This document shows positions 1 through 64,000 of a stretch of DNA of 64,000 nt, piece after piece. The position numbers and the translations under genes are program-made. The notes under the pieces were generated by a model. It was not told the DNA's origin and did not search any database. It saw nothing but the letters and a program-made list of their open reading frames with translations. The first letter of the stretch is position 1; every line of letters begins with the position of its first letter. The DNA is from Urechis unicinctus. Its lineage: Eukaryota; Annelida; Polychaeta; Xenopneusta; Urechidae. The stretch spans positions 31,337,750-31,401,749 of the forward strand of contig CM067353.1 of the NCBI GenBank assembly GCA_034190875.2. Direction: 5' to 3'.

Positions 1-1720
1 GCAGCAGCATCGGAATGCTGAAGACGTCGGCCATATTGCAATTCATATATTATCAGTGCAGTGCGCATTATGTATCATAAGAATGGTCTTGTAAATGTTT
101 CCGAGTGTCAAGCCTATGCAGCTTATGGTATGGCAGTTTTTGACAGCGTATTGCCATGAGCAAGTATATCTCTTACAAATACGTTTTCTTTCTTCACTGA
201 TTTATAAAAATCGCGTTGCACACCATACCTTGGTCCGCTTGTAGCAGAACGGTGTCACTTATTATTTTCGATGAACGACGCCGGACTATAATTCAGATGC
301 TTATAAATTGCAAGACGACGTCAGCCGCACGGCAGTTTCCGTTAAAATGGGGCTCTGTCATTTATAGCTTGTTCTATGCATACTGTCAAATAACATTGCT
401 AAATTCGCACTTTGTGTGACATGGAGTATTGCTCATCGCAGGTTGCTGCTGTTATGTAGCTTACTTCATTGTACCGAACGTTGTGACCTTCGACGCGATA
501 AAAGGAGGAAGCATGACTTTGTGGAATAAAGCATACTTGTGTTGAAGCCTATTGCGCATTCGCAGTGTTTTTCTATTCATCAGTCGGCGATCATTCACAT
601 TTACACATGCAACGTTACTTAGAGATATATAGTTAAACTTGAAAAAGCCACTGTTATGAGATCCTTGACTATTTTGAACTGGTATATTTTGATTGCCGTC
701 TGAACTTGGAATGAGTATAGAGATATCAAACTCGCACAGTTTCGCTGGATCGAGGCGTGCATTGCCTGGCAGCAACGCCTCTAGCCGCTGCAATGTAAAT
801 GCAAATTGTCACGCTTTGACTGCTTGGTCATGAGTGAAACATAAAGATTACTAATCAAGATAATAGTGTCAATTATTGGGAAAATATTTCCAACAATACT
901 TCGAGTAAAATTATCAAAGCGTTGGACCCTACGGCATTAATGAATTGTTGCAAACAGCCATGATTGATTGACAATAATTTGCCTACTAAAGTAAAAGCTT
1001 TGTTCTGTGATAAATATTACCTCGGCAAGCCATACTTGACAGCAAGCAGAGATCAATGGCGACCATTGTACAGCATGATGCGTAGGCCGCTGCTAACTTA
1101 CCTGTAAAACCCAGCAGAAATGACACATGCTGTACTTAAAGCTTACTTTTTGAGAAAACTACAGAAAATTTACAAAAGATTATATTAAGTGATAAGTTAA
1201 CAATGAAATGTGGTATCGAAGAGATGACGGATAAATTACGCGTTAACTTTACATTTTAATCCCGCTTTTACTTTGATTTGTTTGGAATCGGATATCCATC
1301 AAATTATATGATCAGATTTGCGCTGTCAATAAAAAGTGTCATAATTGTTATGACTAATGAACCACCATTTTCGATTTATAATTGATCGAATATTGTACGA
1401 AAAATGACCACGTAGAAATTCTTTTTCAAACTCAACTAATATTTTGATAAATCATGTCAATTATAAAAGTTTGATGTTTGATTCGGCTTCCAAACTTTAA
1501 AAAGTTTGGAGATTTTGATTACAAGAAATTCTATCGACTTGCTAGAATTTTCATAACAATGCATTATTTACAGTTGCATTCATACAAACAAGCTTACAAA
1601 TGCATTGCACTATCAGAATATGTAAAGTGTTCTAAAATCGACTTAGTATGCACCTACATATTGCGCGTTGAAATTGTGACATATTTGAAAACTTTGATGG
1701 TTTCGTAATTGGAGGTGACG
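1..1720. other. AT-rich non-coding stretch, nothing identified
   Basis: No repeat, RNA gene or convincing coding frame is visible here. The only open frames are short (67, 110 and 76 codons), carry no motif I recognise and have no neighbouring exon-like context. The segment lies outside the duplicated blocks, and I could not match it to any other part of the window. A TGACGTCA (CRE-like) octamer sits at 1716-1723, but it has no gene behind it. Confidence 0.5.
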
Positions 1721-1723
1721 TCA

Positions 1724-2290
1724 TCAACAACCATGAAATTTTAGGACGCGTCGTAGTCGTTCACGGAGAACATGTGCCTGAATTGTTATATCCATCGAAC
1801 ATAAGCATGTACATTGTGTTGACATTTGGATTGATACCATGATCTTTCGACCCAGGGCGACCCGGGGCGACCCAGGGCCCAGAGGGTCTATGGTGCAAGA
1901 AACAGTATAATTTCTATCCCGCCACACATGCTTTGTGGTACAACCACCTGCAAAACAACGGACGCGCATAGCCAGCAAGCTGGTTAGATGCCTGGTGCCT
2001 GACAACAGACTCCTCGGAGAAATACTTGTATCATGGTATGCCCACACCAAAACCAGTAGGAGTGCAGGTATTCGCACAAATGTAGACATATCCCAGATAA
2101 CACCATATGGGATCAAACTGTTTTTTAAGACTCCTGCTCTAGGATATGAACTTGAAATTAGGCAGTTGCACTTTTTATTGCAACACGAGCCCTTCGGGCC
2201 CTGGTTCGACAACGCAATCTATCGAGGCCATATATCGATATTTCTACGCAACTACATCCCCTTGTGTCCACATCTGGATTGAGAAAAGTT
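1724..2290. other. Compositionally distinct island with overlapping open frames on both strands
   Basis: This roughly 570 bp patch is visibly richer in G+C than its surroundings. It stays open over 162 codons on the minus strand (1724-2212, the longest frame in the window) and over 115 codons on the plus strand (1935-2282). The two overlap, so at most one can be real. Neither product shows a motif I recognise. The minus frame has one hydrophobic stretch (roughly residues 48-60, LLLVLVWAY). The likeliest readings are an exon relic, a fragment of a mobile element, or chance openness caused by base composition. No splice structure or start context favours either strand. Copy B has no equivalent because the patch lies upstream of the duplication. 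Confidence 0.3.
1848..1877. repeat. 10-bp tandem repeat, three units
   Basis: Three consecutive units of CGACCCRGGG differ only at one A/G position and are followed by a GGGCCC palindrome. The repeat is seen directly, inside the G+C-richer island. One plus-strand frame across it reads as a few Gly-X-Y-like residues, which is too short to call collagen. Confidence 0.9.
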
Positions 2291-2496
2291 CTGTGAAGGT
2301 GGTCGTTAGGAAAGTCTTCATATTCGGCAACGTGGCCGCCCACCAATGGCCGTACCTCGCCTACTTTGAAGTTAGATACTACCTTGTTGTATAGATTGGG
2401 GCGTATTTTATATCCATTTTTTGTTTCTATTCACGGGGATACCTGCTGCTCTACCTAATCTGTGTTGTCGCGAACTGTTGGACGTCCCGGTGTGTA

Positions 2497-2527
2497 CCCC
2501 CCCCCCCCCCCCCCCTCCCCTCCCCTC
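2497..2527. repeat. Poly-C tract (C19) followed by TCCCC units
   Basis: Nineteen consecutive C residues are followed by two TCCCC units. The minus strand is therefore a long G run that can form a quadruplex. Such tracts are length-unstable and often miscalled in assemblies, so the exact count is uncertain. Confidence 0.95.
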
Positions 2528-2529
2528 TA

Positions 2530-4868
2530 CCTCTGTGTTGAAGTCGCGGGTGCGTAGCAATTATACGAGGTTATTTCAATCAATCACTCCGTAGAAGAAT
2601 TGTGTGTATTCCATTGCATATATTTCGGTGCCGTGTGCTTGGAGTAGCAAAGAAAATAAGGGGAGCTTTTCCTGAAGAGTTACCCATACTTTCCTTGGTT
2701 GCGGAGACAATAGCACGTACTACATTATTTGCTGATCCGTCCTTGCCAGTAGTGCATAGTATGCTGCCTTTTTTCTGTACATACTCGGAGCTGCGGATAC
2801 CGTTGTGAAATAGGGGTAGACCAGATATGGGTCGTAGGTCAGGCGATGTAGTCGACCTTTGCTTTGTCTGGCACTAGGTTGCTTTGGTATGCGTTTACAA
2901 GAAGCATGTGGGAGGAGAGGCATGGTTGGCGCAGATATTGAGGCTTTGCATATGCCCCCATAGTGCGCCTCGTCTTGTAAGGAATATTGGCGTCAATAAT
3001 TAGAGACAACATAGTTGAGCATTGATTGAAGATGCCAATAAGTATGCAGGGCTGTTTGTTAGCCTCCGATTACCGATACTCTGCTGTCTTAAGATCGTGG
3101 ATGGGTGCATATGGTACAAACAGCCTATCACACGTTTATATTGCATATCATAGAACAATACGGAACTAATGACTTTGCCTCAATTTTTAAACTTTGTCGA
3201 GCTTTACTCTACCACTAGTAGCTCCCGAGGATCGAAATAATTTCGATTAATACCCCGCATTACATTTATCAGATAAGTATATGGGCCTTTTGAACCGACA
3301 GCAATCTCAGGCACCCAAACAAATGGGCACGTTACTTATGGCCTGTACTTTATGGAGCCATTTAATACTAGAAGAAATGTTATTGATCTCTCCCAAGTGT
3401 GTGGTTTTGTTCAGGTGAAATGATTGAGGCCAATCCCACAGATATTGTGCTATTGAATCCTCTGTGATTGTGTAGCAATCAATTGCAGAATAAAGCACTT
3501 TAGGTCGACATGTCGCTATAGGGCCCAAAACATCCATTCTGATTCATCAGTCTGAGGGCTACCTATATTAAGAGGGATGTACTTGCAACGACGAAAATTG
3601 CTCGCTACACACGCCTATATATTTGCCGCTATGTTCTAAGAATTTACACCAGCCCCCGCATTTAGAGGCAAAATCGAACACCAAATTATTGCCGATGTGC
3701 TGGGCCAGCTGGCAGATAACTCCAAATCCACAAGCAATGTCTAACGTATAACGATAAGCAAGACGAGAGAACATTTCGTCAATAGTGCTAAAATGCTTTA
3801 TTCCAATATCTATATTTTTGGGCAATGCAGGACCTGTAGTCCAGTATCACCATTAAAGCCACTAAATTCTTGCTACCAGGAGCTTTCTTCCGGTCTGCAT
3901 TAATAACCCTGATATGAGCGGGTACATTGCATTTCGTTGTTTCTATTATAACATGTCCTTACCACTGATTTTGGTTTTATGCATCGTACACTGGTGTGTC
4001 GTAATATAAGCAAGCATCGGCATGTGATGGTGATAACACCAGTCTTTGGAAAAGCTTATTGTAAGACTTCAATCTTTGCGACACCTTGCATAACAATAAT
4101 GTCCAGCTGCCGCACCTCTTTGGTAGTAAAAACTAGTGGTTCCCCCGTTTTGGTTTAGGTCGCCACATGCAGTGGTGCATACTACATTGAATGCCGTTTT
4201 AGGGATCATTGCCTAATTACGTATATGCGATAGCCGAGACCACTGACGGCACTCTGCCAGAACCCCTCAACTCCACGCAACGATCGCATGGAGCGATATT
4301 TGAAGATTTTCCGGAAGTCTTTGGCCGCTGCTCAAGACGAATCCTCACAGTGAACCCAGACAATAACAACGGAGACAGTATCGCTTGACTGCTGATGCAT
4401 ATCACAACACCACGTCATGACTCGATTCGGGTCTTGACCTCGGCGTTGATTGGTCAATCGAATATCAGCATAGATTTCGGCTTATGAGTAGTTTCACAAA
4501 TTGTATCGGTACAACATGTTGTTGTAGCCTCAGGGGCGAGTATTGTAGTGAAACCCATAGAACTTCGGTTAGGCACAGAGGCCAAAGAATCAGAATTCAC
4601 TTACTGTGAGTAATGTAAACAGTGTAGCATATAGTGTGCGTTGACGCAACATGGCTGACCAATTATTTTAATTGTAGCTATGATATTTTCACATTTGCAT
4701 CCATGTTCTCAGACTCGTTTGTCAAGAATTTTATTGCCCCTTTCATACAGTGAGTTCAATATCAACCTTATGCAGAACATTTTCTTAGTCCGGCTGCAAA
4801 CGTAAACAACATCAAATTAATTGCACAACGGTGTCATTTAAGCATTAATAAGTAATATGGTGAACAAC
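2530..4868. other. Unique non-coding stretch, nothing identified
   Basis: The open frames here are 60-85 codons with no recognisable motif. I saw no tandem repeat, inverted repeat or element end, and no match in copy B or the spacer. The left edge of duplicated block A is placed at about 4.87 kb because a short similarity (GAGAAAGGTAG at 4876 against AAGAAAGGTAA near 40,567) is the most distal one I could trace. Confidence 0.45.
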
Positions 4869-5926
4869 GGTCCATTGAGAAAGGTAGTTTTCACCGAGTG
4901 TACGACCAAATCCTCACAAAAGTGGCAACCCAAGCCATCTGATGTTAAAATGTATGACGTGTCATCGATCCTGAACTCAACGCCGAGACACGCAATACTA
5001 TACGGCAAACATACAAACATTACAAACGCTCAACAATAAACGACATAACATTTCCTCAATAGTGCTGTAGTGCGTGTAACGATACCCAACCCGTTCAGTG
5101 CAGGATAGAAATTTTGCTGCCAAATCCAGAGATCAGAACTTCAAGGGTTATTCATTATCATCATATTTAATTAGCAGATTGCCCATGAAATTACGTGCTG
5201 CAGTTTCTACATTCCAGATCGATTCAGTCAAGTGCAATAATTTTTGTTTACATTTTCTTACATATCTGTGCAAGCAAAAATCAGGTAAGCAATGGTAAGA
5301 GAAAAAACGATCGTAAGTGCCTGCGTTGATATCTGCATTTTGCTTTTTATTCCGTGTAAGATACCGATAGGTAACTGACAATATAAGTTGGTTATTTTTG
5401 TGATGGTATACCGTACAGTAAGCCTCAGATCTCCTCAATTAATGCCACTGCATGCGTCTGGGTTATGATATACGTATCGGTAATCGGGAGTGACTTTTCT
5501 GCATGGTTGACTGCATACAATAATCTGCTCCTCAACCACACCTCTAGAACATGGGCACAATTAACAGAGATTTGTCTATTGGGACATAAGAATATAGATA
5601 ATTGCGTTGATGTCTGTTCTCTCTCATAGCATACTTGTATGGATAAAGCTGCTACTTATAGCCCATAACACATGGTGCTATTCAGGTTGACTTTGATCTA
5701 TCTAAAATACTTAACGCATCAAATGGCGCACTGATTGACAGCCATCCTCGGGGGGCACCTCAGCAACAATCAGTTGTTAATGTTTCTACCCGAAATAGTG
5801 CATGATTCAGTGTCTAATTGTAGACCAGTACAATGACACATCTCTCTCCGCTCCACAAATCCCCAACTGACATCGCAACACATGAATATATCGTCCAAAC
5901 CTGCGCGTTTGATCATCAACAACCAC

Positions 5927-5944
5927 ATAAATGACGTCATTTAT
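5927..5944. repeat. 18-bp perfect palindrome with CRE core
   Basis: The sequence ATAAATGACGTCATTTAT is its own reverse complement and contains TGACGTCA, the consensus site of CREB/ATF bZIP proteins. It lies in a stretch of about 80 bp (roughly 5885-5970) that copy B lacks, because B runs directly from the CGCAACACA motif to the CAGCTG motif. No coding frame follows it, so a promoter role is unproven. Confidence 0.6.
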
Positions 5945-8897
5945 ATGATAAAAACATACGTTTGCCCAGCTGTTTCAATTTGGACGAATAAATGAGGACT
6001 GTGGGAATCAATCATTATGTTCCGACAAAGAACTTACAGTAACAGCCACAATAAATCTGTCTTTATGAGCGCTCCGTGGCCTATACGACCCCAGCGTCAC
6101 AAATGTCGCTTGACGCATCTAATAACGACGATTTCACTGCTATAGAAAGCTGCCTTTATATTAAGTTAATTGTGTAGCTAATGACAAAAAAGTCTGCAAA
6201 AAGGTATGATGCATCTGTTAGGGTAGTGCAGAATATATATGGCGTTGCTTCTGGTTGCAAAGGAGCGATAACAGCTGACGTGCTTCTTGGATGTGTTACT
6301 TGCTCTTTCGTCGTTATAGTCAATAATTCTAAGAGTCTGTCTATTGGAAACCGTTGTTTGTCACCAACAGGGTTGGTTAAATGTCACGGCTTGCAAGGTT
6401 ATTTAGCTGCAATGACCACGATACACCGTCAACAATATTGCATAATACATTAACATTTAGTTTAGGCGTGCTTTGTAAGCTAATTTTCTTGCTGCTACAG
6501 AGCCCTTTTTATTGTGGTTTTTGTTAGGTTTTATTAGCCAGCGTAATGTACGCTGGTTATGTAAGTAATAGATCGGGATCAGTCCAGATAGAACCGTCTC
6601 CACTGATATCGATAAGACATCTATGCTCAATACAGATGCTAATTGTACACTAAACATTAGAAAGTAGACCACCGCAATACACATCATATTGCATCGGTAC
6701 ATTAACAAGTAGCACGTTTCGCGGCAGAGTTCATTATCTGCAAGGCATCACAAATTGCTGCGTTTTCTTTTATCCTCTGTTCAGCATAATTTTTAACCAG
6801 ACCAAGGGTGCGAGACCACGCGCGTTCTTTTAGTTAATTCATGTTGTATGCGATATCTCACTCCATGTTGATCGTCGGTTCTTTCTCGGTTAATGTAAGA
6901 TATACGATAATTATCCAGATTAGGACGGCGTGATAGGTACATTGAAAGGTTTATTTGCAAATTTTACGTTGGGTTAAGAAACTCCTGATGGCCCTAATTG
7001 CAAATTAACTTTAAAGCCTACCATCACGTCGGCAGCATTTAAAGAAACTGCTTCGCTATAAGAAATATATATTATCTGCCCTTACATTATGATCCGGGTT
7101 TGTTTGCTATAGAAATTATCACATCTAGCACAATGACGACTACAAGGATTTTCTTCACTGTATAAGGGGGATTGCAACACATATTACCGTTTCTGGTCGG
7201 GATTTACAAAAATGAGTATTTCCGAATGGCAACTGTCGCTAGTTATACATCTTCTGGTTATATTACCGACACCAGTGGCTCCTGTGATGCAATGGCAGCG
7301 ATGAACAATACCTTTAACGACAAAGCTTTATAAGTTGCACATTTTTGATTGACACGAATATAATATGTCTTGTACAACTATGTGAAATAAGTCAACCTAT
7401 AAGGAAACGCTCTAATGTGCTGCAGTACTAATGGAAACCATCTCACCGAGAGTTATAAGTTAAATGATTTAGTTTGTATATAGCGCAGCATTAAATTGTT
7501 GAATAACCCATTTGACACAATAGTTTGATCATTTCAAGATTCTCCGATTCAATCTTACAAATCGCGCTTCAATATTCAATTACCCTGCAATAATTCTATA
7601 CCTCTATCATGATGTTATATTTTTTATGTTGGAAAACATTGGTTTGATTCGAGAGTAATATGCAATGGAAAACCACTTTGGCGACACCCTAATTCTGTTT
7701 AGTGTCAATACATTCCAGTTTTGTTATTATGTGATATCTATGATTAGAGGCGTCATATCATTTGCCAATCACAGAGACCAGCATTGCGTTTATACCTGCA
7801 TGCATACACGCTATTTTATTGCATCGGCACGCTACACAGCCACGCAATCGACGAGTACCTGTTACAGAATAAAGCTAGAGTTATGACGTCGGATGTGCAG
7901 TAGCAGCTTGAGTTGCAGGAGTAGGTAGTTTACGACGCTGGCAGAATTATACCGTACCAACTACCTGTAACGATTGGCTCATTTAATTCATCGTGGTTAT
8001 TGTGGATTTTTGAAAAGCATAACACTTTCCTAAAAAGGTTTGTCAGTGATGCACAGTGTCAATACAGATAGCGGCATAACGAACCACGGATTACAATGCA
8101 GGTTAATGGCGGAGTTATTTTTATTGATCCAGTGTGTTTTTAAACATAAGCAGTTGGGCCTTGATGATACCATGCCATATTATAACCCACCCGCGGTTAT
8201 CAGTAAAGATTACAGCGGGATCACACGTGTTTTGACTATATCGGCAATACGCCTCCAACCAACATATTGCATGGTCTCGCCAACCACGAAATATATTCGA
8301 TCCTTATGCCCTTTATCTAGTGGCACTTGATTATTGGCTTATTGGATTTGATATAATGGATACAATATTACGAAACATTTGATGGAAATGCACTGCATGT
8401 TCCATGATTGCTACTAATTGCTATTTGGGGGATATTCAGAAAGCCTCTAACAAAGCAGGTAGTTGTATTGGCCAAACTGCATGTCAGTCTGACAGCCAAG
8501 TACAATGCTTGAATAAGGGTTTGCAGGGAATTATTTCCCACTCATTTGAAGTTCAAAAGACCCGTGGCCTTGAATACATCAACATGTTGAGGCTCATTTT
8601 GCTGCGCTATATTGCTAAGGCCATCTATAAAGGCGCTCTGAAGAAGGTAATTTAGGTAGCGTTTGGCTAAGGAAGAGGGCGCTCCTCGCAATGACGCACA
8701 ACGCACATAACGTTCACATAGCACATGTTATACACCCCCCCCCCACCTGTGACATCAAGGTCCTCTTTTCAGAAGATGCTAAAAATAAACGTAGCCTCAT
8801 GCAAGCTAATAAAACGAGCAAGTGTGTTCCATCATCGCTGTCAGAAGCGATGTTGACCCGATAACCGATGGGACTATATAGATCATAGATCAGAGGT

Positions 8898-9021
<124 letters not shown>

Positions 9022-9058
9022 AGCATATAGGATATATATAATACATGGTCCCTAATCC

Positions 9059-9347
9059 ATTAGCCAGATCATGTGGGAGATCCTAGATGCAGACACAGTT
9101 TCTCCCTAATACATAACGTTCAGCCAGATCATGTTATATATATATATATATATATATATATCGCATATGATGCAGACACATATATATGTATATATCCCTC
9201 ATATATATATATGTGTCACTAGTCTGCAACATATATATATATATAGCATAGAGGAGAACACATGACTAATACATTAGCCAGATCATGTTGGCGATCGCAT
9301 ATGATGCAGACACAGTTCTCCCTCATTTGTGTCACTAGTCTGCAACA
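9059..9347. repeat. Three broken copies of a ~75-110 bp unit interleaved with TA tracts
   Basis: A unit containing AGCCAGATCATGT, GATGCAGACACA and CTCCCTMAT occurs at about 9059-9110, 9121-9230 and 9272-9347. TA runs have been inserted within or between the units. Copies two and three also share GTGTCACTAGTCTGCAAC. Copy B has this unit once, at about 46,743-46,825. The triplication and the TA growth therefore look specific to copy A. Confidence 0.8.
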
Positions 9348-10207
9348 CTGACTCGCTGTCGATGATTTCATAACATTAGGTCATAGTTTGACCGGTTAAA
9401 CCAACAATTTAGTTGTTGAATATTGCCAAAGAAATATATGCATTGACAACATTTCTGCGCCAGCTTAATAATTACGGTACGCGTTAGCAAGCAGAGCTTT
9501 ATTGACCGCGTTCATTTTGCCAAAGCATGAGCCACTGAAACAAAAAGATAAACTGCCTGACAGGCCAGCAATATTACCGCTGAACGCATTATGTGGACCA
9601 TTCAAGCTCTCTATGCAAAATTCATGTGAAGGTTTGGCAATCAGAAAGTTCATCTTTTATGTAAGAATGACTGCTCGCACATGATACCACGTTTTTATTT
9701 GGCTTGTGTGTACCTCATTGTGAACAACAACAACCAGCGCACAGAAAGAAAGGCACTTTTGAAACACAGATGTCAGCAAGTAGCACTTAAACGTAGCAGA
9801 TATAAAAAGTTCATATTGAAAACAGCTTTTCTGTTGGAGCCTGTATGCAAATTGCCATATTCTCGCAATCAGCAAAACTTTATAACAGAAAAAAAAATAT
9901 GGGCTGGTAGATGCCGCAACATATTTCTGCAGAGAAAATTGAAGCATTCCCGAAGCGGAAATATATAATCACTGTTTTCAAGGGTAGCTTTTGTAGCGAT
10001 GTGGAATAATTGCGTGTGGCTTCTCCCATCTCAAATTTATATTATAGTCGAACGTTCAAATTGTTTGGAAGTGGCATGTCCTTGGTTATCTACCCTTTGC
10101 ACATGCCTAAAATAAGGCTGACAGCGCATATTTCACCTGCGTTTCACGGTCCGTATTCGATATTTTTTTCCCAATTACCAGTTCTCAAGCAGTATCTAAC
10201 GGGTAAC

Positions 10208-10305
10208 ATAACACGGCACTGACTGACACCGGCAGAATACTACAAGTCACGGGTAACATAACATGGGATCGACTGACACCAGCAGGATTGTAAAGTCAAG
10301 AGTAA
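10208..10305. repeat. 50-bp minisatellite, two units (copy A)
   Basis: Two units with a period of exactly 50 bp, each containing a GACTGACACC core and a GGGTAACATAACA-like junction. The orthologous array in copy B (47,491-47,690) has four units. The unit number changed after the duplication. Confidence 0.9.
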
Positions 10306-11591
10306 CATTCCGAACGCAGATCGGACGCCGCTTGTCCAGCGTCATATAATGATGTGCCTTGTGATGCCCCTAGTGTTTCTAACGTAAAGCATGAGGTTTC
10401 CTGGAGCGAAATGACGGGCTTGACATGGTTTCCTCTGCGCACGACAAAGGCTTCCCCCTCCTGCATCGTATATACAAACGTTTTTATAAACTTCTACTAT
10501 GGCATAATAGGCCACATTAAGAAATCATTGCGCTTAATATCCCTGGTAATTACATAATTAATTATACGCTTAATATCATGGTATGATGAATGAGGTCTAA
10601 ACAGAGCATAATTAAACGTTTGAAAAACCAAAACGAGTCGTATGACTATTGAGTTGCGGCATCATTCATGTCATATAAACTTCTATAGAACGGCAGATAA
10701 GCATTTAGCATATGAAAGCAACAAGGCGAGCCGCAACCTTAACCGGTAAGGCTCTTAACGTTCAACGCGTGCAGAATCCAAACAGATAGCAAAACAGGTC
10801 AAAGTTTTAGCTCCATTAAATTATCCACGAGTGTTTGAGTGTAGAAAAGAGCTAGAAAAGATCCCATTCGCTTTATCATTTGCTTATTTGTGCTGGCATT
10901 GTGGATACAGTGGCAAAGGGTATATGATAGCCGTTCTGCACTAATCGCATATAACATATGCGCACACAACGCACAAACTATAAAGCAAAGCTTAGAAGGA
11001 GTGGTAAGCAAGGAACATTACGAGGCATTGTTATTGTATAACGTTTACAGCTAACAGCGTCCACTACAATTGATTTATAGCATCTCTCATATTTTGTGAC
11101 AATTTCTGTAGCAATATGAGCCGCAATTACCAGTAGCATTCATATATCCCCATATCAATCTAAAGCGAGATCCTATATGTGATATTTAAGGCATCCTGTA
11201 GGTTATAAACCAGTCTCGTGAAGCTTGCTAGCTCGTCAATGTACCTTCCTAGACGTTGACCTGTGTAATACGGACATGATATGCAATACAGATTGTACGT
11301 AAGGTAGACGAGACACCCACATGGAGATTCGATATGTGGTCTATATCTTGCGCTGAAGCTCGCGCCTCAGTGAGAAGTATTACAACTAATACAAACATCA
11401 GACACCTGATAACAGTGACAATTCCGTTAGTCGCCAGGATCTTCCAACAAGCAAAGCAAATTCACAAGCCGACACTGTTGGGCAAATTATAGATTAGTAA
11501 AAAGCACAATGCTCTTCGCGGATCATATCCTAGATAAGATATGACGGCCCCTTTTATGAATATGCAAAGCTATTCACCTACTGTTGCAAAA

Positions 11592-11592
<1 letters not shown>

Positions 11593-11632
<40 letters not shown>

Positions 11633-11726
11633 TATATATATATATATATAGAGATAGAGATATATAGATATATAGATATATATATATATATAGGGATATA
11701 TATATGATATATATATATATATAAAC

Positions 11727-11764
<38 letters not shown>

Positions 11765-11943
11765 GTACTTATACATATATATATACATATATGTATATAT
11801 ATATACGTATATATATATATATATATTTACATATATACATATATATATTTATATTCATGTATAGAAATATATATTTATATTTATATTTATATATAAATAT
11901 ATACATATGTATATATTTATATATATATATATATTATTTATAT

Positions 11944-12005
<62 letters not shown>
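11593..12005. repeat. Compound (TA)n microsatellite, ~410 bp
   Basis: About 410 bp of almost pure A/T, mainly TATATA with GAGA, TATTTA and ACATATA interruptions. The tyrosine- and isoleucine-rich open frames over it are artefacts of the repeat. It lies in the A-only segment, so copy B offers no comparison. Confidence 0.97.
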
Positions 12006-12007
<2 letters not shown>

Positions 12008-15000
12008 GTAATTATTTCTGTGAAGTGTGTCTCAACCGTAATTAGATACACTTTAAGTGGAGGATGGAGTATGAAGTGTACAAAACACTGCAAATGCATG
12101 CCAAATGCCCCTTGTTCGAAAAGGAGTATCACCAAAGGAGGCCATGGCCAATGAAGTGCATATGAAAAGGCGAATGTGCCATGCGCCGTCATGCTGGCTA
12201 CTCATGTACATGGCTTACGGACATCGACACATGTGTCTATGTTTTTCCCGATGAACGTAATGCATCAGAGTAACTAAGCGTATTAAAAGCACTGCAAAGT
12301 AGCAAATGCATGCAACCTGGGTCAGTTATAAAGTAGTAGGTATCCAAAAACTTATCGTGCCAGTGATTACAGTCGAGACATACTGAATACCACATTTCTA
12401 TTCGATTGTCACTCACTGTTACGTTCGTTAAATTGAAATTATTTACGACAACCAATTGTGAATGTTTGCCCTTTTTATTTCAACAACCGAATACTATGAC
12501 GGCAGATAGTAAGCTTTTGTGTAATGTTAGCATCACTGGTGTTAATCCCATGAAAACAGCGTAACATTTCGGATTCAGATCGCAGATACATGCTAAGCAT
12601 ATTGCCTAAGATTCATGCAATGAAATTCATGATATGAAACTAACTAGGTTGTAATTACACTACGCTACATAAGCAGTGATCAGGTGCCTTGGAAAATCAC
12701 ATAAAGGCCAAATTTCAAGACGTTCTAAACCGTACAATGTTTAATTGTGTGTTGAGGCTTGCAGAGCACTCAGCAGGTGCCGAGGCATTGCAAGAGCGAA
12801 AGTGTCACTTGTTAAATATATTGCCATTTAAAGTCTATAATACATATTGTTGCCTGTCATATGCAGTCTCTATTGCACCCAAAACAATTTCTCATTGCGC
12901 AATCTATTTTAATATTAAAGTCAAAAGCTATAGCGGCCATTGTTAAAAACGGCTCTTTTGCTATTGCTTAACTAACAATGAAGCATCTAAACCGATAAAG
13001 CTGCAAAACACATTAAAATGCAAACACAAAATGCGCAGTTGCATTGTCTTACATCTGCGTCTCACACCAAGCTCAAACTCTAGGACATAATTGCTATTTC
13101 ACATTATGCTACGGCCACGACATAATTGGGTATTGTACAGCTAAATTCTTATTTTCCTTATCTTAATAGCAAAGCCAAATAACCAGATATGCCCGCCGCC
13201 TACCGTTTTCGAATGTAAGGAAATATCCCCCTCTTATCCCGCCTCTCCCTCTTTATACAATCAGCGTTGTTACTTAACCAACTTGATCAACTCAAGCAAG
13301 AATGATGCCTGCCACGAAGAAATCCATCGCCTCGTAGACAAAAGGTATGCTATCGATGTAGCTTTTCCATAATTTGAGTATATTATCAATATCATATTGC
13401 GGTTTTGGGGCGGCGACAAGTGTACACGCAGAAATGGCAAACAATCTGCACATTATGCCGCTATCCTCCGACCACCTGTGATCAGCTACATTAAGATTGA
13501 GGGAGCGGGGCACACGTCAAGAACAATCATTGAAACATCATTTGCGACTGCTATCACATCGGAGAGGCGTCAAACACCCTTACAGCTTCCGGTTGAGGCC
13601 GCAGTCAGAGCCTGTTCACAAGTCTAACAAACCAGTGTGATATTTTTTCGCTCGTCCACCAGTTATTGTACTGATCTATAGTGGGCTCGAGTCCTGTAAT
13701 ACCAGTCAGAATAGGAATGGGAGATTGATAGAAAATAATTTACTACCGACATTATTCCGAAAATGTACCTACAGGTACATCTTATCACAGTTAACACTAT
13801 TAGCTATCGCAATGCATAATGCGACACATTTATTGCAACTGATGAAGCGTGAATCGACTATCTTTGCAATAGTCAACAGTTCATTATACCTGAAACGTAA
13901 TGAGAGTCTGCAGGATGCTGGCATTATCCGCTGTTAATCATTTGTTTATGACAAAGAACTACACCTAACATATGCGTGTAACGAAACTCCACCAGATTGG
14001 AAATAATTATCCGTAGCATTTTCCTGTAGACGGACATCATTTCAAAACATTGGTGTATGGGAGGATCAACGATCACAGGCTGACATGATTTTTGCACATA
14101 TTTATACGGGTCCATTTCACATTATGATAATGTCATTGATTACTGCCTGGAGTATCGTTTTGTGTCCATCAAATGACTGCGACAAGAACCACGGATAAAC
14201 CGCCATTGAAATTTAGTTGATGGGTGGTGATCGTTTTCAATGTAGAGCACATGATGTCGACATTAAATTAGAGAGCACTTAACGTCAACTGCGACACATG
14301 GGCGTGAGAGTTGCTGATACTAAGTGACATGCTCATGCTAGGAATATATTTCGCTACATATGGTGGGCCTGCATGCGTTTGCATTGAGCAGAATGGGCCT
14401 ATTCAGCAAAACGCTGGCAGATAATATTGGTCAAACTGGAACATTATCTCAATGGCGCATGACAATTCGTTGCCAGAGGTCTGTTTGTTATTAGAACGAT
14501 TATTAATCGGCATACTGTATTTGACAATGGTGACTGCCGCCGTTCGCACATTGCAGATAACTCCAGCCGAGAGCCATTTGTGCTCTTACACCCCACCCCC
14601 ATACAGACATACTGAACCTGTATATGGTCGACGACCATTGGTGCGGTATTTGCGTAAAACAAGGACTTTCGGTCAAGTTAATGGGTCGATGACAAAGAAA
14701 GCTCACAAAGACCAATAATGAATTTGGTAAGTTTTATGGGTTATATATGGTGCTGGATTTTGCCACAGAAGGCCAATAACAAGTTTTATTCTCAGGGGGA
14801 ACGATGGTTGCTCTAATGCTGTAACTATTCATTATTCATCGCGCCTGCCTATTGGTTTGTTGTTTGTCATTCAGGGGTAGAGCAAAAGGGCCTGACCTAT
14901 TGTTATGCTCCATCGCCTCAATTAATCTCCACGGGCGGATGTCATGCTCAAGATGAAGTACCTCAAAACAATCGACTGTGAGATATATATCGTGAGTTAT

Positions 15001-17617
15001 TGCGCCCTTGTAATCGCCAATGACATGCTGTAGCTCTTTTTTTTGGTGCAATTCCATAGATAACGTGTACATCTTTCCGTTTTACTCAAGATGCCTGAAT
15101 TTAACGTCGTTTTACTGCTTTAGCATAACGCACTAACTGGCATATAGTTTTGCATCAAGCTCGCCCAAGGACTGCAGTGCTATGTACTTTTGACCGAGAT
15201 TAAAAGTACATCAGATAAGAGGTAAGATTCTTTTCGGCTAACACCTGCGGCGTTTGCTTTAGTGGTGCCACATTTGTTATTGGCTATGTGGCCGGCTAGT
15301 ATAGTGACACGACAAGGTCAGATTTGCTATTTAAGTTATTGCTAAAACTTGAGATGTTAAGCAACAAAAACAACTTGTGCTTGTTATTTCACCGTAGTTG
15401 TGTAATTATTTTGATCCGGTAACGTGATGTATGCTTGCTATGCGAGTGGTAAATAGGGATCTTTATTGGTAGAGAAAGGTATCGAAGTGTTATCAAATAG
15501 TTTATAGCTACGCTAAGAGGGCTCACTTCGAGTGGCTCTGTGGTGATTGCTTCCCTAATTTTAAAATATTTAAATCGTAAGGTGGCGCTACCGTGCACAA
15601 ACAAAAGCACATGGGAATACTGGGCAGTGGTCACTGCGATTGATGAGAGTCCGCAGAGTGCCGCTGCCAAAACACGTCGCGCAATAGGTTTTTGAATAGC
15701 TACAATAGGAGGTACGCTATTTAACAAATGTCAACTATATCAATTATTCAGTCTGGGGAACATCAATCGAAAACAGTATGCATCTAACAGCGTCCAGGCA
15801 TACCCTGGTCTATATTTGCTGACCAAGCACACTTTCACGTGCCACTATACGAATAAACACCACTCAAATGCTTCATTAATAACACTCGAATTATGCTTGT
15901 CGGAGCATATTAAGGAGAAACCAACAAGCTTTGAGGGGAATAACGGCTTATTTCGTTTGTGCCTTACTTGGGCATCTACTTATAAGCAAGTCGCTGTTTA
16001 TCCTCTATTCACATTATTGCACTTGTATGTATATCATTAGTTCACTGTGAAGTATAGACTGCAGGTACTGATTAATCCTTTGGCACATAGGCAACTGTTC
16101 ATCCTGCACTCAAACGATCCATCGAAATCATGTATCAGTCAATACTCTGATTGGCACAAGATTTGGTAAGCGTATAGCCGTGGACGTTTTAGGTATACTG
16201 TTTCAAAAATGTTATGGTCATCATTAGTGCATAATTCGATGTTAATTTCAGTTTTCTCGCTATATATCATATCTTGCCATTTCACGGTTTTTCAAGTTAA
16301 CATCATAAGACATTAATTGGCATGTGTCCGAGAATGGATATTCGTACGATCATATTGGACACGGACTAGCAATTTGCAAGCATTTTTACCCCTAGTTATA
16401 TCCTTGCTTGCAGATGGTGACATTTCCGGCGAATTCATGATCGAGTGTCTGCATTTTGCGTTCGTTTGCAGGTGGACGTATTTAGAATCGTGTACATGAG
16501 GCACTATTCTAAGTTGCACACTGCAGCAGCTGGTACCGATTAACAGTGCAAAGGTTCGTGACCTTTGCCTCTTGTTGTGATTAGCGCTTCATCACATGCT
16601 ATAATGAGATCACTATCATGAAGTATAACAAAGACTCCTTAGCCAATAGCCCGCGATGTCACTCCTTCATATGAAACAAACATGAAATGTTTTGGTCTCG
16701 TTTGTATTCATATAATACACAATGAAATACTGCAGTCTCTGTATATATGTTGTTAAACCGAGCTGCACGTGCAGTATGTACATCATATTAACTCGGGAGG
16801 AGCATTGAGTTTGATTCAGATGATATATAAAACGAAAATAATATGTATTACACTTAGACTTAGGCTGAGACGCTTGATTCTCTGGAAAAAAGATGGATAG
16901 TGGGAAAGTTATTGCTTCAGCCTATCACGTACGATGTATGTATTGTGTTTGCCAGTATTTATGGTATGGTAACTGTGTGCAGTAAAACGTCATGCGGCAA
17001 CTACCCTGGTATGTGACATAATACACAATAACCATAGTTCAAGCCATGGTTTATGAAACTATACCGGAAACTTATTTACGTTACATCATGGGTATATCGC
17101 ATATAAAAGAGGTCCGGTATCTATTACGAGCAAGTATTGACGGTAATTAAAGATGGATGACATATATATCCTCATACCAATACTTTGGCAATATCCATGC
17201 TCCATTCAGTACATACCTAATGACAACAAACCCTTTGCGTTGCAGTAAGAGGTACATTTTCCATAAATAAAGGTTTTCAATCACGAATGGTTCCATAGCT
17301 GCGTCAGCCGCCGAGACCTTGGTTTGCGATTGCACGTGTATTCACGCGTACTTATTCATTGCATCCCCACACTAAGCCTCCAAGCAATCGATCCTGACCT
17401 TTGTCAGCGATGGTGATGCGGTGAGGACGTTGGCGATGTTGCAGCAGCAGCCGCAGCATACTTTAGGTACGCATACATAACATGCACGCTGCGCTATGTT
17501 CGTCACGTAACTTTATTGGTGCACTTTAATTGACGGCATCGTGAAAGACGACAATATCCATAACACACATGAACGTCAGTGTGATAGCAACAACTTGCTG
17601 TCGGCGCTTAACCAAGC

Positions 17618-17801
17618 GCGTGGTGACAGTAACTGAACTAGATTACGACGCATGCTTTGCTATGTTGAATATTTTGTTGCTAGTAATGCACAGTCCGTTG
17701 GCTCTTGACATGCAATGGTTGATATCGTAGACAGGTTGGCATACTTCTTTTCACCTGTGGATACTGAACAGCGTGGCGACAGTAACTAAACTAGATTACG
17801 A
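17618..17801. repeat. 31-bp direct repeat, 153 bp apart
   Basis: The segments 17,618-17,648 and 17,771-17,801 both read GCGTGGYGACAGTAACT followed by RAACTAGATTACGA, with two mismatches over 31 bases. The intervening DNA is unique and shows no inverted repeats. It may be a small tandem duplication or the ends of a short lost insertion. Confidence 0.75.
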
Positions 17802-18990
17802 GCTGTCCGGCTGTTGTCACAGTATTGTTAATCTCGCATGCAGATTTGCTCACTGCTTTTGTTCTAAGCATCTATTTTGTCGTCCAGGTCTGCAAGTTGA
17901 GCTGGACAAGATGTCATTATATTTTGTCTGGTTCGCTGCTTTTGAAATATACAGGCATAATATATCGCAATGCGAGGAATTGATGGGAGCTATGATGTCA
18001 TCCACGCTGAAACGATATCTATCATTTTTGAAAAGGACACAATTGGTCGTCAGCAGGGCTATCATGAAGAGATGGTGTCGAAGTGGCTCTTGCTATTTGT
18101 CTCAGGAAATGCCGTGAATCCCTACAATTCTGTGTTAATGGAGTATGACATAGCCCTTGGATTGGGATTGGTCCATGCATATGCGCGCTACTTCTTGTGC
18201 GCTTCCGTGGCATAGTTTTGTTAGTGAGGCTATTTCACAAGTACCACAATCATAATGCTGACCCTTAAATATTTCTGACAAATTACCAGCAAGGTGCCTA
18301 TGGTACTCAGCGCCGAAAAAGGTTGGTCAATGTCGACGCAATATGTCCGTTGGAACGTACATTTTATGGATAAATTGCGCTGCTTGGTTACCGTTAATAG
18401 CTCAGAATATCTGTTCAATGATCAACACCCTAGCGTCATGAAGCGTTGTCACACATGACATGTGGTCATGCTTACTAATGCTTATATCTTTTTCATCGAC
18501 CAGCAGCAACTGCAGTACCTTCCAATCACACATACACTACTCTCGATTATTCGAAAAATCCGGTATTTTACAATAGTCATTGGATAATTTATTAATAAAC
18601 GTTTTGCCTTGATGTCGCGGATGCTGAGACTAATCATTACCATATTTTTTTAAAGCACCCCATCAGCCGAGGCAAGAATTGAAATAATCGAATATGTATA
18701 ATGCTATTCAAATTCCATAAAAATAATAGATCGTTATGCATACGTTATCGCCAAATGCTGTATAACTACATTTATAGTACAAATTTACACCATCTCTTAT
18801 TTCCCGTCCCTGTTCTATGCAGGCACGGCAAATGCTTTGCAAATATAATGCAATAATTGTTTTTCTAGAATAGAAGACAAAATAAGCCAATGCGATTTCA
18901 TCAGTTGCTACCGATGAGAGTAACATTTCTGAAACCTGTCTGTATCACAGTTACCTTATCACAGTGATTAAGCAATTGGAATTTAACAAT

Positions 18991-19022
18991 GTGTCCAATT
19001 CGCCTTGTGTCCAATTCGCCTC
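18991..19022. repeat. 16-bp tandem repeat, two units
   Basis: Two adjacent perfect copies of GTGTCCAATTCGCCT plus one T/C base. This is a simple recent duplication in the A-only segment, with no gene context. Confidence 0.9.
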
Positions 19023-22000
19023 TAAAAGTGTGTTTGACTTTATTGTAGCGGCTGAACGACTACATCATTGGTACAACACATAAAGGCTGCCACAGTGTTG
19101 CTCTTATGTTTGAGTTGACTCATCGACAGTAAACTAAATTTCATTTGTTTTATGGTCCAAGTCGTTCATTATTCGATGTTTCGATTATTAAACTGCTAGA
19201 TATCTTACCCAAGTGACATGCGAGCAGTAACTTCCTATCCCCACCTCACCGGGTCACCGAGCTCTGTTGCGGACGAGGCTTCTGCCTTTTGCTTTGCTAT
19301 TCGCAACCTAGCCTGAGTAATTAACATCACTCAAATCGTAAAGAACAACTAATTGCAACCCATGTCCCATTAACCTTGCACTAAAACGATGTTTCGTGTA
19401 CACTACTTGCTTCTCTACATAGTTATGTGGCATCTGTCGTGTGTTTTACTGCCCTTCAATTGTTATCGCCCATGTTTACCGCAATTGAATGCCACCCTTT
19501 TGTAATTGTTTGCGTGACGTTCCATCCTACATTGATCCTCAGTTATCCGTTTCTTGTCTTTTTTGCCGTTTACTTCATTCATCTTGCATCTCATCTGATT
19601 TCATTAGCGTATAAAGCGTGACAATGCGCAATTCATCCGAGCTGCTTTAGACAGGGATGAATAGCTCTATGAGCACCTAGGCCCTATGTATAACCAGACG
19701 TATCGAACCAACTAGTTGTAACCATCTGTTTTTATGTTGCTGTGTTGATCGCCGTTGTAACTATGGGGTAGTTAGCAGAGCCCCGATAGAAAATTGATTT
19801 ACCAATGAAACGGACAAAGCTGAATCTGGAAGAAGTACATGACTTGCAAGCTAAGTAAAGCTAAGATCCATTTTAGAGACAACAAAGAATATATGTTTAA
19901 ACTTAATATGACCTAATTGATATTCGATTGAGCTTAGAAACAATGCAATAGACAATTCCGCAAGCAACGCGAGATGATGGCCTTCACTGTGACACTTCGT
20001 TACCCCCTCCCCCTCCTGATCCTCTAGACACACGTTTACTTATTCCCGTGAATGCGTTTATATATCATGCCTATCATTCAGTGCCATGCACAATGTTTGT
20101 CGTAGCAATGAACATGAATAATAGCTGAACCACTGCTTCACATAGCCTGGTCGCAATAGAAAAAAACTAGAGGACGTTTTTCCTTAGTATGTGGGTTTTA
20201 ACAAATCACTGTTATCTGCGGCTTCAATCACTTTCCGATAATTGCAATGAAAACTTTTGCAAACCCGCATACAGTGTGCGTGAAATCATGTTAGTGCATT
20301 TTCGGATGTCTTACTTTGGAAAGGTTGAAACGCGGACATCTTCTATCTACTTAGCTTGAAAGAATGCTTATTTTCGCATAGTATTCTCCGGGAAGCGTCA
20401 AATAGCTGCGCAAATAATGCATCCTTTTTTTGCTGCCGTAATAAGCAAGTATAAAAAATAACTGATATAAATGCTGACTAATATTTACGAATTATGTAAC
20501 TGCACATGTACTGGCCCTTTGTTAGTCTAACTAGTACGGTTTCCCTCGAACTTTATGGTGAATACTTGGATTGATATTAACGATATCTGTTCGACATTTG
20601 GTTTCATTTAAAATACCTTCTTGATTGATTTATGGTGTACGTATGTTTCAGCATTGAAACGACCCGATAATTATGTCGGCGAACGAACTGTAACACAAAC
20701 GTGTGCCTTAATATAGTTATATAGCAATCGACTCTATTTATATGGCTCACATGGTGTTGTATTTTATTGCCGAAGTGTTCGTTAAACAATGCGTTACATG
20801 CACCAATTTTAATTCGTGTAGTAAGTGGCATCCGTCTTTGCAAAAGTTTCGATGACCGTTGAAAGTACTGAGTCAAGGGCTAACTAACTGTCTAGCTGTG
20901 TTAATAAAAATGTTCGATGTGTTTATTAGACACAATCTGCGTACTCGTACATTACTACTTATAATTCACTACGGCGCAGATAAAAAAAGATCCTGCAGAT
21001 GAGAGCAAAGGTGCGTACATAGATCATCACACGACATCGTGATCTCTGTGTTGAGACTCCAACAGCTCTACAATCAATACGTATCATTGACATTTGTTGC
21101 GCTGGGATCAAGCAATAACAGCTGTTTATATTGCACAGCACGCTCTTGCATGGTCTGTAATTTCTAACAATTTCATCCGCAATGCGGATATTTGCTGGGC
21201 TATGCGCCTACATTTCTATACCGATGGCGGATGGGTTAATGGTTTGCTAGCGCAGTATCCAAACGACTTATAGTAAGGGACCCAATATGAAGAGCTTAAT
21301 CGCCTAAAAGTAGGGCTGAATACCTTGCTAGCCAATTAAATACTTTTAGTGCTGAGACATGGCGTCTGCTGTACTAGAGATCGCACGAATTGTGAGAGCT
21401 GGGAATATTGCAATGCTTCGTCAGGAATCATGTGATTTTTACGCGTCATTTGGTCATTATTTGATACATTTGGCAAAGTCGTACTCTCTTGATATCATAT
21501 CTCCGGTAATTATACTTATATACATTTCCGTCACGTGCAATATGAAAGAACACAACAGCTCACTATAATATTCGCCTCTGGTGCACACGATAAACCAATT
21601 TTCCGGCAATGTCTGTGGGACAAAATAGAAAGAACGCAATATGTTCATGATTACGGAGGCAACGAAACGAATGATTCTGCGAAAATGCGGCTGGAACAGG
21701 ACGATTTGTTTCTTAGTGCTTCGCATCAGCGCCCCAAACTTCATCACTATAGCTTGCCGTCACATGACGAATTTGCTGCAAATGGCTACACTGGTCAACA
21801 GGATACAGTAATTTGGAGCGCTCGTCGATATCTACCAGCCTAAATTCAGGCAAATAGCAGATTTACCATACATTTTTGTGCAAAATACTTGTACCACAGC
21901 ACTGGTCTAGTGGCGTAGAGTCTATGGTCAATTTTAAAGGCATCATGGCCATTGGGGATGGGCATGGATCTGCTAAGCTTTTGTGTTAAACCCTTATCTT

Positions 22001-22227
22001 TTACAATTCCAGGATTCAAGTACAGATAATGGAAGGGGATAGCTTATCACTATTAAGGTGGCACTCACCTCGAAAGTTAATTCGTCTTGCGACAATATAC
22101 TAATGAAGTCATCGCAAATGGTTTAATTATTATCAAGTCAGTGTTGCGACAACTATACTCGAATAGTGACTAGTTTATGACCGACATATCCCAGGTAAAT
22201 GGTTTTATGACGGAGGTTTGACCTTAA

Positions 22228-22247
22228 AGATGCATTTTTTCAAAAAA
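22228..22247 (+). repeat. Left terminal inverted repeat of the TTAA element
   Basis: The left end, AGATGCATTTTTTCAAAAAA, lies immediately after the TTAA at 22,224-22,227. It pairs with the right end, differing by A/G at position 3 and by one T. Confidence 0.85.
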
Positions 22248-22446
22248 AATGACATGTGTTGCTCCATTTAATAGAAAAACTCTTTTGGAACCCATATAAA
22301 CCATTTTGCGGACTAGTTCAACGCTATATCGTCGATTACACCGTATCGAAATCTGCCGGCCACACCCATGTTTACAAACATGAGCACATGTCGATGGGAA
22401 AATGACGCATGCGTATTGAAGGGTCTTTGTTGACAACACATAGTCG

Positions 22447-22454
22447 TGACGTCA
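22447..22454 (+). promoter_or_regulatory. TGACGTCA (CRE) upstream of the element's plus-strand gene
   Basis: A perfect TGACGTCA octamer lies 35 bp before the proposed ATG at 22,489, in a locally CpG-rich stretch (about 22,440-22,475). CREB/ATF sites at this spacing are common in TATA-less animal promoters. The position next to a start codon and splice donor supports promoter use, but no expression evidence is available. Confidence 0.5.
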
Positions 22455-22934
22455 CGCGCATCGCAGATTCGACAGAAGGTGGAAACGCATGCAGCCGAAA
22501 TGGTGAGTGTTTTGATTCCTACATTTCTCTTCTTTGTTCTTCTTTGATTGGAGTTTTCGAATGTTATATATAAAAAGAACCCGCCTCAATAAAGTGAACA
22601 CTATCGGTACAATAGATTACCATAAATTTAACAACAGATAGCGTTACACCTGCGAACGAACCCTGAGGTAGCCCTTAGACTTAGTATATTATATTTATAC
22701 TGAGGCTGCGCATATTCAAGCGTAATAAAAACGATATTCTTGACTAGTCTTTCACGTTTTTGAGTGTAAAGCCATGACACTTGTTCGAAGTGTGATTATT
22801 TCATATGCAATTATCGGTGCTTTTTCATAGCAAACTATTGGAATATTCCTGAATGAACTCATAAATTGTAATATAAATCAAGGGACTGGGGTCTCCCTCA
22901 GGACGTCTACCTTATCTGGTTATAGTGAACTGAA

Positions 22935-23025
22935 ACAGGGATTTGAATTGGCTGGCCAGTCGCTATCTTCTATGCATACATAAACCCTACAGAGAAGATA
23001 GCGGCCAGCCAATGCAAATCCCTGT
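22935..23025. repeat. Foldback (imperfect inverted repeat) in intron 1 of the element gene
   Basis: The arms 22,935-22,971 and 22,993-23,025 are reverse complements (ACAGGGATTTG..., then GGCTGGCC, then GCTATCTTCT). They have one mismatch and a 4-nt insertion (AGTC) in the left arm, with a loop of about 21 nt. It could be a nested small foldback element, or a structured RNA segment in the intron. Confidence 0.85.
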
Positions 23026-23977
23026 GTACTGAAACGTCCACGCTAGGAGTTTGGGGTGGTATGTATCATCGTATGGGTTTGGCTGACTTTTGTAGGCTTT
23101 TGGCTCAAACACTGTAACATTATTGATGAATTATTCTTGTCATGTTCATTCATTGATTAAATTGAACCAACCCACTTTCAAATTTAAAGGAAATCAAAAC
23201 GCCAAGGAGGGGATCACAGACAAGAAGAGGCAGTGGAAGGGGTCATTGTACAGATTCTGACAACCTGTGTGGAACTGAGGTTGGTTCCTTTTTTATTTGA
23301 TTCTTATCAAGGGCATTTTATTGAACTCAATACACCCATTATAACTAGGAAGGATGTGTTTAATGATTTGAAATTGTTCACCATGACACAGGTGTCAAAG
23401 TTGGTGGAGGTTGCAGACAAACCTGAAGAGGTGGCAGAGGAGCCCCACCTTCTTCAAACAAGGTACTTTTGGGCCTGCCTTACCTAATTGAATCACTTTG
23501 TCAGTAAATAGGTCCAATGTTGAACTATCGAACCATAAATTTCCATTGGTTCTCATTTGTTTGTAGACCTCGACAGGCCGAAAGCGAGTCAATCTTGTTC
23601 GCAGAGGCTACCTTTGCAACACACCAATAACTAACCAGACCCTACAGCAGAGTAGAGTGACTGCTAAATCTTTAGAGCTGTCACAGAAGGAGAAATTGAA
23701 GGTATTGTACAACTCAGCATTTAGCACTCTTCAGCTGCTCCAAAAACCTTCATGCAATTTTGGTCACAGAGAGAGATTTGTATTGCAGATATTCAATCCA
23801 TCAAAATGTAGACTTTTGATTACTCATATTTTCAGAATTTAGTGCGGTGGCTGGATTTGGATGGGGTGGGTCAGTTGCTGGTTAGAAAGACAGCCACAGT
23901 TTGCGCTTACAATCACCCGACAACCCACACCGCCGAAAGAAGGATTCCACCCCCATCCATCAACTACCACTTCCCCA

Positions 23978-24298
23978 GACTGTTGCATCTGCCTTCACTG
24001 TAGGGAAATGCCTCCCCCTGTGGAGTGGCAATGTTGCACTAACAGCCCAGACTTTTGCACATATGCACTACCTCAGATGGAAGGAGTTGTGCTTGACCCG
24101 ATGGTCATTGAGGTTATTAACAGGTACCGGGTGGACTTGCTATGGGATGCGGTTGTCGAGGACAAAAAAAAAGATGCTTAGTCACGACGCCTATCAGCAA
24201 TTGGTTCTGTGGATTCATGTATTTTTGGAGGAGTGCAACAGGAGGGTAACTCCGGTTGTGTAAGGAAGATCAGAGACCTCTTCCTTAACAAGTATTGA
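23978..24298 (+). other. P2X7-like intracellular (cysteine-rich) domain region
   Basis: The region opens with C-x-C-x2-C and, 11 residues later, a CC pair (CICLHCREMPPPVEWQCC, about 23,984-24,037). It continues through a segment reading MEGVVLDPMVIEVINRYRVD, then an AYQQLVLWIHVFL segment, and closes with CVRKIRDLF. In human P2X7 the corresponding parts are the cysteine cluster, the LVLSRHVL...Y stretch, the AYR...TW motif and the terminal SCCRWRIRKEF motif. The order and spacing agree. The frames used are 2, then 0, then 2 (coordinate modulo 3), so at least two indels interrupt it. Similar domains without channel parts are common in invertebrate repeat-associated proteins. Confidence 0.8.
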
Positions 24299-24743
24299 CA
24301 GTATTCAGGCTTAATACAAAATAGGTTTTGGTAATATACTAAGTCTAAATGTTTTAATTTTTAATTTTAATCCATAAATATCACATTGTTCTGATTGGTA
24401 TTTTTGTGTGGATTATAAATTGCTTAGTCTTACAAAACATGTGGTATTATTTGTTGTGAACATTTTTGCTTCAACAATCTGATAACTTATTGTCTATTTG
24501 TTTTATGGAATGAACATTCATATATTAGTAAATGTTTTGTCTCTCAAACACAGAAGAAAAGAATTATGCACACATTATTTTGTCAATTAGTCATGACACT
24601 TATCTTCAGATTTGACTTTTTGTTCATAATTCTAGCCCTGATAAAAATAGAAGTGACATTAAAATGAGTTCATGTATTATTTATTTGCCAATTACATGTG
24701 TTCTTCTATTACAGTTTGGATTTACAGACAAAAGAATGTGACT

Positions 24744-24749
24744 AATAAA
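24744..24749 (+). terminator. Possible polyadenylation signal of the P2X7-like gene
   Basis: AATAAA lies about 445 bp after the stop codon, in a very AT-rich segment where this hexamer is expected often by chance. It sits between the two convergent genes. Weak evidence. Confidence 0.25.
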
Positions 24750-24795
24750 TTATTGTACATTTCAACAAAAACAAATTTCCAAATCATATTTTTAA

Positions 24796-25669
24796 TCAAA
24801 ATGAGACTCCTGCAACTGTTTCTTGGGTAGATGGCCTGGCACAGGAGCAATGTTCAAACTGATTTTGCCGGGTCATCAGCAGAGCGTTGTGGGTGTTGTT
24901 GTGATTGCTATCGCATTGCTTGGGCCTAAAGATTTCTGTCATCATATCTGGTATATGGACATAAGTCTTGACCTCTAAACCGATGACCACGTCTTTGACT
25001 GCTTGTTGAAGCGATTGCTGTACCTGTAACACAACAAATGGCATTATATGGCAAATAGCTAGAACACATTACATGTGCAGCATCAGTATTGTGTTTTCTG
25101 ATAGGACATTTAGTCAGTGTGTAGTTGAGTGTCATGAGAGACTTACATTGGCTGACCAACCCTACTTGAGTGCATATGTCCTATCCCTATACCTGTTGTG
25201 GTCTATTGTCACAACTTGACTGCAGGCAAGGTATAATGAACACCTGATCGCCAGCCATTGAATTAGGGTCAAGAGGATGCAATAATTTCTCTACCTGAAA
25301 TTTACAAATTAAGTAAGGTACCTGGTATGTTTGCAACAACAATCTACAAATCTAAATGGTGCAATGAACTCACAATAGGCCCTTAGATTTTATTTAATCG
25401 GTGACATTTACACAAGTCGATTCAATACAGACCGATTCGATAGCAGGGTATTCATCTGTTCATAATACAACGAGATTACTTACATGTCCAGCAACAACTT
25501 TGCAGCTTCTTCGTTGGTCACACTCCTCACTTCCCTGAATGCCTATCTTAAGACACCCTCGTGTTAGACCGCAGCTGGTCTAGCTCCCGCTTCCTTCTCT
25601 TAGTTGTAGAATCTATTAACAGCTTCTTTTCTCTCCACCTTTTCTTCGTTTCTTGGTTTGATCGTCCAT
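24796..25669 (-). pseudogene. Convergent degraded minus-strand gene, possible transposase remnant
   Basis: A terminal exon (25,023 down to 24,796, stop TGA) is preceded by a consensus GTAAGT...ACAG intron (25,146-25,024). The upstream exon is 25,294-25,147. In the phase that joins them, the text contains TIDHNRYRDRTYALK, then a TAG stop at 25,164-25,162. After the junction comes VKDVV, followed by EVKTYVHIPDMMTEIF. The DHN-to-YIPDLM layout is what I associate with C-terminal parts of invertebrate Kolobok-like proteins, but this is a memory-based resemblance. Further upstream lie a K/R-rich frame (about 25,665-25,560), an ATG at 25,669 and another GTAAGT donor near 25,485. The exon chain between them is unresolved. 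At least one in-frame stop shows decay. Confidence 0.35.
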
Positions 25670-25924
25670 TATCGCAATGAAAATAGCGCAAACTAAACAC
25701 CCGCCGGCGGCAATCGGCACAGAGTGATGACGTTTCTGCGCTTCCGGAATTAATAATACATGAGCTTCCAAATATGGTCTATTCTTGGCTGGAAGTGAAA
25801 AATAAGGAATTGAAGGTTTATTTACGAACAACAAGAAATATATACGGCAATTCCAACTTTGGAATCCGGATATCAGCACCATTTAGGGTACTCTTGGAAT
25901 TAGCAACTTTTTTTTTCGATTCGA

Positions 25925-25945
25925 TTTTTTGAAAAAAATGCACCT
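25925..25945 (-). repeat. Right terminal inverted repeat of the TTAA element
   Basis: Read on the minus strand the end is AGGTGCATTTTTTTCAAAAA, immediately inside the TTAA at 25,946-25,949. It matches the left end at 22,228. Confidence 0.85.
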
Positions 25946-25949
25946 TTAA

Positions 25950-28900
25950 AGAAGCAATGCTATTTTCCCCATGATTATTGACAGTCTGAAACGCTTTGCA
26001 TGAATGTAGATTTTTCTGACCAAGGGCATTGTTCTAATCAATTGTCATCGTCCGATTATTGCTGAATAACGAATGCGAACGCAGCACAGTATTTGCAACG
26101 TGCATTAAATTTATATGTGAACATTGTCTTCATCTTTATGCATCACTAACATTCCTGTGATCACAAAAGCGCAGCGGGCCTTTATTATGAGAGAGCTAGT
26201 AGATACATTGTTTCTAGCCTCCGTTTGTTCATCGATGTGTTTGAGACAAAGCGTTCTATCTGATCTCAGAATGGCCTGGTCTCACGTTTCCAGACAATTT
26301 GGAAGTGCCGTAACTGCATGTCTATTTATTACTCACTTTGAAAATATACTGATTAAAGTATGCTTTCCTGCGCAATACAAGGTCTGCTACTCACGGATGC
26401 TGGCACAAACATTATTAACCATTCGCAATACTTTACAACCATAAGACACAGTTGCGCAGTGTGTTAAATACACAGTCCATAAATCTTTGCAAGCCACCAT
26501 ATTTTGTAAGGAAAGCCACTTATGACGTACACAGCTGAAGTTGTCATAATACGCAATATAACCTCGGAGTACTGTCATTCATCGTATCCACCACGCATAT
26601 ATATAATCGTGCAACTGCGATTTATAACCCAGTATACCTACTCTTAAAGCGTTTATATCACGAGAGTGCAATGTCTAGTTGACTGCCGCAAGTAACTTGT
26701 AAACTGAAATTCGATTCGCGTCAGTGTGCCTTGTCTTTCCTGACGCGGTTGTGTATTGCGCACCGAATGCCCAAACATCTGACAACTGCTGCCAAATTTG
26801 GCCATATTGGCATTCGTTATGTATACATGTGAGGACGGCAGTTGATATCAACAACATAGTCTAACCCCGTCATATCTTTTCCTTAATTGAACTGTAGAAT
26901 GACCCACTATTACAAAATTATAATTGTCCGCTCTTCTGTATATTGTGTTCTCAATCAATGCTCTTACCAATAAAAAGTGGCGTATGATTTCAAATATGTG
27001 TCGGTTGCTATCAGACTGACTGCTACCTATTGCTTTTTGAAAGAAAACGATTACTCTGTACAATGATGGAGAACGTTGAGTTACTTCTAGATATACTAGC
27101 GGTTTGCCTGACTTCGCCTCGGTGTGACATGATGCAGATGTGAGCTGCGTATACAATGGATTCCAGCCCACGATTTCACGACAGGTCTCATCTTGTAAGA
27201 TTGGGAGTGACTAATCGTCTGGAAGTGCTGCGATAACTATCCTAGACTCAGTCATTCATCGAACTAACACTACAAAATACCAGCCATTGTGGCCAGCATT
27301 GGTAGGGATATCGGTAAAATGTGAGTCGAGTAATAGTATTTACAGCACAACTGGCGCTCAGCCAAACACTTTAAGTCATAGATGTACATTTACTAACGGA
27401 GGTCACCATGTTTTTTCTAACCTTCTAATCGTGAAGATCGAGTTCTACAGGAATAAATATGTGACGTATTTGCAGTGCTACTACAGCATACTACCATACT
27501 TTACACGTAATCAATAGCAGCGACAAATACTAGCAATATAAACCAGGTAACTGTGGCACCGCTCCCATTCATCTACACACTCGTCTACACATAGAGTGTG
27601 CATAAAGTAACGTAAATAGCAGTTGCCAGTGTAAATCTTTTGTCGGTGAAGAATTTATTATTCCCAGGCTACTTCATCTATTTATCCAGACCGTAGTTCC
27701 AGGGCTCACATCATTGGGTCCAGAGGTTGGATCGTATTTGAAGAGTGAGTCATATATCAGGTAGAGTATAGAAGCGCCTCAACCTGACTGGCTCTGGAAC
27801 AAAACTATCCCTTATTGATGTTTGATATTTCGGTCCTTTCACATGATTGAAGTTAACTTTTGTGTCGGCCCTTTTTTGAATCCTGGGTTTTCATTTTGTT
27901 AATTAGAATACGTTTAAAACCAAGCTTGCTGTTGTTTTTGAAAAGTCAAGGTGAAATCAGGGAGTTTATAAGATACATAATAAATCGTTGGGAAGCAATG
28001 GCAGATTATCGTTGCAAATATAAAGCACTTGGATTATCGGTTGCACAAATCCTCGTGCATTGCGTAGACGTCGGTTCTTAGCTTAGACATTGATTAAACA
28101 GAATCAAGTGACTACCATATTATTTGAAATAATTGAAAATGTGCTCCAAAACTGCAACTCTGATTGCCCATTATACAAACTCTGAATGAGGTATCGAACC
28201 AAAATGATAAAAGAAACTCGACTTGGTCTGCTGCAGGAAGTTCCCTCAAGTGCCATGGTCGGGATAAATAAATGAAGCAACTCGGTAATCGACACAAGTT
28301 TTGAGCAGGCAGCTGTGGTGCTAACAAGACCCCAACAAAAGTTGTTAGCGAATTAGATAGCTAATTGAGACTTTATTGCTTTAAAAAACAACTAGCTGGT
28401 TTACAATGCTGTTATCTGGTGTCGCTTTTGAGCACGGATAAAGTACGATAGCACGCTAAGATAGCACTGGCAAAGCATCACAAATCTCTTTACTATAACG
28501 TCTGTTACTTGAGTGGGTGGTTGCACGCCAGTTGTGATGCATACACCTCAGACAAGCTCGCGCTACACTAGATTTTTACATTTATATCGATAGAAACTAC
28601 CATCATCAACACATAATGCCAATATCGTAAAATATGTTAGCTGTTAGCAGCTAATGTGCCAAGTGGTACGCAAACTACAACCGCACTATAACCGAAACGT
28701 ACATTCCAGTAAGCATCTAATCAGTGATTTGAGGCCAATTGTTAGATACAACACCAAGCTTCTTCATGATATGATCGTCTTAAAGGGTCGGGAGGACGTG
28801 TTATGAGCCGTGGTTTGACGATTAAAAATTTTAGTATTATACGAAGATGGACGACGGAATTTGCATGCATCGTGTTATCAATATAATATGCATATTTTAA

Positions 28901-30190
28901 TCAGGAGCATACCACGAACGGACATTATTCGACTGCAGACCTTTTGAATAAGGCTGTTTTGGCCGTAAGTGCATCGTGGGTCGGGCAAATGTTGTTGTGC
29001 ATACAGACCCGATAATGGGGAATATTGCTAATAATTAACGCAGACCGATTATTTAACCCGCATTTCAGGAATGGATTATACACGGATATGCAGAACACTG
29101 AACAAAGGCATCTATACTGTATTGATGGTACAATACCTCTAACATAGGTGGAAAATGCGACCATAAGGAAAGCTATCCCTCTTGCGACGTCTTTTGCAAC
29201 ATGGCTTTTTCATATCACCCTGCCGCACATCACATTAATTCGCGTCCGAGTGATCTTCACTTGTGACGAAACTGATCGAGGAGAAAGACATAATAAGGGA
29301 GGTAAGTATCTGAGGTGATTTTATAGATGGTTGCTATGGCATTGATAGTATTGAAGTGTTATTAATAAAAGCAACAATACCTTCAATCTTCTTCATAAGT
29401 TGTCAGCCAATCGTCGGTGGAACGTAACACCTTATTATGACATCACACACGTCACAATACACAGACCCTGACCTGAGGCGCATATGATGTCGCTTTAACA
29501 TGGAAGCATAGGAATTGAGTGATATGCTTATTTGCGCAAATCAGTTCAACATAGAACGGTCTTTAAAAAATGTTATCAAAGAGCATACATTTGGCATATG
29601 GTCGCTTTAAATACGTCCGACCGAACAACAATCTGCATGTCAAAACTCTTCTCGGTGACGTCGCTATACCGTCCACATATCCTTCACGACTGCGCAAGAA
29701 TATCCACGGATAACATCTTAAAGTCGACGTGGGCGATGAATCACACTTACCTTGCAGTTTGAAGAATGACTCCCTTTGATCTCCATTGATACTAATGAAT
29801 CGAGCGTTTGCTGGTGAACATGGTTCTACGTTCAATTGAAAAAAATATAAATCGCGACATCTACTGATGCATTTATGTTCTATGCTACATGGGTGCCACC
29901 GCAATCGTAATTGCAGCATTACGATACTGTTGACATCATTTTTGTGCAAACAATGATAACTGTTTCAATGCAACTGTACCTTGATATTCATACAGTGTCT
30001 GTGTCAAAGGCGAGAAATATATATATTAGAATAGCCATTACTATACACTAAAATGTATCGCTTCATATACTGGCATTAGCGCTATGCGCATGAATGAACC
30101 CATATATGGTTGTACGCATCCATTAGCTGGCGTTGCTATGGTGATAATGGGGTATAGCATTTTGCTCGTATATCATGGACGACGGGATGA
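25950..30190. other. Copy A duplicated segment, no supported gene
   Basis: This stretch aligns with B 50.10-52.92 and 56.21-58.43 kb. The best shared frame (26,157-26,360 with B 50,263-50,460) has about 4 silent and 15 replacement codon differences by my reading, as expected for unconstrained DNA. Another shared frame at 28,803 onward is broken in A by TAA and followed by GTAAGT in both copies. About 180 bp at 28,620-28,795 are absent from B. Confidence 0.5.
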
Positions 30191-30192
30191 AT

Positions 30193-30233
30193 AGTGACAA
30201 AGGGTTGCTCATCATGCTTGCAGCTTTGTCACT
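30193..30233. repeat. 10-bp perfect hairpin in the most conserved stretch of the duplication
   Basis: AGTGACAAAG (30,193-30,202) and CTTTGTCACT (30,224-30,233) form a perfect stem with a 21-nt loop. In copy B (58,503-58,543) the only change is A to G in the right arm. This turns one pair into G-T (G-U in RNA), and the loop is identical. It lies in a 115-bp stretch with 2 differences. This is suggestive of a structured element, but a single change is thin evidence. Confidence 0.45.
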
Positions 30234-30604
30234 GGGTAAGGGGTCGTCTTGCAACGTTAGAGCTATTTTTCATGGAGATGCCCTGGCAAAGAGGGCGGTT
30301 TGCGAATATAATGGAAAGATAAGTGCCTTAATTTGAGTATCAGGGTAAAGCATTCTGGGAAGCACAATGTGGCCTCAAATATTCAGCACATTTAGGCTCA
30401 GGATATCTGAGAACTGAGCCAAATTCATCTTTTTTTACCTGAGTGCAAACAAATAACCTTTGAATGGCAAATAGCCAATCGAGTAATATCTTGCCAGTGC
30501 AATCTAAAACAGGTTGTTTAGAGTGCTGATCGTTCCATTAGAAAGTCAATCACAATTCTTCACATCTGCCACTACAAAATATTTTTGCATAACCACGGAT
30601 AACT

Positions 30605-30985
30605 TAGCTTTTATACTGGGCCTCTCTTGTGCTGTCATAGCTTTATTGAAATTACGTTAAGTTTGGGTAACCCTACGCTCTTGAAATTATGTGCTAGACA
30701 GATCTCCACCCCGGTTAACGTTCACAATGTTATCGGCAATTGTTGACGCATGATCGTGTGAAATATACACATGGTTACAAATTCTCTTTCGGCGCTTTCA
30801 GCATCAGCTGTGGGTATTGATTGGATGTAATGATGTGTAGATGCAATTTACCGCTGCTAAAGCAGTAAAAAAACCCGAAGCCGTAATCTTTTTGCTATTA
30901 AGTCCTATCATGTAGAAACACTTATATTTCAAATTAGGTCCTAGTCACTTTGGTCAAATAGTAACTAAGGCTATGACTGTATGAG
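30605..30985. other. ~380 bp present only in copy A
   Basis: A and B agree up to CCACGGATAACTTAGC / CCACGGATAGCTTGGC and resume at TTCATCACCATTATGT. About 380 bp in A are missing from B. GGCACA occurs at both the B junction and the right A boundary, so a deletion in B between short repeats is possible. There is no coding content. Confidence 0.6.
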
Positions 30986-33900
30986 TTTGGCACACGTATA
31001 CACTAATTCGTTCATCACCATTATGTTCAATGCAACGTATGACCGAGGGTTTTCCTTCTAAGCTGCGACTATTTATGGTAAACCTCAATAGCTAGTCACA
31101 ATTCGATAACAGTTTAAGCTTTTATAAGAATATTGCCAAACATGGCACCATCTTTTAATAAGAGCTCTTTATTATTGTACCCGTTCCCTGCACAATGTCA
31201 ATATTGTGCACTGTGTTGATGCATTACGATAGGAGAAAGTAAACTCAACTAAAATATGTGCTCGCTTAATTATACCTTATCATGCGGTGACTGTTTGGCT
31301 TACTTTAAGTGATCTAGCTTGCTGTTGATTCCCTGCTAATGAGCCATTCATTTATTAGTCTTGTTAATTTGTTTTGCCCGGAATTAAATGTTGAGTAGTT
31401 TGATTAAATTTACAATATTAGCTTGACTCTCGTCGCGATAAGCATGACTTCTCCTTGAATGATTCATGCTGCACACGTAATACATAATTGTTACTGACAC
31501 AAATCAACCATCATTTCGAGGACAAACAAACGAATATAAATTCAAGTTATCGCAATTATGCATTGTAAGCTGTTAAAACGCGGTGTGCAGGTAGGCGAAG
31601 CATCTATGCAGAATGGCAATTGCGAAGCAATTACATAGAAACGCAGACCCTGTTCTATTGTACCCATATAAAAGCGATTGGTTGGTAATGCAGTCATTCC
31701 TATTAGTGTGTTGCATGGTATCATAAATCAGGTCAATATAAGAACGAGGCCAGCACTGTACCCGTTTACCTGTTATTAGATAATTCCATAGCCCAGTTAT
31801 CTGTTGATACGTGTGGACGTTATGACAGTTTGGCCATTAATGTGGGTTATCAAAGAATACCAAAACGGTCATTTATTTCCCCTTGGTAGCATTTGTACGC
31901 AGATTATGAAGACAAATATTGATAAGTACACTTACATGAGGTACGCTTATAGTGTTTTCGTTACAGGTATATGTAAAATTTGACATTAAAAAAAACGTGC
32001 TGTCACTGACTTCTACACTCATTCGCAAGGCGTTGGCTAGCATTGTATATGCCGTCACCTCAAAGTTATGTTTTCCTGTTTCGCCATAAAACACAGTAAA
32101 TGTGTTTTGTTTGGAACGATTATATATTAAGGAACTATGCAAAACTTTAATAGATTTAAGGCCCGTTTTGAGCACGGGTAACACTTCCGCGTGAAATTGT
32201 ATATACTACTCGTAGTCTGAATTATACCGTTGACCTATGTGAATGGAGCCCCGCAAATGCACGGCTTCCAATCGCTCCTGAAACTACAGGCCGTCAATGT
32301 TTTGACATGATAACCACGTCGGTAACCATCTTGTTTTCGTCATATTAAGGTGTAGCGATGTTTCAGTCTGTGCACAGTGGAATGTACCACGACTACCTTC
32401 CTCATTAGTTTGATTACAGCGAGCTTTCAGCTTGCTCCCCAAACACCTCGCCAGCTGAACATCACAAGCCCTCTCATCATTTCTTGTAGGCACATCAGAC
32501 ATTGAGATGGAGCATTGCTTATTTAATATGCTAGCTGCCGATCAGATTTAGTGTTGATCTGTTAAGTCTAGTAATGTTTATTGTTCTCGTGAATAAGGTC
32601 AGTATAAATAGCCTACTGCGTTTCGTCTCCGTACATGATCAAATTGTTAGGCAATATGTTGTATTTCCCATAAGTAACTCAAATGGAAGCTGTAGCAAAC
32701 TTTGTTATCACATTCTCGTCGATAGGATAGAAATATGACCGTGCTGGTGATCTTGGCCGCTGTCAAAGCACTCATATATATTTTCCAGTCAAACAATGCA
32801 GAACAAATAAACTGGTAGGATCGATTTCCTTTCTTCACTTAAAGGTATTGATCTACATCGGCGCTGCTATCGTCGTTGATTGGAATAGTCTTGTGATTAA
32901 TGTGCAGCTTTTTTATTACGTTATCTACCGCCGTCTTAGGGTCCTGTTTTTTAAATCGTGTATGGTAAGAAAAAATCCGACTGCAGTCGCATTATTGGTT
33001 GGACACGTTTGGGTTTGAATATTCTCTACTATTTAGGTCATAGGTTATGTTATAAAGCACAAAATACTTGATACAGCGTTAAGACGATTGCCTCATAGCA
33101 ATAGATTCATGAATCGGCTGCTGCTGATTGTTATCGTTTCAGCCGTATGCTACCCATTGCTGGCCTCTCACTTGCACACGCCAGGCATCCTTGATAATGA
33201 ACTATACACTGAGTTGTATATCATTATGCGCTAAAGCGCGGTCAGAAATCACCCACGTTGTGCGTCATATGTTTACACCCCAAAATTATTCACCAGCAGT
33301 TGATTATTTGGCTGGTTATCCTATGCTTGGCTACATAAGCCTCTCACCTGGATTCTATTATGTGGCACCAATAGCAGCAGCTTAGAATTGCGGCAGCAGC
33401 CTACGTTGACACACCTTGGGTTTCGGATTTATATGCACAAATGCTTGAAAGGCAGGCCAAGCTGTGGCCTTCATATATGCAGCTAGCGTGTATTCCGCAA
33501 TCAGAACGAATGACTTATTCCCACACACTTCCTACCAAAATGGTTCCATGAATAGGAAGCAAGCACCTATCCTTCATCATGTTAGACAGTCGCCTTTAAA
33601 CGAATTACGGCGGAAAGATATGCATTGTCGAAGGCAAATGCGATATCAGATGGATATGCATTTATTTTTGGAAGGTACGAACCCTTTGTATAGATACTCA
33701 TGTTGAACAAAATGCAAGAATATGGAATGCGGTATTATTATTAATTTGTACAATTTATCTTGTATACTAAACGGCATATTTTTTGGGCTATAAATTACAC
33801 GAGCTTTAGTGGTCATATAAACAATGCCCGTTAGAATTTACGTATTTTAACAAAAGATAGCTTAAGGAATCCGCATAGTATCGTATTGGTCATGAAGTTA

Positions 33901-34150
33901 GATGCACAATCCAACGTGTTGGTTGGAAAGGGATAATGAAAATGTATTTTTGCACTCGAATAAACCCGAATATGTGCGAATAGACAAATAAAAGGCGTTT
34001 GTGCACAGAGCGGAGCTTGCAATAATATGATTAATGGTTAGGGATACATCGGAGCTTGTATAGGATTTCTGATAACATTAAAATGTTCTGGTTACATGTC
34101 GTGGCTAATGATTATAAAGGCATAAGCTGAGCATAGCACGCCTTATATCC

Positions 34151-34290
34151 TGTGTAATGGGTACACCGCATTAGAATACAATGGGATGAGAGTGATATCG
34201 TTACATATGCTCCTCAGATCATGTTTTTACACATTATGTGTAATGGATACACCACATAAGAATACAATGTAATAAGAGTGGCAGCATTAC
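34151..34290. repeat. Diverged tandem duplication, period 86 bp
   Basis: TGTGTAATGGRTACACC followed by a RAATACAATG motif occurs at 34,151-34,206 and again at 34,237-34,290. The similarity covers about 54 bp of the 86-bp period. Confidence 0.75.
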
Positions 34291-34938
34291 AGAGACTGCA
34301 AAAGTATCTCTGTCCATGAAATCTCTCATTATCTATATTGCGATAAAACTAATCGGTGCACGATCGTCTGGCTAGATTATCCTCTCAAAAGTCTCTTGTC
34401 CCCTATTCCGAAAAAAACAATTCTTGTTCTCTATCAATCGTTCTTGGTTCTTATCGCATGACACCCTACTCTCAGCCAATCAGAGCTCGAGAAAAAGCCG
34501 TGTCGATCTATCACCGATAAACAACTTCATTTGCGAAAGTCCCTCACAGAACCCCGCTGCTCTAGCATGGCAACACTACGGAGGTTCTTAATATCAAGCA
34601 CACCTTACAAGTCTTTTCTAACGAAGGTTTTCTCAGAGTCATTTTCTTGCCAGCCGCTAATCTGGTTGCGTATCGCTCATCGGGAAGTCACGGTATTATC
34701 CCATCCCCCGTCTTAAAATCACTGGCGTCGAATAAATATAAATCTCCGAGATCTCCTGTAATTGAAACCATTATGACAGGCAGCTGAGGCCGAATGGGGG
34801 ATTAAGGCACTACCTTTCATATTAACAGGTTCAAGGCAAATACCTTACATAACATAGGTTCACGCTAGTTATCTTTATTAGGAGACAACGTCGTGCTTGA
34901 TTATCGCGTTTAGGTGCCATCACGCGTGTAGTTGCAAT

Positions 34939-35002
34939 CACGCCGATGATATGGGGAAAGACACTAGGACGCTCCGCGTTCTTTCCCCATATCACCCACG
35001 TG
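34939..35002. repeat. Foldback with 14-bp perfect inner stem
   Basis: TGATATGGGGAAAG (34,947-34,960) and its exact reverse complement (34,981-34,994) flank a 20-nt loop. The arms extend outward to 22 bp with three mismatches. The flanks on both sides contain further TCACG/ATCGCG pieces that may belong to longer, decayed arms. No target duplication was found. Confidence 0.8.
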
Positions 35003-35132
35003 ACCATGCGATAACCATCACCTATCACGCTCGTGTTTACTGCTACTTATCTCGTCAATTTAGGCGATATTCACACAGCAACTAAGTGATATTAGAATTG
35101 AGCCTTGTAAGAAATGGAACTTTTTGTGCGGT

Positions 35133-35584
35133 CTAACGCACAAGCTTGACCCTAGGTGATCGTTGCTGTCCATCCGTTATTGCCGAGAAAAAGACAACCC
35201 TTTCACTAGTAGAAAAAAATATGTTATGTATGGATTTGATGCAGTTATCGTCCATACCAGCAAGATTGCTGCTGCTGGTATTGATCGGGGCGTGGATAGA
35301 CACATCATATCTGTCATCACGGTTTGCGACATTACTGTCACTGAGTCCACCTTGTGTATGGCTTTCCTCGTTAGAGTTGATACAATACGAAACGGGTGGG
35401 AATGCATTATGATCAACGTTTTTTCGAGACCCGAACATCCGATAACATGCGATGTTTGGGCAATTTGAGCATCGAATGTTTACACATTGGTCGTTCTTCA
35501 TTATCGATGCTCTTCCGGCACATACTGCATATCATAGATTACATTGGCTGCAGGGATATCATGCTTACTGTAAGAAAATTTTAA
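35133..35584. other. Patch open in several frames on both strands
   Basis: At least five overlapping frames are open across this 450-bp patch: minus 35,133-35,501 (122 codons) and 35,177-35,416; plus 35,146-35,412, 35,163-35,468 and 35,396-35,584. At most one could be coding, and none has a recognisable motif. The low stop density is unusual for the surrounding AT-rich sequence. Confidence 0.35.
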
Positions 35585-38063
35585 TAGCAGCAGCCTTGAC
35601 CAAATGTTTTAAGGACGATTAGTGTCAACAGGGTAGCGATTTGAGAGTGAATTAATCAAAATATATCGAAAGTGAATCGGATTGGGCCGAACATACACAA
35701 CACTTTTGAAATTAACCACTATGATGCTCCTAAAGCTTTAATAGTAACGTTGTCATGTATTTCTCCCAGATTTGACATGATTTCGAATTATGGTAAAATA
35801 TTTATCACATGACCCAAACGTAACCATGCAGCATTAGATAATATATAATAAGCTGAACAAATTTGCGATACAAGAATGAACATCTGCCTTAATGAACCGC
35901 CAGTGGAGCGCAAGTAGAAATTTCATATCATTAATTTTCTGATGCTGTTCAGTCGACTCGCCTATCAGATCGAAAACTGAAATGCACAATTCTAGGCAAA
36001 GTTATGTATGCGACTGCATTCTATAGAGACAATAGCTGACACAATGTAACCTGAGATTTACGGTAAATCGGTGAGTTGCTTGCCAAGTATCTATTAGGCA
36101 GCAGCTATTAATCATCGCGTTTTGGGAGGCAATATATATAAAAATTCCTCCGTGGACCATTTTTGCTGTGCACTGCTGAAACATTAGCATCCACGTAGTC
36201 CCATCAGGCCATGTTTGCCAAACGTGCGCACCGTGTAGAAGCGTTGTGAATGATATGTTGCAGCCTTAATAAATAATAAGACAAAGTACAGTTGGTTGAT
36301 CGATAATAGGCTCTCCTGAAATGAATACTGCCATTTGAGATGTTTTTTACTAATTATATTTGACCTACCGTAAACATCAGCAGCGCCTGCGTTTGCTGGT
36401 GTCTAATATAAAAGTAAATGGTCGTCCAAGAATATTGATTACCAATACGAATCATAGTTACGCTGATGAATGTGATGATCGTGTCTATGTGGCATTAGCA
36501 CTCACATACCGAACTCGCTTGTTCCCTCCAGTCTTCAATAATCTCTCATCACTTTAATCACTTCCTTCAGTATGATGAAACGGATTGATGCAGACTCACG
36601 CTTCCGTTCAGTGATCAGTTAGGGACGTATTATTGAGGATGATAAAAGCTGATTTAGTCTTTCGTACGTCCTTTCATATTGACATATTATGTTACGGTTG
36701 AGCCACCGCGTAGAGGACAGAACAACGGGCAAATGTATATACTCTAGCGGGATGAATAGCTGATGATGCAAAACCTGACGCACCGTTTTCTCCCATCATA
36801 AGCGCATCGTGCTTCTTTTGGCAGTGCCTGGATAACGACTGATGCGTCTGACATGATTCGATGTCGGAGTACAAATTCAGAAGCATTACACATCCTCAAG
36901 TAATTCCGAATATAGTAGAATATTATCCTTCATTCATCACATATTGCCATCATCAAATAAATTGCGAGTAGAGGGACAATGCAGAAAAACAAATGATAGT
37001 AAGTCATGATTTTATACATATTCACTATAAGCAGAGCAAAAACAGATTAGGTCCTTATAACATCAAACGTAACAGCTTCTTCAATTAGAATGGTCGTCGT
37101 GGGTCAACCATAGACCTTTCACAATGCAAACGCCAGACAGTGCTGGTTTGGAAAAACAAGTGCTATTGTGCATTGTACAGAAGCTCTACAATGCATACAC
37201 GGGAACAGGTCGGCTCGCTGATGTGCTTGTAGATTGATTCTACTGCGATGTTTACTGTCATTTGTCTCTGTGATGCTATAGTTTTTCATGACCTAAATAT
37301 CAGGGATTAATATGTATAAAATGCGAAATTTTTGACCTGTGGCAACCTATTGCAGCTTAAGCGTTTGTTAGCCGAATATTGCTGAACTTCAGTACGCTGT
37401 CCTGTAACCATGGTACTTGCAGTTAGTGTTTGTTGTTTCTTGGGTGGGGTTGGACATATCACATATGAATCCAAAATCCGGAATCTAAGAATGGAGTTTA
37501 TATGGCGCAATTGAGAATGGTGTATTGTGCTTTTTCGGCAGCTCAACTTTCTTTGAGCCGTTCTCTGCATTATTCTGAGATGCAATTATAGGTTTGATTG
37601 CTTTAAAAAAACTATTATATAACACAGGCATGGCTACATCTGTCAGTAATGCTGAAAACGATAATTGGGAAAAACTGTAGCCACGGCAGGCATAAACAGT
37701 GTCCGTGCTCACAACAATCAAATTACTATGCGACTGTGTAAAGCGACATCGCCGTACAAAAAGGGTCGTATGTCACGTGTCCATGCCGATTCACTACCGT
37801 CCCCCCCGCCAAATAGTTGCCACTGCAACCATAACACTGTTTCTGTTATTACGCCACTCTGCGGTTAGATGTTTAGTAACCATACGAATATATGTAACAG
37901 ATCATCAGTTACTCATTATATTTGATATCAAATGATGCATTCCAAACCTATCCCGCCTACCAAATGCATAACCCTAGGAAAGCAAGTAAATACATGATGA
38001 TACACAGTCGTGAAGGATGTTTCACAAATGGCATGCATCAGCAGCGACCGTCTCCCATGAGAT

Positions 38064-38129
38064 TGCTATTGTTGCATAGTCTTCCACATATCAGATCGCT
38101 ATTGTTGCATAGTCTTCCACATATCAGAT
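38064..38129. repeat. 33-bp tandem repeat, two perfect units
   Basis: Two adjacent identical 33-bp units start GCTATTGTTGCATAGTC. The unit length is a multiple of three, so the 113-codon plus frame over it (37,922-38,263) survives with an 11-residue repeat (LLLHSLPHIRS). That does not by itself make the frame a gene. Confidence 0.95.
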
Positions 38130-40924
38130 CCTTACCGCCTTACAGCTTGTTAGCCATACAGCGAAAACGTGGCTCATGCTTCTTTCACCATGCAGATGCT
38201 CAAACCAAACTATATACTAAACTGTCGCGTAATCTTTACAATATGGTTGAGACAGTAGCATGAACGAAATGGCTTGGCCGATGCAATTAAAAATCGCTGT
38301 GGTTGATCAAGTTGTTTAATATGCGGACCCACCGAATCACCCGCGCACATGGCTTATATCTGGAATCTGAAGCGTTCTTTTTCAAGCATACACGTCGAGT
38401 CTTCGGTATTTGATACTCTACTAGCACAAAGCCTTGTATTTTATGTGCATGACATGTTATATATTTCCACAAAGGTCAAGTGATGCAAGAGATTCGCAAG
38501 TTATATTAAGGAATGGGAGAAGAACTTTGGATCTCTCGGGTTCAATATTTGCTGCATTACTGGACTGATTTACAAAGATATTGAAGTGTACTAGATGGAT
38601 TCATCCAATCATCCGCCCATCAAATCAGCTGCGCACGGCCAAATGTGAGCGGCTCTACTTACAAACCCTACAAACGCAATGATTTACGAGTTTTGGACTA
38701 GTGTTAAACATAGATATTGATAAGGCCCTTTTATCTAGGGACACATTAATTACGTTTCATAACCGTTCACTGACGTCGACTTTTACCACAACTGGGATCG
38801 GTTGTGCTATCCGAGCATGTTGTTTTGCTATGATCTGCTTAGGCCACAAGGGGTTGATATCTACATCTCTCACATAGCATCGGTTCTATAGAATATAATA
38901 ATGAAACAAGGCAGCCCAAGGGGATATATGACCACACAAATTGTGTATTCTGTCATGCAAATTCAAGGCAATGGAAGCTGCCATCCAATCAATTATTATG
39001 CTAAAGCGAATGTGCTCCCCTCTCATCCCTGCCCCTTATGGTACTGATTTATTTGTGAAAGGTGACAATACAACACGAGTTCAAAATGACATGAATTCCA
39101 GGCAGTACCTCCATGTACCAATAAGCCGACGAGATTGTTAGATGCACTTCATCCTTGTTTCATCTTCAATATCCGCCTTATTCAAATATAGTCTCTATTG
39201 ACCACTATTTCACTATTTGGATTATGCTGGACCTCACCGTGCTCCAAGCTTATATTACTCGATTACATTGGCCATCTACTAGCTAGTTGGGAGGCATTAG
39301 CTAATGCATTGTGGGATATTTGTATGTACGGATATCACATAAGGTAACATATCACCAATTAATTTAGTTTAACGCAATATACAATACCAATTTAAAGAGA
39401 GTCCCATAGACACAATCCTTCAGCTAATTGACAGTAAAAAAAAGCGTAGGTAAGTAAATAAACATGTCTGCTTTACTAAGGCTCGATCAATTTATATATC
39501 GGTCTTTTGTAGCAAAGATAAGCACGAAAAAAAAAATATAAACAACAACATTTTACTACTACTCTACTCGCTTCTGCAATTCGACCTGCGATTCTTTTTT
39601 GTTATAAACTCTACAATCATACTGTGTGCAAGAGTTAAGCTCACAAAATGACATATTTAGCATTATCTATTTTGATGGAATATCAAAACAAATCATTAAC
39701 GGGGGGCTTATCAACTACAACAATCCCGAAAATATTCTACGTTCTAGTACACATTACAAAATTTGCATGTTTTGATGAATGTTTCAAGAATCTTTGATGC
39801 ATATATAGCTCGGGACAGTAAGCAGTAATGCATTAGTTAAAACGAATAATTATGCAACTTGGTTTTTAGGCATGCTATGTACGCGCTATATGTGCAGAAG
39901 TGTTCACATATCGTCTCACTTTTCTATTCCTCAATGTAGACTTACCCGTAATTAGTGTCATCACATATATCTTGACGTAATCAAGAAGGGTAATCATGCT
40001 GTAGATTATGTTACTTTGTATTCGCTCATATGTACGACACACCGCATGATGTGTGTGTGACTGTTACTGTTGTCCGTATGAGTGATGTCGGTTCGGGTTT
40101 ATAAGTGCTAATAAAGATATCTGTCACTTTGGCACTTCAGGCGCCAGGCTCTTGGTATCAGTAAGGAGAGTATTTGTGTTAAGAACTGGATCACCATCTT
40201 AGCAGCTTGATGATGGGTTGATATATCAAATACTAACATGCAGGTCCTTGATACTCAAGAACTGAACAAGTGGCAGTGTTTGACTCAGTGTTGCTACAGT
40301 TATATTTACTATTGCTACAATAACAGCATATATAAGTAATGAACATAAAATGTAAGGATAATGGAAGAATCAAAGATCCATCTGTGAATGACAATTATAT
40401 TAGTATTACAGCACTGCACACAGAAAACAAACTTATGCCAGTCGATTAAGATTTGGACATCAGTCAGCGCAAATCTACACGTACAATGGCCTTACCAAGG
40501 CATAGGTTAAATAGTTCTATACAAATAGACATTAAGAGAAAATGCATATACAGAGAACTTGACCACTAAGAAAGGTAATATTCTGCCCAAACTTACAAAT
40601 CTTAACAAATGTTCAATGTAAATAAACGCCACCTAATAATGTTTAAAGCTATGCTGCGATTTAATTTACTAATAGCTTATTGTTTTAGACTGTCCACCAT
40701 CGGAATAGAAAGTATACAGTGTAATCCATCAATAGGTCAAAGTGGTGACCTAGGAGAGTCGGCAGATAACCATTATTTTTAGTCTGGGTATTTTGGCTAA
40801 ATTCATGGCAGCTCATCTTTTTGTGCACATTTTGTTACATTCCTATACAAGTAGAAGTCAATGGCGGAAGTAAATTGATGGCAAGTGCCTGCATTGATAT
40901 CTTCAATTTGTTTTTTATCAAGAC

Positions 40925-41838
40925 GTGCCATATTACCAGTAGCAATTTCAGGAACAGAAATTCAAACGAGTTGTTCTGAATGATTTAAGAACCTTTTTAT
41001 AGAACCGCTCACAGCTTTTGGTGAATACATTTCCCAGTCTATTACAATATCGCCAATGCACCACCGCACTAGGCAAAACTATCATCGATCCCCGAATGAT
41101 AAATAGCGTACACGTATTTGTATCACTAAGACCAGCAACGAAAACCCGACGGTTCGGATTCAGGCAGATGGATTCGGCGGGCTTGGTGAAAGCAAGCTTC
41201 TATTTTATCCGTATAGCGAATGCGTTGGTTTCATGTTGGTCAATTGCATACCTGATCACTAACCGTGCGCGATTAATGACAAAGCCCCGTATTGTTGGTT
41301 AGCATATTGATTGTTTGACTTAATAACACACCGCGGTTCAACCAGTAATGTCAATACGATATGGTACTCAGGTATGGGCAGTATACGTGATGTTTTTCTA
41401 AGTGAGAATATTCATCCGAAGGTGTAATGTTTTTGATCTCTATCTTTTAATTTCAAACGGAGTAAAAATCATCGACTTTATTGACAAAGCTCTTCCGTAT
41501 AACTTATGTTGTACCAACAGTCACTTTCAAGCTGATTATGCTAAAATTGCCAAAACATATTGCAGCGATAAAAAGCTAATTGTGTTGAAAATACCGTCAA
41601 AATACCTGCTGGCAAATAACAATTATTTGATGTCTGCTTATAGCTGTTAGCCCTTGTATGAGTTGTGCTACAGCTAGCTTTTCCAGTGGTTCAATTGTTC
41701 GTTTTAGATTGGACCACTCTGATGAAGGTAAACGCACAAAGGATAAATATAAACGCCGCCCGTGCGAAGCTGTTGACAGGTCAAAAAGCACCTGCAACTT
41801 GCCAGGTGTAACCATTAGACCACCCATGCCAGCATGTA
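40925..41838. other. ~0.9 kb B-only insertion
   Basis: Copy A passes directly from a TTTTTTAT-like stretch (5,350) to ACCGATAGGTAACTGAC (5,362). Copy B has about 0.9 kb between the same points. Inside are three consecutive plus frames (41,018-41,302 from a GTG, 41,402-41,650 and 41,658-41,855) and an 89-codon minus frame (41,597-41,866). They are unusually close-packed for this window but have no recognisable motif. I could not identify inverted ends or a target duplication. Confidence 0.6.
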
Positions 41839-42097
41839 TTTTAAGAAAACGATAGGCAACTGACAATATCAGTTGGTTATGCTTGTGATGGATCCGTATG
41901 CGTTTGGGTTATGATATATGCATAAGTGTTCGGGAGTACCTACATCTTACAAACTACTGAGCAGTATCCTGGTGTTCATTATTAACTGCATACAATGCAT
42001 CTGCTCCTCAACCACACCTACATAACATGGACACAATCAACAAGGATTTGTCTCATGGAACATTCGAATGCCGATAATTGCGCCGATTTCTGTTCTC

Positions 42098-42247
42098 TAT
42101 CAGTGTATTTTTGCCACAGCATGCCAAAATATAGGCAGTTCATACACGACTGGCGGTATCTGTGGTTACCTACGTACATAGCCGCATAGCGATAAACCAT
42201 ACCGATCAACAAAGACCAGAACAAAGACCCTTCCGTCAGGTGGTATT
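42098..42247. other. ~150 bp B-only insertion
   Basis: Copy A reads TGTTCTCTCTCATAGCATACTTG (5,614-5,636) without interruption. In B, about 150 bp intervene after TGTTCTCTATCAGTG before GCATAATTGTATGG. There is no clear inverted repeat. It has the size of a small non-autonomous element or of a deletion in A. Confidence 0.5.
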
Positions 42248-44289
42248 CTCTTAGCGAGCATAATTGTATGGGTAAAGCTGCTTCTTAGCCCATAACACAT
42301 GGTGCTATTCAGGTTGACTATCTAATATACTTACCACGTCAAATGGCGCACTTACTGACAGACATCCTCGGGAGCAATCTCAGTCCACTCGATTAATCTG
42401 TTGTTAATGTTTCTACACGAAATAGTGCATGATTCAGTGTCTTATTGTAGAACACAGCCCAGCGCATTAGCACATCTCTCTCCGCTCCAAAAATCCCAGC
42501 TGACAACGCAACACAGCTGCTTCTATTTGGAGGAATAAGTGAGGACTGCGGAAATCATTCATTATGTTCCGACAAAAGACTTACAGTAACAGTCACAATA
42601 AATATCTCTTTATGAGCGCTCCGTAGCCTATATGCCCCCTGCATTCAAAAAAGTGCCTTGACGCATCTAATAACGACGATTTCACTCCTATAGAAAGCTG
42701 CCTTTGTATCAAATTAATTGTGTAGCTAATGACAAAACAGTCTGCAAAAAGGTATGATGCATCGGTTAGGGTAATGCAGAATATATATGGCGCTGCTTCT
42801 AGTTGCAAAGGTCCGACAACAGTGGACGTGGTTCTAGTATATGCGTCTTGCTCACCTGTCGTTATGGTCAATTATTCAATTCGTGTGTCTATTGGAAACT
42901 CTTGTTTGTCACCAATAGGATTGGTTAAATGTCACGGCTTGATACACCCTCAACAATGTTGGTATAATTGCATAATACATTTGCATCCAGTTTAGGCGTG
43001 CTTTCTAAGCTAATTGTTTTCTTGCTGCTATGGAGCCCATTTTATTGTGGTTCTTGTTAGTTAAGTTTAATCATCCAGCGTAATGTATGCTGGTTATGTA
43101 AGTGTTAGTCCAGATATAACCGTATCGATAAGACACCTATACTCAATACAGATGCTTATTCTACACTAAGTATCAGAAAGGAGACCACCGCAATGCGCAT
43201 CATATTGCAGAGGTACGTTTTACGGCATACCTTATTATCTGCGACGCATCACAAATATCTGCGTTTACTTGTATCTTCTATACTGCATACTTTTTAAGCA
43301 CACCAGGGGTGCCAAACCACGCGCGTTCTTTTATCTAATTTGTGTGGTACGCTATATCTCACGTTGTGTTGACATTTGGTTTTCTCGTTTGCGGTAAGAT
43401 AAAAGATAATTTCCCAGTTAAAGAGAGCACGATAGGTACGTTGAAAGGTTGTTATTGCAAATTTCATGCTCGGCTCAGATACTCCTGATCCTCTCTTTTT
43501 ACAAATTATCTTTCTAGCCTACCACCACGTCGGCAGCATTTGAACGAACTTATTCGCTATAAGAAATATAAATTGCCTGCCCTTTTATTGTGCAAACTCC
43601 TTTGTGTAAGTTACATCCGGCATGTGATTCGGGTTTTGTTCCATATAAATTATTACATCTAGCACATTAACGACTACAAGGTTTTCCTCACTGTATCAGG
43701 AGTATTGCAAAACATAACACCATTTCTGGTCGGGATTTACAATAATGAGTGTTTCCGAATAGCTACCTTTGCCAGTTTTATATCGCCTCGCTAAATAACA
43801 GAAACCAGTGGCTTCAGTGATGCAATAACAGCGATATACAATACCTTTTACGACAAAGTTTTATAAGTGGCACACGTTTGATTACAACGAATATAATATG
43901 TCTAGTAAAAATTATATTTAAGAAATCAACCTATAAAGGGAGGCTCTAATGTTCTGCGGTACTAATTGAAAACATCTAAAACATTGCACCTATTTAAAGG
44001 CAACACCGCCGTATTATTAATTACCAATCACACTTGTGTTACCTAACGAGTAATTAGTTATTGATTATATTCGTATAAAGCGTAGCATTTAATTGCTAAA
44101 TAACCCATTTGATGCCAAGATGGAAACCAAGGGGACACAATAGTTTTGATCATTTAAAGATTCTCCAATTCAATCTTACATTCCTGTATCAATATTCAAT
44201 TACCCTGCAATTATTATCTATCCTAATATGGAGTCATATTTATTTTGTAGGAGAACATTGTTTTAATTCGAGAATAATCTGCACTGGAT

Positions 44290-44490
44290 GATTTTTAAAA
44301 CATATCCACATGTTTTTATGCTTTATGATTAGGTAGTGAGAAACATATATCGCTTTTTGTACCCCAAATAGTGCAAATACAGTGATCTAGACTTGGAGCA
44401 CCGACAGTTTAGCCCTTTCGTTTCATTTGCTCAATCAATCAACGTTAGTGGCTTTGAAAATGGATCGCACTATATATCTCTATGACAACC
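44290..44490. other. ~200 bp B-only insertion
   Basis: Copy A runs from TTCGAGAGTAATATGCAATGG into AAAACCACTTTGGCGACACC (7,640-7,690). Copy B carries about 200 bp between CTGCACTGGA and ACAACCACGTTGACGACACC. There is no coding frame and no recognised ends. Confidence 0.55.
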
Positions 44491-45689
44491 ACGTTGACGA
44501 CACCCTTTTTCTGTTTAGTGTCAGTTTGATTATAGACATCATATCATGATTAGTTCAATGGCTGGGCCAACAACAAAGACCAGCACTGCGTTTGTACCTG
44601 CCTGCCTACACGCTGTTTTATTGCCTCGCGATCGAGAAGAAGCATCCATAGCAGCTGTAAGTTGGTGACATCGTTGGCAGTATTATACCAGTACCAACTA
44701 CCTGCCCGATGGGCTCATTTAATTTATCGTCGTTATCGATGGTTTTCGAAGAGCATAACTTTTTCCTACAACGGACTAGTCAGTGGTGCAGATGGTCGAT
44801 ACAGATAACAGTATGACGTGCTTTGACTATATCGGCAATAATCTAGATGTACGCCTCCAACCAAGATATTGCATGATCACACCAACCACGAAACAGATTC
44901 GATCCTTATGCACCTGATCATTGTCTCATTTGTGATTGCTTAGTGAGTGTCGTATAGAACACGATATGCAATATATATGTTATGCAGTGTGCACAACACT
45001 CCCAATGGGCCTCGTAGTATATAGGTGGTCCATATCTCATATCAATGAACCTCCTGCATCAATAATAAGATATTACTTTCACCTACATTGAAGTAACAAC
45101 CGCCTGGACGAATGATCCTCGTATTTGATGGTATGGATATGATATGACGGCAAATTTGATTGAAATGCACCATATGTTCCATGATTGATGTTAACTGCTA
45201 TTTTGAGGACATTCAGAAAGCCTCTAACAAAGCAGGTAGTTTTATTTGCCAAACCACAAGTCAGTCTGACAGCCGTGTACAGTGTCTGGATAGGGGTTTG
45301 CAGGGGATTATTTCCTACTAATTTGATAATCAAAAGACCCATGACCTTGGCTACATCAGCAAGCTGAGGATCGTTTTGCTGCGCTATATTGCTTTGGCCA
45401 TCTATTAAGGTGCTCTGAAGTGGGTAATTGAGGTAGCGTTTTGCTGAGGAAGACGGCGTTGCTCGTAATGCGGTACAACGCACATGGCATTAACATAGGA
45501 CCTTTGGCGGTATTCCGTTTATCATGCTTGTTGTACGAGTCCAATTCCATTCTTCTCCTCTGTGACATGAAACTCCTCTTTTCTGACGATGCTAAAAATA
45601 AATTCGTAGAGACAACGAACAAGTGTGTTCCCGCATCAGTGTCAGAAGCGAAATATCTGTCCATACAGATATTGACCCGAAAATTAATA

Positions 45690-46735
45690 TATCAGGTACT
45701 CAATTGCAAATAGATGTCACCGAACGATACTCTTGTCGTGTCACACACAGGCTTGTTGGATGAGGATGTTTACGGGGACAGGATAAGACAAGCAGACAAA
45801 TGTGAGGTATATAAACATCTATCGAACGACTTTGCACCTTTTGTAAATATGTGAGAGAATGTGAAATATCACTATGTGGCAAGAGCATGGGAAGGATATT
45901 GATAAATACATTGGAGCTTAATCTTGTTATATAAAAGCGAGTTTGCGCTAAATAATGCATTTGCAGCAGCATCCTCTTTTTGCAGTAAAATATTGGTTTA
46001 TATGTTTGTTCAAAGTCGTGGCTCTGACTCCAGAAAATGCGCTAAAAGTATTTAAAAAGGTATATTTATATATACAAATATGTATATCCGATAGTTGGGT
46101 TTAGGCGGCTATGCCAATGCAGGTTTAAGAAAGCTACATCTTCACCGTTCGTGATATGCTGCCATATCCGGGGCATTGATTCCTTTTTTATGTAGAAGGA
46201 ATGAGATCTGGACCCCGCAATAATTGTCGATCTTGATTCAAAGGAAACAAACAAGATTGTTGGGTCGAACGAGACTTCGCCGACAAATTGTCATGTGATA
46301 TGCATTGAGTTTAAAAATGGCATGTCTTGGGAAGGACATTGTCTTGTCTGATGGTTCCTTCATAAGCTAAGGTGTTAAGTTAAATATGTCGTCTGTAACA
46401 GAGTGAGCTCGTAACAGTACCTGCTCACAATCTATGTGTTGCTTTCAAAACTAGAACAAGATAATAAACAATGGTTCATTCGTTTAATCTCATATTAGTT
46501 GACAGCCTTGCTTATGCACGAGCGATACAAATGATAGTGGAATAAACAAGTTTCTTACACCTTCTGCTAGAGCAAGTAATGCAAGCCAATAGGAGTTAGC
46601 CATTTTATAGCATCAGCTTTTTGCAAGGTCAGCAAACTACGCTGCTCAGCTATATAAATCCTGATCATGCACGTAGATTACGAGGAGCGGACGGGAAAAG
46701 AGGGTCGATCGGTAGAGGATGGAGGAGAATAAATG
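45690..46735. other. ~1 kb in copy B opposite the TA microsatellite of copy A
   Basis: Up to the TATTGACCCGA motif (B about 45,670; A about 8,852) the copies agree. They agree again at the AGCCAGATCATGTT-type unit (B about 46,750; A 9,060). In between B has about 1 kb of ordinary AT-rich sequence and A has only the TA tract. The 90- and 62-codon minus frames in B have no recognisable motif. Confidence 0.6.
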
Positions 46736-47490
46736 GTTCCTTATACATGGCTAGATTATGTTGGATATGGCATATGGTGCAGACATAGTTTTCTTCCATT
46801 AGTGTCACTACTTTGCAACACTAACACGCTGTCGGAGATATTTTAACACAAAGTCATAAGTTGACAGGTTAGACCAACAATTGGATTGTTGTATATTGCC
46901 AAAGAAATGTATATTGGTTGACAACATTATCTACGCCAGATCAATGATAACAGTACGCGTTAGCAAGCAGAGCTTTATTGACCGCGTTCACTGTGTCAAA
47001 GCATAAGCCAATGAAACAAAACGATAAACTGCCTAACAGGCTTGCAATGTTGCCGCTGAACGCATTATGTGGGGCATTCAAATTCTTTTTGCAAAATTGA
47101 TGTGAAGGTTTGGCAATCAGAAAGTTCATCTTTTTTGTAAGAATGACTGCTTGCACATGATAAAACGTTTTTATTTGGTTTGAATGTAACACATTGTGAA
47201 CAATAACGACCAGAACACAGAAAAAATTACATACATATGTCAGCTACTAGCACATAAAAGTATCAAATAGTTCATATTGAAAATCGCTTTAGTGTTAGAG
47301 CCTGAATGCAAATTGCCATATTCCCGCTATCAGCGAATATTTATTGTAGAAAAAAACATTATGGGCTGGTAGATGCCGCAGCATATTTCTGAAGAGAGTA
47401 TTATAGCGTTCTTGAAACGAACAAATATAAACACTGTTTGCAAGGGTACCTTTTGTAGCGATGTAGAATTATTGCTTGTGGTTTTCTCCA

Positions 47491-47690
47491 ATAACATGGC
47501 ACCGACTGACACCGGCAGGATACTACATGGCAGGGGTAGCATAACATGGCACCGACTGACACCGGCAGGATTCGGGATGGCACGGGTAACATGACATTAC
47601 ACCGACTGACACCTGCAGGATTCGGCATGGCACGGGTAACATGACATGACACCGACTGACACCTGCAGGATATTACATGTCATGGGTAAC
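47491..47690. repeat. 50-bp minisatellite, four units (copy B)
   Basis: Four units start at 47,491, 47,541, 47,591 and 47,641. Each contains ACCGACTGACACCKGCAGGA, with a period of exactly 50 bp. Overlapping frames with repeated PVSVGAML-like text are a by-product. Copy A has two units (10,208-10,305). Confidence 0.95.
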
Positions 47691-50600
47691 ATAACAAAGG
47701 TGGATCGGACGCCGCTTGTCAATCGTCATTTAATGATGTGCCATGTGATGCCCCTAGTGTTTCTAACGTAAAACATGAGGTTTCCTGGAGCGGAATGACG
47801 GGCCTGACATAGTTATCTTCTGGTTCCCCTGAGCGCACACGAATAAGCAGGTGTAGTTTTTGCACATAGATATTATGTCAGGCGGAGCGTGAATGACTCG
47901 GAAACAACTGACCCTCTCATCATTCCTGCATCTGTTATGTCTATGTGATATGGGGTGACAATATATCACCCACAAAAATGTAGCGGGTTTCACAAATCAC
48001 TGTGATCTGCGGCTTGAATCATTATCCGATGATTGTAATAAAAAGCTTAGCGAACCCGCATACAGTGTGCGTGAAATCATATTAGTGCATTTTCGGATGT
48101 CTTACTTTGGAAAGGTTGAAACGTTGACAACTTCTATCTACTTAGCTTAAAAGAATGCTTACATTTGCATAATATTCGCCGGGAAGCGTCAGAATAGCTG
48201 CGCAAATAATGCATCCTTTTTTTTACTACCGTACCAAACATAAGTATTCAAAATAACTGATATAAAAGCTGACTAATATTTACGAATTATGTAACTCCAT
48301 ATGTACCGGCCCTTGTTAGTCAAACTAGTACGGTTTCCCTCCAAACTTTATGGTGAATAGTTGGATTGATATTCACGATATCTGTTCGACATTCGGTGTC
48401 ATTTAAAATACCTTCTTGAATGATTAATGGTGTACGTATGCTACAGCATTAAAAAGATCATATACTTATGGAGCTTACAAACTGTAACACAAACGCCTGC
48501 CATAATATAGTTATATAGCAATCGACACTATTTATATGGCTCATTTGGTGTTGTATCCAAATTTCCGAGGTGTTCGTTGAACAATGCGTTTCATACACAA
48601 ATTTTAATTCGTGCAGTAAGTGGCATCCGTCTTTGTAAAAGTTTCGATGACCGTTGAAGTACATTGAGTCAAGGGTTAACTAACTGTGTTAATAAAAATG
48701 TTCGATATGTTGATTAGACACAATCTGCGTGACTCGTACATTACTACCTAAAATTTACTACGGCGCAGATAAACATGATCCTGCAGATGAGAGCAAAGCT
48801 GCGTAGATAGATCATAACACGACATCGTGATCTCTGTGTTGAGACTCCAACCGCACTACCAATCAATATGTATCATTGACATTTGTTGTCGCTGGGATCA
48901 AGCAATAACAACTGTTAATATTGCACAGCACGCACTTGCATGGTCTGTAATTTCTAGCAATTTCATCAGCAATGCTAATATCTGATGGTCTTTATGCCTA
49001 ACTTTCTATACCTATGGCGGAGGGGTTAATGGTTTGCTAGCTCAGTATCCAAACGACTTATAGTAAGGGACCCAGTATGAAGAGCTTAATCGCCTAAAAG
49101 TAGGGCTGAATACCTTGCCAGCCAATTTAATACTTTTTGTGCAGAAACTTGGCATTAGCTATACTAGAGATCGTACGAATTGTGAGAGCTGGGAATATCG
49201 CAATACTTCGTCAGGAAACATGTGATTTAAATACGACATTTGGTCATTATTCGATACATTTGGCTAAAATCGTATTCTCCTGATATCATATCTTCGATAA
49301 TTATATTTATAAACATTTCGTCATGTGCAATATGAAAGAACACAACAAGTCACTGTAATATACGCCTCAGGTGCACACAAGAAATCAATTTAACATTCCG
49401 CAATGTCTGTGGGACAAAATACATAGAATGCAACATGTTCATGGTTACAGAGGCACCACAAGGAATGAATCTGCGAAAATTCGAAGGAATAGCACAATTT
49501 GCTATTAAGTGCTTCGCATGAGCGCCTAAACTTCATCACTATAGCTTAAGGTCATGTGACAAAGTTGCTACAAATGGCTACATTTGTCAACAGGATACAG
49601 TAATGATGCGCGCGCAACGATATCCACAAGCCTAAATTCAGGCAAATTAATATATTTTCCCAAAGAGAAATCGCAGCACCACAGGTTTACTATACATGTT
49701 TTAGTGCAGATGCAATACTTATTCCGGCATCTAGCAGTGGCGTAGAGCAAATGGTCAATTTTAAAGGCGCATGGCCATTAGGGATTGACAAATATCTGCT
49801 AAGCCTTTGCATAGGCTAGATCGCACTTTACACAGATAATGGAAGGGCATAGCTTATCACTATTAAGTTGGCAATTACCTCAAAAGTTAATTCGTCTTGC
49901 GACAATATACTAATGAAGTCATCGCTTTTAATGGTTCATCGGAAGTCAATTATCAATCCAGTGTTGCCATGGCGACACCCTGTTTCCCAGTTCGGAGCCT
50001 TCACAGTCGTTACTCACATTTATGACCGACTTTACCCATGTAAATAAAAAAACTGCACCTCTTCACAATGATATCAGTGTGACATTTAGGAATTAGGCAA
50101 TGCTATTTATCCCATGATTATTGTCAGTCTGAAACGCTTTGTATGAATGTAGATTTTGCTGACCAGGGGCATTGTTCTAATCTATTGTCATCGTCCGATT
50201 ATTGCTAAATTTTATGCGAAGGCTAGCGCAGCACAGTATTTGCAACGTACATTAACACTCCCGTGATCACAAAAGCACAGCGGGCCTTTATTGTGAGAGA
50301 GCTTGTAGAGACATTGCTTCTGGCCTCCGTTTGTTCATCGGCGTGTTTGAGACAAGGCGTTCTATCTGATCTCATAATGGCCTGGTCTCAAGTTTTCAGA
50401 CAATTTGGAGTTGCCGTAATTGCATGTCAATTTAATGCTCATTTTGAAAATACACTGATTAAAGTAACTTATCTGCGCCACACAATGTCCGCAACTCACG
50501 GATGTCTGCGCAAACATCCAAGGAAAGCGCAATCTTTTGCAGATAAGCACAGTTGCACAGTATACAAGGAAACATACAATAAATTTTACCATTTATGGAA

Positions 50601-53600
50601 GGAAACCTACTAATGACGTACACAGTAGAAGTTGCCATAACACGCAAAAGAATCAGTTGTGTCTCTGATAACTGTCATTCATCGTATCTACAGGGCAAAT
50701 ATATAATAGTGCAGCCGCGGTTTATAATGACTTTCTCGGTGCGGATGTGTATCGTGCACCGAATGCCACAACAACTGTCAACTGCTGCCATATTTGGCAA
50801 TATTGGCATTCGTTATATATACATATGTGGCCAGTTTTTCTTACTTCAGTGTACCTATGTCTTTACTTGATTGAGGTGTCAAATGACCGACTATTACTAC
50901 ATTATAATTGTCCGCTCTTCTGAATATTGTGTTCTCAGTCAATGCTCTTATCCATTAGAAGTAGCGTGTGATATCAAAAACGTGTTGGCTGCTATCTTAC
51001 TGACTGCTACCTATTGTTATTGAAATAAAACGATTAATCTATACAATGATAGAAAACGTTGAGTTACTTCTAGATATACTATGCGGTTTACTCGTTGTGA
51101 TATGATGCAGATGTGAGCTGCGTATACACTGGATTCCAGCCCATGATTTCGCGACAGGTCTCATTTTGTATGAAAGTGAGTGACTTATTGCCTGCAAGTG
51201 CTTCAATAACGATCATAGACTCAGTCATACATTCTTCACATTATGTGTGGCTTTCAGAGCAAAAACACTTTATGCGAACATAACAGTCACGCAATATTAT
51301 GCATATTTGTGAATGGAAAAATCAAACTGCTAAGCCTACTAAGTACCAGCCATTGTGGCTGGCATGGTAGGAATATGTGAGTCTAGTAGTATTTGCAGAA
51401 CAACTGGCGCTCAACCATACACTTACGTCATAGATGTACAGTTTACTTACAGAGGTCAGCATGTTGTTTCTTACCTTCTATTTACGAAGACCGATTTCTA
51501 TAGGAATAAATATGTGACGTATTTGCAGTGCTACTACAGCATGGAACCCTAAATTACCCGTACTCAATAGCAGCGACAAATATTAGCAATATAAACCATC
51601 TAACTGTGGCACCGCTCCCACTCATATACACAATCATCTACACATAAAGTGTGCATAAAGAAACATTTATAGCAGTTGCCAGTATAAATCTTTTGTGCCG
51701 TGAAGAATTTATGATTCCCAGTCTACTTCATTTACTTATCCAGACCATGGTTCCAGGGCTGACATCATTGGGCCCAGATGTTGGATCGTATGTAACGAGT
51801 GAGTCATATATCAGGTAGAGTATAGAAGCGCCTCAACCTGACTGGTTCTGAAACAATATTATCCGTTATTGATGTTTGATATTTGGGCCCTATCAAATGT
51901 TTAAAGTTAACTTTTGTGTCGGTTTTCATCTTTTATCTAGAATAAGATTACAACCAAACTTGCTGTTTGTGTTTGATTAGCAAAGGTGGAATCAGTGAGT
52001 TTGTAGGTTACGTAATAGTTCATTAGGCAGCAAAGGCAGAACATCGTTGCAAATATAACGTGCTTGGATTATCGACAGCGAAAATCCCGTGCATTGCGTA
52101 GACGACGGTCTTGGCACAATCAAATTCTTAGCACAGACATTGATTAAACAGGTTGAATTGACTATCATATTAGTTGAAATAATTGAAAATATGTTCCAAA
52201 ACTGCAACTCTGAATACGAGTTGTTCAAACTCTGAATGAGGCATCGAACTAAAAGGATAAACTAAACTCGACTTGGTCTGCTGCGGGAAATTTCCCCGTG
52301 GCACCGGCCTCTTTATGCCTTGTGAGCCCAAGTGCCATGGTCTGGTTCAATAAATGAAGCAATTCGGGAATCATTTAATCTACATCGACAGAAGTTTAGA
52401 GAAGGCAGCTGGCAAGAAATCTTTCAATATGCACTCGTGGGTGCTCACAAGCCCAAACAACAATAGTTACTGAATTAGCTAGCTCATTAAGACTTTATTG
52501 CCTTAAAAACAACTAGCTGGTTTACATTGCTGTTACCTCTCGTCGCTTTTGAGCACGGATAAAGTATGGTAGCACGCTGAGATAGCACTAGCAATTTGTG
52601 ACAGATTTCTTTGCTATATCGTCTGTTACTTTAGTGGGTGGTAGCACGCAATTAGTGCTGCTTACACCTCAGACAAGCTCGCGCTACACCAGATATTTAC
52701 ATTGACATGGATATAAACTATCATCATCAAAACATATGTGCTATGAGCCGTGGTCTGACGATTACAAATTCTAGTATTATGCTGAGATGGACGAGGGAAT
52801 TTGCATACATCGTGTTATCAATATGTAATGCGAATTTTCATCAGGAGCATACCACGAACGGTCTTTATTTGGCTGCAGACCTTTTTAATAAAGCTGATGT
52901 AGCCGTAAGTACGTCGTGCGTCGTTGGCATGCGTCTTTTACTAATTGCGACAAAGCCTGAAGAAACCACGGCCTTAAGAACAGGTTATTGTAGGCTCCAA
53001 ATACAGCATGTGTTATTTCACGAGGGGAAGTTATCATTTGGTTGTAGTTGTTACCATATTTAACAAACATAGCATTGGTATCACGATAGATATCCTGAGT
53101 AAATGCCCGCCTTAACAGCACTCACCCAAATATCTGAGTCCCTCGTGAAAAACTACGGAGGCTAGAAGGTATGCTCGTGGAGGCGGGAAACTACGGGTTT
53201 CACAAAATCACTTGTTTGCAGGGTACGTCGCGGATCCCTCACACCCTTGGCATAAAAATAGTCTGAAAATCTCGTTATATTCAGCATGCACGGTGCATTA
53301 GAATGTAACATAAATAATGGGGTCTGTTGTATGTAAACTGGAGAGCAACCGCGGATAAACCTTGTGGATAAGCTTATTTATACCTATAGGTAGAGCGATG
53401 GCACCTTGTTGACACTATTGACAATGAATTCAGCTGAGATATCGGCAAGGTGAGCCGACAGCTTCATATCGTTATTTTCGTAGTGGCGTCCAGGGTAAAA
53501 CACAACTTTATCCATGAAGTAATATTTCATCTAACTAAGCAAGTTTTCATTGACGCAGCTACGATCATGATGGTGATGCATGTGCGGAAACAATGAACCT

Positions 53601-54509
53601 CGGCTTCATTTTGTCCACACAATAAGTGTTGTCCGTTCTATCCGCCAGGTCCATAAATTATTTAGATAAGAGCTATAAAACAGCGTTTCACATACGTAAA
53701 TCCTGATCACATATCATAGATGGATGCCACCAATAATTCCTTATCTAAACAATTGAACCGACTGCAATCATTCGCCTGTGTCCGTAGTTAGTATTGTCCT
53801 GCACAGTCCTGTCAGATAAACAACAGTTTATATAAGGTTTATTTACTTTGCAGTATATCCGGCCATATTTTTATCATCTTGGATCTTTTATTGGAAGCAA
53901 ATGTGGTCAACACCTTCTCTTTTGTCCATTGACCGCGGTTGATTCCGGTAAGAGATGTATAACGCATTTTGACTATACAATTTGTTGCACCATATTAACA
54001 TTATCTTGAATATTTTACTGGCAACAGGGAATATTCTGTTGCACATGAATGTACGACGTAGAAAACAAGCCATCTGTAAGATACATTATCCGATCTTCGT
54101 GCGTTCGGGTATCGTTCAAATGACGAAATTTTAGTATAATATGGCAGCAAGTGAATCCATCCCGCGTATCACTTTTTTGGTGCGGTCTTTAATAACATGA
54201 CACGTACCACACAGACATAGCGGACATTAGATGGTACCACACGAATGGATGTAAACTTTATGTTTAAGCCTACTATGACAGAAACCAGTGATATATGTCT
54301 TATATATGATCAAGTCTGCCAATCATGTGTCGCAAATCGCTGTTGGAAGCTGTAGGAGTGTCATCAAGGTGTCATGTTAATGGCATTTATATAAGGTAAC
54401 TATGCCTTACAACAAACGAAAACATGATCAGGGGGCTGTGACACTTATCTGAATTCATAATAAGTGACGACCCACTGAATACTGAACGTGTGAATGCCAA
54501 ATCGCTATC

Positions 54510-54719
54510 ATGGTGCACCTCAGTGATTCACCATCTCGCCATGGTGAATTCAACGGAGTGTATGCCATATATATGGAACACAATCTATTTGATGAAGTTC
54601 CTATCCATAGTGTGATCCAACCATATTCTGCTAGAGAACAATACATGCAGGCTAGCCGTTTCAATGAGTCTCCGCAAGCGCCGTTAACCTTGAAGGCCTG
54701 TAGACGAGGCTGTAAATAA
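54510..54719 (+). other. 69-codon open frame upstream of the leucine-rich frame
   Basis: This frame starts at ATG 54,510, ends at TAA 54,717-54,719 and stops four bases before the next frame begins. Its product contains HGEFNGVYAIYMEHNLFDEV, with no family match I can name. The near-contiguity with the leucine-rich frame in another phase is consistent with one gene broken by a frameshift, or with coincidence. Confidence 0.2.
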
Positions 54720-54722
54720 AGT

Positions 54723-54992
54723 GTGTATAAACGTCAATCGTTAATACTGCGTAATAGCATGTGTGCATCGTACATATATGTGACGCTACAGCCGTTACGC
54801 AGTTTAATACCAAACTTGACTTCCATAGATCTATCTGACACTGACAACGTTCTCCATATGCCTTCCTTTGCTGTGTCACCGTTTCAGGAAGTCAATCTTA
54901 GACATTTTGGCGAATATTCCAGTCTGCATATACAGGACATTTTGGCAATGGCACTTCAAGGCCAGCTTATGCATATAAAATCCTACGGCTAG
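54723..54992 (+). CDS. Leucine-rich-repeat-like open frame (possible gene fragment)
   Basis: The 89-codon frame (start GTG) has a central part reading LRSLIPNLTSIDLSD, then SPFQEVNLRHFGEYSSLHI. The LxxLxxIDLSD and FQEVNLR spacing resembles the strand and turn of leucine-rich repeats such as those of F-box/LRR proteins. Only one and a half repeats are visible, with no F-box and no continuation downstream. No copy exists in block A, so conservation cannot be tested within the window. It is either a captured gene fragment within the B-only insertion or a chance resemblance. Confidence 0.2.
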   Translation: MYKRQSLILRNSMCASYIYVTLQPLRSLIPNLTSIDLSDTDNVLHMPSFAVSPFQEVNLRHFGEYSSLHIQDILAMALQGQLMHIKSYG

Positions 54993-57589
54993 ATTGATCA
55001 TGATTAGCCTTGTACGGGTTGAACACTGCAACACCAAAGAAGCACTAGAGTCAATCTTGCTCGTGGATGCACCAGGGAAACATTAAAATTACTTCTAATC
55101 AACCGGAGATTTGGAAATGACATCAATGTCCTTATTGAATGATCAATATTTCAAATGTTACGACTGGGATGACCCATTAAACATAAATGGTACTACGTTT
55201 TTTTGCAGATTTGGATAACCGTAGTGGTAAGATGTAAGACGCAAAGTGATTCGATTGAATTCGTAGACGAGTGCAGATAGATATATGCACGCAAAATATT
55301 TGAAATTGTCATAAGGTGGGGGGTGGTGGAGTGTTTTTCCAAATTCAAATGAAATGACAAGATCGATAGCCTGGCATTATAATGATGAATGCGTGAGTTT
55401 CTTTGAAAAAAGAGACAGCATAGTTCAATAGCGGGGCCATAACGGCTACTATCGGAGGCTTAAGTGCACAGTAATGGCAATAGTACCAGTTATAGTTCGA
55501 CCACTTCTGATGAAGTTACGCAAGCGATTTATGTATGCGTTATTTGCTTGGATTTCACTGAGTGGACGAGTTTTAAGAGCATTGTTTGTAGCATAGTTGC
55601 ATACCATCAACTGCATCAACACCTCAACAGCTGCTTCGAATACAGTGCACTGTTGATGTGGTGTGCTGCAGAAATTGCTTGTGCCGTCAATCGTTCCATG
55701 AAGCTAAGCCACTCAGTCCTATGCCGGGCCACGAATACTTGACATTGATGGCTTGCACTATATCAGAAGGCATCACATCGATTGCAATTTACGTCAATGC
55801 TTATTATCTGCATACAACCGAAAGACCAGTTCAGCTTCAGAAAGTGCAGCCATTCGTCCTGGCATCATGGCTTTCCTTCACCTTGAGATATGAGACACAA
55901 CGGTAGACACCCACCACGGGGAGCACAATGATCTAAGCAGCAGGGCACGACAGCCGCAGGAGAGCAAACGATGGGTGCAGAGAGACAGCAATAGTATCAA
56001 CAAATCGTATTCGCCATTGTGGCATGTCACCGATGATTCGAAGCAAATTATAACGTTGACTACATCTAACTGGCAGGATTTTGCATATCTTAGCAAATTA
56101 AATGTGTCCAGTTGAACAAAATTGCCCTGAACTTATAGTATGATAATTCATCAGTAAGAATACTAACATGCTGCTAGTCACCACCTGCACTGGTTTAAGT
56201 GAAGATGCTCTCCTCGTAATTGTAACATTGGTGGAAAACGCGACCTTAAGGAAAGTTATACCTCATGCGACGTCTTTGACAACATGGATTTTCTATGTCA
56301 ACCTACCGCACATCACACGAATTCGCGTTCGAGTGATCTTCACTTATTACGCAACTGATCGAGGTGTTTTATAAGTGGTTGCCATGACAAAGTATTGAAG
56401 TGTTATTAATAAGAGCAACAATACCTTTAGTCCTCTCACAAGTTGTAACTATCGAAAATATCCTGATATCGCATAGCTTTATGTCAGCCAATCGTCGGTA
56501 GAACATGACCCCTTAGTATGACATCACACACATCACAATACACAGACGCAGTGGGCCCACCAGAGGCGCATATGATGTCGCTATAACATTGAAGCATAAG
56601 TATGGACGAATTACCAGCAAAGGCATTTATGAATAGATGTTGAGTGCAATAATAGTTGTGTTCTAGTGTCTCCTGCCATAACCACCGAGTGAGTGTGTCA
56701 CATGCATCAACGTCAGCTGAACGAGGTGCTTGTTATTTCATATACTGATAAGCTTATTTGCGCAAATCAGTTCAACATAGAACGGTTTTTTAAAATGTTT
56801 TCTCAAAGTGGATACATTTGGCATGTGGTCGCTTTAAACACGTCCGACCGAAAATCAATCTGCATTGTCAGAACACGCTTACCTTGCAGTTTGAAGAATG
56901 ACCCCATTTGATCTCCAATGATACTAGCGAATCGTGGTAAGGATGGTTCTACGTTCAAATGAAAAAATATATATCGCAACATCCAATGATGCATTAATGT
57001 TCTATGCTACATGGGTGCAACTGCAGTCGTAATTGTAGCATTAGGATACTGTTAATCCAATGGCGATATACTCAAGTAAATGCTGAAAAGTGGTCTCTTT
57101 CAATCACTGCTGCTATCCATACTTTAAATATTCTGCATGGTTAAGCAAAAAATATTGCGCACCAGACGATAACCTATGGTGTTTCACTGTGGCAAGCAAC
57201 CTATGTAAATTTTTCCAGTTCAGGTATGTCTTACCATTATTCGTCGACAGTCCAAACTTTGGCTTATTTCAATGCTGTAAATCTTTCACTTGATTGAATG
57301 CCTCGCAAAAATGTAACCGAATGCAACCGAAATTTTATCTAGCTATCTCACAATTACCATGACTGCTGCGATTTGGCTACTACGATTAAGCTGCATGACA
57401 CCAAAGACAAACATTATATCCGCAGAATGAAAGCCGTCAACAGCTAAACGATACACTGATAAGATATGATACTGCTCATTACAGTCATTCACTCTACCCT
57501 CTGTGTTGTACTCGTTCATGTACCAAATATTGACCTGTGTAATGTCATGGAAAAACTTCCTCTTTAATTAAATTTTATGAATGCTTTCA

Positions 57590-57850
57590 GACAATCCTTT
57601 TGCCCTGGAAGCTTCTCAAAGGTGCGTACTGTGTGTTCAAGAGATGAATACTGTGGCGTAGGTGATGCACGAGCGTACGTGTCTGCTGTTACTTCCCAAC
57701 CTCCCGCAACGGAGCCTTACTCAGTTGCAAGGTCGGTCTCATTATATCATTGATTGCAAGTAGGCACGGAGGCAATTCATTAGCACACGTCTCCTTTATT
57801 TACGGGGACAAAATCCAGGAAATCGTTTCCGTTTCGGTTTCGGTTTCATA
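57590..57850 (+). repeat. Diverged dispersed repeat, copy 1
   Basis: It aligns by eye with 59,790-60,040. Shared landmarks in order are CCTTTTGCCCTGGAAG / CCCTTTGACCTTGAAG, TACGTGT / TACGTGT, CCTTACTCAGTTGCAAGG / CTTTACTTGGCTGCAAGG, a 16-base identity ending GGTCGGTCTCA, GAGGCAATTCATTAG / GAAGCAATTAGTTAA, and AAATCGTTTCCG / AAACCGTTCCGG. Both copies lie in B-only insertions. Confidence 0.75.
57825..57848 (+). repeat. Hexamer repeat GTTTCG, four units
   Basis: Four consecutive hexamers (GTTTCC, GTTTCG, GTTTCG, GTTTCA) occur inside dispersed repeat copy 1. Copy 2 has no array here. Confidence 0.9.
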
Positions 57851-59789
57851 GAGATCAGTAAATGTGAGTGTTAACTGTAGTGTAGGGCATACAAGCCTAT
57901 GCACGAGGAACCGTAAATTGCATTATATTAATTGATGTTTATTTCCCAATAACTATATAACATTAGCGTCAAGTCACATACGCTGGACTGGTTAGGCTGG
58001 ATCAAACATTGCCGCAGTAGTGTTCGCCGCTAAATATCGCTATTCAACGATTGAGTAGATTTGTCCATAACCGGCCGGTTATGTGGCTTGATATAGCTTC
58101 GTTAGAAAGCTTGCTCTAGATTAAAATAATTACAAAGTTTTGAATGTGGTGCATTCCGTCACCGAGGTAGGGTGGTCTATGAACAAGTTATCTAATCTGA
58201 TTGCACTCAAGTGGATGTTGGTGATCCACATCATTTTATGTGCAAACCATGAGAACTGTACCTTGATTTTCATACAGTGTCTGTGTCATAGGCGCGAAAT
58301 ATATATTAGAATAGCCATTACTATGCACTTAAAGGTATCGATACATAAACTGGCACTAGCGCTATGCGCACGAATGAACAAAAACATGACGCAGTTGAAT
58401 GTCATGGTCTTATATATGGTTGTACGCATCCACTAGCTGGCGTTGCTATGGTGATAATGGGGTATAGCATTTTGCTCGTATATCATGGACGACGGGATAA
58501 ATAGTGACAAAGGGTTGCTCATCATGCTTGCAGCTTTGTCGCTGGGTAATGGGTCGTCTTGCAGCGTTAAAGTTATTTTCCCTTGAGATGCCCTGGCAAA
58601 GAAGGCGGTTTGCGAATATAATGGAAAGATAAGTGCCTTAATTTGAGTATCAGGGTAAAGCATTCTGGGAAGTACAAATGGCCTCAAATATTCATCACCT
58701 TTAGGCTCATGATATCTGAGAAATGGGCCAAATTTATCCATTTTTACAAATAACCTTTGAATGGCAAATAGCCAATCGAGTGGTATCTTGCCAGTGCAAT
58801 CTAGCACGACTTGTTCAGAGCGCTAATGGCCATTAGAAAGGCAATCACAGTTCTTCAGATCTGATATTTTTGTCACTACAAAATATTTTTGCATAGCCGT
58901 GCCACGGATAGCTTGGCACATGTTTTCAGTAATTCATTCATCACCATTATGTACAATGCAACGCATGAACGTGGGTTTTCCTTCTAAGTATTCTGACGTA
59001 CATTCTATGGGTCAGTTGCACGAACAAGCTGCGACTATTTTTGGTAGATCACTTGCTAAGGCTAAAACGTAAACTTACCCCAGGATATCGACTGCCTCAC
59101 TGTCACTAATTTTGCAGCACCAACATATGTTTTGGTTAAGGACACCCTTGCATATGTACGTCATCTTGGGGAAATATAAAAATCTTAAAGTGATTTCCCA
59201 CACGCATGTTAGTACCATGCTGTAGTGATTGCGTCACTGGATACATTCAATACAATTAATGTGCAATGCCTTCTGCTGGTCGCATTCTGTATCCGCATGA
59301 TTGATCATGGAAATGTTTCAACCTTTAACATTTGTCGCATAGCACTCTTATATTAGCTTCATTCAAGAGGCAGTCACGATTGTAAGCTGTTCTGTGCACT
59401 GAGTGTTGACAGTCACTGGAGAAAAGGAGAGATACTTCGATTGTGTTTGTACATTGTGCGGTTGCGGTTGAATCATTAAACAATCTACATATGCAATAAC
59501 ATATTCCATAGAAGATTGGTACTACAACTTATTTTCAAAATGATTGTAACCTTCTAGCAATATATCTTAGAAAATATGTTTGAGACCTCAAAACAGATTC
59601 AGGACACGCCTACAGCGGAATTGTGTGTTTGAGTGGAATCACTTGTCATTGTTCAACACACTCGTCTGGCTCTCATACATGTATTTGATGCTTTATTGTC
59701 ATTACAATGTAGAAATAAACCTCCCCTGTAATTGTCGCATTCGATTTACACAACCAAAATAGATGTCCGTGTCATCAGTGACACCGATG

Positions 59790-60040
59790 AATACCCTTTG
59801 ACCTTGAAGTTACTCAAGCGTCTACCCTGTATGTTTATGTGATGGGTATCGTAGCGTCAGTGATCTACGTGTTTTGCTGTATGGTGCCCCACCCACCCCA
59901 AACCCCCACCCCAATGTAGCTTTACTTGGCTGCAAGGTCGGTCTCAACAAGTCATTAATGGTGCTTATACTACACGCATGGAAGCAATTAGTTAACATAT
60001 GGCTTTACTAGGTACAAGAAACCGTTCCGGAAATCAAAAT
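59790..60040 (+). repeat. Diverged dispersed repeat, copy 2
   Basis: This is the counterpart of 57,590-57,850, with the same order of landmarks and the 16-base identity TGCAAGGTCGGTCTCA at 59,931-59,946. The two copies sit at different offsets in their insertions. The insertions are therefore composite or differently truncated. Confidence 0.75.
59887..59912 (-). repeat. Potential G-quadruplex (minus strand) / i-motif
   Basis: The plus strand has five runs of 3-5 C (CCCC, CCC, CCCC, CCCCC, CCCC) separated by 1-3 bases. The minus strand therefore fits G3+N1-7 quadruplex rules. It lies within the second B-only insertion, just before the shared repeat core. Confidence 0.85.
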
Positions 60041-60797
60041 AATGCTTATATGCTTCTTAATCAACCAATTAATGTTAATTTTCTGCCATGCATTGACACT
60101 CATTGTCAGCTATTGCAAAGTGATTTTCTTAACTACTGTGTTGCACAGTTAATGGATATAGCACAGATAATGTTTTGGGAATTAGCTTTTGTAAACCTCT
60201 ATAGCTAGTCACAATGCGGTAACAGTTTAAGCTTTTATGAATTTTTGCCAAACATGGCAACATATTTTAATTGTCTCTATTATTGTACCTGTGCCCTACA
60301 CTATGTCAATGTGGTGCCATCTTCTCCAAAGTGCAATGTGCTAGTGCGATTCAATAGCAGAAAGTAAACTATGTACTCGCGTAATTATACCTTATCATGC
60401 GGTGACTGTTTGGCTTTCTTTAAGTAATCTACCTTGCTCTTAATAACCTGCTAATGAGCTATCCATTTATTAGTCCTGTTAATTTGTTTTGCTCGAAATT
60501 AAATGTTGAGTTGTTTTATTAAATTTACAATAATTGCTTGACTCTTGGTGTAATATGCATGGCTTCTCGTTTAATGACTTTTGCAGCACACGTAAAACAG
60601 AATTGCTACTAGCACAGATTAAGCATCATTTCGAGGACTAATAAACAAATATAAATTCAAGTTAGCACAATTATGCATTGTAAGCTGTAAAAACGCGGTG
60701 CGCGGGTTGGCAATGCTTCTATGCAAAACTGAATCGCAGACCCTGTTCTATTGTACCCATATAAAAGCGATTGGTTGGTAATGCAGTCAATCATATA

Positions 60798-60926
60798 AGT
60801 GTGTTGCATTATATCATAAATCACGCCAATGAAGACAAATAGTGTGTTGCATTATATCATAAATCACGCCAATGAAGACAAATAGTGTGTTGCATTATAT
60901 CATAAATCACGCCAATGAAGACAAAT
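60798..60926 (+). repeat. 43-bp tandem repeat, three identical units
   Basis: Units at 60,798-60,840, 60,841-60,883 and 60,884-60,926 are identical. Each starts AGTGTGTTGCATTATATCAT and ends GAAGACAAAT. In copy A the first part of the unit (about 31,706-31,732) and the last part (about 31,909-31,920) are about 180 bp apart and single. In B the intervening DNA was lost, and the joined piece was then triplicated. Confidence 0.97.
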
Positions 60927-62749
60927 ATTGATGAGTACACTTAAATGAGGTACGCTTAAAATGTTTTCGTTAAACGCACATTACGACATCTGACATTACG
61001 ATGGAAATATGTACTATCACTGACTTCTATACTCATTTGCTAGCAATGGCTTGCGTCGTATTTGTCATCACCCTAGAGTTTTGTGTTCTTCTTTCGCCAT
61101 AAAACCCAGTTTTTGTGTTTTGTTTGGAACGATTATATAATAAGGAACTACGCAAAACCTTAATAGATTTAAGGCCCGTTTTGAGCAATCGTAACACTTC
61201 CAGATGTAGTTGTATATACTAGTCGTAGTCTGAACATACCGTTGACCTATTGTGAACGGAGCGACGCAAATGCACGGCTTCCAATTGCTCCTGAAACTAC
61301 AGACCAACAATGTTTTGACATGATCACCTCGACGGTAGCCATCTTGTTTCCGTCATATTGATGTGAAGCGATGTTTCGTCTCTGCACAGTGAAATGTTAC
61401 ACGACTACCTTCTTAATTGATTTGTTTACAGCGAAGTTTCAGCTTGCTTCCCAAACACTTCGCCAGCTGAACAGCACAAGCCCTGATATCATTTCTGGTA
61501 GGACACCAGACACTGAGATGAAGCATTGACTTTTTAATATGCTAGCTGCTGATCGGATTACTTGTTTATCTGTTAAGTCTTAGTAATGTTTATTGTTCCC
61601 GTAAATAAGGGCAGTATAAATGGCGTTTCGTCCCTGTACATGATTAAATTGTTAAGCAATATGTGGTGTACCTCAAATGGAAGCTGTAGCAAGCTTTATT
61701 AGCACGTTCTCGTCGATATGACGGTAATATGTCCGTGCTGGTGATATGATCTTTGCCGCTGTCAAAGCAATCATATATATTTCCCGGAAAAACAATGCAG
61801 AACAAATAAACTGGTAAAATCGATTTCCTTTCTTCACTTAAGGGTATTATTCTACATCTGTGACAATATCGTCGTTGGTTGTAGGCGTCTTGTGATTATT
61901 GTACAGCTCTTTTATTGCGTTCTCTGTCGTCTTAGGGTCCAGTTTATTAAATCATGTATGGTATGAATCAATCCGACTGCAGTCGAAATATTGGTTTGAC
62001 ACGGTTTGGGTTTGAATATTCTCTACTATTTACGTCATAGGTTATGTTATAAATAACAGAGCGGTTGATAAAGCGTTTGCCTGATTCTGCCGCTGCTGAT
62101 TGTTATCGTTTCAGCATTATGCGACCCAGTGCTTACCACTAAATTGCACACACCAGGCATCCTTATTAATGAACTATTTACTTCTTTATATGCCAGTTTG
62201 CGCTAGAGCGCTGTCAGAACTCACCCGCGATGTGAATCATATGTTTACACCCCAAAAGCATTCACCTGCATTTGATTATATGGCTGGTTAATCCCATGCT
62301 TGGCTGCATAAGCCTCTCAACAAGTCGCAACCGCTTAGAATTGCGGCAGCAACTTACGTTGTCAGCGTACGCAGCATGGGTTTTGGATTTGTATGCACTA
62401 GTGCTTGAAAGACAGGCCAAAGCTGTTTGCTTCATATATGCAACTAGCGTATATTCCGCGATCAGAAGGAATTACTTATCCCCAAAGACACATCTTAGCA
62501 AAATGGTTCCATGAATATAAAGCAAGCACATATCCTTCATCACGCTAGACAGTCGCCTTTAAATGTATTACAGCGAAGAGATATGTATTGTCGAAAGCAA
62601 AGACGGTATCAGATGGATTTATTATTGGAAGGCATTTTTTTTTGCGGAAAGTTAAAAGGGATTTAGTGGTCATATATACAATGCCCGTTAGCGTACGTGA
62701 ACCATCCAGAAAAAGATAGTGGTTGCGTTGTATTCAAGATACTAAAGGT

Positions 62750-64000
62750 CACACCTTTCGGCGATGATTAGGAAGAGGCTATGTGATAGAATATCTGGTT
62801 AGCATCGCTATGATTCTTGGAATTCGGCCAGGCTAATATTGCGATGAGTGTTCCCCAAACAACGATGTATGAATGGCTGCCTCACATTTCAATTACTTCG
62901 TTATGTGCCTACTTGATAAAGCGCCACGTAACTTATGACATAAGCTTGCTTCTAAATATATGTGGGTCACCCGAGGTATCAGTTATCTATCCGTATAATT
63001 AGTGCTATATTCATATGGTCCCAAAGCTCTTCGTTGAAATACTTATTTTGAAGAATTTTTACTTATATCCTTGCCTTTAATAAAAGATTGGGTATGTAGC
63101 CCTAGTTGCATCACAGATATGATATAGCTGCTTAGCTAGGATTAAATTAATATGATAACCTGGGATCAATAATCGGACACTAAACGTTACCTACAACCAA
63201 TGTTTTGCGACCATTCACTGTTATGCCCGAATGTTTCTGTGCACTTTATCGGTCAGAAATGATAATGCATTTTAAATGCTCTATATACATTGCCCCTTTT
63301 AATGCAAAATAATCCAACTAGATGTCGTATCGCACCGTCAAATCTTTAATGAATGCACTTAAAACCTTACAGCCATACTATAAAGTAACACTTTTACACC
63401 TAATCAGCTTAGTTGCTATCAATGTTATCATCCTTAAAGGTACCAGTAGCTGCCGTATCGGCAAAACGCCGTATCAGCAGCTACCGTTTAGGCATGCATT
63501 GATAAAATGTCAAGCTATAAATTATCAATCGCTCGCCGTATTCGCCGTGCTAAGCTCTAACAGCATTATTTGCAGATTTTTGACCGAAGCCTGATGCGCT
63601 TGCACATAAAGCTGCAATGCAGCTGTACTGTCGCTGCTTGCTCAATTTCTTGAATAGCTTTTAGCATTGCTATCTGATGATGAGGAACTTCTGGTAGCTA
63701 TTTGATATCCACCCTCAAACGACCATATGCGAAATATATAAATCATTTTCTGTTTTTCGTACACTGCAATAAGTCTGAAATGATTAGTCGACGCACATAG
63801 TTGATAACGTTGATTTTAGATAGCAAGAACTGGCATGTCAATCATGTGCTATCAAAAGGTGGCATAAAATCTAACGCCTTGAGGTAAATGATCATTTGAA
63901 GAGTGATATCTCCCTGCCGTTAGAAGTGTTCAGTCAGGTTTTGCAACTGCGTATATTCATGTGGCTAACGGTATAAGTAACACTGTCCATTAGGCAGAAT
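62750..64000. other. Unique sequence after copy B, nothing identified
   Basis: Past the end of copy B I see no repeat family and no recognisable gene. The longest frame is plus 63,322-63,594 (90 codons) with no known motif. Around 63,446-63,484 an inverted pair GTAGCTGC / GCAGCTAC encloses GGC/GCC, a small interrupted hairpin. Confidence 0.45.

Follow-up and report, generated by a model that had tools for sequence, protein, structure and literature searches.

The question raised by this locus is why an insertion bounded by TTAA should carry the cysteine-rich intracellular domain of an ion channel, the P2X7 receptor, with no part of the channel itself. The window (i.e. the whole stretch of 64,000 nucleotides that was analysed) comprises positions 31337750-31401749 of contig C12, in a genome of 1.19 Gb assembled in 926 contigs. 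The insertion is very probably a non-autonomous Kolobok transposon with internal deletions, of the kind that bears KolX (Kol0), spread by transposase acting in trans.

The element lies at 22228-25945 and is thus 3718 bp in length, with TTAA on either side and imperfect inverted ends. The left end (AGATGCATTTTTTCAAAAAAA) and the opposite strand of the right end (AGGTGCATTTTTTTCAAAAAA) are identical at 18 of 21 positions, the highest match among the 16,075 pairs of TTAA sites spaced by 200-8000 bp in the window. The runner-up, with 17 of 21, is found at 55460-58332 (GTGCACAGTAATGGC...), and might be a chance match or another element. The boundary features are the following.

22224-22227, unstranded: left TTAA target-site duplication; among the 14 other high-copy left-end loci fetched, 12 have TTAA and two have ATCA
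22228-22248, plus strand: left inverted end, starting with AG
22228-25945, unstranded: putative non-autonomous Kolobok element, 3718 bp
25925-25945, minus strand: right inverted end, finishing with CT
25946-25949, unstranded: right TTAA target-site duplication; TTAA is present in all 15 high-copy right-end loci fetched, including that of the window
50085-50088, unstranded: empty target site (TTTA) in duplicate copy B

One region is present twice in the window, in diverged form (5507-33675 and 41982-62632, with aligned pieces 69-88% identical), and several inserts are confined to one of the two copies. Copy B has no insert at the position of the element, with a single, diverged site, TTTA, at 50085-50088. 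The flanks of the element align well to copy B outward from 22147 and from 25954. The 75 bp immediately to the left of the element align poorly; short matches fix the exact base of the join in copy B, which is thus less certain than the absence of the insert. The element had originally been defined by its TTAA flanks, its inverted ends and the empty site in copy B, and that definition stands. Within the element there is a 23-nt inverted repeat (22935-22957 and 23003-23025, 96% complementary) that is present in 14 of 15 left-end loci, including the window. Elsewhere in the window 8819-9081 and 11515-11959 are long blocks of short-unit repeats that also match each other in inverted orientation. 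The window contains no Rfam match at the gathering score and no tRNA.

The genes of the element are present as remnants, on both strands.

22500-22502, plus strand: ATG that closes exon 1, immediately before a GTGAGT donor, and is probably the start codon of KolX; placed by sequence inspection
23190-23279, plus strand: KolX exon 2 remnant, basic and RG-rich, from alignment with L024, L028, L030 and L032; presumed limits at AG and GT
23392-23462, plus strand: KolX exon 3 remnant, from alignment with L024, L028 and L030; presumed limits
23567-23701, plus strand: KolX exon 4 remnant, from alignment with L024, L028, L030 and L032; presumed limits
23836-24313, plus strand: remnant of the last KolX exon, which encodes the P2RX7_C (ballast) domain in a broken frame, from Pfam, tblastn and the deletions
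24907-25019, minus strand: last (C-terminal) transposase exon remnant, from tblastn with the C-terminal exon of L024 (E 6e-6)
25483-25669, minus strand: first transposase exon remnant (MDDQTKKRRK...), matched in tblastn by the L024 exon (three pieces, E 3e-12)

The plus-strand gene had been predicted to end in the P2X7 intracellular domain without the channel part, and this was upheld by a profile search once stops were read as X. With the plus-strand frame taken over the whole element in this way, Pfam PF20478 (P2RX7_C) is matched at 23948-24313 with 24.8 bits (cut-off 23.5 bits; E 2.3e-5), covering positions 70-191 of the 192 in the profile. The open frame by itself gives 21.8 bits (E 2e-4), under the same cut-off. 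The last exon remnant is matched by the KolX protein of L024 with E 7e-31 in tblastn. The open KolX exon of L024 scores 106 bits to P2RX7_C, and its KolX matches P2X7 in the PDB with E 4.2e-18. When the broken domain of the window was compared with the PDB using phmmer P2X7 was absent from the matches, while open relatives did match it. Ballast cysteines 1-6 are invariant in six aligned relatives (three of which belong to one family), with a later cysteine lost in L029, and the window frame retains the first six. Amongst the GDP-site residues of P2X7 named by Rump 2020 (PMC7016195, in the part consulted), R546, H547 and R578 are kept in L024 while R574 and K583 are not, as judged by eye from an alignment with P2X7.

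In the sections of Kojima and Bao 2022 used here (PMC9587614), Kol0 Kolobok transposons are stated to encode a protein, KolX, that shares homology with the ballast domain of P2X7 (similarity to its region 476-595), and this link is described for Kolobok in diverse animals. The same sections distinguish Kolobok from piggyBac by 5'-RR/YY-3' termini, and describe a C/DxxH motif between the second D and the last E of the Kolobok DDE transposase. The window element has the TTAA target-site duplication and termini AG...CT, i.e. of the 5'-RR...YY-3' type. KolX with its ballast domain is a remnant here, and the domain exon is open in relatives, in which there is also a putative DDE-type transposase. 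In these respects the element resembles Kol0 Kolobok as described in PMC9587614; it differs in that the window family has no transposase core and in that the KolX frame is broken in every copy aligned over the lesions. KolobokP shares TTAA and RR/YY ends, but according to those sections it has terminal direct repeats of ~450 or 660 bp and a His-Me nuclease, and KolX is assigned to Kol0 and not to KolobokP. The longest direct repeat found around the window element is 23 nt. The homologous zinc-cysteine domain also occurs in P2X7 and in Nanor (Rump 2020, PMC7016195, in part), whereas the KolX element has no channel part. The link between the domain and Kolobok is thus already published, and the window element would be a further Kolobok of this known kind.

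Only the outer parts of the transposase gene are left in the window element. The transposase core was not found there by tblastn at E 1e-3. The original prediction overlooked the broken state of KolX and the loss of most of the transposase. L028, L025 and L027 have transposase exons on the other strand from KolX, with the two D blocks, GDGRMDSPG/GDGRSDSPG and VTDQHPQ/VTDAHPQ, recognised by eye. The motif DIWH in L028 and DVWH in L025, also seen by eye, fits the C/DxxH signature given in the sections of PMC9587614 used. The C-terminal transposase exon of L024 is matched by that of L025 with E 9e-11. Pfam returned only Mutator-like transposase and Stereocilin for the transposase exons of L025 and L027, both under the cut-off, and nothing for those of L028. 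L028 is the nearest locus with a core, having 74-80% DNA identity to the window element; it has a right end with TTAA, and a matching left end with TTAA was not found there. L030 has TTAA on the left, TTTG on the right and no core. No fetched locus of the window element lineage has both complete ends and a transposase core. Next to the L024 element the right end is present once more, in inverted orientation (9076-9709).

A genome search with the transposase core gave 32 rows from the best 150 of 320 candidates scored, some of which are fragments of the same copy. Ten of the 32 lie within 10 kb of a scored P2RX7_C row (the best 150 of 2591 candidates being used for the neighbour counts), and all ten are on the opposite strand, convergent and 1.3-2.1 kb apart. 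The other 22 have no neighbour within 10 kb among the 150 scored of the 2591 P2RX7_C candidates. Four of these were examined: L051 has a 33-residue piece of KolX, L057 a broken KolX and L059 a 50-residue piece with 48% identity, and KolX was not seen in 4.1 kb of the flank of L058.

Searches of the genome with the right end, the left end and the KolX exon gave 678, 704 and 658 first-look candidates respectively, and the best 40 of each were scored, giving 40, 41 and 40 rows. All 40 right-end rows (from the best 40 of 678) are full length with 97-100% identity. In the left-end rows (from the best 40 of 704) 40 of 41 are full length with 95-100% identity, and one is partial with 94%; the 40 KolX exon rows (from the best 40 of 658) all have 98-100%. 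The 1.19-Gb genome contains 118 exact matches to the 32-base left end of the family (TTAA plus 28 bp) and none to its reversed control; the left end of the window has an extra A in an A-run and falls outside these 118. The ends therefore recur in the genome, and the similar numbers of candidates for the exon and the two ends do not bear out absence of the gene from other copies. Among the loci fetched (including the window), TTAA accompanies all 15 right ends and 13 of the 15 left ends; the other two left ends have ATCA, and the flanks differ between loci. Both ends could be paired in 12 elements among the rows listed, including the window; ten of the 12 span 3680-3733 bp, and the remaining two 2817 and 4506 bp. 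Over 25100-25945 the window is 97.3-99.9% identical (mean 98.3%) to 13 other fetched right-end copies, a fourteenth having been dropped at extraction, and BLAST identity over longer pieces with gaps counted is 93-99%. Judged from these sequences, the family is young and recently multiplied; the copies compared are the best-scored ones, a choice that favours young copies. At 46490445-46513611 of contig C15 there are five KolX-exon matches in the same orientation with a spacing of ~5.7 kb, which suggests a tandem array of a unit holding the window element.

The lesions in KolX are common to the copies. A deletion of 4 bp is present in the window and in 13 of 13 other high-copy members aligned (L017 and L028 being left out for insufficient coverage), and is absent from L007, L024, L030 and L032. 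A deletion of 8 bp (larger in L037) is present in the window and in 12 of 12 others aligned (L035, L040, L042 and L030 being left out for the same reason), and is absent from L024, L028 and L032. In addition, the exon 3 remnant contains a stop, seen by eye, in the frame that corresponds to that of the relatives. Its frame-shifting deletions make the KolX of the window a pseudogene. The deletions are common to the aligned copies, and therefore the lesions predate the spread of these copies. The view that the domain is the transposon's own gene holds in part: as a transposon module it is supported by the relatives and by the sections of PMC9587614 used, while as a working gene it fails on the pseudogene and its common deletions.

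We propose the following origin for the element. In the ancestor a plus-strand KolX gene, with the ballast domain at its end, would have faced a convergent minus-strand gene for a DDE transposase. The derivative would have lost the transposase core while keeping remnants of the outer exons, and its KolX would have been broken by frame-shifting deletions. Kolobok transposase made elsewhere would then recognise the ends, excise the element and insert it at TTAA, and its action on the ends would account for the spread to hundreds of candidate places. A family with broken KolX has multiplied recently, a point absent from the sections of PMC9587614 used here, so KolX made in cis is probably dispensable for movement. 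The function of KolX might accordingly be examined with marked elements.

Other origins can be considered for an element of this kind. The presence of TTAA, together with a remark published in PMC9587614 (in the sections used), would be compatible with a piggyBac element carrying a KolX-like gene. The evidence disfavours this, and it is very unlikely: the ends are AG...CT, following the RR/YY rule for Kolobok in that source, and in relatives the transposase that accompanies KolX shows GDGRxDSPG blocks and a DxWH motif when inspected by eye. Moreover, piggyBac versions of the domain are without most of the conserved cysteines according to the same sections, whereas here the first six are invariant in six relatives and visible in the window. 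The pseudogene state of the window copy would suit an origin of KolX as a host gene, picked up by chance and carried along in a single element. We consider this very unlikely, and the least probable of the alternatives, given that L025 and L027, of a TTAA family with different ends, carry an open KolX domain exon with their own transposase, and that published work connects KolX with Kolobok in diverse animals (PMC9587614, sections used).

The relationship between receptor and transposon could in principle run either way, and the homology itself (E 4.2e-18 between L024 KolX and P2X7) has no direction. In the proposal of PMC9587614, as given in the sections used, P2X7 originated when a P2X4-like gene became fused to KolX, the domain coming from a Kolobok. 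The original prediction had suggested that the receptor borrowed the domain; this agrees with the published proposal, and as a new idea it is pre-empted by it. Acquisition of the domain by the transposon from a P2X7-type receptor is highly improbable. According to Rump 2020 (PMC7016195, in the part consulted), the ballast domain is found in sponges and cnidarians and outside vertebrates is unjoined to the P2X channel, and bony fish and tetrapods have typical P2X7, while agnathans and sharks lack it. In the present genome, for which the P2X channel matches and those to KolX point to an animal, the 15 rows for P2X channel exons all fall on contig C15, where 11 scored ballast rows are also located; the two sets are separated by 4.3 Mb or more. 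There is therefore no sign of a P2X7-like fusion among the best 150 of 2591 ballast candidates, which were the ones scored. With that coverage, the separation is in line with the published fusion history. The 1.19-Gb genome thus confirms the P2X7 ballast domain as an accessory gene of Kolobok transposons, with P2X channel exons standing apart from the scored ballast domains.

A second family is present as well. In L025, L027 and L029 the KolX domain exon is open, and TTAA is found with ends that start with AGAG. Two of these loci, L025 and L027, are 6.77-6.80 kb in length, with the transposase (GDGRSDSPG, VTDAHPQ) on the strand opposite to KolX. These loci also carry KolX, and thus KolX belongs to more than one Kolobok family here. 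For the KolX domain exon dN/dS is 0.23-0.37 in the six pairs among L024, L028, L030 and L032, which from the sequences suggests constraint on KolX where its frame is open; the pairs of L025, L027 and L029 give 0.26, 0.47 and 1.04, with few changes. L024 and L032 have an open KolX domain exon, and no transposase core was found in them. That KolX might be under selection separately from the transposase is a speculative idea, to which we give rather little weight. Were KolX to serve the element that encodes it, elements with KolX alone would form a distinct class, and the window family, its KolX being dead, would parasitise both proteins. L025 (3583-3900) and L027 (5936-6553) have a cysteine-rich exon (YCRCKGQCVRRCPCKKNGTNCSTRCFC...) upstream of the open KolX domain exon. 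It has no Pfam match up to E 0.1, and presumably resembles a CXC-type zinc domain.
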